Shown: piece after piece, positions 1 to 43,521 of the stretch
Position numbering within the stretch: the first letter of the stretch is position 1
Layout: every line of letters begins with the position of its first letter
Virus record (IMG/VR): IMGVR_UViG_3300032224_000947
Coordinates: 1 to 43,521 of that record
DNA from: a virus
Reading direction: 5' to 3' (one strand)
Length of the DNA stretch: 43,521 bases
Notes under the pieces: model-generated
Told to the model about the DNA's origin: nothing
The model's input: the letters and a program-made list of their open reading frames with translations, nothing else
Database searches by the model: none
Position numbers and translations under genes: made by a program

Positions 1-277
1 GAAAAATAATTAGCCCCGCTCGCGAGGGGATCGTAAAACACAGTAAGCCTCTGAGATCGTACCAGCTGTACTATTATGGTACAGGCGAATCTCAAGTAAC
101 TGTTCTCATCGTATAGGAGATAGGGTGTTAGTTAGCCTTTTCAAACACCCGACGTCGTATCCAGACTTTAAAAGGCAACTATTAGTAAACTTCGGTACCC
201 ATACCGCTGACGATGGGCTAAGTAAGATACAATTCCGTGCTGCGGGGAGTAGAATGCCGAAGAGCTAATAGTAATAT
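1..277 (+). ncRNA. Structured non-coding RNA, 5' end outside the window
   Basis: No convincing reading frame is present, but many long complementary segments lie in nested order. CCCC 14-17 pairs with GGGG 26-29. TGAGAT 52-57 pairs with ATCTCA 89-94 and encloses GTACC 59-63 with GGTAC 78-82. GGGTGTT 123-129 pairs with AACACCC 144-150. CTATTAG 179-185 pairs with CTAATAG 265-271 and encloses CTTCGG 190-195 with CCGAAG 257-262, and CCCAT 198-202 with ATGGG 213-217. The loop of the third hairpin carries GCCTTTT 135-141, complementary to AAAAGGC 170-176, which would make an H-type pseudoknot. It ends directly at the tRNA-like element. Large ornate phage RNAs beside tRNAs (GOLLD, ROOL) are a possible comparison, and a group I intron remnant was considered. 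The family is not identified. Confidence 0.55.
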
Positions 278-386
278 AGTCAGGTGACGTAATTGGTAAC
301 GAAGCACCTTCCAGGGTTGAGACTAACAGCTAATGGCACTCAGAATGATAAAGCAGATGCGGGTTCGAATCCCGCCCTGACTACTA
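278..386 (+). tRNA. tRNA-like element with abnormal central region
   Basis: AGTCAGG 278-284 pairs perfectly with CCTGACT 376-382, followed by discriminator A and CTA rather than CCA. The D arm is canonical: CGT 288-290 pairs with ACG 299-301 around the loop AATTGGTA. The T arm is canonical: GCGGG 359-363 and CCCGC 371-375 around TTCGAAT. Between the D and T arms lie about 55 nt instead of about 22. I find no five-pair anticodon stem with a seven-base loop there, so no anticodon can be assigned. Options are a tRNA carrying a small insertion, a tRNA remnant, or a tRNA-like domain of the adjoining structured RNA. An alternative pairing, AGGTG 282-286 with CACCT 305-309, also exists. Confidence 0.45.
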
Positions 387-397
387 AAATTAAAATT

Positions 398-637
398 ATG
401 GCAAAAATAATAATTGAATTCGGAGAAGACGAAACAGAAGATGCTCGTATTGCAATAGACGGGTACAAGTATAAACAGCTTATTTGGGAATTAGACCAAA
501 AACTACGTAGCGTCCATAAACATGGGGCAGCACTTGAAGGCAGAGGTGAAGCAACTGAAGCAGAAATGGATGTGTGCTATAGACTAAGAGATGTTATTAG
601 AGAGATGTTGCGAGACGACAACTTAACAATAGAATAA
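398..637 (+). CDS. Conserved phage hypothetical protein, 79 aa
   Basis: A small charged protein, starting MAKIIIEFGEDETEDARIAI. The segment around residues 16-38 (DGYKYKQLIWELDQKLR) followed by a variable acidic stretch and a helical C-terminus resembles a family of short phage proteins of unknown function. A longer upstream start in the same frame was rejected because it would run through the tRNA-like element. The ATG at 398 follows an A-rich leader without a Shine-Dalgarno sequence. No CCTA-type promoter precedes it, so it may be read through from the RNA genes upstream. Confidence 0.75.
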   Translation: MAKIIIEFGEDETEDARIAIDGYKYKQLIWELDQKLRSVHKHGAALEGRGEATEAEMDVCYRLRDVIREMLRDDNLTIE

Positions 638-656
638 CCAATTAAACCTTAAATAT

Positions 657-824
657 ATGTTTTCACTTATTTTATTTTCAGCATTAATTATTATGAATTA
701 TTATTCATATAAATTACATAACGCTAATGATGCACGTGGTTGGGCTAACTTCTCCATGTTTAACATAGGGTTATGCTTTGTACAGGCTTTAGAAGCATTG
801 GTAAAAGTATTAAATAATCTTTAA
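657..824 (+). CDS. Small membrane protein, 55 aa
   Basis: A short frame starting MFSLILFSALIIMNYYSYKL has a hydrophobic N-terminal segment (residues 2-16) and a second moderately hydrophobic stretch near residues 34-52. It is probably inserted in the inner membrane with one or two segments. It lies 19 bp after the 79-aa gene and ends 15 bp before the first CCTA-type promoter, so it is probably cotranscribed with the gene before it. No family is recognised. Confidence 0.55.
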   Translation: MFSLILFSALIIMNYYSYKLHNANDARGWANFSMFNIGLCFVQALEALVKVLNNL

Positions 825-839
825 ACCTTAACTTCTTAT

Positions 840-888
840 CCTAGGCCTTTAGATATTTTATATTATCTTTATAGTATAAATTAAAAAC
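840..888 (+). promoter_or_regulatory. CCTA-type early promoter 1
   Basis: CCTA at 840 and TATCTTTA at 864, spacing 24 bp. The typical tail AGTATAAATTAAAAAC follows. It drives the DUF932 gene. Confidence 0.75.
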
Positions 889-899
889 AAATAAAAGTT

Positions 900-1703
900 A
901 TGTTAGAAATCGACAATTCATCATTTCTCAGCAAGGCTGAGATTAAAGAACGTGCCTCATCAGTATTCACTACTGTGAAAGGTGAAGCAACAAGTGAAAA
1001 ATACACTCATATTCCAACTGACCAGGTCATAGATGACATGGAAAAGTTAGGATGGGGAGTAGTAGACGCTAAACAAGTACGTGCTCGTAAGGGTGTAGGT
1101 TATCAAAAACATTTAGTTGTGTTTCGCAATCCGAATGTAGCTATTAATGGTGAGGATGGTGATGATGTGTTTCCACAAATTCTATTAACAAATTCACATG
1201 ATGGTAAAAACGCATTTACTTTCACAGCTGGGTTGTTTAGAATGGTGTGTGAGAATGGTTTAGTAATATCAACTCAAGAGTTTGAGAATCTAAAGATTCG
1301 CCACATGGGTTATAGTTTCACTGAGTTACAAGCCACAATTACATCGATGGTGGAAAAATTACCACTAACTGTTGACAGTATGAACAAGTTAAAAGCAACT
1401 AAATTAAATCAAGAACAAAAAATTGATTTCGCTAAACGAGCACTTGAAACAAGATTTAGTAAAGAGGAGGTAGCCAACGTAACTATTGATATTAACGAGT
1501 TATTAGAACCAACACGTAAAGAAGATAGTGGTGATGATATTTGGAGCGTGTTTAATGTTATTCAAGAAAAGTTGATTCATGGTATGTTTGAATACAAAAC
1601 AGGAGCCAAAGCAAGAAAAGCTCGTAAAATTAAGAACTTCAATCAGGACTTAAAAGTGAATGAGAAGTTATTTGAGCTAGCACTTGAGTATGTAGCCGCA
1701 TAA
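900..1703 (+). CDS. DUF932-family phage/plasmid-like protein
   Basis: A 267-aa protein that matches the DUF932 (phage/plasmid-like, TIGR03299) type in length and layout. It has an N-terminal 'SSVFTT' region, a central segment KNAFTFTAGLFRMVCENGLV (residues about 103-122) typical of the family, and a C-terminal helical part with a conserved-type W-S-V-F-N element and a basic run near the end. The biochemical role of DUF932 is not established; the proteins are common on phages and plasmids. It is the longest gene of the first 14 kb, behind its own promoter and closed by a strong intrinsic terminator, so it is a monocistronic unit. The family call is by recognition of motifs, not by a search. 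Confidence 0.8.
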   Translation: MLEIDNSSFLSKAEIKERASSVFTTVKGEATSEKYTHIPTDQVIDDMEKLGWGVVDAKQVRARKGVGYQKHLVVFRNPNVAINGEDGDDVFPQILLTNSHDGKNAFTFTAGLFRMVCENGLVISTQEFENLKIRHMGYSFTELQATITSMVEKLPLTVDSMNKLKATKLNQEQKIDFAKRALETRFSKEEVANVTIDINELLEPTRKEDSGDDIWSVFNVIQEKLIHGMFEYKTGAKARKARKIKNFNQDLKVNEKLFELALEYVAA

Positions 1704-1722
1704 TAAAATATAATATCATACT

Positions 1723-1753
1723 TAGCCCCGACCTAACCAGTCGGGGCTATTTT
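1723..1753 (+). terminator. Intrinsic terminator after DUF932 gene
   Basis: TAGCCCCGAC 1723-1732 pairs with GTCGGGGCTA 1740-1749 around a 7-base loop, followed by TTTT. Confidence 0.9.
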
Positions 1754-1769
1754 ATCCTTAACCTTTCAT

Positions 1770-1818
1770 CCTAGACTCTTAAGTCTTTTATGTTATCTTT
1801 ATAGTATAAATTAAAAAC
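1770..1818 (+). promoter_or_regulatory. CCTA-type early promoter 2
   Basis: CCTA at 1770, TATCTTTA at 1794, spacing 24 bp. It serves the 94-aa and 46-aa genes. Confidence 0.75.
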
Positions 1819-1824
1819 AATAAT

Positions 1825-2109
1825 ATGAAATTAACGTTATCTAAAGCATGGATGAGTGACTGTCCCGAGTTAGTAGAAATTATTCAAGCACAAAGATTAC
1901 AAGAAATTATTGATTACGCTAATGAAAGTATTGATAAAGCTAATGCGACATTAAAACGCCTAAATGAAATCCGTGGGTCAGCTATACTGGCATCTGAGAT
2001 AGATGAATTGGTAGAAAATATAAATATGGTATTAGAACATATCTGGAACTGTGAAGCGTCACTTGAATGGGCACGAACAGAAATGAAGGGAATGTTTTTT
2101 ATGAATTAA
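1825..2109 (+). CDS. Hypothetical helical protein, 94 aa
   Basis: Begins MKLTLSKAWMSDCPELVEII. From about residue 22 the sequence is almost continuously helix-forming with heptad-like spacing of Leu and Ile, suggesting a short coiled coil. There is no signal peptide or membrane segment. It is first in a two-gene unit with the 46-aa gene. The function is not recognised. Confidence 0.65.
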   Translation: MKLTLSKAWMSDCPELVEIIQAQRLQEIIDYANESIDKANATLKRLNEIRGSAILASEIDELVENINMVLEHIWNCEASLEWARTEMKGMFFMN

Positions 2110-2123
2110 AACAACACAAATAT

Positions 2124-2264
2124 ATGACTAAAAAAGAATTAGCAGCCGAGATCAAAGAACTAAATAAGTACTTAGATAAGAATCCATGGGATATAATCAA
2201 ACGTCAAGAGCGTTCTTCATATATAGAAGAGTTATGTGACGCCATTTTAAAATTAACCGAATAA
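2124..2264 (+). CDS. Hypothetical protein, 46 aa
   Basis: Starts MTKKELAAEIKELNKYLDKN, a helical and highly charged small protein. An in-frame ATG at 2067 would overlap the previous gene by 43 bp and add a low-complexity N-terminus. The ATG at 2124 follows the A-rich AACACAAATAT leader typical of this region and is preferred. No function is recognised. Confidence 0.6.
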   Translation: MTKKELAAEIKELNKYLDKNPWDIIKRQERSSYIEELCDAILKLTE

Positions 2265-2270
2265 TTTCAT

Positions 2271-2319
2271 CCTAGATTTTCAAGCAAACTGTATTATCTT
2301 TATAGTATAAATTAAAAAC
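2271..2319 (+). promoter_or_regulatory. CCTA-type early promoter 3
   Basis: CCTA at 2271, TATCTTTA at 2295. It drives the RadA-like ATPase gene. Confidence 0.75.
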
Positions 2320-2321
2320 AT

Positions 2322-3044
2322 ATGGAAAAAATTTCAATTACTAGAGGTATTGACCTCAAATTCAACGACTCAATTATGAGGCCGATGAAAACTAATTCTG
2401 AATTAGATGCTATATTATCTGAAAATGGAGGGTTAATGCCAGCCACAAATATGGTAATAGCAGGTGGACCTGGTTCAGGTAAAACAACGCTAACATTAGA
2501 TATATTAGCACGTTTAACTGAAGAAGGACATAAAACACTATTCATCTCAGGTGAAATGGATGAGATTGGTTACTTTAAATACTGCAAACGATTGCCTCGT
2601 ATTGCTAAAGTACCAGTTTTATTTCTAAAAAATTACGCTGAGAAATTAGCACCAACACTTATCCAAGTATTAGATGAAGGATATGATGTAGTCGTTATTG
2701 ATAGTGTTGCTGAGGTATTAGGCGTATTCAGAGATATATATAAAACAACTGAAGTAGCAGGTGAACGTTGGTTATTAGAGTTACAAGATAAACATAAAAT
2801 GGGTAATAACTCCACTAACACACATACATGTTTTATTAATATTCAACAAGTAACTAAAGCAGGTCAATTTGCAGGTAGTAATAGATTGAAACATATGACT
2901 GATGCAATGGGCATTATTAAACGTGATTCAGATACAGCTGAAAGAAGGTTACAATTCGATAAGAACAGAGACGGCAATACAGATCAAGTAGTGACGTTTA
3001 CAATTAGACCAGATTTTATTGAGTATGGGTTTGAGAGTGAATAA
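2322..3044 (+). CDS. RecA-fold ATPase, RadA/Sms- or KaiC-like
   Basis: A 240-aa cytoplasmic ATPase of the RecA superfamily. Walker A is GGPGSGKTT (residues 48-56). The following strand reads TLFISGE, with Glu78 in the position of the RecA-class catalytic glutamate. Walker B is VVVID (123-127), and a Gln-rich sensor-like segment INIQQVTKAGQF lies near 178-189. This is the core layout of RadA/Sms and of DnaB- and KaiC-type domains, but the zinc finger and Lon-like domain of full RadA are absent, so it is a single-domain version. The likely role is in recombination or replication of phage DNA; DNA branch migration or helicase loading are guesses. It shares a unit with the 72-aa gene downstream. 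Confidence 0.8.
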   Translation: MEKISITRGIDLKFNDSIMRPMKTNSELDAILSENGGLMPATNMVIAGGPGSGKTTLTLDILARLTEEGHKTLFISGEMDEIGYFKYCKRLPRIAKVPVLFLKNYAEKLAPTLIQVLDEGYDVVVIDSVAEVLGVFRDIYKTTEVAGERWLLELQDKHKMGNNSTNTHTCFINIQQVTKAGQFAGSNRLKHMTDAMGIIKRDSDTAERRLQFDKNRDGNTDQVVTFTIRPDFIEYGFESE

Positions 3045-3077
3045 GTGGTGAGGGAGTAATAACAAATAAATTAAAGT

Positions 3078-3296
3078 ATGAGTAAAAAAGTAGGGAGAGT
3101 AACGAATTTGTATAACAAAGCTAAGAATCAATTAAAAGAGAACCAATTAGAAGATGCTAGGGACACATTAGACATATGTTTGTTAGTGTTAGCTATGGAG
3201 ACAGAACGTGGGTTAGAGATAATTGATAATGTTAAAACAGATTTATGGAAGGATCGTATATGGTTGTTATTAGAAGAGAAACAACTATTATACTAA
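3078..3296 (+). CDS. Hypothetical protein, 72 aa
   Basis: Starts MSKKVGRVTNLYNKAKNQLK: a basic N-terminus, then an acidic helical remainder. It lies 33 bp after the RadA-like ATPase with no promoter between them, so it is probably cotranscribed and could be an accessory of that ATPase. No domain is recognised. Confidence 0.6.
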   Translation: MSKKVGRVTNLYNKAKNQLKENQLEDARDTLDICLLVLAMETERGLEIIDNVKTDLWKDRIWLLLEEKQLLY

Positions 3297-3315
3297 GTGC
3301 GCTTAAACTTTTTAT

Positions 3316-3364
3316 CCTAGACTTTTAAGTGAATTGTATTATCTTTATAGTATAAATTAAAAAC
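3316..3364 (+). promoter_or_regulatory. CCTA-type early promoter 4
   Basis: CCTA at 3316, TATCTTTA at 3340. This unit carries three small genes. Confidence 0.75.
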
Positions 3365-3371
3365 ATATAAC

Positions 3372-3620
3372 ATGAGATTTAGATTAGAAAATGAGGCACC
3401 ACAAACAACGATTGAAAGAACAATCGAGAATATCTTAACTGATAGTGGTATTGAACAAAGTGAGATTCAATTCCGAGGTGATGAACGTTATTTAAGAGTA
3501 GGATATTGGAACCGTTTAGGTGAAGATATATTAGCTAGATTAAACAATTATGTCAAAGATGAGGTTGACATATATGATGAAGACTGTGGTTATTTATTTT
3601 ATTACGAAATCAAACACTAA
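3372..3620 (+). CDS. Hypothetical protein, 82 aa
   Basis: Acidic, apparently globular protein, starting MRFRLENEAPQTTIERTIEN, with alternating hydrophobic strands near the C-terminus (CGYLFYYEIKH). There is no signal or membrane segment. First gene of a three-gene unit. No family is recognised. Confidence 0.6.
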   Translation: MRFRLENEAPQTTIERTIENILTDSGIEQSEIQFRGDERYLRVGYWNRLGEDILARLNNYVKDEVDIYDEDCGYLFYYEIKH

Positions 3621-3625
3621 CACAG

Positions 3626-3778
3626 ATGAAATACACACCAGCAATGCAACAAGTAGTAATGACACTACAGCAATATGGAATTGTCGACCCATCACCAAAC
3701 CAAGTAGCACTAATCGCTTCAGACATAGGTGAGAATCTAACAAACACTCAAATAGTATACATATCAAATAACGTCTAA
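3626..3778 (+). CDS. Hypothetical protein, 50 aa
   Basis: A short frame read from the ATG at 3626, MKYTPAMQQVVMTLQQYGIV, which begins 5 bp after the previous stop. It ends 12 bp before the next start and so fills the gap between two genes. Codon use (ACA, GCA, CAA) matches its neighbours. Competing frames in this stretch overlap it and lack this context. Function unknown. Confidence 0.55.
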   Translation: MKYTPAMQQVVMTLQQYGIVDPSPNQVALIASDIGENLTNTQIVYISNNV

Positions 3779-3790
3779 ATAACACACAAC

Positions 3791-4276
3791 ATGAACGTAG
3801 CAGAAATTAAACACAAAGTAGCAGAGCTAATGCTCGCATCAAAGAACAAATGGGAAAAAACATACAGTGGTATTGAACCACCCACACAAGCAGAACGAGA
3901 CGAATATGAACAACATCATAAACTCACTAACAGTAAAATCAAACAAATCGTCCCACGAGAACTACAACTATGCATAGGTTTAACTGGATGTGCTAAGACA
4001 GTGTGGAATGGTGATATTGATAGAGAGATTGAAGCAGAGTTTGGTAAGGGTAATGGTGTGTACTGTGATAGTGAGTCAGGTATGTTTTATGCTAAAGCAT
4101 CACCTAGAATGGTTCATAAGTTGATTCGATTCATTGATTATAAGTTCCCAAATGAACTTGAACTAAACATATCACCAACAGGAGATTGGGATGATAATGG
4201 TAATCCATGGTTTTATAACTGGAATGGTATTGAGCGTTATTTTAAGGAGTTAGAACAAGATGCCGAAAACTCTTAA
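3791..4276 (+). CDS. Hypothetical protein, 161 aa
   Basis: A larger soluble protein starting MNVAEIKHKVAELMLASKNK. It has a charged helical N-terminus (residues 1-50) and a mixed alpha/beta remainder rich in aromatic and acidic residues, ending in a W-F-Y-N-W-N-G-I-E-R-Y-F patch. Two cysteines near residue 65 (CIGLTGCAK) are not a clear metal site. Its stop codon at 4274-4276 directly abuts the next promoter. No function is recognised. Confidence 0.65.
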   Translation: MNVAEIKHKVAELMLASKNKWEKTYSGIEPPTQAERDEYEQHHKLTNSKIKQIVPRELQLCIGLTGCAKTVWNGDIDREIEAEFGKGNGVYCDSESGMFYAKASPRMVHKLIRFIDYKFPNELELNISPTGDWDDNGNPWFYNWNGIERYFKELEQDAENS

Positions 4277-4325
4277 CCTAGACTCTCAAGCATTTGATAT
4301 TATCTTTATAGTATAAATTAAAAAT
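4277..4325 (+). promoter_or_regulatory. CCTA-type early promoter 5
   Basis: CCTA at 4277 directly follows the preceding stop codon; TATCTTTA at 4301. Confidence 0.75.
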
Positions 4326-4333
4326 ATATAATT

Positions 4334-4840
4334 ATGAGTAACTTAAAAGGACAATTAGACGCATTACAAGCGCAATTAGAGGATTTACGATCACAATTTA
4401 CATTGAAACAACCAACAGAGTTTGAGTCGTGTTGTACTGATGAATGTACGTGTGAAGAACCTGAAAAAGTGGAACATACTAAATTCACAGTCATGGCAGA
4501 TGATAATGGGCCTGAGTATGACAGTGCAGGGTTTAGTGAAGCAGATCGCGAACCAGAACAAACAATCACATTTACTAAAGAAGAACTAATCACACTTGCC
4601 GCTAAATTGATGGAACGAACTATAGAAGTCACTAAAGGGGCAGTTGAAGATACTTATTTAGATGCTGATAATTTAGTTGACTTATCAATGGGTTATGGTT
4701 ACCAGATTGAAATTGAATTAGATACAGATCAGATTACTAGATCTATCAAGGATGAAATTGATAGTACTATTGAATTAGATAATGACTCAGTTGAAGATGA
4801 GTTATATAGTATTTTGAAAGAAATGGAAAAAATAAGTTAA
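4334..4840 (+). CDS. Acidic coiled-coil protein with Cys cluster, 168 aa
   Basis: Starts MSNLKGQLDALQAQLEDLRS, a short coiled coil (about residues 3-28). A Cys-rich patch CCTDECTCEEPEK at 34-46 could bind a metal. The remainder is long and very acidic, with helices rich in Asp, Glu and Ile. The strongly negative charge recalls DNA-mimic or inhibitor proteins of phages, which is only a suggestion. It is monocistronic with its own terminator. Confidence 0.65.
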   Translation: MSNLKGQLDALQAQLEDLRSQFTLKQPTEFESCCTDECTCEEPEKVEHTKFTVMADDNGPEYDSAGFSEADREPEQTITFTKEELITLAAKLMERTIEVTKGAVEDTYLDADNLVDLSMGYGYQIEIELDTDQITRSIKDEIDSTIELDNDSVEDELYSILKEMEKIS

Positions 4841-4868
4841 TGTGTGTGTGTTTTAATTTATAACAATT

Positions 4869-4892
4869 GTGGGGGTTAACACCCCCACTTTT
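4869..4892 (+). terminator. Intrinsic terminator
   Basis: GTGGGGGT 4869-4876 pairs with ACCCCCAC 4881-4888 (loop TAAC), followed by TTTT. Confidence 0.9.
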
Positions 4893-4895
4893 AAT

Positions 4896-4944
4896 CCTAG
4901 ACTCCTAAGTTAACGATATTATCTTTATAGTATAAATTAAAAAC
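4896..4944 (+). promoter_or_regulatory. CCTA-type early promoter 6
   Basis: CCTA at 4896, TATCTTTA at 4920. The 60 bp at 4889-4948 recur exactly at 7500-7559. Confidence 0.75.
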
Positions 4945-4946
4945 AT

Positions 4947-5423
4947 ATGATTAAATTTATCGAAACAGATTCAGGACGTATCAGCAGTGGATACACTCAT
5001 GAACACAACGACTGTACAGTGCGAGCATTAGCAGAAGCAACAGGTGCAAGTTATACCCAAGCACATTCATTTTGGGCGAAGTTAGGTCGCACACCACGTT
5101 CTGGTTCATATATGAGTTGGTTGGATGAGTATTTAGTTAAGAATAATAATGAATTGTTTGGTTGGAAAGTGGTTAGACATAAAATACCATACCATGATCA
5201 TGAACGCGAACGTGATCCAATTACACGCAAACCAACAGTAAAACGACTTAATGTTAAAACATTTATACAACAAAACCCAAAAGGTCGATTCATGACTATT
5301 AATCGCAGCCACGCTAAAGCGATTGTTGATGGCGAGATACGAGATTTGGATCAGGGAATATATAGTGAGTTGATGTTAGTATATGAGTTTAAAGACTCTA
5401 GATTTTCAACCCTAGACTTTTAA
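4947..5423 (+). CDS. Papain-like (cysteine-peptidase-fold) phage protein
   Basis: A 158-aa protein with the signature NDCTVRALAEATGASYTQA from residue 21. Cys23 at the start of a helix is typical of small phage proteins with a papain-like or C39-like fold. A matching His (RSHAKAI, His122) and an Asp (VDGEIRDL, Asp128 or Asp133) lie in the C-terminal half in the expected order, so a Cys-His-Asp site is plausible. It could be a peptidase, deamidase or similar enzyme acting on a host protein; the substrate is unknown. Its last codons (STLDF-stop) are encoded inside the next promoter's CCTAGACTTTTAA. Confidence 0.65.
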   Translation: MIKFIETDSGRISSGYTHEHNDCTVRALAEATGASYTQAHSFWAKLGRTPRSGSYMSWLDEYLVKNNNELFGWKVVRHKIPYHDHERERDPITRKPTVKRLNVKTFIQQNPKGRFMTINRSHAKAIVDGEIRDLDQGIYSELMLVYEFKDSRFSTLDF

Positions 5424-5459
5424 GTAAATTGTATTATCTTTATAGTATAAATTAAAAAC
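5411..5459 (+). promoter_or_regulatory. CCTA-type early promoter 7, overlapping a coding end
   Basis: CCTA at 5411, TATCTTTA at 5435. The -33 box lies within the last codons of the preceding gene (stop 5421-5423). Confidence 0.75.
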
Positions 5460-5466
5460 ATATAAC

Positions 5467-5709
5467 ATGACAGTAAAACAATTAAGAGAAATGTTAGCGG
5501 ACTTTGACGCAGATATGGAGGTACGATTCGCATACAACTATGGCGATTATTGGAACAGTGAAGTCGCAGCAGACATAACTGATGCAGAAGTAGGCCAAGT
5601 TCAATACTCAGCATATCATAGATCAGACAAGGTAATTGACCCTGACAAAGATAATGATGATGATAGTATAAATGCCTTAACCGCCCCACACGTAGTAATT
5701 TTAAGATAA
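5467..5709 (+). CDS. Small acidic protein, 80 aa, MTxxxL family
   Basis: Starts MTVKQLREMLADFDADMEVR. The opening helix followed by a strand 'D-x-E-V-x' is the pattern of a widespread short phage/bacterial family, and the 70-aa gene at 9862 has the same layout. The centre is acidic. No enzyme motif is present. It shares a unit with the 94-aa gene. Confidence 0.65.
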   Translation: MTVKQLREMLADFDADMEVRFAYNYGDYWNSEVAADITDAEVGQVQYSAYHRSDKVIDPDKDNDDDSINALTAPHVVILR

Positions 5710-5728
5710 ATAATAAAAATAACACAAC

Positions 5729-6013
5729 ATGAAAAGAACATTTTTTAACCCTAAAAAAATAGACTGGGTACGAATTGCCCAAGCAGAATGGAGCAATATA
5801 AAAGATGATATTATAGAAATGTATGGGAGTAAAGCTATACGTACAACATACAATGACCAACGTGTTTATGGTCGTCGTATTAAGTTTAGCACTCACCCAG
5901 ATGTAAGTAGAGATGAAGTGATTGGATTTATTAAGGGTAAAGGATACATAGCAGAACGTCACCCACAAGGATATGTTCTGGCGTATTTTGGATCACCTGA
6001 AAGTTGGCTCTAA
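5729..6013 (+). CDS. Hypothetical protein, 94 aa
   Basis: Starts MKRTFFNPKKIDWVRIAQAE. It is basic, unlike most neighbours, with a middle segment rich in Tyr and Arg (YNDQRVYGRRIKF) and a C-terminal strand pair. It could bind nucleic acid, but no motif proves it. It lies 19 bp after the previous gene in the same unit. Confidence 0.6.
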   Translation: MKRTFFNPKKIDWVRIAQAEWSNIKDDIIEMYGSKAIRTTYNDQRVYGRRIKFSTHPDVSRDEVIGFIKGKGYIAERHPQGYVLAYFGSPESWL

Positions 6014-6022
6014 ATTTTTTAT

Positions 6023-6071
6023 CCTAGACTCCTAAATATAGTATGTTATCTTTATAGTATAAATTAAAAAC
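6023..6071 (+). promoter_or_regulatory. CCTA-type early promoter 8
   Basis: CCTA at 6023, TATCTTTA at 6047. Confidence 0.75.
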
Positions 6072-6078
6072 ATAACAC

Positions 6079-6339
6079 ATGAAAGACAAAATTGATTTTG
6101 ACAAGTTTAGATGGAATAATAGACCAACATATCCTAATGAAAAATTACTTGACCATGAAGAAGGAGAACAACTCACTAAAGCAGACTTCTGGGAATATAA
6201 TGACACTTCAATACATGGTAATCCAATTGATGGCTATATAGGGCCAGATGGGACATGGAGATTCCAGTGGGATTGTGGTGATATTAGTGGGTTTGTGAAG
6301 GGTGAGGACTTTACATTTAATAATGACCTTAACTCTTAA
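6079..6339 (+). CDS. Hypothetical protein, 86 aa
   Basis: Acidic and aromatic-rich, starting MKDKIDFDKFRWNNRPTYPN. A Gly/Trp-rich C-terminal half (GYIGPDGTWRFQWDCGDISG) suggests a compact beta fold. No family is recognised. Monocistronic: its stop lies 1 bp before the next promoter. Confidence 0.6.
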   Translation: MKDKIDFDKFRWNNRPTYPNEKLLDHEEGEQLTKADFWEYNDTSIHGNPIDGYIGPDGTWRFQWDCGDISGFVKGEDFTFNNDLNS

Positions 6340-6340
6340 T

Positions 6341-6389
6341 CCTAGATTAACAGATATTATATATTATTTTTATAGTATAAATTAAAAAC
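6341..6389 (+). promoter_or_regulatory. CCTA-type early promoter 9
   Basis: CCTA at 6341, -7 variant TATTTTTA at 6365. Confidence 0.7.
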
Positions 6390-6398
6390 ATATAAAAC

Positions 6399-6776
6399 AT
6401 GAAAATTGTATTAACACAAACCGAATCAGAAGATTATTTCTTGAACGCGTTATGTAATGGCCTGCATGAATTAGGTAATTATGGAGTTGAACTTGATTAT
6501 AACGAGGATGAGTATAACTTGTCACGAGCATCATTAGGACCAAACGCACCATGTTTTGAAGACATATTGATGCAAATGTTACGTGATGGGTACAAATTAG
6601 ATTTTATTGATACTGAATCAGAAGAAACTAAATCTATTACAATACATGATGTATATGCAAAGGTACAAGAAACAGACGCACGTCACTTATTAGATATGAT
6701 AAATGAACAAGACGATGCTATAACAGCAGATGTTATATTACAAACAGTTATATATGGTGAGGTTGTCTTTGGATAA
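6399..6776 (+). CDS. Hypothetical protein, 125 aa
   Basis: Starts MKIVLTQTESEDYFLNALCN, strongly acidic, with predicted alpha/beta structure and three spaced Cys/Asp-rich patches without a clear metal motif. Monocistronic between promoters 9 and 10. Not recognised. Confidence 0.6.
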   Translation: MKIVLTQTESEDYFLNALCNGLHELGNYGVELDYNEDEYNLSRASLGPNAPCFEDILMQMLRDGYKLDFIDTESEETKSITIHDVYAKVQETDARHLLDMINEQDDAITADVILQTVIYGEVVFG

Positions 6777-6790
6777 CCTTAATCTTCTAT

Positions 6791-6839
6791 CCTAGATTAT
6801 TAGGTGTATTATATTATCTTTATAGTATAAATTAAAAAC
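6791..6839 (+). promoter_or_regulatory. CCTA-type early promoter 10
   Basis: CCTA at 6791, TATCTTTA at 6815. It serves three small genes ending at a terminator at 7479. Confidence 0.75.
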
Positions 6840-6850
6840 ATATAACATTT

Positions 6851-7042
6851 ATGATAATTAAACGAGAACAATGTAAAGTAGATTCAATAACCACTAAATA
6901 TGATGGTGAGGAATATACATACACCGAATGGACATTTGATAATAATACAGTGGATTGGGAAGTGACAGATGAATATGGGACAGTAGTTCACGATGATAGA
7001 ATTATCAATTTTATGGCGGATGAATATGAAGAAACACTATAA
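6851..7042 (+). CDS. Hypothetical acidic protein, 63 aa
   Basis: Starts MIIKREQCKVDSITTKYDGE. A short beta-rich acidic protein with a 'Y-T-E-W ... D-x-x-x-x-x-F' pattern. The next gene (73 aa) has a similar arrangement (YKEW, then an acidic 'DD...I.EFV' tail), so the two may be diverged duplicates. The likeness is weak. First of three genes. Confidence 0.6.
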   Translation: MIIKREQCKVDSITTKYDGEEYTYTEWTFDNNTVDWEVTDEYGTVVHDDRIINFMADEYEETL

Positions 7043-7061
7043 TTAAAAAACACATAATAAA

Positions 7062-7283
7062 ATGGAACTATTGAAGCATGAAGTTTATTCACAGGCAATT
7101 GAAAACACTTACACAATCAACCACCCAACAGAAGGGGTATTGATCTATAAAGAATGGATTGATAGTGATGGTGGAAAATGCCTTGATTTTATTTTACGAA
7201 GTAAGGACGGCTATGAGATTGATGATGCAGTGTTAGTAGAAGAAATTCAGGAATTTGTAGATAATTTAGAAACAAACAAATAA
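7062..7283 (+). CDS. Hypothetical acidic protein, 73 aa
   Basis: Starts MELLKHEVYSQAIENTYTIN. A beta-rich first half (GVLIYKEWIDSDGG) and a helical acidic C-terminus. It resembles the preceding 63-aa protein in the order of its parts. Cotranscribed with its neighbours, 19 bp gap. Function unknown. Confidence 0.6.
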   Translation: MELLKHEVYSQAIENTYTINHPTEGVLIYKEWIDSDGGKCLDFILRSKDGYEIDDAVLVEEIQEFVDNLETNK

Positions 7284-7289
7284 TAATAT

Positions 7290-7469
7290 ATGAACGCGGA
7301 TATTCACTTCACAGACGACCAAGGTAATGAATTTTATGTTGGGATAAGAAAGGGCGAGGTAAGTCAAGTTTGGAAAAATAAAATGGACATAACCGATGTT
7401 AGAACTTATTTTGAAGAATTATACTTTACAGAACCTAACCATGGTATGTTTATAGATGGTGATGAATAG
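7290..7469 (+). CDS. Hypothetical acidic protein, 59 aa
   Basis: A frame from the ATG at 7290, MNADIHFTDDQGNEFYVGIR, begins 6 bp after the previous stop and ends 9 bp before a clear terminator hairpin. It therefore completes the three-gene unit. It has high Asp/Glu content like its neighbours and no recognised domain. Confidence 0.6.
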   Translation: MNADIHFTDDQGNEFYVGIRKGEVSQVWKNKMDITDVRTYFEELYFTEPNHGMFIDGDE

Positions 7470-7478
7470 GAGAAAGAA

Positions 7479-7503
7479 ATGGGTAAATAATACCCATATT
7501 TTT
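7479..7503 (+). terminator. Intrinsic terminator
   Basis: ATGGGTA 7479-7485 pairs with TACCCAT 7491-7497 (loop AATAA), followed by a T-run. Confidence 0.8.
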
Positions 7504-7506
7504 AAT

Positions 7507-7555
7507 CCTAGACTCCTAAGTTAACGATATTATCTTTATAGTATAAATTAAAAAC
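7507..7555 (+). promoter_or_regulatory. CCTA-type early promoter 11
   Basis: CCTA at 7507, TATCTTTA at 7531. Within the exact 60-bp repeat shared with promoter 6. Confidence 0.75.
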
Positions 7556-7562
7556 ATATAAT

Positions 7563-7787
7563 ATGGAACAATTAAAAGCATGGGTAGATGAGAACATGAA
7601 TAAATTCTCACAATTAGATGAAAGTGAAATAGAGGAACTTAACCCTGACTATTTAGATAATAACATAGTTAAGGAGTTAAAGACTAAACATGATTGTTTC
7701 AAACCATTTCTACATAATGGCATAGCAGTATATTACTATGACGGAGTAGTATGTGTAGAGAACATGGACGCGGATGAGGAAGAATAA
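7563..7787 (+). CDS. Hypothetical acidic protein, 74 aa
   Basis: Starts MEQLKAWVDENMNKFSQLDE and ends in an acidic NMDADEEE tail. Helical first half, short strand pair (GIAVYYYDGVVCVE) in the second. Monocistronic between promoter 11 and a terminator. Not recognised. Confidence 0.6.
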   Translation: MEQLKAWVDENMNKFSQLDESEIEELNPDYLDNNIVKELKTKHDCFKPFLHNGIAVYYYDGVVCVENMDADEEE

Positions 7788-7791
7788 ATGT

Positions 7792-7821
7792 TTAGGGTGC
7801 TAACACAGCACCCTAACTTTT
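7792..7821 (+). terminator. Intrinsic terminator
   Basis: TTAGGGTGC 7792-7800 pairs with GCACCCTAA 7808-7816, followed by CTTTT. Confidence 0.88.
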
Positions 7822-7824
7822 ATA

Positions 7825-7873
7825 CCTAGACTTTTAAGTATTATACATTATCTTTATAGTATAAATTAAAAAC
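7825..7873 (+). promoter_or_regulatory. CCTA-type early promoter 12
   Basis: CCTA at 7825, TATCTTTA at 7849; the start codon follows only 2 bp after the conserved block. Confidence 0.75.
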
Positions 7874-7875
7874 AT

Positions 7876-8142
7876 ATGAGTAAAAAAATCAAAATCGAAC
7901 CACACCAAACAAGACGTATCACAGAACACAAAATGGCCTACGACTTAGGTTCACTAATCGGAACTGTACAAGCAGTATTACAATACGATGCTGTTGATGA
8001 AACAGCGAAGCGTTCATTATTGAGAGTGTTACGTGAAATAGAAGATGGTGAGAGTGAGTATAGTAAGTCCCGTATTGTTAAGTTAGAACAGTTAGCGGCT
8101 GAGAAAGGATTTGAATATTATATCCAAGACTCTCAATCCTAG
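7876..8142 (+). CDS. Hypothetical helical protein, 88 aa
   Basis: Starts MSKKIKIEPHQTRRITEHKM. Largely helical with a basic N-terminus and alternating charges. The stop codon TAG (8140-8142) is itself part of the next promoter's CCTAG box, so gene end and promoter are fused. Function unknown. Confidence 0.6.
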   Translation: MSKKIKIEPHQTRRITEHKMAYDLGSLIGTVQAVLQYDAVDETAKRSLLRVLREIEDGESEYSKSRIVKLEQLAAEKGFEYYIQDSQS

Positions 8143-8184
8143 ATAAATAGGAGGATTATTATATCTTTATAGTATAAATTAAAA
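8138..8184 (+). promoter_or_regulatory. CCTA-type early promoter 13, containing a stop codon
   Basis: CCTA at 8138, TATCTTTA at 8162. The TAG of CCTAG terminates the preceding gene. Confidence 0.75.
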
Positions 8185-8212
8185 TAATAAAACACATAAA
8201 AAACAACACAAC

Positions 8213-8578
8213 ATGGGTAAATTAAAACAGTACGAAATTGAAGCAATCATTAGTACCATTTATGATCAAGTCTTAAACACAAATAAAAATAAAAGACGAG
8301 ACGAGTTCACACCTGCCGAAGCCAAATTATCAAAACTAATTAAACAGGAAAAAGAAGCGTACGCGATCGCATATAAATTGTCCAAAAAGAGACAGAACTT
8401 ATCGAATGAGTTAAGTAATGAATTGAACGCGTATTATTGTAGCGTAGCAGAAAAATTTCAACCAAAACAAAACTTAAATAGATTAGAAATTAGAAATAAA
8501 CTAATCTTATCACAAATTAGCCCAGACGCTAACATAGATCAAATTATTAAAGATATAGTTGAAACTTACACTAAATAA
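8213..8578 (+). CDS. Hypothetical helical protein, 121 aa
   Basis: Starts MGKLKQYEIEAIISTIYDQV. Rich in Lys, Glu, Asn and Leu, almost wholly helical, with heptad spacing in residues 40-75 that suggests a coiled coil. No motif. First of two genes in the unit, following an unusually long leader. Confidence 0.6.
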   Translation: MGKLKQYEIEAIISTIYDQVLNTNKNKRRDEFTPAEAKLSKLIKQEKEAYAIAYKLSKKRQNLSNELSNELNAYYCSVAEKFQPKQNLNRLEIRNKLILSQISPDANIDQIIKDIVETYTK

Positions 8579-8586
8579 CATAAAAT

Positions 8587-8805
8587 ATGACACAACAGTA
8601 CGTTATTGACACATTAGCAAAAAACGGATTCACATCTGAACACTATGACCAAGGAATGGAAATGGGTAGTGAGGAGTGGATGGATATAGTAGAAACCATA
8701 ACAGGAAAGAACCCGTATGACGACTCCGTATTGACAGAGGACGATAATAAAATGATATGGGAGTTTCAAGTAGTAATGGGTGAGTTAGGTATTGAATGTT
8801 GGTAA
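8587..8805 (+). CDS. Hypothetical acidic protein, 72 aa
   Basis: Starts MTQQYVIDTLAKNGFTSEHY. Acidic, with two helical blocks separated by GKNPYDDSVLTEDD. It lies 8 bp after the 121-aa gene and is therefore cotranscribed. Unknown function. Confidence 0.6.
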   Translation: MTQQYVIDTLAKNGFTSEHYDQGMEMGSEEWMDIVETITGKNPYDDSVLTEDDNKMIWEFQVVMGELGIECW

Positions 8806-8822
8806 ATGCTTTAATTTTTATA

Positions 8823-8870
8823 CCTAGATTAAAAAGCAAACTATATTATCTTTATAGTATAATTAAAAAA
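8823..8870 (+). promoter_or_regulatory. CCTA-type early promoter 14
   Basis: CCTA at 8823, TATCTTTA at 8847. The tail is shortened to AGTATAATTAAA. Confidence 0.72.
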
Positions 8871-8878
8871 TAATAATA

Positions 8879-9217
8879 ATGAAAGTTTATTCACCACAAC
8901 CGAACAATGAATTGTTCAAAGTAACTAACTTAAAAGCGTTCACAACAAAACGTTTAACTAAATCACATCCAATGTGGGATGTATTAGATAAAATCGCAAC
9001 ACACTTAAAAATAAATGATGAACCATTAACAAAAATATATGGTCACATATACTTTAATGAAAGTGGAGGCGGTTTTAATGAACAAGACCAAACATTATAT
9101 GTGTATGTAGCAGGTGATAGTGAAGTGAGCATTACTAAATCATTAACAACATTTAGTGAAGGGTATCAAAGTAAAAGTGGATGGGGCATTAAGAAATGGA
9201 ATGAAATAAAACCATAA
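8879..9217 (+). CDS. Hypothetical protein, 112 aa
   Basis: Starts MKVYSPQPNNELFKVTNLKA. Basic with regular beta-strand patterning in the second half (QTLYVYVAGDSEVSITKS). No catalytic motif. Monocistronic between promoters 14 and 15. Not recognised. Confidence 0.6.
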   Translation: MKVYSPQPNNELFKVTNLKAFTTKRLTKSHPMWDVLDKIATHLKINDEPLTKIYGHIYFNESGGGFNEQDQTLYVYVAGDSEVSITKSLTTFSEGYQSKSGWGIKKWNEIKP

Positions 9218-9225
9218 CTTTAACA

Positions 9226-9274
9226 CCTAGACTAAGGAATATATTGTATTATCTTTATAGTATAAATTAAAAAC
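9226..9274 (+). promoter_or_regulatory. CCTA-type early promoter 15
   Basis: CCTA at 9226, TATCTTTA at 9250. Confidence 0.75.
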
Positions 9275-9284
9275 ATATAATAAT

Positions 9285-9479
9285 ATGAAGTATTACGTAA
9301 CAGAAATTATCCCAGCTATAATTGTTAGAAAATATGTTGTGGAAGCAGAAACAGAATCGGAAGCAGTTGAATTAGTATGTGAGGGAGGTAAAGGATGGTA
9401 TAAAGAAACTATTGAGGAATACCAAGGCGATGCCGAGTTTGTGGCGCGTGAAAGTTTTGAAATGGATAACCAAAAATAG
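9285..9479 (+). CDS. Hypothetical protein, 64 aa, DpnD/PcfM-like layout
   Basis: Starts MKYYVTEIIPAIIVRKYVVE. The order strand - 'EAETESEAVELV' helix - strand is that of very small proteins of the DpnD/PcfM type, a class of short phage and plasmid proteins with unknown role. This is a resemblance in layout only. Monocistronic. Confidence 0.6.
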   Translation: MKYYVTEIIPAIIVRKYVVEAETESEAVELVCEGGKGWYKETIEEYQGDAEFVARESFEMDNQK

Positions 9480-9483
9480 TAAT

Positions 9484-9530
9484 CCTAGATTCTTAAGTAG
9501 TATATAATATCTTTATAGTATAATAATAAA
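9484..9530 (+). promoter_or_regulatory. CCTA-type early promoter 16
   Basis: CCTA at 9484, 4 bp after the preceding stop; TATCTTTA at 9508. Confidence 0.72.
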
Positions 9531-9540
9531 ATATAATAAA

Positions 9541-9771
9541 ATGGTACAATTAAAACAGGGCATTACAGGATTCATTTATGACTCATCTAACGGGAACATA
9601 AAAAACATAACTACAACAGAAGTAGATATGAAAACAGTGAAACAGATGTTAGATGAGGATGATGTGTATATTACTGACCAAGACGCAAATGAATTGTTTA
9701 TGTTTGAAAGTGAAGAATCATTACAGAACAGCTATGAAAAATTATATGAAGTGTTGGAATGGGTAGATTAA
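9541..9771 (+). CDS. Hypothetical acidic protein, 76 aa
   Basis: Starts MVQLKQGITGFIYDSSNGNI. A short beta pair, then an acidic helical region with repeated Asp-Glu. No recognised family. Monocistronic between promoters 16 and 17. Confidence 0.6.
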   Translation: MVQLKQGITGFIYDSSNGNIKNITTTEVDMKTVKQMLDEDDVYITDQDANELFMFESEESLQNSYEKLYEVLEWVD

Positions 9772-9792
9772 AAAATAACCTTAACTTTCAAT

Positions 9793-9838
9793 CCTAGACT
9801 CAAAAACAGAATATAATATCTTTATAGTATAAGAAAAA
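9793..9838 (+). promoter_or_regulatory. CCTA-type early promoter 17
   Basis: CCTA at 9793, TATCTTTA at 9817. The downstream tail is degenerate (AGTATAAGAAAAAA). Confidence 0.72.
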
Positions 9839-9861
9839 ATAATAATTAAAATAATAATTAC

Positions 9862-10074
9862 ATGACAATTTCAGAACTAATTCAAAACTTAACAGAATTA
9901 AAAGCAGAATTCGGTGACATGGAAGTAGTATTATCGGTAAATGACCATACCGACTACACATACAATTTTGAACACCCCGGATTTGATATCGGACCGGTAT
10001 ATGATGAAGAATTTGAGAGTGAAGATGAAGACGGGAATGAAATTGATTATTGTGTATGTGAAATTAGTATATAA
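9862..10074 (+). CDS. Small acidic protein, 70 aa, MTxxxL family
   Basis: Starts MTISELIQNLTELKAEFGDM, then EVVLSVNDHTDYTY, an Asp/Glu-rich loop and a C-terminal strand CVCEISI. The pattern 'MTxxELixxLxxLxxxxGDxEVxxS' matches a common phage/bacterial family of unknown function and parallels the protein at 5467. First of a two-gene unit. Confidence 0.65.
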   Translation: MTISELIQNLTELKAEFGDMEVVLSVNDHTDYTYNFEHPGFDIGPVYDEEFESEDEDGNEIDYCVCEISI

Positions 10075-10089
10075 TATAGGAGAATAACC

Positions 10090-10317
10090 ATGAAAGAACA
10101 AAACATGACCCCGGTTGAGTGGTTAGTAGATAGATGGATTGAACGTGGTACATTAGACCACTATGACATAAATGAAGCTAAATTAATGGAGCAAAAAACA
10201 ATAACCAATTATAACAAACGGAGTGAATACATTTTAACGAATATCGAGTTAGTTATTTTAGGTGCGCTTATAACCATTATAGGAGTGTTAATATCGATTT
10301 TAATTGTGTTGTCATAA
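10090..10317 (+). CDS. Tail-anchored small membrane protein, 75 aa
   Basis: Starts MKEQNMTPVEWLVDRWIERG. The C-terminal 25 residues (ELVILGALITIIGVLISIL...) form one membrane helix, so it is probably C-terminally anchored in the inner membrane with about 45 cytoplasmic residues. Unusually for this genome a Shine-Dalgarno-like AGGAG lies at 10079-10083, just before the start. No homologue is recognised. Confidence 0.65.
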   Translation: MKEQNMTPVEWLVDRWIERGTLDHYDINEAKLMEQKTITNYNKRSEYILTNIELVILGALITIIGVLISILIVLS

Positions 10318-10318
10318 T

Positions 10319-10548
10319 AAAATGTTTAATAATTTTAATAAACATATGTGACAAACATATGTGAGTATGTTATAGGGAGACTATGTGGTGTGGTGGGTAT
10401 GTGATGAACGGGTGATGGATGGGTGATATGGAGTGTTGTGGTCGGGACTTGATATCACCTGTTCAGAACAGATCTTAACCATAACAAAAAATATATACAA
10501 AAATAAAAAAACCAAAACAAAAAAATAAAAAAACCAAAAAATTTTTAA
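10319..10548 (+). other. Non-coding stretch with direct repeats and a palindrome
   Basis: No gene of convincing length. AAACATATGTGA occurs at 10340-10351 and again at 10353-10364. A G/T-rich, C-poor segment with repeated GGGTGAT follows (about 10365-10450). Then comes the perfect 13-base inverted repeat CTGTTC-A-GAACAG at 10459-10471, operator-like in form. Last is an A-rich tract in which AAAAATAAAAAAACCAAAA appears twice (about 10499-10540). The arrangement suggests a regulatory or replication-origin element; this is inference. Confidence 0.5.
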
Positions 10549-10595
10549 CCTAGATAAAGGGGTGAGTTAATATATCTTTATAGTATAAATTTAAT
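10549..10595 (+). promoter_or_regulatory. CCTA-type early promoter 18
   Basis: CCTA at 10549, TATCTTTA at 10573. It precedes a 22-codon frame. Confidence 0.72.
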
Positions 10596-10605
10596 AAATA
10601 ATAAT

Positions 10606-10674
10606 ATGAAAAAAGTATTGACCTGGGCTGAATTAGAAAAAATAGAGGAATTTTACCAAGACTTTCAGCCCTAG
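10606..10674 (+). CDS. Very short peptide gene, 22 aa
   Basis: ATG at 10606 reads MKKVLTWAELEKIEEFYQDF and two more residues, ending at the TAG inside the next CCTAG box (10672-10674). It sits alone between two promoters at the same distance from promoter 18 as full genes are from theirs, which supports real expression. Alternatively it is a remnant of a deleted gene. Confidence 0.4.
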   Translation: MKKVLTWAELEKIEEFYQDFQP

Positions 10675-10716
10675 ATAAATAGGGAAATAGTATTATCTTT
10701 ATAGTATAAATTAAAT
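10670..10716 (+). promoter_or_regulatory. CCTA-type early promoter 19, containing a stop codon
   Basis: CCTA at 10670, TATCTTTA at 10694. The TAG of CCTAG ends the 22-aa frame. Confidence 0.72.
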
Positions 10717-10724
10717 TAACACAC

Positions 10725-10931
10725 ATGATTAAAATTAGTGATTTAGGGCCCGGATACAGCATATTCGGAAACAAAGGAAATGTATGGAGCAACACAGCAC
10801 ACGCCTACAAAAGTGGAGTAGGTAATGTATGTGGCACACCAGCACTATCAAATAATTGGGCTAGGATAGAAGGGCTAACGCATGTAGGGTGCCCGGAGTG
10901 TATAGAGAAATTAAAAGAAAATAACCATTAA
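10725..10931 (+). CDS. Small putative zinc-binding protein, 68 aa
   Basis: Starts MIKISDLGPGYSIFGNKGNV. Residues about 36-60 hold Cys-Gly-Thr, then a His followed by Gly-Cys-Pro-Glu-Cys. This is a 'CG...H.GCPEC' arrangement typical of very short phage proteins in which a CxxC pair and an upstream Cys/His bind zinc. A nucleic-acid or protein-binding role is possible. Monocistronic. Confidence 0.6.
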   Translation: MIKISDLGPGYSIFGNKGNVWSNTAHAYKSGVGNVCGTPALSNNWARIEGLTHVGCPECIEKLKENNH

Positions 10932-10938
10932 TTTCATA

Positions 10939-10984
10939 CCTAGGTAAATAGGAGGATTATTATATCTTTATAGTATAAATTTTA
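10939..10984 (+). promoter_or_regulatory. CCTA-type early promoter 20
   Basis: CCTA at 10939, TATCTTTA at 10963. The spacer AAATAGGAGGATTATTATA is shared with promoter 13. Confidence 0.72.
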
Positions 10985-11004
10985 ATAATAAATAAATAAG
11001 AGTT

Positions 11005-11253
11005 ATGAACAAAAACACAGCATTACTTAACAAGATCACAGCACAACTACCTGGACAAGAAAGAGAATTTTTAGAGTTCATGGGCGGTGAGGCTAATTCA
11101 TTTATTGATTGGAGTAAGAAGAGTATGGAAGAATTATTAAATAGTTTTATTGAGTTCGAGGAGGACAACAATGGAATGGAGTTAGATGAAGACACCATGG
11201 ACCAAGTATTAGAAATATATATTCCAGGATTTATTAGTGGTGAGGGGTTTTAA
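11005..11253 (+). CDS. Hypothetical acidic helical protein, 82 aa
   Basis: Starts MNKNTALLNKITAQLPGQER. Helical throughout with strongly acidic second half (EEDNNGMELDEDTMDQ). Monocistronic. Its stop codon lies in the loop of a GGGGTT/AACCCC hairpin. Unknown. Confidence 0.6.
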   Translation: MNKNTALLNKITAQLPGQEREFLEFMGGEANSFIDWSKKSMEELLNSFIEFEEDNNGMELDEDTMDQVLEIYIPGFISGEGF

Positions 11254-11257
11254 CCCC
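11244..11257 (+). terminator. Weak hairpin over the stop codon
   Basis: GGGGTT 11244-11249 and AACCCC 11252-11257. The T-run is poor (ACCTTTC), so termination is uncertain. Confidence 0.45.
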
Positions 11258-11268
11258 CACCTTTCATA

Positions 11269-11314
11269 CCTAGGTAGATAGGGAGATTATTATATTTTTA
11301 TAGTATAAAATAAA
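11269..11314 (+). promoter_or_regulatory. CCTA-type early promoter 21
   Basis: CCTA at 11269, TATTTTTA at 11293. Confidence 0.7.
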
Positions 11315-11318
11315 TTAT

Positions 11319-11489
11319 ATGAAAAACACAGACATAAAGGTTTTAATCATGTGCGTAGTAGCGTTTGTAATATCCACGTTAGGGATAGTAGTATCCCCTA
11401 CAATAATGTCACAAATATTTTTTGCCACTATTGATTTATTCATTGTTACTTTAATTATATTTTTATTGGGTGAGATTAAAAAACCATAA
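11319..11489 (+). CDS. Two-helix membrane protein, 56 aa
   Basis: The ATG at 11319 reads MKNTDIKVLIMCVVAFVIST. Two hydrophobic helices (about residues 8-28 and 32-50) are joined by a short turn, with a basic C-terminal end (GEIKKP). The size and topology suit a phage inner-membrane effector or holin-like peptide, but there is no family evidence. It stands alone between promoters 21 and 22. Confidence 0.6.
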   Translation: MKNTDIKVLIMCVVAFVISTLGIVVSPTIMSQIFFATIDLFIVTLIIFLLGEIKKP

Positions 11490-11497
11490 CTACTCAT

Positions 11498-11545
11498 CCT
11501 AGATTTTTAAGTGAGTTATTATATCTTTATAGTATAAATTAAAAA
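11498..11545 (+). promoter_or_regulatory. CCTA-type early promoter 22
   Basis: CCTA at 11498, TATCTTTA at 11522. Confidence 0.75.
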
Positions 11546-11555
11546 TATATAATAT

Positions 11556-11807
11556 ATGAAAATTAAAGTAATTAAAAACGGTTATTATGTAGCCGAAGAT
11601 TTAACAAATTTAGGTTTAGTTGATCAAGGTACATTAGATTCAAGTATAGCTCATACCTTAGTAATAGGTGATGTTTGGGTGAGAGATGAATATGAGGACG
11701 GACATGTATATTTTAAGTGTATTGAGGGTAAGTGGTGTAATGAGGAGAGTGATGGTTGGTGGAAGTATAAGGGTTATGAAGATTATTTTGAGGTTATTGA
11801 GGAATAA
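11556..11807 (+). CDS. Hypothetical aromatic acidic protein, 83 aa
   Basis: Starts MKIKVIKNGYYVAEDLTNLG. Beta-rich with many Trp and Tyr (GKWCNEESDGWWKYKGYEDYF). Codon use shifts inside the gene: the first half uses C normally, while the part from 11704 to the stop contains no C on the coding strand. Function unknown. Confidence 0.6.
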   Translation: MKIKVIKNGYYVAEDLTNLGLVDQGTLDSSIAHTLVIGDVWVRDEYEDGHVYFKCIEGKWCNEESDGWWKYKGYEDYFEVIEE

Positions 11808-11812
11808 ATTAT

Positions 11813-11840
11813 GTGGGGGTGTAAAATAAAACACCCCCAC
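11813..11840 (+). terminator. Strong hairpin, probable terminator
   Basis: GTGGGGGTGT 11813-11822 pairs with ACACCCCCAC 11831-11840. It is followed by TTAC, so the T-run is weak. Confidence 0.65.
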
Positions 11841-11847
11841 TTACATA

Positions 11848-11890
11848 CCTAGATTTTTAATTAAATTATATTATTTTTATAGTATAAATT
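11848..11890 (+). promoter_or_regulatory. CCTA-type early promoter 23
   Basis: CCTA at 11848, TATTTTTA at 11872. Confidence 0.72.
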
Positions 11891-11913
11891 TTAATAATAA
11901 ATAAATAAAAATT

Positions 11914-12159
11914 ATGTCACACCCACTTAAATCTATTTTTGCTCAAATCTCAACCCAGGTATTCACCATGAAAAGTGCGGCCGAGGCCAAACAATTTATA
12001 GCGGAGTTTGTAACTGAGAAGAAAATAAATGAAACTGATAAGGTTAGTATAATTAAAAATGTTAATGAATGCCCGAACATAACTAGAATCCAAAGCTATA
12101 TTTGTAATTCCTTATTAAAATATGAGGGAATGGGAATGAATAAGATAGGGAAGAAATAG
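11914..12159 (+). CDS. Hypothetical protein, 81 aa
   Basis: Starts MSHPLKSIFAQISTQVFTMK. Helical, near neutral to basic, ending GMGMNKIGKK. Normal C use, in contrast to the gene that follows. No motif recognised. Monocistronic. Confidence 0.6.
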   Translation: MSHPLKSIFAQISTQVFTMKSAAEAKQFIAEFVTEKKINETDKVSIIKNVNECPNITRIQSYICNSLLKYEGMGMNKIGKK

Positions 12160-12173
12160 CCCTAACTTATACA

Positions 12174-12220
12174 CCTAGGTTATTAAATAAATTATATTAT
12201 TTTTATATTAATAAAATAAA
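12174..12220 (+). promoter_or_regulatory. CCTA-type early promoter 24 (variant tail)
   Basis: CCTA at 12174, TATTTTTA at 12198. The tail is TATTAATAAAATAAATTAAT instead of the usual AGTATAAATTAAAA. Confidence 0.7.
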
Positions 12221-12243
12221 TTAATAATAAATAAATAAAAGTT

Positions 12244-12606
12244 ATGGAAAAGTTTAAAAAGGAAATTGAATTAAAGGGTGGTTTAGTAGGTATTAATAAA
12301 TTTGATAAGTTTATTTATGGTGAGTTAGAGATGAGGAGTGGTGGTGATTGGAATAATTATGATGAAGGTGATATAATAAGTTATGATTTTGAATTGTTAG
12401 AGAAGTGTGATGATGAGGAGTTGTGTTATATTGATGATTATAATTTAGGTTTAGAAGATGGAGATAAAGTATTGTTGAATGATTTAAAGGAGTATGTAGG
12501 TGAAGGTATTTGTTATGTTTTGTTTGGTGATGATGATAATTGGTATAATGTTGAGTTTAAAGGTGATGTGATGGTGGTTAGTTTTTTATGTATGGAGAAG
12601 TATTAA
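12244..12606 (+). CDS. Hypothetical acidic protein encoded without cytosine, 120 aa
   Basis: The coding strand from start to stop contains no C at all; the C-free run extends from 12176 to 12617. As a result the protein has no Ala, Pro, Thr, His or Gln and uses only AGT for Ser, TTA/TTG for Leu and AGG for its single Arg. It starts MEKFKKEIELKGGLVGINKF and is very acidic, with repeated Asp-Asp-Glu and Tyr. The reading frame is intact, is placed like its neighbours behind promoter 24, and ends before a clean terminator, so it looks functional. No family is recognised. Confidence 0.65.
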   Translation: MEKFKKEIELKGGLVGINKFDKFIYGELEMRSGGDWNNYDEGDIISYDFELLEKCDDEELCYIDDYNLGLEDGDKVLLNDLKEYVGEGICYVLFGDDDNWYNVEFKGDVMVVSFLCMEKY

Positions 12607-12611
12607 AATAA

Positions 12612-12635
12612 TGGGGGCAAATGCCCCCACTTTTT
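12612..12635 (+). terminator. Intrinsic terminator
   Basis: TGGGGGCA 12612-12619 pairs with TGCCCCCA 12622-12629, followed by CTTTTT. Confidence 0.9.
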
Positions 12636-12637
12636 AT

Positions 12638-12686
12638 CCTAGACTATTTAATAAAATATTATATTTTTATATTAATAAAATAAATT
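12638..12686 (+). promoter_or_regulatory. CCTA-type early promoter 25 (variant tail)
   Basis: CCTA at 12638, TATTTTTA at 12662, tail ATTAATAAAATAAATTAAT. Confidence 0.7.
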
Positions 12687-12706
12687 AATAATTAATAATT
12701 AAAATT

Positions 12707-12964
12707 ATGGCCAACAAAAAAGGTAGTTATGAATTGGTTAAAGAGGTAATAGTAGATTGTTATGGTGGTAGATTAGGGGAGTATGATGAAAGAGTAATGG
12801 ATGATTTTTATAAAACTTTTAAGGAAGGGGTAGATATTAGTAAGAAGGAGTGGAATGAGTTTTGTTGGAAGTATGTAGATGATAGTAGTGAGGGGTATTA
12901 TATTGATTTGAATTGGAAGTATATTATTAGTGGTGGTGATGAGAGTGTTTATGAGGAATGTTAA
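12707..12964 (+). CDS. Hypothetical acidic protein from C-poor gene, 85 aa
   Basis: Only four C residues occur on the coding strand: three in the first nine bases after ATGG and one at 12816. The run 12817-12974 has none. It starts MANKKGSYELVKEVIVDCYG and is rich in Asp, Glu, Tyr, Trp and Lys, with one Ala, one Thr and no Pro, His or Gln. Composition resembles the C-free gene before it, but the sequences do not obviously align. Function unknown. Confidence 0.65.
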   Translation: MANKKGSYELVKEVIVDCYGGRLGEYDERVMDDFYKTFKEGVDISKKEWNEFCWKYVDDSSEGYYIDLNWKYIISGGDESVYEEC

Positions 12965-12969
12965 ATTAA

Positions 12970-12992
12970 GGGGGCAAATGCCCCCACTTTTT
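12970..12992 (+). terminator. Intrinsic terminator, copy of the previous one
   Basis: GGGGGCA 12970-12976 pairs with TGCCCCC 12979-12985, followed by ACTTTTT. Identical in core to the terminator at 12612. Confidence 0.9.
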
Positions 12993-12994
12993 AT

Positions 12995-13040
12995 CCTAGA
13001 TTAAAAAATGAATTATTATATTTTTATAGTATAAATTAAA
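12995..13040 (+). promoter_or_regulatory. CCTA-type early promoter 26
   Basis: CCTA at 12995, TATTTTTA at 13019. Confidence 0.72.
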
Positions 13041-13054
13041 ATAATATAAATAGT

Positions 13055-13243
13055 ATGTACCAAGAATTAAACACCTTTATTATCTTCCCAGAATTAAATA
13101 ATATTTTTAATTATGTTACGTTTAAATGTCTTCCCGACGAATTAAATAATATATTAATTAAGGAGGAAATGATTAGTCCGGAACATCATTATTCCGAGTT
13201 CAGTTGGGTTATTTTTAAGGACGGAGAAATGATTCAGGGTTAA
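13055..13243 (+). CDS. Hypothetical protein, 62 aa
   Basis: Starts MYQELNTFIIFPELNNIFNY. Contains a loosely repeated 'PELNNIxNxV / PDELNNILI' element, suggesting an internal duplication. C use is normal again. The stop lies in the loop of the following hairpin. Function unknown. Confidence 0.6.
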   Translation: MYQELNTFIIFPELNNIFNYVTFKCLPDELNNILIKEEMISPEHHYSEFSWVIFKDGEMIQG

Positions 13244-13252
13244 CACCTGAAT
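13232..13252 (+). terminator. Hairpin over the stop codon
   Basis: ATTCAGG 13232-13238 pairs with CCTGAAT 13246-13252. The stop TAA (13241-13243) is in the loop; weak TATT tail. Confidence 0.55.
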
Positions 13253-13259
13253 TATTCGT

Positions 13260-13306
13260 CCTAGATAATTAAGTGATATATTATATCTTTATAGTATAAA
13301 TTAAAA
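13260..13306 (+). promoter_or_regulatory. CCTA-type early promoter 27
   Basis: CCTA at 13260, TATCTTTA at 13284. Confidence 0.75.
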
Positions 13307-13315
13307 TAATAAAAA

Positions 13316-13492
13316 ATGTATAATCCAAAATCGACTAATCCGTTTAAAGCGTTTGCTGTGTTTATAGCTATTATGGTAACGTTATTTATGATTGGGTGTA
13401 GCTCACCACAACACGGTTACAATTATAAGGCGCATTCAAAACACCGTAACACGGGACCAAGTAAGTGTTACAAGAAGCATAATAAATGGTAA
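13316..13492 (+). CDS. Small lipoprotein, 58 aa
   Basis: The ATG at 13316 reads MYNPKSTNPFKAFAVFIAIM, followed by VTLFMIGCSS. A basic n-region, a hydrophobic stretch (residues 12-26) and a lipobox M-I-G-C predict cleavage before Cys28 and lipid attachment. The mature part is about 31 residues, rich in His, Lys and Tyr. Phage lipoproteins of this size (for example T5 Llp) block receptors and stop superinfection; that role is possible but not shown here. Monocistronic. Confidence 0.7.
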   Translation: MYNPKSTNPFKAFAVFIAIMVTLFMIGCSSPQHGYNYKAHSKHRNTGPSKCYKKHNKW

Positions 13493-13517
13493 TAAAATTA
13501 TAACCATATATTTCACA

Positions 13518-13565
13518 CCTAGACTATTTAGTATATTATATTATTTTTATAGTATAAATTAAAAA
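13518..13565 (+). promoter_or_regulatory. CCTA-type early promoter 28
   Basis: CCTA at 13518, TATTTTTA at 13542. Confidence 0.72.
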
Positions 13566-13597
13566 TATAAATAAATAAAATTTAACACCTAAAAAAC

Positions 13598-13762
13598 ATG
13601 ACGCTAAAAAAATTCCAAATTAAAGTATTCCCAAAAAATGATGGGAAATCTAGAACAATTGAAATATTAGCGGCTGACAAGAAAACAGCCTGGGAGTTAT
13701 TTGATATTACAGGACCAAATAATGAGGATACAGAATTTGCCTTAATAGTAGGAATAGAATAA
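13598..13762 (+). CDS. Hypothetical protein, 54 aa
   Basis: Frame from the ATG at 13598, MTLKKFQIKVFPKNDGKSRT, then a strand-helix-strand layout (IEILAADKKTAWELFDI). The gene fills the interval between promoters 28 and 29. The layout recalls small proteins that alter the handling of host factors, but nothing specific is recognised. Confidence 0.55.
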   Translation: MTLKKFQIKVFPKNDGKSRTIEILAADKKTAWELFDITGPNNEDTEFALIVGIE

Positions 13763-13776
13763 CCATTAACTTCACA

Positions 13777-13825
13777 CCTAGACTATTTAATAAAATATTA
13801 TATTTTTATATTAATAAAATAAATT
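13777..13825 (+). promoter_or_regulatory. CCTA-type early promoter 29 (variant tail)
   Basis: CCTA at 13777, TATTTTTA at 13801, tail TATTAATAAAATAAATTAAT. Confidence 0.7.
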
Positions 13826-13852
13826 AATAATTAATAAATAAATTAATCCATT

Positions 13853-14029
13853 ATGCAAAGCGAACTACAAAAATTTATTAACACCTTAATAGAGGGCGGT
13901 GTTAGCCAAGACCAAATTAATGTATTTACAACCTTATATTATGAGGTAGCAAAATTAAAATTAGAAGTGGATGACGTTGACCAATATGATCAGGACGGAC
14001 CATTATACGTTACAATAAAAATAAAATAA
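13853..14029 (+). CDS. Hypothetical protein, 58 aa
   Basis: Frame from the ATG at 13853, MQSELQKFINTLIEGGVSQD, with a helical first two thirds and a final strand (GPLYVTIKIK). Alone between promoters 29 and 30; codon use as in neighbours. Not recognised. Confidence 0.55.
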   Translation: MQSELQKFINTLIEGGVSQDQINVFTTLYYEVAKLKLEVDDVDQYDQDGPLYVTIKIK

Positions 14030-14046
14030 TAACCATTAACTTCACA

Positions 14047-14095
14047 CCTAGATAATTAAATTTTATATTATATCTTTATATTAATAAATTAAAAT
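14047..14095 (+). promoter_or_regulatory. CCTA-type early promoter 30
   Basis: CCTA at 14047, TATCTTTA at 14071. Last copy of the array. Confidence 0.72.
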
Positions 14096-14113
14096 AATAA
14101 ATAATTAAAAATT

Positions 14114-14431
14114 ATGGAACAAACAAACACACCACAACTAGGCCGCCCAGTTAACCCAAACAGCCGCCGCCAACAAGAATTAGCCCTTAAAGCAGAGCGC
14201 AGAGCGTTAGGGTTAGTAAAAAGAGGTCGCCCAATTGTTGAAGGTAGTAAGCGCCAAGCAGAATTGGAAGCAAAAATGGAGCGAGTAATTAGTAATGGTG
14301 GGGTGGTTAAACGCGGCCGCCCAGTTAATGGTGAGAGTAAGCGCCAACAATTATTAAATGCCAGAGCTGAATTGGCCGCTTTAGGAATTGTAAGAGCACC
14401 GGGACGACCAAAAGTGGTTATTACCGAATAA
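14114..14431 (+). CDS. AT-hook-like repeat DNA-binding protein, 105 aa
   Basis: Built of tandem units of about 30 residues, each opening with Gly-Arg-Pro: GRPVNPNSRRQQELALKAER, then RGRPIVEGSKRQAELEAKME, then RGRPVNGESKRQQLLNARAE, and a final PGRPKV. K/R-G-R-P is the AT-hook core that inserts into the minor groove of AT-rich DNA. Between hooks lie 'SxRQxxL' helices rich in Ala, Glu and Arg. The protein probably coats or bends AT-rich phage or host DNA. It is basic, unlike the acidic neighbours, and its gene is richer in C and G. It is the last gene of the early array. Confidence 0.75.
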   Translation: MEQTNTPQLGRPVNPNSRRQQELALKAERRALGLVKRGRPIVEGSKRQAELEAKMERVISNGGVVKRGRPVNGESKRQQLLNARAELAALGIVRAPGRPKVVITE

Positions 14432-14953
14432 TTAAATTATTTTATTAAGGGGGGTGGGCGCCATAGTGGCGCCTATCTCTGTCCCATACCACGTACGTAC
14501 GTGTATACCACAACCCATATATATACCACGCGCGCTGCTATCCATACGCGGGTGCGGTGATACCGCTACCGGGATGGACGCATTAAGATATAAAGTATAA
14601 CTATAGTGAATAGGGCTTGTATATACTTATATACTTTGAGCCCACACCACATATACTACATCATCTCCTAACCATTATATCACCTTATGTTAACTACTGA
14701 GGTGTGAATTTTGGTATACGCCTTTTGCACATGATTTCAAAGAACTAAAAGTAACTAGTAATAAAAATTTTACCCAGTAGCAAAAATATATACGTATCTA
14801 CCACCCGTTGTTACTAACGTACTACAGTCTGTTTATCCTCTCTTTCTTTTCCCGTATACCAAATATAACATGTATATGAAAGCAGGCCAAGCTTAAAACA
14901 AAAGAGGTTTAAAATTTGGTTTCCTAAAATTCCCTTATATATTCAGTAGTAAT
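14432..14953 (+). other. Long non-coding region rich in palindromes
   Basis: No supported gene in 522 bp. It holds GGCGCC-ATAGT-GGCGCC (14457-14473) and the perfect 14-bp palindrome CACGTACGTACGTG (14490-14503). A compound stem has TCCAT 14541-14545 with ATGGA 14574-14578, enclosing GGT/ACC and GCGGT 14554-14558 with ACCGC 14562-14566. GGGCT 14613-14617 pairs with AGCCC 14639-14643. The first 150 bp are much richer in G+C than the flanks. It separates the early array from the next block and is a candidate replication origin or structured RNA; no family is recognised. Confidence 0.6.
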
Positions 14954-15292
14954 ATGCATTTACTAATAGGAATACTCTTTGGTATGTTGGCCCAGGCGCT
15001 AACATTTTTCCAACTACAAGGACAAATGAAATACACGTGGTTCAAAAACAACTACTGGTTGGTGGTCCTAATGGGAATACCTATATCGATGCTTTTCATG
15101 TATTCAGTTAAAAACATGATAACAGCTTTTAATGGGCAAATGTGGCCATCGCGCCTTATAGGATTTTCTATGGGTACAACAGTGTTTATCATTATGTCGT
15201 ATACTCTTTTTCGTGAACCCATTACGCTTAAAACCACCATATGCTTATTATTAAGCGTAGTAATACTATGTATTCAATTATTCATGAAGTGA
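14954..15292 (+). CDS. Four-helix membrane protein, DMT/SMR-like, 112 aa
   Basis: Starts MHLLIGILFGMLAQALTFFQ. Four hydrophobic segments (about residues 2-18, 33-52, 66-85, 92-111) span the protein. The third to fourth junction reads FREPITLKTTICLLLSVVIL, a pattern seen at the end of small multidrug-resistance/EamA-type transporters, including those carried by phages. A transport substrate cannot be named. No CCTA promoter precedes it; it lies between the palindromic region and a terminator. Confidence 0.6.
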   Translation: MHLLIGILFGMLAQALTFFQLQGQMKYTWFKNNYWLVVLMGIPISMLFMYSVKNMITAFNGQMWPSRLIGFSMGTTVFIIMSYTLFREPITLKTTICLLLSVVILCIQLFMK

Positions 15293-15387
15293 TGCGCTAG
15301 TCGATTTAAAGCGTTTTATACACCCTATAGCATCAAAGGTATATACGGATATTCGTATGAAGGTGCGAAATGTGAGGGTGTGTGCAT

Positions 15388-15410
15388 GGCCTAGTAGAGG
15401 GCCTTTTTTT
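15388..15410 (+). terminator. Intrinsic terminator
   Basis: GGCC 15388-15391 pairs with GGCC 15400-15403, followed by seven T. Confidence 0.8.
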
Positions 15411-15412
15411 AT

Positions 15413-15455
15413 CCTAGGTTTGTAAATTGTAAATTTAGATGTTATCTTTACAATA
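15413..15455 (+). promoter_or_regulatory. Host-type promoter at the head of the middle/late operon
   Basis: TTTG at 15419-15422, a 20-bp spacer, then TATCTTTA at 15443-15450. This fits the Bacteroidota -33 TTTG / -7 TAnnTTTG form. CCTAG is present at 15413 but 30 bp, not 24 bp, from the -7 box, so here TTTG appears to be the -33 element. Confidence 0.65.
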
Positions 15456-15466
15456 AAATAAAAATT

Positions 15467-16030
15467 ATGGGTAAAAAAGGATTAAAACACAATGTAGCAA
15501 ATTTTGTAGGTGATTCAATGGACGCTTATAAGTCTGATCCTACGGGTTTTGTAGTAACAGCAGCAGCTGGTATGGTAGTTGCTAACCATGTTAATAAACA
15601 TATTGTTAAACCATTAATATCAATTGCTTCGCCTATTGTTTGGCCACTTGTTGCTATTGGTTGGTTATGGTTAGGTTGGGGTTACGTTTTATCTAAAATA
15701 CTCAAAAACAATTTTATCAGCTATACTTTAGCTACAGTGCCATATGGTTTGTTCTTTTATCTATGTTACTTAGGATTAACACCTAAAATTATATTAACTA
15801 ATATGATTATAGCTGGTGTTGGCTTCTTTGGAGGTATCGCTTGGATATCATATCAGCTAAAGAAACTATGGCATGGTGAACCAGAGGTTATAGATTATTC
15901 AAAACCAGTATGGGATACTGATCGTGGGTGTTATTATCAATTTAATTCTAAAACTAAAAAGTATCATTACTTTACTATGTATCCTGATGGGTCTAGATAT
16001 GAATGGTATACTAGAGATATGCCTTTTTAA
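15467..16030 (+). CDS. Membrane protein of unknown function, 187 aa
   Basis: Starts MGKKGLKHNVANFVGDSMDA. Hydrophobic segments lie near residues 26-40, 50-75, 87-104 and 106-126. A soluble C-terminal domain rich in Tyr, Trp and Lys follows (DYSKPVWDTDRGCYYQFNSK and on). First gene of the long operon, behind the host-type promoter. It could be a virion or envelope protein; no family is recognised. Confidence 0.6.
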   Translation: MGKKGLKHNVANFVGDSMDAYKSDPTGFVVTAAAGMVVANHVNKHIVKPLISIASPIVWPLVAIGWLWLGWGYVLSKILKNNFISYTLATVPYGLFFYLCYLGLTPKIILTNMIIAGVGFFGGIAWISYQLKKLWHGEPEVIDYSKPVWDTDRGCYYQFNSKTKKYHYFTMYPDGSRYEWYTRDMPF

Positions 16031-16041
16031 TATTTATCAAT

Positions 16042-16248
16042 ATGGAACTAATATCAACTTATAGTATAGAAATCGAATTGACGTTAGAACAACGATTAGA
16101 ATTAGCTGAGAAATCATATTCTATGTTTGACATATTTGATTTTGGGATAGGAACAGAATCTATTATGCCTATAGAAAATTATCATAATATGATAGATGCT
16201 TATTACCCAGGCGTACCAAGAAAAACAACCGTAAAAGTTATCATATGA
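16042..16248 (+). CDS. Hypothetical protein, 68 aa
   Basis: Starts MELISTYSIEIELTLEQRLE. Strand, helix, acidic loop, strand layout. TATTTATC at 16031 lies just upstream of its start. It overlaps the ClpP-like gene by 4 bp (ATGA), so translation is probably coupled. Unknown function. Confidence 0.6.
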   Translation: MELISTYSIEIELTLEQRLELAEKSYSMFDIFDFGIGTESIMPIENYHNMIDAYYPGVPRKTTVKVII

Positions 16249-16814
16249 CAAATAGAAAGAACAGGTACTTTGATAAAGAAGACCAATTTAGAAGTATTAT
16301 TCTAAGTAATGACATAGACAATGAGACTGTAGAAGAAGTAATGCAGTTTATCATAGATGTAAACGCATATGATGAGGATTTTGAAAACCAAATTAAAGAT
16401 TATGAGCGTAAACCTATTAAAGTTATTATTAATAGTTTTGGTGGTTCGATATATGATGGTTTTGCTTTAGTAGGGGTTATTGAGAATTCTATGACCCCAA
16501 TTCATACTTACTGTTATGGTATAGCTATGTCTATGGCTTTACCTATATTTGCATCTGGGCATGTTCGTTTTATGAGTAAGTTTTCTACACTTATGTACCA
16601 TGAGGCTTTAACCTCACATCTTGATATGAAATTTTCTTTAATCAAAGATGATATGGATGAATGTAATCGTTTAATGAAACAGTATGATGAATATTTATTA
16701 TCACGCTCATCATTAACACAAAAACAACTTGACGAGGTTAAAAAATCAAGACGTGATTGGTACTTTACAGCTGATGAGGCATTAAAATTAGAACTTATAG
16801 AAGCTATTATATGA
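16245..16814 (+). CDS. ClpP-like serine protease
   Basis: A 189-aa protein with the ClpP/crotonase fold signature. INSFGGSIYDGFAL (62-75) matches the oxyanion-strand region. GIAMSMALPIFASG (92-105) aligns with the ClpP active-site helix and places the nucleophile at Ser96. MYHEAL supplies His119 and RRDWYFTADEA supplies Asp171, so the triad is complete. Phages use ClpP-like enzymes as prohead maturation proteases or alongside host Clp ATPases. Here it is translationally coupled to a gene whose product starts with a capsid-targeting-like sequence, which favours a head-assembly role. No portal or capsid gene lies in the window. Confidence 0.85.
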   Translation: MTNRKNRYFDKEDQFRSIILSNDIDNETVEEVMQFIIDVNAYDEDFENQIKDYERKPIKVIINSFGGSIYDGFALVGVIENSMTPIHTYCYGIAMSMALPIFASGHVRFMSKFSTLMYHEALTSHLDMKFSLIKDDMDECNRLMKQYDEYLLSRSSLTQKQLDEVKKSRRDWYFTADEALKLELIEAII

Positions 16815-17497
16815 TTAAACTCACCACATTACTAAACGAAATAATCTCAGAAGCTAAATTTGGGGATATAGCTGTTGTTCCTGCTAAAGGAGCACAACGT
16901 GGGACCTCAGAGAAAGGTGCTAGGTCATTTAATATTAACATAGGTAACCCTGAGGTTATTAAAAAAATGATGAAAACACCTATGGGTGAACCAGGTCGTA
17001 TGAAATCTTTTAAATATGAAGGTCCTGAAGGAGCTGATTTTGAAGATTACGAGTGGGATGAAAATACAAATCAATGGGATGTTTGGAGAAATATGAACTA
17101 CCTTATATTAACTCCTGATCATCATACTCATTGGTACCATGGTAAGATGCCAGGTGGTGATTATAAGGGATTTGAAGGTTCAACTGGAAAAGCATTACCT
17201 GATTTAACAATAGAGGGTTTTGGTTTAAAAGTATATAAAGCATTACTTATGGAACCTAGTGTAGGATTTATTAAGAGTGATAAAACATCTACACCCCAAG
17301 TTAAAAATGGTGTGTATAAAAAATTAATGAAAGATCCTGATTTTGTTTGGGTTGCTACTAATGGAAATACTATTGACACTTATGATGATATAATAGTGAT
17401 TAACCCAAGTCATGTTAATGTGAAAGCTGAGCAACAAAAATTTGAAAATGAGCATAAGGGATCTAAATTCTACTACTCAGATAATTTCCCAAAATAA
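16811..17497 (+). CDS. Protein with capsid-targeting-like N-terminus, 228 aa
   Basis: Starts MIKLTTLLNEIISEAKFGDI. The first 14 residues form an amphipathic helix ending I-S-E before Ala15, which matches the T4 gp21 cleavage form (I/L)-x-E. The rest is alpha/beta with aromatic and His-rich elements (TPDHHTHWYHGKMPG) and no recognised catalytic domain. The start overlaps the ClpP-like gene by 4 bp, and the stop overlaps the next start (TAATG). It may be packaged in the head and injected, as are T4 internal proteins; this is inference. Confidence 0.65.
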   Translation: MIKLTTLLNEIISEAKFGDIAVVPAKGAQRGTSEKGARSFNINIGNPEVIKKMMKTPMGEPGRMKSFKYEGPEGADFEDYEWDENTNQWDVWRNMNYLILTPDHHTHWYHGKMPGGDYKGFEGSTGKALPDLTIEGFGLKVYKALLMEPSVGFIKSDKTSTPQVKNGVYKKLMKDPDFVWVATNGNTIDTYDDIIVINPSHVNVKAEQQKFENEHKGSKFYYSDNFPK

Positions 17498-17955
17498 TGA
17501 TTAAATTAATTAATTTATTAAAAGAAACTATAGGATTCTCTAATTGGAGAATACCTTCATTATCTCAACTTAAACAAGAATTTAAAATAGAGCAAACATT
17601 AAAAGGTAATGAGTTTTGGGATGATGAAAAAGAATTTTTACAAGCTATCAAAAATGGAAAAATAGTTACTATCACACCATCTGAGGATCAAAATATTGAT
17701 TATAGAAGTGGAACAGAATCATACGATGAATTATTAAACTTAATAAAACAATATAAATCCTACCCCGAATATAGAAATGAAGACACATTAAAGAGTATAT
17801 ATGATGGGTTCAAAAAAGGTGAGCCTATGGATCTGCCAATAGTTATTGAAGACGAAAATGGAGAAAGACGAATATTCTCAGGTAACACTAGAATGGATAT
17901 TGCTTTTCAGTTAGGTATTAACCCTAAAGTACTAATAATTAAAGGTGAATTATAA
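17497..17955 (+). CDS. ParB/Srx-like domain protein with capsid-targeting-like N-terminus, 152 aa
   Basis: Starts MIKLINLLKETIGFSNWRIP, sharing its first ten residues with the next gene product. The C-terminal part (about residues 108-150) reads LPIVIEDENGERRIFSGNTR and continues MDIAFQLGI, the ParB/Srx-like 'xxxGNxRLxAAxxLGI' element found in ParB and small phage nucleases or ATPases. A conserved Arg follows GNT. DNA binding or nucleotide hydrolysis is possible. It is coupled to both neighbours by TAATG overlaps. Confidence 0.65.
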   Translation: MIKLINLLKETIGFSNWRIPSLSQLKQEFKIEQTLKGNEFWDDEKEFLQAIKNGKIVTITPSEDQNIDYRSGTESYDELLNLIKQYKSYPEYRNEDTLKSIYDGFKKGEPMDLPIVIEDENGERRIFSGNTRMDIAFQLGINPKVLIIKGEL

Positions 17956-18968
17956 TGATTAAATTAATTAATTTATTAAAAGAAATTACTGAGGCTAAAC
18001 AAGTTGGTTTACTATACCATTTTACACCGTTAGATAACCTTGAAAATCTTTTAACAACAAGACATATATTCACTAACGAGGAAGATCAAATATCAGCATC
18101 TATACGCGCTAATATGGATACATATATCCTTCATAATATGTCAAAAGTACCAATTCTCCGCCTTACATTGGATGGAGATAAAATTAGTAACAAATATAAG
18201 ATTCGTCCATTTGCTTATTTCGATGATCAAGATACATACGAGCATGAGGATTTAGGAGAAGAACAAATAGTAACAAACGGAAAAGATTTTCCATTCTTCC
18301 CATACCTAAAACGCATGGATATTTTTTTAAATGGTCATAAGTTAGATCCTAAAGTCCCAAAACTATTAGAAAAATATAATATACCCTTTAAAGTATATGA
18401 AGGAACACCAATAGATAATACCCCATATAAACAAGATATGTCTGGTGACCCTAAAAATATTGTAAGAGAAATAGAACAAGACAAAATTGATTTTTCTGAA
18501 TTAGATAAAATTGATGATGTTGTAAAAAGCGCTATTGAAGCTGCTTCACATAAACAAAATGAAGTAGACGCTACTAGTTTAACACTATTAGCTTTAGCAG
18601 CCCCAGGTATAGTTAACAATGTAGCTAAAATTGTAAAATCATTATTAAGTAAATTTAGTCTTAAAAAAGGTGAACAACCTATAGATAAAATTATTAGAAT
18701 ATCTGGTGAGTTAGATAATAAATTAGATTCACCTATTAGAACAATGCTTAGACCATTTGTTAAAGATGATAGTAAACGAAATAAGGCAACTAATATTATA
18801 AAAGCACTAGTATTGTTAATAGCTGGTATATTAACTAACGCTGATATATCTAAATCTACCACATTAGTAGATGCTATAAAAGCTTATATGCCTGGTTCAT
18901 GGCAGGATGTTATTTCCATTAAATCATTACCTGATTTAGCTTCTAAAGCAAAGACACTGTTTGCATAA
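17955..18968 (+). CDS. ADP-ribosyltransferase-like protein with capsid-targeting-like N-terminus, 337 aa
   Basis: Starts MIKLINLLKEITEAKQVGLL; I-T-E before Ala14 (or L-K-E) fits a head-protease site. LLYHFTPLDNLENLL (19-33) with His22 resembles the opening strand-helix of ART-fold enzymes such as DarT. A central ILRLTLDGDKISNKYKIRPF block and an acidic EDLGEEQIV (98-106) could hold the catalytic Glu. The C-terminal 150 residues are helical with two hydrophobic stretches (about 206-225, 285-300). T4 Alt is a packaged, injected ADP-ribosyltransferase cleaved by gp21, so this protein is a candidate functional counterpart. The domain call is tentative. Confidence 0.55.
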   Translation: MIKLINLLKEITEAKQVGLLYHFTPLDNLENLLTTRHIFTNEEDQISASIRANMDTYILHNMSKVPILRLTLDGDKISNKYKIRPFAYFDDQDTYEHEDLGEEQIVTNGKDFPFFPYLKRMDIFLNGHKLDPKVPKLLEKYNIPFKVYEGTPIDNTPYKQDMSGDPKNIVREIEQDKIDFSELDKIDDVVKSAIEAASHKQNEVDATSLTLLALAAPGIVNNVAKIVKSLLSKFSLKKGEQPIDKIIRISGELDNKLDSPIRTMLRPFVKDDSKRNKATNIIKALVLLIAGILTNADISKSTTLVDAIKAYMPGSWQDVISIKSLPDLASKAKTLFA

Positions 18969-18993
18969 TATTTATTATCAAACACACACAACC

Positions 18994-19260
18994 ATGAAAA
19001 AATTTTTTACTAACTTACTATCAGGTGCATCTGATGTATCAAGTAAGAGATTCACATCTCTTATTACTTTAGCTGTAGTTATATCTTTAACTTATATCGC
19101 CACATTTAGAAATAGCGACCACATAACCCCTGAGTTTATGTTTAATGCTCTTTGCTTAATTGTAGGTGGTGGGTTAGGTTTAACCGCTATTGAAAATGTT
19201 GTTAAAATGAGACAACAACCTAAAGACGAAAAACCAAAAGACGAAGAACCATCACTATAA
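18994..19260 (+). CDS. Holin-like membrane protein, 88 aa
   Basis: Starts MKKFFTNLLSGASDVSSKRF. Two membrane segments (about residues 21-37 and 46-64, the latter LCLIVGGGLGLTAIENV) are followed by a charged tail with repeated Lys-Asp-Glu-Pro. The 'SSKRxxxLI' start, size and topology resemble holin-type proteins of Bacteroidota phages. A TTG at 18961 would extend it into the previous gene; the ATG at 18994 is preferred. A terminator follows. Confidence 0.55.
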   Translation: MKKFFTNLLSGASDVSSKRFTSLITLAVVISLTYIATFRNSDHITPEFMFNALCLIVGGGLGLTAIENVVKMRQQPKDEKPKDEEPSL

Positions 19261-19289
19261 AATTATGAACAAAGAATTATTAAATAAAA

Positions 19290-19327
19290 TTTGGCCTTTG
19301 GGCCTTTTTTTATTATCTTTATATTAA
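19290..19327 (+). promoter_or_regulatory. Host-type promoter embedded in the terminator
   Basis: TTTG at 19290-19293, exactly 20 bp, then TATCTTTA at 19314-19321. The hairpin occupies the spacer, so the terminator for upstream transcription and the promoter for downstream transcription share DNA. Confidence 0.6.
19293..19311 (+). terminator. Intrinsic terminator overlapping a promoter
   Basis: GGCC 19293-19296, loop TTTG, GGCC 19301-19304, then seven T. Confidence 0.8.
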
Positions 19328-19332
19328 ATATT

Positions 19333-19348
19333 TAGTAGGCGTTCTTTG
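19333..19348 (+). repeat. Inverted repeat, left arm
   Basis: TAGTAGGCGTTCTTTG; 15 of 16 bases are complementary to 19749-19764. Together the arms enclose the 120-aa gene. Confidence 0.85.
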
Positions 19349-19377
19349 ACATAAAAAATAATAAGGAGAAATAAATT

Positions 19378-19740
19378 ATGGAAACAATGTATTTTGTTTT
19401 AGGTATGCTCTCGATTGTTGGAGTTGCTTTTGTAACTGCAATTGTTTGGGGTGTAGTTAAGATTAACAGTTTGTTAAAAAAAGTTAAAAATAATGATGAA
19501 GAGATTAATAATTTAAATCGTATTATATGGGATAACCATAACAATACACGCGAAGATTTCGAGCGTAGATTTAGAGAATTAGAACGTATTATAGGTTCTG
19601 AACTTCAACAATCTGATCGTGATCTAGACTTACGATTTAAAGATATATGTGATGAAATAGCGCAAACCCGCTCATATATTGATTCACGTATCGATAAAGT
19701 AACAGGCACATTAGGTGCTAAACAAGTAATTAAAGGATAA
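19378..19740 (+). CDS. Membrane-anchored coiled-coil protein, 120 aa
   Basis: Starts METMYFVLGMLSIVGVAFVT. One N-terminal membrane helix (about residues 4-27) is followed by a long charged coiled coil (30-105). It is probably inner-membrane anchored; spanin-like or envelope roles are possible but unproven. A strong Shine-Dalgarno AAGGAG lies 10 bp before the ATG, rare in this genome. The whole gene is bracketed by a 16-bp inverted repeat, which could be a long-range RNA stem or the ends of a mobile cassette. Confidence 0.65.
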   Translation: METMYFVLGMLSIVGVAFVTAIVWGVVKINSLLKKVKNNDEEINNLNRIIWDNHNNTREDFERRFRELERIIGSELQQSDRDLDLRFKDICDEIAQTRSYIDSRIDKVTGTLGAKQVIKG

Positions 19741-19748
19741 TATTAATC

Positions 19749-19764
19749 CAAAGAACGCCTGCTA
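19749..19764 (+). repeat. Inverted repeat, right arm
   Basis: CAAAGAACGCCTGCTA, the complement of 19333-19348 with one mismatch. Confidence 0.85.
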
Positions 19765-19785
19765 AAAATATTATTATTAAAAGTT

Positions 19786-20334
19786 ATGAAATATAAATTA
19801 CAACACATCTGGGAAACATTTAGATATAATATACCTGGATTTTTTAGAGCATTATGGGTATTCCGTAAAGCATTATGGAACTATCGTTGGTACGGAGGAC
19901 ACCACTCTGTATTCCCACTTATGTCTGCTGCTATAAAAGATATGCATATTAATATAGAAGAACATGGTATTGAAGAGTGGATATCAAAAGAAAAAAAAGT
20001 AGAAGCAATGAAACGATGTGTATATCTACTTGATTTATTTGCTGATGATGGTTTTGTAGAAGCAGCAGAAAAAGAACTAGGAGTGGAGATGGTTCATAGT
20101 ATTCATTTCGAACCATTAAAAGATCGACCTGATTTATATGAAATGGTTAACGACGTCACAGAAGAAGAAAAGGCAATCAACGAAATGATTTTAAGAAGAG
20201 CCCATGATATACAAACTGAAGGTTGGGAAGAACTTATACATTTACTTAACGGACAAGATTATTCCAAGTTTAGTAAAAAGTCTGAGTTTTTAGACCAATT
20301 CGATGGCTCAGGTATCCGTGGTTGGTGGGACTAA
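19786..20334 (+). CDS. Conserved phage hypothetical protein, 182 aa
   Basis: Starts MKYKLQHIWETFRYNIPGFF. The N-terminal 'RYNIPxFFRxLxxFRKALWNYRWYGG' resembles a group of myophage proteins in which an aromatic helix precedes a helical domain. An acidic central part and a C-terminal Gly-Trp-Trp-Asp end follow. Soluble, helical; function unknown. The leader has the common AAAAGTT before ATG. Confidence 0.65.
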   Translation: MKYKLQHIWETFRYNIPGFFRALWVFRKALWNYRWYGGHHSVFPLMSAAIKDMHINIEEHGIEEWISKEKKVEAMKRCVYLLDLFADDGFVEAAEKELGVEMVHSIHFEPLKDRPDLYEMVNDVTEEEKAINEMILRRAHDIQTEGWEELIHLLNGQDYSKFSKKSEFLDQFDGSGIRGWWD

Positions 20335-20361
20335 TCATGAATATGCATATATTTATATACC

Positions 20362-20793
20362 ATGGATATTAATGATCTATTTAAACTATTCTCAGAGGAA
20401 GATAAAGAATCATCTAAAAGTGATACCCCAGTTTTAGATTTCACAGAGCACCCAGTATATTGGATAGGAATGTTTACTAAAATTATTAAAAACCATAAGG
20501 GATTTGATTTGTATATTAAAAAAATCTTTAATAAACTTACCCCTGAGTTAGAGATAGAGATAGATAAAATGGAAGAGTTAGGGGATTGGGTCACGTTTAA
20601 TAGAGCTTGGTTTTATATAGAAAAAATAAATCTAAAAAATGATTTTCATTATGAGTATCTAACATCAACTGCTACCCTTGATACTGTAATGGCTTTAGAT
20701 GTCACTATAGCTCATTTTGAACGTCTTGAAGAATATGAAAAGTGTGCTCATTTATCTAATATTAAAAATGAGTTAAAAGGTTTCATTAAATAG
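20362..20793 (+). CDS. Hypothetical helical protein, 143 aa
   Basis: Starts MDINDLFKLFSEEDKESSKS. Mostly helical and acidic, with HPVYWIGMFTKII near residue 31 and a long C-terminal helix pair. TATTTATA (20350-20357) lies 4 bp before the start codon. No family is recognised. Confidence 0.6.
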   Translation: MDINDLFKLFSEEDKESSKSDTPVLDFTEHPVYWIGMFTKIIKNHKGFDLYIKKIFNKLTPELEIEIDKMEELGDWVTFNRAWFYIEKINLKNDFHYEYLTSTATLDTVMALDVTIAHFERLEEYEKCAHLSNIKNELKGFIK

Positions 20794-20839
20794 ACTTGGG
20801 AGATTTAAATCTTATATTATATTATAACAAAACAAAATT

Positions 20840-21037
20840 ATGAAAAACAGAGAAACTGTCTTAAAAAAATTAGATTCTATTGAATCTGGTTTGAATGTAT
20901 TAAAATTTATGGTTAATAGACAAGAACCTATAGAAAATTTTATTAATAAAATTGAAGCCACTAGAGAATTAGTAGATCATGTTAAAGGATATATTGAAAG
21001 TGAACCTATAGTAGGAACTGAATTAAACCGTATTTAA
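20840..21037 (+). CDS. Hypothetical helical protein, 65 aa
   Basis: Starts MKNRETVLKKLDSIESGLNV and is almost wholly helical with heptad spacing. Short proteins of this type (LxxLDxIEsxLnxL ... TRELVDHVKGYIES) are seen in marine T4-like phages near HD-domain genes. Function unknown. 17 bp before the HD gene. Confidence 0.6.
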   Translation: MKNRETVLKKLDSIESGLNVLKFMVNRQEPIENFINKIEATRELVDHVKGYIESEPIVGTELNRI

Positions 21038-21054
21038 TAATAAAAATAAAAGTT

Positions 21055-21816
21055 ATGATTTTAACAGCAGAAAAAATTCAACAGAACTGGATTGACTTAG
21101 AAGAAGTAATCAAAGCGTATATTAGTGAACCACGCCGTTCACAATTACTTGATTTTTACTCAACCTACTCAGAACGTATTATGATGATGCCTGCATCTCA
21201 TAAAAAAGAGTACCATAACGCCTTCCCAGGTGGTTATGTGGACCATGTATTACGAGTAATAGATTGTGCTCTTAAATTAAATGATGTATGGATTGAGATG
21301 GGAGTAGATAATTCTACTTACACTAAAGAAGAGTTAGTATTTGCTGCTTTAAATCATGATTTAGGTAAATTAGGTGACACTGAAAATGAATCATATATTC
21401 CCCAAACTGATCAATGGCGTAAAGATAAATTAGGTGAAGACTATACTTTTAATAATAAACTAGCTTTTGCCTCAGTCCCAGACCGTGGATTATTTTTACT
21501 TCAACAACATGGTATTAAGTATACATTTAACGAAATGATTACTATTCAAACTCATGATGGTTTATATGATGAAGGTAATAAAAAATACTTAATGTCATGG
21601 TCACCTGAGCAAAAACCAAGAACAGCGTTACCATTTATTGTTCACCAAGCAGACTTAATGGCTGCTCGCATTGAATTTGAACATGAGTGGTTACCTAAAT
21701 TCAATAACCCAACAACCAAAACAGAAACCAAACCAACTACTAAAACTTCAGTTAAAACTAAAGCATTAGGAAATGTAAAATCATCTGGTTTGATGGATTT
21801 ATTAAATGACATATGA
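21055..21816 (+). CDS. HD-domain metal-dependent hydrolase, 253 aa
   Basis: The HD superfamily ligands appear in order: GGYVDHVLRV (His64), LNHDLGK (His101-Asp102), a later His in QTHDG (His167) and HQADLMA (Asp200). Such domains are metal-dependent phosphohydrolases acting on nucleotides or cyclic nucleotides. A phage role in nucleotide metabolism or in degrading defence signals is plausible, but the substrate is unknown. The C-terminal 40 residues are a Lys/Thr-rich linker ending LMDLLNDI. The start has AAAAGTT upstream; the stop overlaps the next start by 4 bp. Confidence 0.85.
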   Translation: MILTAEKIQQNWIDLEEVIKAYISEPRRSQLLDFYSTYSERIMMMPASHKKEYHNAFPGGYVDHVLRVIDCALKLNDVWIEMGVDNSTYTKEELVFAALNHDLGKLGDTENESYIPQTDQWRKDKLGEDYTFNNKLAFASVPDRGLFLLQQHGIKYTFNEMITIQTHDGLYDEGNKKYLMSWSPEQKPRTALPFIVHQADLMAARIEFEHEWLPKFNNPTTKTETKPTTKTSVKTKALGNVKSSGLMDLLNDI

Positions 21817-22085
21817 TAGTATTATTAATAATATTAGGATTAATGGTCGTAGTACTTGGGTACACGACCTTTAATCTTCTTAAGAAAAATGAAACAGCTG
21901 AAGACTTAATACTCAATTATGAGAAATATGTTAAGACTTTAGCCACCACCTTATCAGCAGCTGATAAAAAAATAAAAGATATTGACAGTAAAGGATTATT
22001 CGATAGTGATGATGAAATAGGATGGTTCTTTAATCATATTAAAGAAATTCAAGATGATTTAAATAAGTTTAATCCTAATTTATGA
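21813..22085 (+). CDS. Conserved phage membrane protein, 90 aa
   Basis: Starts MIVLLIILGLMVVVLGYTTF, one membrane helix (about residues 2-22), then a helical domain ending FDSDDEIGWFFNHIKEIQDD. The latter segment is a characteristic element of a short protein found in many T4-like phages. Function unknown. It is coupled by ATGA overlaps to the HD hydrolase before and the sigma-like gene after. Confidence 0.7.
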   Translation: MIVLLIILGLMVVVLGYTTFNLLKKNETAEDLILNYEKYVKTLATTLSAADKKIKDIDSKGLFDSDDEIGWFFNHIKEIQDDLNKFNPNL

Positions 22086-22963
22086 TAAACACAATTACTA
22101 AACCTAAAAAAAGTGGTATTTATTTTACCCAACAAACTGAGGATGCTATTATTAAATATAATAAGTCCCAAGATTTTGAGGTTAAAAATAAAATATATGA
22201 TAATGAAATCCATTATGCTTTTTTTAAACTAACTGAAAATATAATTCATACTTTTAAATTTTACTACACTGAAGTAGATAATATTGAAGATCTACAGCAT
22301 GAGGTAATTACTTTTTTACTCTCTAAAGTACATCTTTATGACCATAAAAAGAATCTTCAAGATAGATTTAGAAATATAATCACTAAAGAATTCAAAGAAG
22401 AATACGAGTCAAATTTTGAAGAGTACGTAGGTGAAGTAGACCGAGTAACTCAAAGCCAAATAAATGATTTTATATCATTACTAACAGTGTCAGACGAGTG
22501 TAGGGATAAATTAAATAAACTCACCCCACCTAAAGCCTATTCTTATTTTGGTACAATTGCTAAACGATACTTAATACTATATAATACTAAAAATTATAAA
22601 AAACGAGTAGACTCAGTCCCAGTTGAAGAATTAGAACAAGATGAAACACACTCTTATTTAATAGATGAACCTACTAAAAATGAATTTCTATCAACATATA
22701 TAGATAAATTTGTAGAACATTGTAGTTCTAATATATATGATTTATTTCCTAAAGAGTATGATGCCCAAATAGCTGATGCTATTTTAGAGTTGTTTCGTAA
22801 ACGAGAAAACATAGACATATTTAATAAAAAAGCATTATATATCTATATTAGAGAAATAGTAGATGCTAAAACCCCAAAAATAACTAAAATAGCTAATCAA
22901 CTTTATAGTATCTTTAAAGGAGGATATATCTCATATCTAGAAAATGGATATATAAAATTTTAA
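22082..22963 (+). CDS. Late-transcription sigma-factor-like protein with internal insertion, 293 aa
   Basis: The segment AFFKLTENIIHTFKFYYTEV (46-65) followed by EDLQHEVITFLLSKVHLYD (69-87), and KAYSYFGTIAKRYLI (151-165), matches the sigma-region-2-like proteins (T4 gp55 role) of marine T4-like phages. In those relatives, as I recall them, the 'H-x-Y-D' part runs almost directly into 'GKAxSYFGTIAKRYLI'. Here about 60 charged residues (91-150) intervene, suggesting an insertion. The product probably directs RNA polymerase to late promoters. It is encoded just before the structural block. Confidence 0.65.
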   Translation: MINTITKPKKSGIYFTQQTEDAIIKYNKSQDFEVKNKIYDNEIHYAFFKLTENIIHTFKFYYTEVDNIEDLQHEVITFLLSKVHLYDHKKNLQDRFRNIITKEFKEEYESNFEEYVGEVDRVTQSQINDFISLLTVSDECRDKLNKLTPPKAYSYFGTIAKRYLILYNTKNYKKRVDSVPVEELEQDETHSYLIDEPTKNEFLSTYIDKFVEHCSSNIYDLFPKEYDAQIADAILELFRKRENIDIFNKKALYIYIREIVDAKTPKITKIANQLYSIFKGGYISYLENGYIKF

Positions 22964-22993
22964 TACTTCATATTTATATGAAAAATATACCAT

Positions 22994-23341
22994 ATGAGTG
23001 CATTAGACAATATAGTATTTGGTGATAAAAAATTCTCAGACATACTAGAGGAAATTTATAACAACCAAAAGAAAAAAGAAAAACAGATATCAGCTCTTAT
23101 AGCTGAATTAAAACCACTCGTTAATGAGATTGGAGATGCTACTTTAATTGTTCCCCTTATTAAAGAATACCTAGATGTTGGTGTTAAAAATGATGAGCAA
23201 TTAATTAAAATGGCCACTATAATTCAACGAGTAGTTCAAGCTAACACTAATGCTGCCGGAGACGGATTCACAATCTCAGACGAGGAAAAAGCACAATTGC
23301 TATCTGAGCTAAATAAAATCGACCCTAAAACTAGCAAATAA
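22994..23341 (+). CDS. Conserved phage hypothetical protein, 115 aa
   Basis: Starts MSALDNIVFGDKKFSDILEE. The block DATLIVPLIKEYLDVGVKND followed by EQLIKMATIIQRV is characteristic of a small helical protein next to the sigma and spike genes of many myophages. No function is known. TATTTATA (22971-22978) lies 15 bp upstream. Its stop overlaps the next start (TAATG). Confidence 0.65.
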   Translation: MSALDNIVFGDKKFSDILEEIYNNQKKKEKQISALIAELKPLVNEIGDATLIVPLIKEYLDVGVKNDEQLIKMATIIQRVVQANTNAAGDGFTISDEEKAQLLSELNKIDPKTSK

Positions 23342-24606
23342 TGTTAACACCTAAATTTGGTTTAAAATCATCAGTTTCTTCTTTATCTAAAAATAAAGGA
23401 GGCGAATCTTTAATAGGGAGAGCTCAACTTTCAACTATATATTCTGTTAGAGTATTAGATATAATTTTAGATGATACTCATGAATTATTTGATGAATATG
23501 GGGGATGGAATTCTATAGGCACTATATTTTACGAATATGCTAACTCTCCTATAGCTCTTATAAAACAAGATGTACTACCTGCTTTTCCAATATTTCCTAA
23601 CATTAAACAATACCCCACTATAAATGAGTTAGTTCCTCTAATATTTTTAGCAGATCAACAAGTTATAGATAACCCAAACGCAGCTAAACCATATTATTTT
23701 CCTCCTATAAACATTTGGAATAGTGTTCACCATAATGCCATACCAAATTTATTACATATTAGACAAGCCAATGTAAACGCGGACTATAGAGAATCTGAAT
23801 TAGGTATAATTAATAGAACTGTAGAGGATGGTAGTACTGATATAACCTTAGGAGAAACATTTAAAGAAAAAATAGATGTGCATCCTTTACTACCATATGA
23901 AGGAGATATAATATATGAAGGAAGATGGGGCAATTCTATCAGATTTAGTTCAACAGTTAATAATGCTGTTATTCCAAATGAGTGGTCTCAAAACTCAACT
24001 AAAAATGGTGACCCAATAACCTTAATTAGAAATGGTCAACCAACAACAGGACTACCCCCAGAACCTTGGGTTCCTATAACTGAAAATATAAACACAGATC
24101 AATCTTCTTTATATTTAACTACAACTCAAACTATACCATTAGAAACTAATACTCTAAACGCATCATTCTCTACTTCAGATAACCAACCTGCTAGTGTAAA
24201 CACATATAACTCACCTCAAATATTACTTAATTCTGGTAGATTAGTTTTAAACGCTACATCTGATTCTGTCATTATAAGCTCACCTAAAACAATTCACCTA
24301 TCCGCTCTAAACTCAGTTAATATAGATAGCGGAAACAAAACTACTATAGCATCCCCACAGATATTATTAGGAGCTAATAACGCCTCTCAACAACTAATAT
24401 TGGGTAATAAATTCATGGATGATTTTAAATTATTATTAGAATTATTACAAGATGTAAGCGATACTCTTTCTAACTTAGTAGGAGTACCACCAGGAGCACC
24501 ATTAAATCCTGTTCTTACATTACAAGCTATAAATTTATCTAGTAAATGTGCTTCTTTATCTAATAACTTAAGTAGCTATTTATCTAATACTACTAAAACC
24601 ATATAA
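23341..24606 (+). CDS. Baseplate central-spike-like protein (gp5-like), 421 aa
   Basis: The first 220 residues look like a baseplate hub/OB-containing region with YEGDIIYEGRWGNSIRFSST (about 185-204), the usual lead-in to gp5/VgrG-type spikes. Residues about 285-350 form short strands with Ser/Asn turns (NSGRLVLNATSDSVIISSPK and on), typical of an intertwined beta-helix that makes the membrane-piercing needle. A helical C-terminus follows. No lysozyme domain is seen. It is expected to trimerise at the tail tip. First gene of the structural block. Confidence 0.75.
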   Translation: MLTPKFGLKSSVSSLSKNKGGESLIGRAQLSTIYSVRVLDIILDDTHELFDEYGGWNSIGTIFYEYANSPIALIKQDVLPAFPIFPNIKQYPTINELVPLIFLADQQVIDNPNAAKPYYFPPINIWNSVHHNAIPNLLHIRQANVNADYRESELGIINRTVEDGSTDITLGETFKEKIDVHPLLPYEGDIIYEGRWGNSIRFSSTVNNAVIPNEWSQNSTKNGDPITLIRNGQPTTGLPPEPWVPITENINTDQSSLYLTTTQTIPLETNTLNASFSTSDNQPASVNTYNSPQILLNSGRLVLNATSDSVIISSPKTIHLSALNSVNIDSGNKTTIASPQILLGANNASQQLILGNKFMDDFKLLLELLQDVSDTLSNLVGVPPGAPLNPVLTLQAINLSSKCASLSNNLSSYLSNTTKTI

Positions 24607-24608
24607 CA

Positions 24609-26495
24609 ATGTCTATATATAAAGTTAGTGATGGGAGTATAATTACGTTTAAAACACGTGGCCCTGAATTATATGCTATATTAACTACCCCTGATGGTAA
24701 AGTTATTAATGGCCCTTCAAGGATGAGTAATACTGAGGAAAAAGCAGCTAAAGAAATATTACTAGCTAGTAATCTTGTCAACTCTACTACAGGAGAACCT
24801 TTACCATATACTATTGAAGGTTCCACATCACCCACATCAACAGCAATAACACCCCCCGCAGGTGTACAATCACCAACCCCACCACCCCCTCCATTAAAAC
24901 CTAACGTTAAAATTACAATAATTGGAAGAGTTGTAAATAGTAATTTTAAACAACCCATAGAATTGGTAGTAGTGACTAATGGTTTTGATAGTACACAAAC
25001 TAATAGAAATGGAGAATTTACATTTGAGTACATATATGCTCCTGATAAAGGTAATATAACATTTTTTGGGGTTGGTTATACTCCTTTTTCTAAAGATATA
25101 TCTACTGAACAAAATAGTAAAATAGATTTAGGAGAAATTCTTCTTGAGCCTGTAGAGCCAACAGTAGTAGAAATATTTACTAAACCGAATATATTTTTTA
25201 TAAATGGATTTGTAGTTGATAATAAAGGAAAATTTATCCCCAATGCTAAAGTAACTTTTAGTTATTTTATGCCTATTAATATAGATACTAATTTACCTAG
25301 TGTTAGTTCACCTGTTCCCCAGGTAAGTGTAGATCTATCTAATGTTATTCCTCCAATTCCTCCAATTCCTCCTATTCCTCTTAAAAAAGTTAAAAATACT
25401 AATAGTGAAGGAGTATTTGAGTTTGGTAGTAATGAGGATTTTAATTTAAAAGACGCTACATTAACTATAACAGCTCCTAATTTTGAATTAGTCACTATAA
25501 ATTTAACCAATGCCCCAAGTCAAGGTGTAAAGATTTACAAAAATGTAAAAAACACCCCAGACTTAAATAAAACTCCATATGATGGTAAAGTATACCCTAT
25601 AGGAAGAGTAGTTCTTCTTCCTAAAGCTACTAAAACTATTGGTGAAGAAGAAATTAAACAAAAAATTAAACGTACTAAAGATACATCAGATCCTGGATTT
25701 ATACAACGTTTAATTCAATTAACTGTTAAAGCATATAACGCTGCTGTAGATAGATTAGTACCATTTTTATTAAATATGTTAATAGCATTTGGTCCTGCAG
25801 CCGCTAATGCAATTATGACTAACTCAAAAGTGTTAGATAAAGTATGTCCTTCTCAAAGTACTATTAATAGTATCATTAAAGCTAGAAATTCATTAGTAAC
25901 TCAAATAAATGTGTTATATAACAGTTTAAGAATACTATCATCTGCCTCATCTGCTACTAATACTTTTACCCAATCTCTTTCTACAGCTATCCAAGCATAT
26001 TATTTATTACCTATCCCTGCATCTACTTTATCCGCAGGGGCTGTAGCGTTTTTATTAGAAGCTAAAGATACTATAAAAGAAGATCTTAAAAAACAAACTA
26101 AAATATTAGATGGTATAGTAGCGGTAATATCATATTGCTCAGCTATACTAGCTTATTTACTAACAGTATTAAATCTATTAGATCAATTAATATTACTTTG
26201 TGCTGAAGAACAAGAAATACCATTTAATCAACTTAACCCTGAAATTACTGCTACTATTAATAACTCTTTAAATAATGAAATAGTGAAAAATCCTCCTGTA
26301 TATAAAGGCTTTAAACTAGAATTAGTTTTAGACGCTACTAACAACACAGCATACCCTAAAAGATACGCTCAAGCGTTAAATGTTCAAGGTGTTGCTGTAT
26401 TAAAAACTGATTCATCATTCGCATCAGACCCCCAAATATTAATAGACCAATTAAAATTCATCATAGATTCAAATCCTAATTTAACAGCTGAATAA
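24609..26495 (+). CDS. Large structural protein with carboxypeptidase-regulatory-like domains, 628 aa
   Basis: A Pro-rich linker (PTPPPPPL, about 89-96) leads into a beta-sandwich GRVVNSNFKQPIELVVVTNG with TQTNRNGEFTFE (106-145), the CarboxypepD_reg-like pattern common in Bacteroidota surface proteins. A second, longer copy starts near 198 (INGFVVDNKGKFIPNAKVTF) and is interrupted by PPIPPIPPIPL. The C-terminal half is helical and hydrophobic, with conserved-looking Cys residues. It lies between the spike and gp25-like genes, so it is a baseplate or tail-tip component, possibly binding sugars or proteins at the host surface. Confidence 0.65.
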   Translation: MSIYKVSDGSIITFKTRGPELYAILTTPDGKVINGPSRMSNTEEKAAKEILLASNLVNSTTGEPLPYTIEGSTSPTSTAITPPAGVQSPTPPPPPLKPNVKITIIGRVVNSNFKQPIELVVVTNGFDSTQTNRNGEFTFEYIYAPDKGNITFFGVGYTPFSKDISTEQNSKIDLGEILLEPVEPTVVEIFTKPNIFFINGFVVDNKGKFIPNAKVTFSYFMPINIDTNLPSVSSPVPQVSVDLSNVIPPIPPIPPIPLKKVKNTNSEGVFEFGSNEDFNLKDATLTITAPNFELVTINLTNAPSQGVKIYKNVKNTPDLNKTPYDGKVYPIGRVVLLPKATKTIGEEEIKQKIKRTKDTSDPGFIQRLIQLTVKAYNAAVDRLVPFLLNMLIAFGPAAANAIMTNSKVLDKVCPSQSTINSIIKARNSLVTQINVLYNSLRILSSASSATNTFTQSLSTAIQAYYLLPIPASTLSAGAVAFLLEAKDTIKEDLKKQTKILDGIVAVISYCSAILAYLLTVLNLLDQLILLCAEEQEIPFNQLNPEITATINNSLNNEIVKNPPVYKGFKLELVLDATNNTAYPKRYAQALNVQGVAVLKTDSSFASDPQILIDQLKFIIDSNPNLTAE

Positions 26496-26513
26496 CCATA
26501 TATTTATAATTGT

Positions 26514-26870
26514 ATGAAAACAGATTTATTAAAAAACCTAATTAAAACCGCAGTACGTGAAGCTATTCAAGAAGAATTAAAAGATATTCTACTTGAAGCA
26601 GTTAAATCACCTAAAACAGTAGTACAGGAAACATATGTTCCTGTTTCACCCTCAACAGTTAATACCCAACCAAATGGTACTTCTATAAATCATGATTTTA
26701 GACGTAATTTAAAAAACATGATTGGGGGTGAATTTGACTCACTAGTATCTGCTAACTCATCACACGCTCAACCAACATATACTCCTCCCCCAGTTAATAC
26801 AGCTGGTGAAGGATCAAGTTTACCTGGAGGCGAAGTAAGTTTAGACCAAATAATGGGATTAATGAAGTAA
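26514..26870 (+). CDS. Hypothetical structural-block protein, 118 aa
   Basis: Starts MKTDLLKNLIKTAVREAIQE. A long N-terminal amphipathic helix with LLEA at residues about 27-30 recalls the capsid-targeting-like starts seen elsewhere here. It is followed by a Pro/Thr-rich disordered stretch and a short conserved-looking end GEVSLDQIMGLMK. TATTTATA (26501-26508) lies 5 bp before the start. Role unknown. Confidence 0.6.
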   Translation: MKTDLLKNLIKTAVREAIQEELKDILLEAVKSPKTVVQETYVPVSPSTVNTQPNGTSINHDFRRNLKNMIGGEFDSLVSANSSHAQPTYTPPPVNTAGEGSSLPGGEVSLDQIMGLMK

Positions 26871-26871
26871 A

Positions 26872-27276
26872 ATGGCTATAAGAATACCAAATAAAAACCC
26901 ACTAGATTTAAATAAAAATATAGCTATAGGAGTAGCTATCCCTTTTAACCACCCAGCAGTATTTAGATCTACATTTTCTACCCCAGATCAGATAAAATCT
27001 AATCTAATTAATTATATATTAACTAACAAAGGAGAAAGGGTATTTAATATTAATTTTGGTAGTAGTATAAGAGCCCAATTATTTAATAATATTAATTATA
27101 CTACATTATCTAATTTACAAACCCAAATACAAGGAGAAATACAAGCAAATTTCCCTTCTATAACAATCCAACAACTACTAATCAACCCAGATATTGATAA
27201 TAATGTTGTAAATTTAACTATGAATTATACAATATTAAATAGTCCTAATATGGAAACTGTACAAATAACAATGTAA
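26872..27276 (+). CDS. gp25: Baseplate wedge protein, gp25-like
   Basis: A 134-aa protein of the GPW/gp25 family. It has an N-terminal region with hydrophobic strands (IAIGVAIPF), then STPDQIKSNLINYILTNKGE RVF (split here for length) and FGSSIRAQLF, the typical 'lltxxGeRvmxpdfGsxlrxllF' element. A C-terminal strand set lies in residues 95-134. It forms the inner baseplate wedge and connects with gp6. It sits one base after the previous stop and directly before the gp6-like gene, the standard order. Confidence 0.88.
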   Translation: MAIRIPNKNPLDLNKNIAIGVAIPFNHPAVFRSTFSTPDQIKSNLINYILTNKGERVFNINFGSSIRAQLFNNINYTTLSNLQTQIQGEIQANFPSITIQQLLINPDIDNNVVNLTMNYTILNSPNMETVQITM

Positions 27277-27277
27277 T

Positions 27278-29158
27278 ATGGCAACTACTGAAAATAGAAA
27301 TATAGTCTACTTAAATAAAAACTTCTCAGATTTTAGAACAAATCTTATTGAGTTTGCTAGGACTTATTTTCCTCAAACATACAATGATTTCACACCAGCA
27401 TCACCAGGAATGATGTTTATGGAGATGTCAGCGTATATAGGAGATGTCATGACATTTTATTTAGATAATCAAATCCAAGAAAATTTCATACAGTACGCTA
27501 GACAAAGAAATAATGTTTATGCTTTAGCTTATATGTTAGGTTATTTTCCTAAAGCTACAGGAGTATCTACAGTTGATGTAGATATATATCAACAAGTGCC
27601 TTCTATTTTAAGTGGATCAACATATATCCCTGACTATAACTACACCCTTAGAATCTTAGAGAATACATCTATAGCTTCTACTACTGTACCTTCATCACCT
27701 TCATTTTTACTTCAAGATGCTGTTGATTTTTCTTTTTCAAGTTCACTAGACCCAACTGAGGTTAGTATATATCAAACAACTGGTAACTCAGTTGATTACT
27801 ATCTATTAAAAAAATCTCGCCCTGCTGTCTCAGCCCAAATTAATACCACAACATTTTCATTTGGAGCCCCTCAAAGATATCCAACAGTAGAAATTCTTGA
27901 TTCTAATATAATTGGTATATTAGATATTACAGATAGTGAAGGAAATAAATGGTATGAGGTACCATATTTGGGTCAAGAAATGGTTTATGACACTATTAAA
28001 AATACTAATGTTAATGATCCTAACTTTTACACAGATGAAGGAGATACACCGTATTTATTAAGATTAAAGAAAATTCAAAGAAGATTTATCACTAGATTTA
28101 TATCTGATAAAGTTCTTCAAATTCAATTTGGGGCAGGAACAACCCCAGCTAATAATGATGAAGAAATTACTCCTAATCCTGATAATGTAGGTTTAGGATT
28201 GCCTTATAAAAGATCATTATTATCCACAGCGTTTTCTCCTGCTAACTTTTTATACACAGACACATATGGTATAGCCCCATATAATACCACATTAACTGTA
28301 AGATATTTAGTAGGGGGAGGTTTACAATCTAATATAAATGGTGGGATTCTAAATAAGATTAATACTACATCTAATGTAAAATTTAATTACCCTAATCTTA
28401 ACGCTAATTTATCCACATTTGTATTTAATTCTTTAACTATAACTAACCCTAAAGCTGCTTCTGGAGGAGGTGCTGGGGATACTATAGACGAAATAAAACA
28501 AAAATCACTAGTTAATTTCACTACGCAATTAAGAAGCGTAACCCAAGATGACTATTTGATAAGAGCATTAAGTCTCCCATCAGACTACGGCTCAGTAGCT
28601 AAAGCTTATATAGAACCAGAAAAAATATCTAATCTACTACCAGGTGAAACTCCATCCGTTCTAGATTTATATATTTTAGCTTATGATGTTAATAAAGACT
28701 TAGTTACAGCGTCAGAAGCTTTAAAACATAATCTTAAAACTTATTTATCACAATATAGAATTATTAATGATTCTATTAGAATTAAAGACGCTTTTGTTAT
28801 TAATATAGGTATTAATTTTGATCTTATTATATTACCACAATATAATAATAATGAAGTTATAACACAATGTATACTTTCTTTACAAAATTATTTTAAGATT
28901 GATAATTGGCAAATCAACCAACCTATTATTCTTAGAGATTTATATATACTTTTAGATAAAATAGAAGGAGTACAAACTGTAAAAAGCATATCTATATCTA
29001 ATAAAAACTCTTCTAACTCTACCTCAGATTATTCTGTTTATTCATATGATATATCTGGCGCTACTAGAAATGGAATAGTATATCCTTCATTAGATCCTAT
29101 GATATTTGAAGTTAAATTCCCTGAATTAGATATTAAAGGAAGAGTGGTCCCTTTATAA
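27278..29158 (+). CDS. gp6: Baseplate wedge protein, gp6 / baseplate-J-like
   Basis: A 626-aa protein. The N-terminus (FSDFRTNLIEFARTYFPQTY, about 16-35) followed by 'SPGMMFMEMSAYIGDVMTFY' is the hallmark of myophage gp6/baseplate J proteins. In the central region 'GAGDTIDEIKQKSLVNFTTQ', with 'RSVTQDDY' just after, is the family's conserved ring-forming element, and the C-terminal half holds the dimerisation domain. It builds the wedge ring of the baseplate with gp25. Length agrees with T4 gp6 (660 aa). Confidence 0.88.
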   Translation: MATTENRNIVYLNKNFSDFRTNLIEFARTYFPQTYNDFTPASPGMMFMEMSAYIGDVMTFYLDNQIQENFIQYARQRNNVYALAYMLGYFPKATGVSTVDVDIYQQVPSILSGSTYIPDYNYTLRILENTSIASTTVPSSPSFLLQDAVDFSFSSSLDPTEVSIYQTTGNSVDYYLLKKSRPAVSAQINTTTFSFGAPQRYPTVEILDSNIIGILDITDSEGNKWYEVPYLGQEMVYDTIKNTNVNDPNFYTDEGDTPYLLRLKKIQRRFITRFISDKVLQIQFGAGTTPANNDEEITPNPDNVGLGLPYKRSLLSTAFSPANFLYTDTYGIAPYNTTLTVRYLVGGGLQSNINGGILNKINTTSNVKFNYPNLNANLSTFVFNSLTITNPKAASGGGAGDTIDEIKQKSLVNFTTQLRSVTQDDYLIRALSLPSDYGSVAKAYIEPEKISNLLPGETPSVLDLYILAYDVNKDLVTASEALKHNLKTYLSQYRIINDSIRIKDAFVINIGINFDLIILPQYNNNEVITQCILSLQNYFKIDNWQINQPIILRDLYILLDKIEGVQTVKSISISNKNSSNSTSDYSVYSYDISGATRNGIVYPSLDPMIFEVKFPELDIKGRVVPL

Positions 29159-29190
29159 AAAATAACCAAATTTTATATTTATAATAAAAA

Positions 29191-30300
29191 ATGGCAGTAT
29201 ATAAAATATTCCCTTCTAAAGATGCCACTATATATTCAGACACTCCTAATAAAAACACAGGACTTGATGAAATATTAGATGTATCTGTATTCCCTACATC
29301 ATTAAGTGAGTCTCCTATAGCTAGTAGATTCCTTATCCAGTTCTCATCTGATGATATATCTAATATTATTAGTAATAAAGCCCAAAACAAACAGTGGGAT
29401 GCATATTTAAGAACTTTTATAGCTAATGTAGATGGCTTAAATTTAGATACTATAATTGAAGCATACCCAGTATCACAATCTTGGGATATGGGAATAGGAA
29501 AATATTTATACATTCCTGAAGTGACAACAGGAGTTAGTTGGACTTGGAAAAATTACGAAGATGGGAATGCATGGTTCACTTCTTCAACATCATTTAATTT
29601 AAACACAACAGGTTCATGGTTTATATCATCTTCTATAGGTGGGGGAACCTGGTATACTAACTACGGTGCGTCTCAAAGTTTTAGCTATTACGGAGATAAA
29701 GATATAAACTTAAAAGTCACCCCAACAGTAAGAGCATGGTATAGTAGTAGTCTTATTAATAATGGATTTATACTTAAACAACAAGTCGAATTCAATACTG
29801 GCTCAGTCTATGATACTAATCTAAAATATTTCTCACGGGATACACACACTATCTACCCACCTTGTCTAGAAATTAGATGGAGAGATTATAATTTTAATAC
29901 TGGGTCATCAGGAATAACAATTCTTAACACTACACCAGCTACTATAGCTTTAGATGAAAACCCAGGAACTTTTTATCCTAGTAGTGTGAACCGATTTAGA
30001 GTTAATAGCCGACCTGAATATCCTACAAGAGTATTTAGTACAGCTTCCTATTTTGTTCAAAATTATTATCTTCCAACATCATCATATTATGCTATAAAAG
30101 ATTTAGATACTAATGAATATGTAATTGAATTTGATGATTTATATACTCAATTAAGTGCTGACACTACTGGTAGTTATTTTGATTTATATATGAATGGTTT
30201 GGAACCTGAAAGGTATTATAGTATATTAATCAAAACCGCTATTAATGGTAATGTGTTAGTATTTAATAATGATTATTATTTTAAAGTTATAAATGGCTAA
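29191..30300 (+). CDS. Baseplate/tail structural protein, 369 aa
   Basis: Starts MAVYKIFPSKDATIYSDTPN, then NTGLDEILDV and SRFLIQFSSDDI. This opening is that of a conserved structural protein next to gp6 in T4-like marine phages, resembling the DNRLRE-type beta domain. Beta-rich throughout with Ser/Thr/Trp-rich strands. It probably links baseplate to fibres. TATTTATA lies at 29176-29183. It overlaps the next gene by 8 bp. Confidence 0.65.
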   Translation: MAVYKIFPSKDATIYSDTPNKNTGLDEILDVSVFPTSLSESPIASRFLIQFSSDDISNIISNKAQNKQWDAYLRTFIANVDGLNLDTIIEAYPVSQSWDMGIGKYLYIPEVTTGVSWTWKNYEDGNAWFTSSTSFNLNTTGSWFISSSIGGGTWYTNYGASQSFSYYGDKDINLKVTPTVRAWYSSSLINNGFILKQQVEFNTGSVYDTNLKYFSRDTHTIYPPCLEIRWRDYNFNTGSSGITILNTTPATIALDENPGTFYPSSVNRFRVNSRPEYPTRVFSTASYFVQNYYLPTSSYYAIKDLDTNEYVIEFDDLYTQLSADTTGSYFDLYMNGLEPERYYSILIKTAINGNVLVFNNDYYFKVING

Positions 30301-30634
30301 TTATCCCTTAAATAAAATCCAATACGGAAAAATATCGTATGAAAATGTTATAGATACTTCTATAACTCAATTACAAACTCCTCCCCCACCTAAACCAAAC
30401 ACGGTAACTGTAGAAGAGTTTTTTAATTATTATCAAACTTTATTTTTTCAAATACCTAAAGAGGGAACTATAAATTCTCATATGTTCTTAGTAGAACAAA
30501 GTGGACAATATATAGGAACAAACGCTATAACAGAAGATGTTCAAGCGTTATTAGACGAGATAACAGCTTTAAGACAAGATCTTTTAGCAGCTAATCAACA
30601 ACTAGTAAATCTCCAAATGAATTCAAATATATAA
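30293..30634 (+). CDS. Small structural-block protein, 113 aa
   Basis: Starts MANYPLNKIQYGKISYENVI. A Pro-rich linker (TPPPPKPN), a globular middle and a C-terminal coiled coil (about 83-110, DEITALRQDLLAANQQLVNL). The coiled coil suggests oligomerisation; it may be a chaperone or fibre adaptor. Flanked by large tail genes. Confidence 0.6.
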   Translation: MANYPLNKIQYGKISYENVIDTSITQLQTPPPPKPNTVTVEEFFNYYQTLFFQIPKEGTINSHMFLVEQSGQYIGTNAITEDVQALLDEITALRQDLLAANQQLVNLQMNSNI

Positions 30635-30635
30635 T

Positions 30636-33600
30636 ATGAGTGCAAACATAACAGAAATATCACCAATAACGTTAGTCCCCACTCAGTTTTACGCTATTTC
30701 TGAGCAAAACTTAATCCAAACCCAAGAAGGTAACGCTGCTTTTAACCCTGAAACGGATTATGTTGAATATACTATAATATCATCTCCTGATGGTCAATTC
30801 CAAGTGACAGATATACCTTATATAGGATATAGATTCACAACAATGCCTAACGCTGCCCCCGAAGTAAGTATAGATGTTGAAAATGATTTAGCTGCTTTAG
30901 GATATAATACTGGTAACTTTAATGTATTATATAATTTTTTAAGACCTATATTAAGTTCGTCTTATGATAATGCTATTTTTTATATAAAAGAAATATCATC
31001 TAATAGAACTGAGGTTAAAATTTCAAGCCAACAAATAGATAATATTGATTTATTACTTAAAATTAATGCTTTTATAAATCAAAGGAATACATCATTATAT
31101 TTTGAAGATTTTTATTTAGATTTTGGAGGTAATTCATTATCAATAGCTAATAATTTAGTATTAGACACAACATCAACTCCATTTAATTTATTAGTAAATT
31201 TATATAATCCTTTACCTAATACTGTAAAGTTAAATGATACGTTTTGGATGGTGGAAATGTCTGCTGATCCTTTATCATTTAATGTAGAGTTCATACCTGA
31301 GATCATTGATTTACCTATAACGACAGCTCCAATAAAGGGCCCTAATTTTGATTTACCTTTTAAAAATCAAATCAATAACTCAACAAATTATCTAGATTAC
31401 ACTCAATTATTAGCTACAAATAATAGTTCTTCTTATTTCCAAATTAATAATTTATTAGAAGAAAAAGGATTAGAAATTAATATAGACTACGATGAATATG
31501 CTAACTTCATCCATTTCTCATCAGCTTTACAAAGATTAAAAAACTTTAAGTATAAAGTCCAATTAATAGAGCAATATAACAGTGATATAAACGCATTATT
31601 AACTGTTAACTCACCTAATGCAATAGGTGATGTAGTAGTTCTTGAGGGTAAAATAAACAATATTATAACTAATTTTGATGGGTATGAGTATTTTCTTTAT
31701 TTTGAATCTGGTTCTCAATACACATGGCCTAAACAAAATTCATCTCAACCTTATCAATTATACTCATCAACCTCACCAACAGTTACCACATGGTATGGTA
31801 GTGATGATTTAGCTTCCCCATACTTTGGAGGAGTGTCTTTAAGCGCTTCTGTGTATGACCAAAATAATCAAAATTACCTATACTACACAGTCCCAGAATA
31901 TATAAGAGACGACTCTAGCAATGACCCATATAAATTATTTATAGATATGATGGGCCAAATGTATGATAACATTTGGGTTTATTATAAAGATATTTCTAAT
32001 TTACATCACGCTGACAATAGACTAGATCATGGAATTTCAAAAGACTTAGTAGCAGATGCTTTAAGATCATTTGGTGTAAAAATTTACCAAAATAACTACT
32101 CTATAGATGATTTATACGCTGCTTTCCTAGGGTATAACCAAGCATCAGGCTCATACTACGTCTCATCATCTGGAGAGTATATAAATGAGTATATAGTAGC
32201 ATCGCATGAAGCTGCTATTGAACCAACAGATGATGTAAATAAAGAAGTATATAAACGTCTATATCATAATTTACCATATTTACTTAAAACTAAAGGTACT
32301 ATACCTGGTTTAAGAACACTTATTAATTGTTATGGCATCCCTGATTCTATTTTAAGAATTAGTGAGTTTGGGGGAAGAGATAGAGATATTTCTACATATG
32401 ATTATTATTACCAAAGATTTAGTAAAGCATTTCAACCTAAGAACAATGCTGTAGCTTTAATACCATGGTTACCACTATACAGAAATTACTTAAACTCACT
32501 TAATACATTCTACGTTTGGCCTACTGGTTATGTAGCTCCTGTTAATTTTGATAATTTAGATTACGTACTTGAAGATGCCGACGCTCTATACACAGTACCA
32601 GATTGCATACAATTTAGATTTAAAACAACTGGAATACCTCCAACAACCCATTATTCTCAATCTTTATTATTAAAAGTAACAACAGGTAGTTTAGTAGTAG
32701 ACCCAAGTCAAAATGAATATGTAGTTAATAATTACATAGATAATTACTTTATAAGTGATATAGTTTTTGAAGACGCTACTAAAAATTGGGATTTAGGAGT
32801 ATTCTTATTTTACACAGGATCAGGAACAGAATATATAGGTCCTGATTATTATCCTAATTATCAATATGGCAATTTAAGATTTTATCTTTCTGGTTCTTCA
32901 CTTGAGGGAGGGTTCGCTCAATCTGGAGATGTATATCTTCCATTTTTTGATGGTGGTTGGTGGAGTGTGATGTTACAAAGAAATACCCACCCATCATCTT
33001 CCCAAAATGACCAAAATACAACTTATACCTTATATGCAGCTAATAAACTATATAATGGGTATGATGGGGATATTATTGGATACATAGGTTCATCAAGTTT
33101 ATATGTTGATGGAGCTACATCTAGTTCTCTTAACGCGGCTTGGAATAGACATACAAATGATGCTTACCTAGCATTAAATACAGGCATGTTTGTAGGTGGA
33201 TTTATTTCTGGGGCCATGGTTGATAATAATTACATCCAAAACCCAGGAGTATTATTTACAGGATCATTACAGGAATTTAAATATTATTCACATGAGTTAA
33301 CTGAAAAGACATTTAAAGATTACACTATGAACCCTGAGTCTATCGAAGGTATAGAATTAGCAGGTAATCTAAGCTCATTTGATATACAAAACTTCAGAGC
33401 CCCACTAGGTAACGAATTAATAGATGAATTCTTATATTTTGTAACCGGGTCTACAAATTACGACTTATACTCCTCAGTTCACCCCGCTTCAACAGCCTCA
33501 GCTCAAACTTTAATAACTGAGTCATTTATTTTGCCTTCTTCTACATTTGTTAACTTTAGTGTAGATAATCCAAATTCTAATTTAAATACATTAAATAACT

Positions 33601-35339
33601 CAACTTATACTAATATATTTAATAATTTATCTAGCCAAGATGTATCAAGTGGTCCATACTTAAGTTGGAACTCAACTTCCGGTACTTTAATAGTTAACGC
33701 TACATGTTTAGGAGGAGCAGGAGAATTTACAATAGAAGGAACATTAGATGATCCTTTATCAAGCACATATAATATATTATTTGTATTATCATCATCTGTG
33801 CGAGGAAAAATAGCTTCGTCATCAATAAATGTTACTTCCCCAAGTAGTTACCTAGTACAATTTGACCCTGTATCTATTTACAATGGAGAACTAATAACTG
33901 TATTAGCCAGCGGATCTATAAATAATATAGAAATAACCCCAGCATCAATCTATGGCTTGAGTATCGAGAATTTATCAGTATACGGAGTTACCCCTATAAG
34001 TAATTACCAAATATTATATTACTCTTCATCAACCTCAGCTAGTCATATTGAAAACCAAGTAGAAACATACTATTTTGACCAACCCATAGCTGGTATTAGA
34101 AATCGCGTAACTGAAAAAATAAATATTGTTCCTACTCCTTTACCATATGTTAATATGTTTGTGACTGAGTCATGGGATGTAGTATCACAATATAAACATT
34201 TAAGCGATCAAAATTACCCATCTTTAAGCAGCGAAATCCCTGATGTTAATTTATTAGAAGTAGCGTTTTCGCCTCAAAATGAAATTGACGATGATATCAT
34301 AGCTTCATTAGGTTATTTTAATATTGGCGAGTTTATAGGCGACCCAAGATATATTTCATCTTCAAACACTAATTACACAGATTTATATAAATTAAGTGAA
34401 GACTACTTTAAAAAGTATTTTACTAATTATACATTATATGATTATATAAGATTAATTAAATTTTTTGACAACTCATTATTTAAATTAATTAGAGACTTCA
34501 TCCCCGCTAGAACTAATTTAGTATCTGGAGTGGCCATTAAGTCCCATTTATTAGAACGAAATAGATACCCTCAACCTCAAATGAGTTGGGAATCAGTAGA
34601 GTACTCAGGATCTATAGACACTGCCTTTATATCAGGCAGCACAGGAGGCGTTTTTAACCCGTATAATGTCTTAATTGATAGTGTTTACTTCCAAACTGAT
34701 AAAGAAAACTATAACTTAACACCCTCACCTATTAATCCATTTATTAATTCGACACCAACATCTAGTTTTGATTATGTTTCATGGTCACCCGAGACAGGAG
34801 AATTAGTAACATATTTTTACGGATTTGTAAAACTCCAAACAACAGGGTTTGTGGGTAGTGGCGGTGATGCTATTGTAGAATATATATCATCTATCAACGG
34901 CCCATTAGGAACATTTACAGGTATTGATAATACATCAGAATTTTATCCATGTGTTTACGGAGAAAGATTCTCAGTATTAATGAGTTCTAACACTTCATTT
35001 TTACCTATAAATAATTCAAGATTTATACTTAATAATGTAGTACCTTTTTCTAATCAAGCTTGGTATGAAACTACTATAGGTCCATCTGGGTCAACATTAT
35101 TACTTAATAATTCTCAAGAAGAGTTTTATGATGGAGAATTCTCAGGAAGCATATTAGAAGTAACAAATGGTGAGTTAAACTCATATAACCCTTTTAAATA
35201 TGTTAACCCAACTGAATTTACATTTGATTCAGTATTATACCAATATAACCCCCAAATAATTACCCCATCTTCCGATTTTACAAATGATAATACTTCTCCA
35301 AATCAAGGAGAAATATATTTATGGTTTGGAAGTATTTAA
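30636..35339 (+). CDS. Giant baseplate/fibre protein, 1567 aa
   Basis: The largest gene of the window. Near residues 430-590 it carries a conserved block of marine myophage wedge proteins: YDNIWVYYKDISNLHHADNR, KDLVADALRSFGVKIY, then YKRLYHNLPYLLKTKGTIPG and LINCYGIPDSILRISEFGG. Around 650-930 is a beta-sandwich region with FFDGGWWSVMLQR and 'GSLQEFKYYSHELTEKTFKD', a LamG/concanavalin-like pattern suggesting glycan binding. The remainder is Ser/Thr-rich beta structure ending in SPNQGEIYLWFGSI. It may combine the roles of T4 gp7/gp10-type wedge and fibre proteins. Confidence 0.7.
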   Translation: MSANITEISPITLVPTQFYAISEQNLIQTQEGNAAFNPETDYVEYTIISSPDGQFQVTDIPYIGYRFTTMPNAAPEVSIDVENDLAALGYNTGNFNVLYNFLRPILSSSYDNAIFYIKEISSNRTEVKISSQQIDNIDLLLKINAFINQRNTSLYFEDFYLDFGGNSLSIANNLVLDTTSTPFNLLVNLYNPLPNTVKLNDTFWMVEMSADPLSFNVEFIPEIIDLPITTAPIKGPNFDLPFKNQINNSTNYLDYTQLLATNNSSSYFQINNLLEEKGLEINIDYDEYANFIHFSSALQRLKNFKYKVQLIEQYNSDINALLTVNSPNAIGDVVVLEGKINNIITNFDGYEYFLYFESGSQYTWPKQNSSQPYQLYSSTSPTVTTWYGSDDLASPYFGGVSLSASVYDQNNQNYLYYTVPEYIRDDSSNDPYKLFIDMMGQMYDNIWVYYKDISNLHHADNRLDHGISKDLVADALRSFGVKIYQNNYSIDDLYAAFLGYNQASGSYYVSSSGEYINEYIVASHEAAIEPTDDVNKEVYKRLYHNLPYLLKTKGTIPGLRTLINCYGIPDSILRISEFGGRDRDISTYDYYYQRFSKAFQPKNNAVALIPWLPLYRNYLNSLNTFYVWPTGYVAPVNFDNLDYVLEDADALYTVPDCIQFRFKTTGIPPTTHYSQSLLLKVTTGSLVVDPSQNEYVVNNYIDNYFISDIVFEDATKNWDLGVFLFYTGSGTEYIGPDYYPNYQYGNLRFYLSGSSLEGGFAQSGDVYLPFFDGGWWSVMLQRNTHPSSSQNDQNTTYTLYAANKLYNGYDGDIIGYIGSSSLYVDGATSSSLNAAWNRHTNDAYLALNTGMFVGGFISGAMVDNNYIQNPGVLFTGSLQEFKYYSHELTEKTFKDYTMNPESIEGIELAGNLSSFDIQNFRAPLGNELIDEFLYFVTGSTNYDLYSSVHPASTASAQTLITESFILPSSTFVNFSVDNPNSNLNTLNNSTYTNIFNNLSSQDVSSGPYLSWNSTSGTLIVNATCLGGAGEFTIEGTLDDPLSSTYNILFVLSSSVRGKIASSSINVTSPSSYLVQFDPVSIYNGELITVLASGSINNIEITPASIYGLSIENLSVYGVTPISNYQILYYSSSTSASHIENQVETYYFDQPIAGIRNRVTEKINIVPTPLPYVNMFVTESWDVVSQYKHLSDQNYPSLSSEIPDVNLLEVAFSPQNEIDDDIIASLGYFNIGEFIGDPRYISSSNTNYTDLYKLSEDYFKKYFTNYTLYDYIRLIKFFDNSLFKLIRDFIPARTNLVSGVAIKSHLLERNRYPQPQMSWESVEYSGSIDTAFISGSTGGVFNPYNVLIDSVYFQTDKENYNLTPSPINPFINSTPTSSFDYVSWSPETGELVTYFYGFVKLQTTGFVGSGGDAIVEYISSINGPLGTFTGIDNTSEFYPCVYGERFSVLMSSNTSFLPINNSRFILNNVVPFSNQAWYETTIGPSGSTLLLNNSQEEFYDGEFSGSILEVTNGELNSYNPFKYVNPTEFTFDSVLYQYNPQIITPSSDFTNDNTSPNQGEIYLWFGSI

Positions 35340-35363
35340 TAAGTTTTTATATTACAAAGTATA

Positions 35364-37958
35364 ATGAGCCAACCCGCAATACACTACGCTAAAATTAGCA
35401 GAATAAATAAAGAAGGATTTGATATAACTGGCTATCTTTCTCAACTCCAAGTCTTCACAATGGATTATGAAGATATTGGGAGTGTGAATTATAACATTTT
35501 ATCCTCCCAAGAACACCCAACCTACTACCTATACCAAATCGACCCAGTATATACTACCTCTTCGTATTACCAAGTGATAGATTATACTTTAAAAGCTACT
35601 AAAAATTCATTACCTGTTGATATAGGCAGTACAGTTGTTAGCAATTATACTAATGTAAGTAGTAACCCAAATTCTTATTTCACATCATCACTCGGTACTT
35701 ATTATTTTTACAATACACCTAATATATACTTATCAGCTTCATTTACTTCTTCAGTGTATATAAACCCAGGAGCATTTTGTGGAACGAATAGTAAAATATT
35801 TGTTAGAATAACTAGACCTGATGGTTTAGTTTTAACAAAAGATATGTATGACTTAAGTGGATTTAACTCTACTACTACTATAACCATATCTGGCTCAACC
35901 GGATTATCTTTTAATACTACAAGTAATACTGAAAACCCAGGGATCATAGAGAATACATCACTTAGGGTATGGATTACAAACGTAGACCCAGGAGGAGGGA
36001 ATGGAGGAACATTAGAATTTTCTAATTTTAAATTTAACATCTCCCAATCTACAGCTCCTCAAAACCCACCAGATAACATTGTTGTATTCTCCCCAGACCA
36101 AGTAGATTTTTTCTACTCAGATTATAACCCACTATTTGGAAATGCTGAGATAAACAGAATATCTCAATTTAAAATGGATGTAGATTATGCTAATAATCCT
36201 TTAGTACCTATCAATTTTGACCAACTAATATCAGGATCTGCAACAAGAGCTGAGGTTCAAGATTCTAATTATGCTTCTCAAGCTTGGTCAAATATACGTT
36301 ATAATGGATGTGAATCAACAGCTATATTTTCTATATTAAATGATGGATTTAATGCCCCTGCCGCCCCAGCTATACCTAACACTTTAGATAGTGGGTACGG
36401 TAACTTGTCCCCGGCGGAAAAAAATGAAGCTTTTTTTGCTTATTTTGAAGGAGTAGGAGGAACTGGCCCTGAAATCATAGGACAAACTGCTTATCTTGTT
36501 AAATGGATTATAGATGAAAAAGGAAATACAACTGATCCTGAAATTAATATAGATCCTTTCACAGGTTTACAACAAAATGTAGGTGTTATAAATTTAACTG
36601 ATACTTTTGAACCTGGTAAAAATGTTAATGTATCTTTAATATCTAATGATCCACTATTAACATCTAACCCAAACGATGATTCATTAACAGGAATACATCC
36701 TATAACATATCTTGGGAGAATAAATAGTATACTTATTACTGAAACTGGGTCTAATTCAATAGATTATCTTAGAACTGCCTCATTCTCAGATGTTATAGGA
36801 GGAGTGACACCCGCTGTGAATTATAATTTCACAGCCCTTAGAGCAAGTTCTATAGATATAGCTGCTAACACTCCAACAATCATGAATTTTAGCACTGTAG
36901 AATCAGATCCTTCTAATGCTTTTAGTCCTCATACTACTTATTACGAATCACCAGGAACAACTACAAATGATGATGTTCAAGTACAATTTTCTACTAGAAT
37001 TGTATTGAGGAATTTAACTAGTGATAGTAATCAAATCTCTTTAACATTTGAAAAATCAACGGATGGTGGAGCTACATGGAGTGGCCTCCCAGTTAGTGGG
37101 CGGTATAGAGCCCCAAATAGTCAAGGAACAATTAATGGTGTCGCGTCTAATTTAATTTGGTATGTACCTACTTACTATAATGGGAATAACGAATGGAGTT
37201 TCACAGGTATGAGTATCCCTGCGGGCTCAAGTGGTACAATAAGAGAAATTGAAATGTCTTCTCCATTTATAGATTTAAATGCTGGTGATAGAGTTAGAAT
37301 GTATATAAATAGCTCACATGAATATAGATTTTATGGATTAGATCCTGATGGCACTTATAGTAAATTTACCGCTAAAATGACATATAATCCACAACTAGAT
37401 GTTACTTCTAGCTATTGGGGAGTAGGCACCTACCACCCAGCATATTCACGTGAACTTACTGTATTAACCGCCTCAAACCAACTAACCCAAATATATAACT
37501 CCCCAGTAATATATTACCAAAATGTTTATGATGGAGTTGATGAAACAACTACCCCTCCTACACCTACGTCTACAGTTTTAAATTTTGGATTTAGCACTCC
37601 TTCAATACCTTTTAATAACGTAGGTGGTCCACTCCCAGGAGATTATATAAGATTTGAATATAATCCTAATCAAGTGTATAATATTAAACAAGTAGGAACA
37701 GTAAGTAATCCATCATCTTCATATTTTGGGAATCTAACATTATCTGTATTCCCTCCTATACCTTCTACAGCTAACTTAAATCATTTTAATATATATAGAG
37801 TAGTAAACGATGGTTCATCAGTCATATTAGATGTACCTAAACCCGTAAGTGGTTATAGTTTTAGTGGGTTATTATACCCTCAATTCTTAAGCGAAGCACT
37901 ACAAGCATCATCTTCAGCGATAGTTCAAGATCTATCAGCGAAAGGAATAATATCATAA
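35364..37958 (+). CDS. Tail/fibre structural protein, 864 aa
   Basis: Starts MSQPAIHYAKISRINKEGFD. Beta-rich with many Ser/Thr/Asn-Pro turns; no membrane or signal segment. A central stretch (residues about 330-370) is helical. A carbohydrate-binding-like segment lies near 590-680, with EKSTDGGATWSGLPVSGRYR (BNR/Asp-box-like S-x-D-G-G-x-T-W). The Asp-box is found in sialidases and many adhesins. Placed between the giant protein and the fibre-like genes, it is probably an adhesin or wedge extension. Confidence 0.6.
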   Translation: MSQPAIHYAKISRINKEGFDITGYLSQLQVFTMDYEDIGSVNYNILSSQEHPTYYLYQIDPVYTTSSYYQVIDYTLKATKNSLPVDIGSTVVSNYTNVSSNPNSYFTSSLGTYYFYNTPNIYLSASFTSSVYINPGAFCGTNSKIFVRITRPDGLVLTKDMYDLSGFNSTTTITISGSTGLSFNTTSNTENPGIIENTSLRVWITNVDPGGGNGGTLEFSNFKFNISQSTAPQNPPDNIVVFSPDQVDFFYSDYNPLFGNAEINRISQFKMDVDYANNPLVPINFDQLISGSATRAEVQDSNYASQAWSNIRYNGCESTAIFSILNDGFNAPAAPAIPNTLDSGYGNLSPAEKNEAFFAYFEGVGGTGPEIIGQTAYLVKWIIDEKGNTTDPEINIDPFTGLQQNVGVINLTDTFEPGKNVNVSLISNDPLLTSNPNDDSLTGIHPITYLGRINSILITETGSNSIDYLRTASFSDVIGGVTPAVNYNFTALRASSIDIAANTPTIMNFSTVESDPSNAFSPHTTYYESPGTTTNDDVQVQFSTRIVLRNLTSDSNQISLTFEKSTDGGATWSGLPVSGRYRAPNSQGTINGVASNLIWYVPTYYNGNNEWSFTGMSIPAGSSGTIREIEMSSPFIDLNAGDRVRMYINSSHEYRFYGLDPDGTYSKFTAKMTYNPQLDVTSSYWGVGTYHPAYSRELTVLTASNQLTQIYNSPVIYYQNVYDGVDETTTPPTPTSTVLNFGFSTPSIPFNNVGGPLPGDYIRFEYNPNQVYNIKQVGTVSNPSSSYFGNLTLSVFPPIPSTANLNHFNIYRVVNDGSSVILDVPKPVSGYSFSGLLYPQFLSEALQASSSAIVQDLSAKGIIS

Positions 37959-37984
37959 TATTTATAATAAAAAACATATAAAAA

Positions 37985-38647
37985 ATGGGATTTCTTAATA
38001 ATCAAATAGTAACAGTTGATGCTATATTAACTACAAAAGGTAGAGAATTATTAGCTAAAAACGATGGCTCTTTCAGAATTACACAATTTGCTTTATCTGA
38101 CGACGAAATAGACTATACTCTTTATAATCCAACCAACCCATCAGGTTCTGCTTATTATGGGCAAGCTATAGAAAATATGCCTCTCTTAGAAGCATTTTCT
38201 AATGAGACTCAAGATATGAAATATTTACTTACTACTCTACCAAGAGGAACAGCTAAATTACCTATAATTGATGTTGGTTATACAGCTATTACTTTAAATC
38301 AAGGAGCTTCATTGAGTATAACACCTCAAACTCTTAATTATTTAGGAGCTACTCAAACATACGAAACATCAGGATACACTGCTACTATAGCAGACGTTCG
38401 ATTAATGAATACATTTACTGGAACTGGTATTAACACAGCTGCTGCTCAAGCTGCTAACTCGACAACAACATTAGGAACTAACGTTTCTAAAACAGTTATT
38501 GGCACTACCATTAGTTTAACAGCGACTACTGTTAATATTTTATTCGGTTCATTAACATCTTTAAGCACTACATTAACTATTGTAGGTAGAGATAGTGGAG
38601 CCAGAATAACTGTTCCTTTAGTTGTAACTCAAGCTAACGCTTGCTAA
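37985..38647 (+). CDS. Conserved tail-associated protein, 220 aa
   Basis: Starts MGFLNNQIVTVDAILTTKGR, followed by ELLAKNDGSFRITQFALSDD. This opening, 'TVDAILTxKGRELLAxNdgsFxITqFALaDDEIDY', is conserved in structural genes of T4-like phages. The C-terminal half is Thr/Ala-rich with repeated short strands. Probably a fibre attachment or tip component. TATTTATA lies at 37959-37966. Confidence 0.68.
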   Translation: MGFLNNQIVTVDAILTTKGRELLAKNDGSFRITQFALSDDEIDYTLYNPTNPSGSAYYGQAIENMPLLEAFSNETQDMKYLLTTLPRGTAKLPIIDVGYTAITLNQGASLSITPQTLNYLGATQTYETSGYTATIADVRLMNTFTGTGINTAAAQAANSTTTLGTNVSKTVIGTTISLTATTVNILFGSLTSLSTTLTIVGRDSGARITVPLVVTQANAC

Positions 38648-38677
38648 TAATTAAATTTATAAAATAAAAATATAAAA

Positions 38678-39736
38678 ATGGCTTATAAAAGACTAGACCC
38701 CGAAGATTTTGTAGTGAGTGCAGACTCAGTAGTAGCACCAGCATGGTCTACCAATATTCCTACTTTAACTATGATGTACACATCATCAGTGCAAGAACTT
38801 GGATCATCCGGGAATTATTATTTAAGTATATACCAAACAGAATCTCTTCAAAATAGCGCAGAGGTCCAATTCAGTATAGCATACGGTGACGCACTAGGAT
38901 CAGGATCATACTTATACGACCCAGGAGTACCTACTCTTTCACCTACACGTACAGTTTACGGACAATTCCGAAATTTAATTTATGGTGATGAAAACGCTAA
39001 TTTCATTTTTGGATCAGTAACTCAATCTAATTTTTATGTTATTTCCATTAACAGATCTAGATACAAAGAAGCCTTATTTCCTGGAAGTTTAAATTTAACT
39101 TTATTTGCGGGTGCTAATTCTATAAATCTAACAGATAATAGTAATAACGTAACCACTACAACATATTGTGACGCTGGTAGAATATACCAAATAGTTACAG
39201 GAAGTAACGGATATGCTGTAGCTTCGGCCCAAGCTAATAATGGAGCTACATTAGGTCAAACATTATCAGGTTCATACGGTCTATTCCTTCCGGACATAGG
39301 AACTATAGTATTAAACCCAGCTGCCTTAGCTTTACCATATATCTCAGGAGGTATAAATTTACAAACTCCTAGAAATTCAAATTATGATGATAACACACCT
39401 GCTATTCTATATAAAAGTGGAAGTGGATATGGTATGACATCAGGATCGGGAGTAGGATCAAGTTTCCAAGTTTTAGGACAAGAAACAGTAACATCTGATT
39501 TTATATTCATTAGAGCTCGAAACGCCGAATTTAACTATTCTGTTAACCCAAGCTTTATATCTGGTAGTTCAGGTAATATATTATACGATCAATTTATCCA
39601 AAACCCAGTGACATACATAACAGGAATTGGATTATATAATGATACTAATAACTTATTAGCTACAGCTAAATTATCAAAACCACTTAAGAAAGATTTTACA
39701 AAAGAAGCTTTAGTTAGAGTTAAATTAGATTTCTAA
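38678..39736 (+). CDS. Fibre-like structural protein A, 352 aa
   Basis: Starts MAYKRLDPEDFVVSADSVVA. The C-terminal quarter contains RARNAEFNYSVNPSFISGSS and YITGIGLYNDTNNLLATAKL, shared with the next protein. 'GLYN....LLAxAKLSxPLxK' endings are typical of myophage fibre/tip proteins. The N-terminal part is variable and beta-rich. Probably a paralogue of the following gene and a likely host-range determinant. Confidence 0.68.
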   Translation: MAYKRLDPEDFVVSADSVVAPAWSTNIPTLTMMYTSSVQELGSSGNYYLSIYQTESLQNSAEVQFSIAYGDALGSGSYLYDPGVPTLSPTRTVYGQFRNLIYGDENANFIFGSVTQSNFYVISINRSRYKEALFPGSLNLTLFAGANSINLTDNSNNVTTTTYCDAGRIYQIVTGSNGYAVASAQANNGATLGQTLSGSYGLFLPDIGTIVLNPAALALPYISGGINLQTPRNSNYDDNTPAILYKSGSGYGMTSGSGVGSSFQVLGQETVTSDFIFIRARNAEFNYSVNPSFISGSSGNILYDQFIQNPVTYITGIGLYNDTNNLLATAKLSKPLKKDFTKEALVRVKLDF

Positions 39737-39740
39737 ATGA

Positions 39741-40715
39741 ATGGGTGCATGGAAATCACTTACAACCTCAGACGTTACAGTTGTACCGTTTGTCGTAAAT
39801 AAAAGTTTCGCTTTTATAGGGACTAGTTCCTTTGTAGAACCTGAAGTTGGTATTGATAGATTAATTGGGACTTATATTCCTAATTCTATCCCTTTTAAAG
39901 AAGATTTAGACCCCACAACTGGATTTGTGGGGACTTACTATCAAAGAGATATATACTCTTCTATAAAACAACTTTATTACACAAACTACATACCTAACCC
40001 AATAAGTGGATCTCTTATATCTTATGAAATAGATCCTATAAATAATGGATTTAATGTAGTGTCAGAAAACTATACTAATACTAATGTATATAGTAGGTTC
40101 TATAATTATGAACAAACCACCTTATCACAATCTAGATACTTTCCAACTGAATCTGGAGCTCAAATAGGTGTAATATCTATCCCATCAAAATTATTTGGTG
40201 AATATATTAACCCTAGAACATTTGAATACACTTACAATTACAGTGGTTCTGAAGTTACTACACTTTATGATAATGGAGAAGGAAATATAATAGAAAGTGG
40301 TTCAAATAATAATGTGGGAATAATAACTTACCAGCATGGTTTAATAACTATTACCTCCGCATCATTATTAACTAACTTTACATCTTCAGCTAATGTCACT
40401 TGTAGTTTTCAAAGTGCTTGGACTATATTTGAAACACAATATAGATGTACCTTAAGAGAAAATGAATTTAATTACTCTCAAAATCCTAGTGTTATCTCAG
40501 GAAGTGGGTTTACTAATCCTTTAAATACAACTTGTTCTATTGATCAAAGAGGATTAGTATATGGATATGTTACTGGTTCATTTTTTAGCCCATATGTAGC
40601 AGCAGTTGGTTTATATAATGAAGCTCAAGAATTATTAGCTGTAGCTAAATTATCCCAACCATTACCTACAACAAGAACAACAGATATGACTATAGTGGTT
40701 AATCTAGACAGATAA
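39741..40715 (+). CDS. Fibre-like structural protein B, 324 aa
   Basis: Starts MGAWKSLTTSDVTVVPFVVN. The ending LRENEFNYSQNPSVISGSGF and VAAVGLYNEAQELLAVAKLS with QPLPTTRT aligns with that of protein A, while the N-terminal 200 residues differ. This indicates duplication followed by divergence of the presumed exposed part. The start codon lies 4 bp after the previous stop. Last gene of the structural block. Confidence 0.68.
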   Translation: MGAWKSLTTSDVTVVPFVVNKSFAFIGTSSFVEPEVGIDRLIGTYIPNSIPFKEDLDPTTGFVGTYYQRDIYSSIKQLYYTNYIPNPISGSLISYEIDPINNGFNVVSENYTNTNVYSRFYNYEQTTLSQSRYFPTESGAQIGVISIPSKLFGEYINPRTFEYTYNYSGSEVTTLYDNGEGNIIESGSNNNVGIITYQHGLITITSASLLTNFTSSANVTCSFQSAWTIFETQYRCTLRENEFNYSQNPSVISGSGFTNPLNTTCSIDQRGLVYGYVTGSFFSPYVAAVGLYNEAQELLAVAKLSQPLPTTRTTDMTIVVNLDR

Positions 40716-40733
40716 AATTTAATATAAAACGTT

Positions 40734-41171
40734 ATGAATTGGTTATATAATAATAAAAATGTAGAGTCGATAAATGACCTACCTGAAGGAACATATGGTT
40801 TTATATATCGTATAGTAAGTCCTAGCGGTAAATTTTACATTGGTAAAAAAAGTTTAATCCATAATATTAAAAAAGCGCTTACTAAAAAAGAACTTGCAGA
40901 ACAATCAGGTCCTGGTCGTAAAGCCACTAAAAAAGTAGTCCAAAAAGAATCAGACTGGAAAACATACTATGGCTCAGCAAAAGAACTTAAAGACGATTTA
41001 GATAAAATTGGCAAAGAAAATTTCACCAGAGAAATAATAAAAGTATGTTATAATAAAAAATCTCTAACATATTGGGAAATAGCTATACAATGTAAAGAGG
41101 ACGTTTTACTACAGGATACATACAATGATAACATTTTAGGAAAGTTTTTTCGAAAAGATTTGGAAAAATAA
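40734..41171 (+). CDS. GIY-YIG-like endonuclease, 145 aa
   Basis: YGFIYRIVSPSGKFYIGKKS (residues 21-40) is a GIY-YIG core (the GIY position reads FIY). Next come WKTYYGSAKELKDDLDKIGK (about 82-101) and a conserved Glu in 'YWEIAIQ', in the order expected for this nuclease fold. Related small proteins occur in many T4-like phages, where the fold is used by endonuclease II and Seg-type homing enzymes. Here it is a free-standing gene between fibre genes and primase. The central Lys/Arg-rich loop (KKALTKKELAEQSGPGRKAT) may contact DNA. Confidence 0.75.
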   Translation: MNWLYNNKNVESINDLPEGTYGFIYRIVSPSGKFYIGKKSLIHNIKKALTKKELAEQSGPGRKATKKVVQKESDWKTYYGSAKELKDDLDKIGKENFTREIIKVCYNKKSLTYWEIAIQCKEDVLLQDTYNDNILGKFFRKDLEK

Positions 41172-41193
41172 GATTTTATGTTATATTATATCC

Positions 41194-42123
41194 ATGGTTG
41201 ATCAACTATTGATAACGTTAACAGATTCAGTATTAGGGTTAGGTAAGAATACGGCTAGAGGTAATAGAGCGTATCACTGCCCATTTTGTAATCATCATAA
41301 ACCTAAATTAGAGGTTAATATGATTACTAATTCTAAAAGTGAAAACCCATGGAATTGTTGGGTATGTAATAAAAAAGGTAAAAAACTTATTAATTTATTT
41401 AAGCTACTAAAAGTAGACCCAATTAAATTACATGAGTTAAAAGCACTTGTTGGTTCATCTAAAACAGATGTAAAAGAAACCACAATAGAATCAATTCATC
41501 TACCTAAAGAGTTCACACCTCTATACCCAACTCCTACAAGTATTATAGCACGTCATGCTTTAACATATTTAAAATCTAGAAACATAACTGAAGAGGATAT
41601 TATTAAATATAATATAGGTTATTGTGAGTATGGAGAATATGCTAATATGATAGTAATACCTTCATATGATAAAAATGGTGTGTTAAATTATTTTTCAACC
41701 CGAAATTTTAATAAAAACTCATCACTTAAGTACAAAAATCCACAAATATCTAGAGATATAGTTCCTTTTGAGTTTTATATCAATTGGGATTCTCCTTTAG
41801 TATTATGTGAAGGTCCGTTTGATGCGTTAGCTATTAAAAGAAATGCTATACCATTATTAGGTAAAAACATTTCTAAATCATTGATGAAAAAAATAGTTAA
41901 GTCATCTACACAAAAAATATATATAGCTTTAGATAAAGACGCTATTAAAGCAGCTCTAACATTCTGTGAAGAATTAATAAATGAAGGTAAAAAAGTATAT
42001 TTAGTAGAACTACAAGATAAAGACCCAGGAGAAATGGGATTTGAAAATTTTACTAACTTAATTCAGCAAACTCAAAAACTAACATTCTCAAAGTTATTTG
42101 AGAAAAAATTACAACTAATATGA
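41194..42123 (+). CDS. DNA primase (DnaG/gp61-like), 309 aa
   Basis: An N-terminal zinc finger with Cys29-x2-Cys32 (HCPFC) and Cys55-x2-Cys58 (WNCWVC). The TOPRIM domain has LCEGPFDALA (Glu206) and ALDKDA (Asp247, Asp249), the metal-binding residues for RNA primer synthesis. At 309 aa it is close to T4 gp61 (342 aa) and lacks a helicase domain, so a separate DnaB-type helicase is expected elsewhere. It works at the replication fork. It overlaps the next nuclease gene by 4 bp (ATGA). Confidence 0.9.
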   Translation: MVDQLLITLTDSVLGLGKNTARGNRAYHCPFCNHHKPKLEVNMITNSKSENPWNCWVCNKKGKKLINLFKLLKVDPIKLHELKALVGSSKTDVKETTIESIHLPKEFTPLYPTPTSIIARHALTYLKSRNITEEDIIKYNIGYCEYGEYANMIVIPSYDKNGVLNYFSTRNFNKNSSLKYKNPQISRDIVPFEFYINWDSPLVLCEGPFDALAIKRNAIPLLGKNISKSLMKKIVKSSTQKIYIALDKDAIKAALTFCEELINEGKKVYLVELQDKDPGEMGFENFTNLIQQTQKLTFSKLFEKKLQLI

Positions 42124-42917
42124 TTGAAAAAAATGTTAATGTTAACAAAAAAGCAGTAACCCGTTTAGTAGAAATAGATACTAAAGGAAAACGCGTTAAT
42201 GTCTTAGACAGACGCTTTTACAATAAAAACGGTGAGTACTATCCATCTGTAACTAGTATATTACAGTTTATGCCTAAAAATAAGTTTTTTGAAAATTGGC
42301 TTAAAGATGTAGGACATAACGCTGACTTCATTGCTAGAAAAGCAGCAGATGAAGGAACACAAGTTCACGATGCTATTGAGCGTTATCTAGAAGGTGAAAA
42401 AATTACCTGGTTTGATAAAGACGGTAACTCACAATACTCTATGGATGTGTGGAAAATGATTTTAAAATTTGTAGACTTTTGGGAAACATATACCCCAACA
42501 TTAGTAGAAAGCGAAATCCACTTATACTCAGATAAGCATAAATTTGCTGGAACATGCGATTTAGTATTAGAAATTAATGGCGAGAAATGGTTAATTGATA
42601 TTAAAACATCAAATTCAATCCATACATCATATGATTTACAAACAGCATCATATGCTATAGCGTGGAATGAAACGTTTAAAGAAAAAATTGATCGTACTGG
42701 TATTTTATGGTTAAAATCATCTAAACGTGGTGAGGATAAAAAAGGTAAAAAAATTCAAGGTAAAGGATGGGAATTATTTGAATCTGAAAGAAGTATAGAA
42801 GAAAACTTTAAATTATTTGGATATATATACGAATTATATAAACTAGAAAATACAAATTCACCCTCTAGCGAAGAAATACCAACCGAGGTTCAAATTAAAC
42901 CATCTAAGAAAAAATAA
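42120..42917 (+). CDS. PD-(D/E)XK nuclease (RecB-like exonuclease family), 265 aa
   Basis: The core motifs appear in order: GTQVHDAIERYL (79-90, with His83), a Glu at 130/132 (LVESEIHL), FAGTCDLVLEINGEKWLID (142-160, with Asp147 and Asp160), IK162, and the later YDLQTASYAI (Gln174, Tyr178). This is the RecB-type PDDEXK arrangement of single-domain phage exonucleases used in recombination and repair. The N-terminal PSVTSIL element is also typical. It is translationally coupled to the primase. The C-terminal 20 residues are Ser/Pro/Lys-rich. Confidence 0.85.
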   Translation: MIEKNVNVNKKAVTRLVEIDTKGKRVNVLDRRFYNKNGEYYPSVTSILQFMPKNKFFENWLKDVGHNADFIARKAADEGTQVHDAIERYLEGEKITWFDKDGNSQYSMDVWKMILKFVDFWETYTPTLVESEIHLYSDKHKFAGTCDLVLEINGEKWLIDIKTSNSIHTSYDLQTASYAIAWNETFKEKIDRTGILWLKSSKRGEDKKGKKIQGKGWELFESERSIEENFKLFGYIYELYKLENTNSPSSEEIPTEVQIKPSKKK

Positions 42918-42949
42918 TATTTATAACAAATTATTGTTAAATATTACCC

Positions 42950-43435
42950 ATGGATTTAAAATACACCGAGCTTGTAAATAAGCTTAGTTTAGATAAGTAT
43001 ACTTATGAACTAGTAGAGGAGTTAAAAAAAGAATTACACTATGATAGTGATATTCAAACAAAACTTCAACCACATATACTTTCATTAGTTAAACATATGT
43101 TAGGTAAGGGGATGAATATATCCCCTTTACCTAAAGTATTTTTTGTAGACCATGACTCTGAAAATGCTAATAATGTATTAGGCCTAACAGCGTATTACGA
43201 TCCTATTGGTAAATCTATTACATTATATACATGTAATAGACACCCTAAAGACATATTACGCTCATTTTCCCACGAGATGATTCACCATATGCAAAATCTT
43301 GAAGGTAGACTACAAGGTAAAATTCATACCCAAAATGTAAATGAAGATGACTATTTAAAAGAAATAGAAAGAGAAGCATATGAACTTGGTAATATGACTT
43401 TAAGAGAATGGGAAAACTCGCTAAAGAACAAATAA
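42950..43435 (+). CDS. Zincin-like metalloprotease-fold protein, 161 aa
   Basis: SFSHEMIHHMQNLEGRL (105-121) contains the zinc-binding HExxH (His108, Glu109, His112), with an acidic helix EIEREAYE (138-145) downstream that can supply the third ligand. The length and the preceding ITLYTCNRHPKDILRSFSHE context resemble small SprT/ImmA-like peptidases carried by phages. The target is unknown. TATTTATA (42918-42925) lies upstream of the start. Confidence 0.72.
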   Translation: MDLKYTELVNKLSLDKYTYELVEELKKELHYDSDIQTKLQPHILSLVKHMLGKGMNISPLPKVFFVDHDSENANNVLGLTAYYDPIGKSITLYTCNRHPKDILRSFSHEMIHHMQNLEGRLQGKIHTQNVNEDDYLKEIEREAYELGNMTLREWENSLKNK

Positions 43436-43461
43436 CTAATATTTATTAAAAATAAACACAT

Positions 43462-43521
43462 ATGAAACTTTCTCAGTTAAAAAATTTAATTTTAGAAGCT
43501 ATACAAGAAGATAATTTAGCA
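43462..43521 (+). CDS. Start of a gene cut by the window end; capsid-targeting-like N-terminus
   Basis: Twenty codons are present, reading MKLSQLKNLILEAIQEDNLA. An amphipathic helix with I-L-E before Ala13 resembles the starts of the three proteins at 16811-18968. TATTTATT (43440-43447) lies 14 bp upstream. The body is not visible. Confidence 0.6.
   Translation, partial: MKLSQLKNLILEAIQEDNLA

Follow-up and report, generated by a model that had tools for sequence, protein, structure and literature searches.

The window, a 43.5-kb virus record from IMG/VR with nearly all of its genes on the + strand, contains a tract of 442 nucleotides on that strand (12176..12617) without a single cytosine. 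Base counting bears out to the nucleotide what the initial annotation had reported here. The tract takes in the tail of a promoter, a leader, an entire gene with its stop codon and the 5' arm of a terminator up to its first C. The gene (12244..12606, + strand) has 0 C and codes for an acidic protein of 120 amino acids that, as the initial annotation had stated, is devoid of Ala, Pro, Thr, His and Gln, residues that together account for 20.8% of positions elsewhere. Its promoter is C-free from -68, and the unit is likely closed by an intrinsic terminator, read from the sequence as the stem GGGGGC-AAAT-GCCCCC (12613..12628, + strand) with a T run at 12631-12635, in which C is kept. Sliding windows of 442 nucleotides across the record contain 65 +/- 14 C on average, and the next-longest C-free runs measure 158 (12817-12974), 128 (11704-11831) and 100 nucleotides (12716-12815). 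First-order Markov simulations of the window (n=300) gave longest C-free runs averaging 62 and never exceeding 103 nucleotides. Given the 120-residue protein, the probability of avoiding C throughout under the codon usage of the window is 10^-10.4. No relatives of the product were recovered from phages by tblastn, or from viral contigs, Pfam or PHROGs, and its AlphaFold model, built from the single sequence, is poor (pLDDT 47).

The unit that follows on the + strand opens with a C-free promoter and leader of 66 nucleotides (12645..12710), leading into a C-poor gene for 85 amino acids (12707..12964) with 4 C in 258 nucleotides, located in codons 2-3 (GCC AAC) and in one ACT codon. A C-free run of 158 nucleotides (12817..12974) ends at the first C of a second terminator, again with the stem GGGGGC-AAAT-GCCCCC (12970..12985, + strand). 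The two terminator stems and the CCTAG boxes do retain their C, as had been claimed for them along with the C content of this gene. The family to which gene 12707 belongs yields a good helical model (pLDDT 87.5) with no match in the PDB and a single one in BFVD, an uncharacterised phage protein (A0A6J5LUW7; prob 1.00, E 0.0086). Upstream on the same strand, the 3' part of gene 11556-11807 is marginal: the C-free run of 128 nucleotides that had been pointed out there (11704..11831) is real, but weak when taken alone, with C making up 5.2% of the gene, the second-lowest value among 740 non-island genes. It is possibly the edge of the island.

Certain other elements of this region deserve mention. 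A promoter-like unit of about 20 nucleotides with a CCTAG box (TTATATCTTTATAGTATAAATT) is repeated upstream of many small genes between 800 and 13600, a stretch in which TATAGTATAAATT occurs 23 times with one mismatch allowed, against 1.3 expected. A repeat protein with AT-hook-like RGRP motifs is encoded near the C-free island in several phages (window 14114-14431; L003:8163-8480; L012:3096-3461; L013:6954-7232; L015:5765-6187; L007:2799-3080). At the start of the window, Rfam finds a tRNA match of 106 nucleotides (278-383; 39 bits) where ARAGORN reports none; this is possibly a tRNA with an insertion.

Recurrence and synteny of the islands

Homologues of structural and replication genes indicate that the window phage is an Immutovirus-like T4-type myovirus: its gp6-like protein and primase are 45% and 50% identical to those of Flavobacterium phage immuto, and in the relative G001 the similarity to immuto extends to TerL (60%), MCP (58%) and PhoH (69%). 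C-free islands are present in 16 compared phage genomes or fragments, namely the cultured and fully sequenced immuto and 15 metagenomic contigs, which are fragments and part of which entered the set through a pattern search for C-free DNA. Given that the samples are independent and include a cultured isolate, an artefact of metagenomic sequencing is ruled out.

The near relative represented by L003 and L004 is about 90-93% identical to the window at the DNA level in the longer aligned blocks. It lacks gene 12244 altogether, and its homologue of gene 12707 is C-free over 259 nucleotides with a protein only 73% identical. In L003, an element of about 100 nucleotides with a terminal inverted repeat (AAAGTGTATAGG...CCTATACACTTT; L003:6656-6756), not present in the window, separates the promoter of a gene for a small membrane protein from its start codon. 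A search for relatives of gene 12707 by degenerate back-translation of the protein, which gives no preference to C-free codons, recovered ten loci with 40-73% identity, corresponding to eight distinct sequences since two contig pairs are identical or nearly so. Homologues with ordinary C content, which the initial annotation had set against its own claim, are the opposite of what emerged for this gene: all ten loci are C-poor.

Further islands came from the pattern search for 180 bases other than C behind a promoter-like sequence, among them the largest (G013; 1,665+293 nucleotides with a single C and about seven genes) and one of 1,354 nucleotides (G016). Two other matches, L050 and L047, were discarded as repeat-like and without a clear C-free gene. 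Most proteins of the pattern-search islands are unrelated to gene 12707. Ten other island proteins had no Pfam match above the cut-off and, in PHROGs, matched families of unknown function, with one further match at chance level. Island lengths range from about 260 to 1,960 nucleotides. Outside this group, C-free runs reach at most 79 nucleotides in the examined 125 kb of Microcystis phage Mel-JY01, and the same C-free pattern matched only twice in 84,980 bacterial and archaeal genomes, both times in insect symbionts, in AT-only stretches whose G content is 3-5%.

Normally there is one island per genome; on contigs that include the gp6-like baseplate gene, it is situated 8-15 kb upstream of this gene. 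In the complete genome of immuto it is gp143 (68330-68686), with 5 C in 357 nucleotides, 14 kb upstream of the gp6-like gene. The only C-free run above 75 nucleotides in the 140-kb G001 is the island itself (259 nucleotides), and the island of the 131-kb G009 consists of runs of 241 and 153 nucleotides. Extra C-free runs were seen in the smaller fragments G008 and G014, and one of 123 nucleotides in G007. The gene content of the island varies between genomes; hence, the absence of C is a property of the locus rather than of a single protein.

Base composition and edges of the islands

Across 31 island genes from 14 contigs and immuto we counted 31 C in 7,740 nucleotides. Individual island genes have 0-2.5% C, while the non-island genes (740 genes of at least 60 amino acids in five genomes) have at least 4.8%, with a median of 14%. 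Six of the residual C follow pyrimidines and none precedes G, numbers that are too small to identify an agent. The depletion extends beyond the genes: among 804 untranslated nucleotides in three islands there is 1 C, whereas C makes up 14-19% of most intergenic DNA on these contigs, so that the effect is one of neither codon choice nor protein composition. Likewise, 32 of 34 island genes have a leader (-20 to -1) without C, as opposed to 64 of 280 ordinary genes. These observations support an effect that is strand-specific and acts on the nucleic acid, third positions and untranslated DNA being purged as well; C is kept where structure requires it, in line with the statement of the initial annotation that C is preserved where it matters. 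They do not support its suggestion of a designed, acidic low-complexity protein, the feature being common to unrelated proteins and to the DNA between genes.

The change in composition is abrupt. At third positions, C/(C+T) jumps from 0.067 in the central island bin to 0.35-0.36 at +1 to +3 kb downstream, so that there is no gradient with distance; within 3 kb of the island (G001, G009, G003 and the window), C and G at third positions are the highest in the genome. It is C itself that is excluded, as G varies from 15% to 40% in the C-free genes. The predicted minimum free energy per nucleotide is about -0.08 to -0.09 for island RNA and -0.13 to -0.17 for its neighbours; this lower degree of structure may follow from the missing C and so be an effect rather than a cause.

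Leaders, coding sequences and read-through intergenic DNA are C-free, while terminator stems and many of the promoters that follow a terminator keep their C. The sharp limits of the C-free DNA hence appear to coincide with the boundaries of transcription units, which are predictions based on motifs for promoters and terminators; within these boundaries, the presumptive transcripts would be C-free from start to terminator. Several units that follow a terminator have C in the promoter and none in the transcript (L007:4482, L015:5222, L003:7015 and L048:3048), with C retained up to the -10-like box in the first two (TACATTTA and TTACTTATATTTA, respectively). Conversely, interior promoters with no terminator before them, which would lie inside read-through RNA, are C-purged. 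The rule is not a clean one, as some post-terminator promoters, including that of gene 12244 in the window, are C-free too. In L058, a run of 11 G lies behind a C-free gene (L058:1940-1999), at a place where ordinary units carry a G/C terminator stem. Several contigs have promoters that read TTG...TATATTTA/TATATTCA, a form resembling the host-type promoters of Bacteroidota; this suggests that the island genes may be expressed early.

Proposed selection on RNA and its alternatives

Several explanations need to be weighed against these patterns. For an AT-rich genome, one might think of chance, of low sequence complexity or of an artefact of sequencing such as base-converted DNA; however, simulated runs stay at or below 103 nucleotides, and the islands are found in independent contigs and a cultured isolate as real reading frames that are conserved across species and flanked by DNA with normal C. 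Recurrence in conserved genes refutes this option, to which we accord next to no probability. Avoidance of C-directed restriction, raised by the initial annotation, finds no support, as the opposite strand has a C facing every G of the tract and neighbouring genes are full of C. Phages are also known to alter a base to escape attack, as in T4-type cytosine or 7-deazaguanine modification of DNA, but those are chemical changes made genome-wide. Moreover, whereas immuto has DpdA, QueC/D/E and FolE, tblastn with its proteins found no DpdA or Que homologue in G001, whose 140 kb hold the same kind of island, and we therefore rejected the DpdA pathway as a common cause.

Strand-specific deamination, likewise put forward initially, would have C changing to U/T in the single-stranded non-template strand of a transcription bubble or R-loop faster than it is regained, with the proteins adapting. 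It would account for an effect confined to one strand and for C-free limits that match the predicted transcription units. Further, island promoter elements differ from their C-bearing counterparts mostly by C-to-T changes (TTGTCACAATTAATTGTGTATATTCA vs TTGTTAGAATTAATTGTGTATATTTA), although some of the changes are C-to-G or C-to-A. The proteins speak against it. C-bearing and C-free homologues were compared in nine alignments, whose pairs have sequences in common and hence do not give independent cells; of 66 amino-acid replacements, 2 are what C-to-T change would produce (Thr to Ile, Ala to Val, Ser to Leu), against 7.1 expected by chance. The typical replacements are instead Ser to Asp/Lys, Pro to Gly and Thr to Lys/Ser. 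Neither are Ile, Val and Leu elevated, and Ser is kept (5.3%) by way of AGT. For 16 island genes against three backgrounds, a model converting every C of local genes to T (M1) was the worst in each case, trailing one that preserves amino-acid frequencies by some 47, 61 and 56 log units. Within the genome, C3 is highest in the genes 1-3 kb away, and the capsid gene (MCP) of G001, presumably heavily transcribed, has 21% C, which disfavours mutagenesis tied to the level of transcription. Eight related records, among them the complete immuto, yielded no phage-encoded cytidine deaminase of the Pfam family PF00383 in searches with positive controls, although a host enzyme or one of another fold could still act. 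In the mitochondrial heavy strand and in transcription-associated mutation one strand similarly loses C by deamination, with graded skews and C-to-T products; here, in contrast, the edges are sharp and the corresponding amino-acid products missing. We consider such deamination unlikely, though a very old transcription-dependent mutational bias combined with selection on the proteins could approach the same end state. Diversity-generating retroelements direct change to adenine, whereas the base affected here is C, and the eight records likewise yielded no match to the PF00078 reverse transcriptase with positive controls.

The island might alternatively serve as a DNA element, its C-free sense and G-free template strand functioning as an R-loop origin, a primase-free zone or a fork or packaging signal to which resident genes conform. 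Such a role would fit with each genome having a single syntenic island whose genes vary, and with the purged internal promoters. Against it stand the variable length, the wide range of G, which leaves neither G-richness nor easy melting as a common property, the promoters that often regain C and the C-containing terminator stems that interrupt the island in the window, L015 and L052. An R-loop origin of the T4 oriF type in particular would have a G-rich non-template strand and an effect centred on the origin; G spans that wide range in the C-free genes, and no gradient with distance was seen. On balance, we regard a DNA-level function as quite improbable. The patchy gene content, exemplified by the absence of gene 12244 from L003, and the related C-free genes shared among contigs L054, L058, L052 and L007 could also reflect exchange between phages of ready-made C-free cassettes from an element of extreme base composition. 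Yet, the remaining composition tracks the resident genome, the L014 island being A-rich and G-poor and that of the window having a G3 of 0.59 among G3-rich neighbours; C-bearing homologues of C-free genes exist in the same phage (L054:1233 vs L054:2758); and the question would merely be shifted elsewhere. We hold cassette exchange to be very unlikely.

For these reasons, we prefer selection against C in the transcript to strand-specific deamination: a pattern that lies on the sense strand and proceeds unit by unit fits selection on RNA. Our leading interpretation, which we put at a little short of even odds, is that Immutovirus-like T4-type phages maintain in a fixed place an island of one to about eight small accessory genes, whose messages exclude C through such selection. 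Every C in an island transcript would then carry a cost; coding sequences, in both codons and amino acids, as well as leaders and intergenic DNA crossed by read-through would shift to A, G and U, and C would survive only in double-stranded terminator stems or directly ahead of the transcript. In the simplest mechanism, the island genes would have to be expressed while C-containing RNA is attacked or starved of its precursor. The candidate agents, in our order of preference, would be a host or phage ribonuclease that attacks C unless it is paired, a shortage of CTP, and Rho. Rho loads on C-rich, G-poor nascent RNA (PMC6407284), and C-free island RNA should accordingly be a poor substrate for Rho-dependent termination; however, ordinary genes here already have more G than C, and removal of the last C is not obviously required to avoid Rho. 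In that case, the islands would encode proteins that act early or counter a defence.

Two observations run counter to selection on RNA. The C-rich flanking genes have similar promoters, so that any cost must be specific to the island genes or to the time of their expression; a general economy or shortage of C in early genes is rejected, as the flanking genes have the highest C3. Further, gene 12707 has three C in its codons 2-3 that are retained alike in the window and L003, which is incompatible with a strict 'no C' rule.

RNA lacking one base, which can be made without the respective nucleotide, has a counterpart in the C-less and G-less transcription cassettes, which are man-made laboratory constructs; the islands differ in being natural, protein-coding, multi-gene and conserved. 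We found no description of C-free phage islands in open-licence papers, and we know of no natural gene set that lacks one base on the sense strand for over 1 kb across deeply diverged viruses. A bolder proposition, which we offer as somewhat doubtful, is that the island is a clade-wide dedicated operon whose cytidine-free mRNA is made or survives when C-containing RNA cannot, a natural class of 'missing-letter' messengers signalling an undescribed C-directed host defence or step of phage takeover. Whatever drives the pattern must detect single cytosines on one strand of transcribed units. If selection acts at the level of RNA, the islands would hint at an agent directed at C in hosts of the Bacteroidota type and at the proteins that counteract it, and the cultured phage immuto, with gp143, makes the question testable now.
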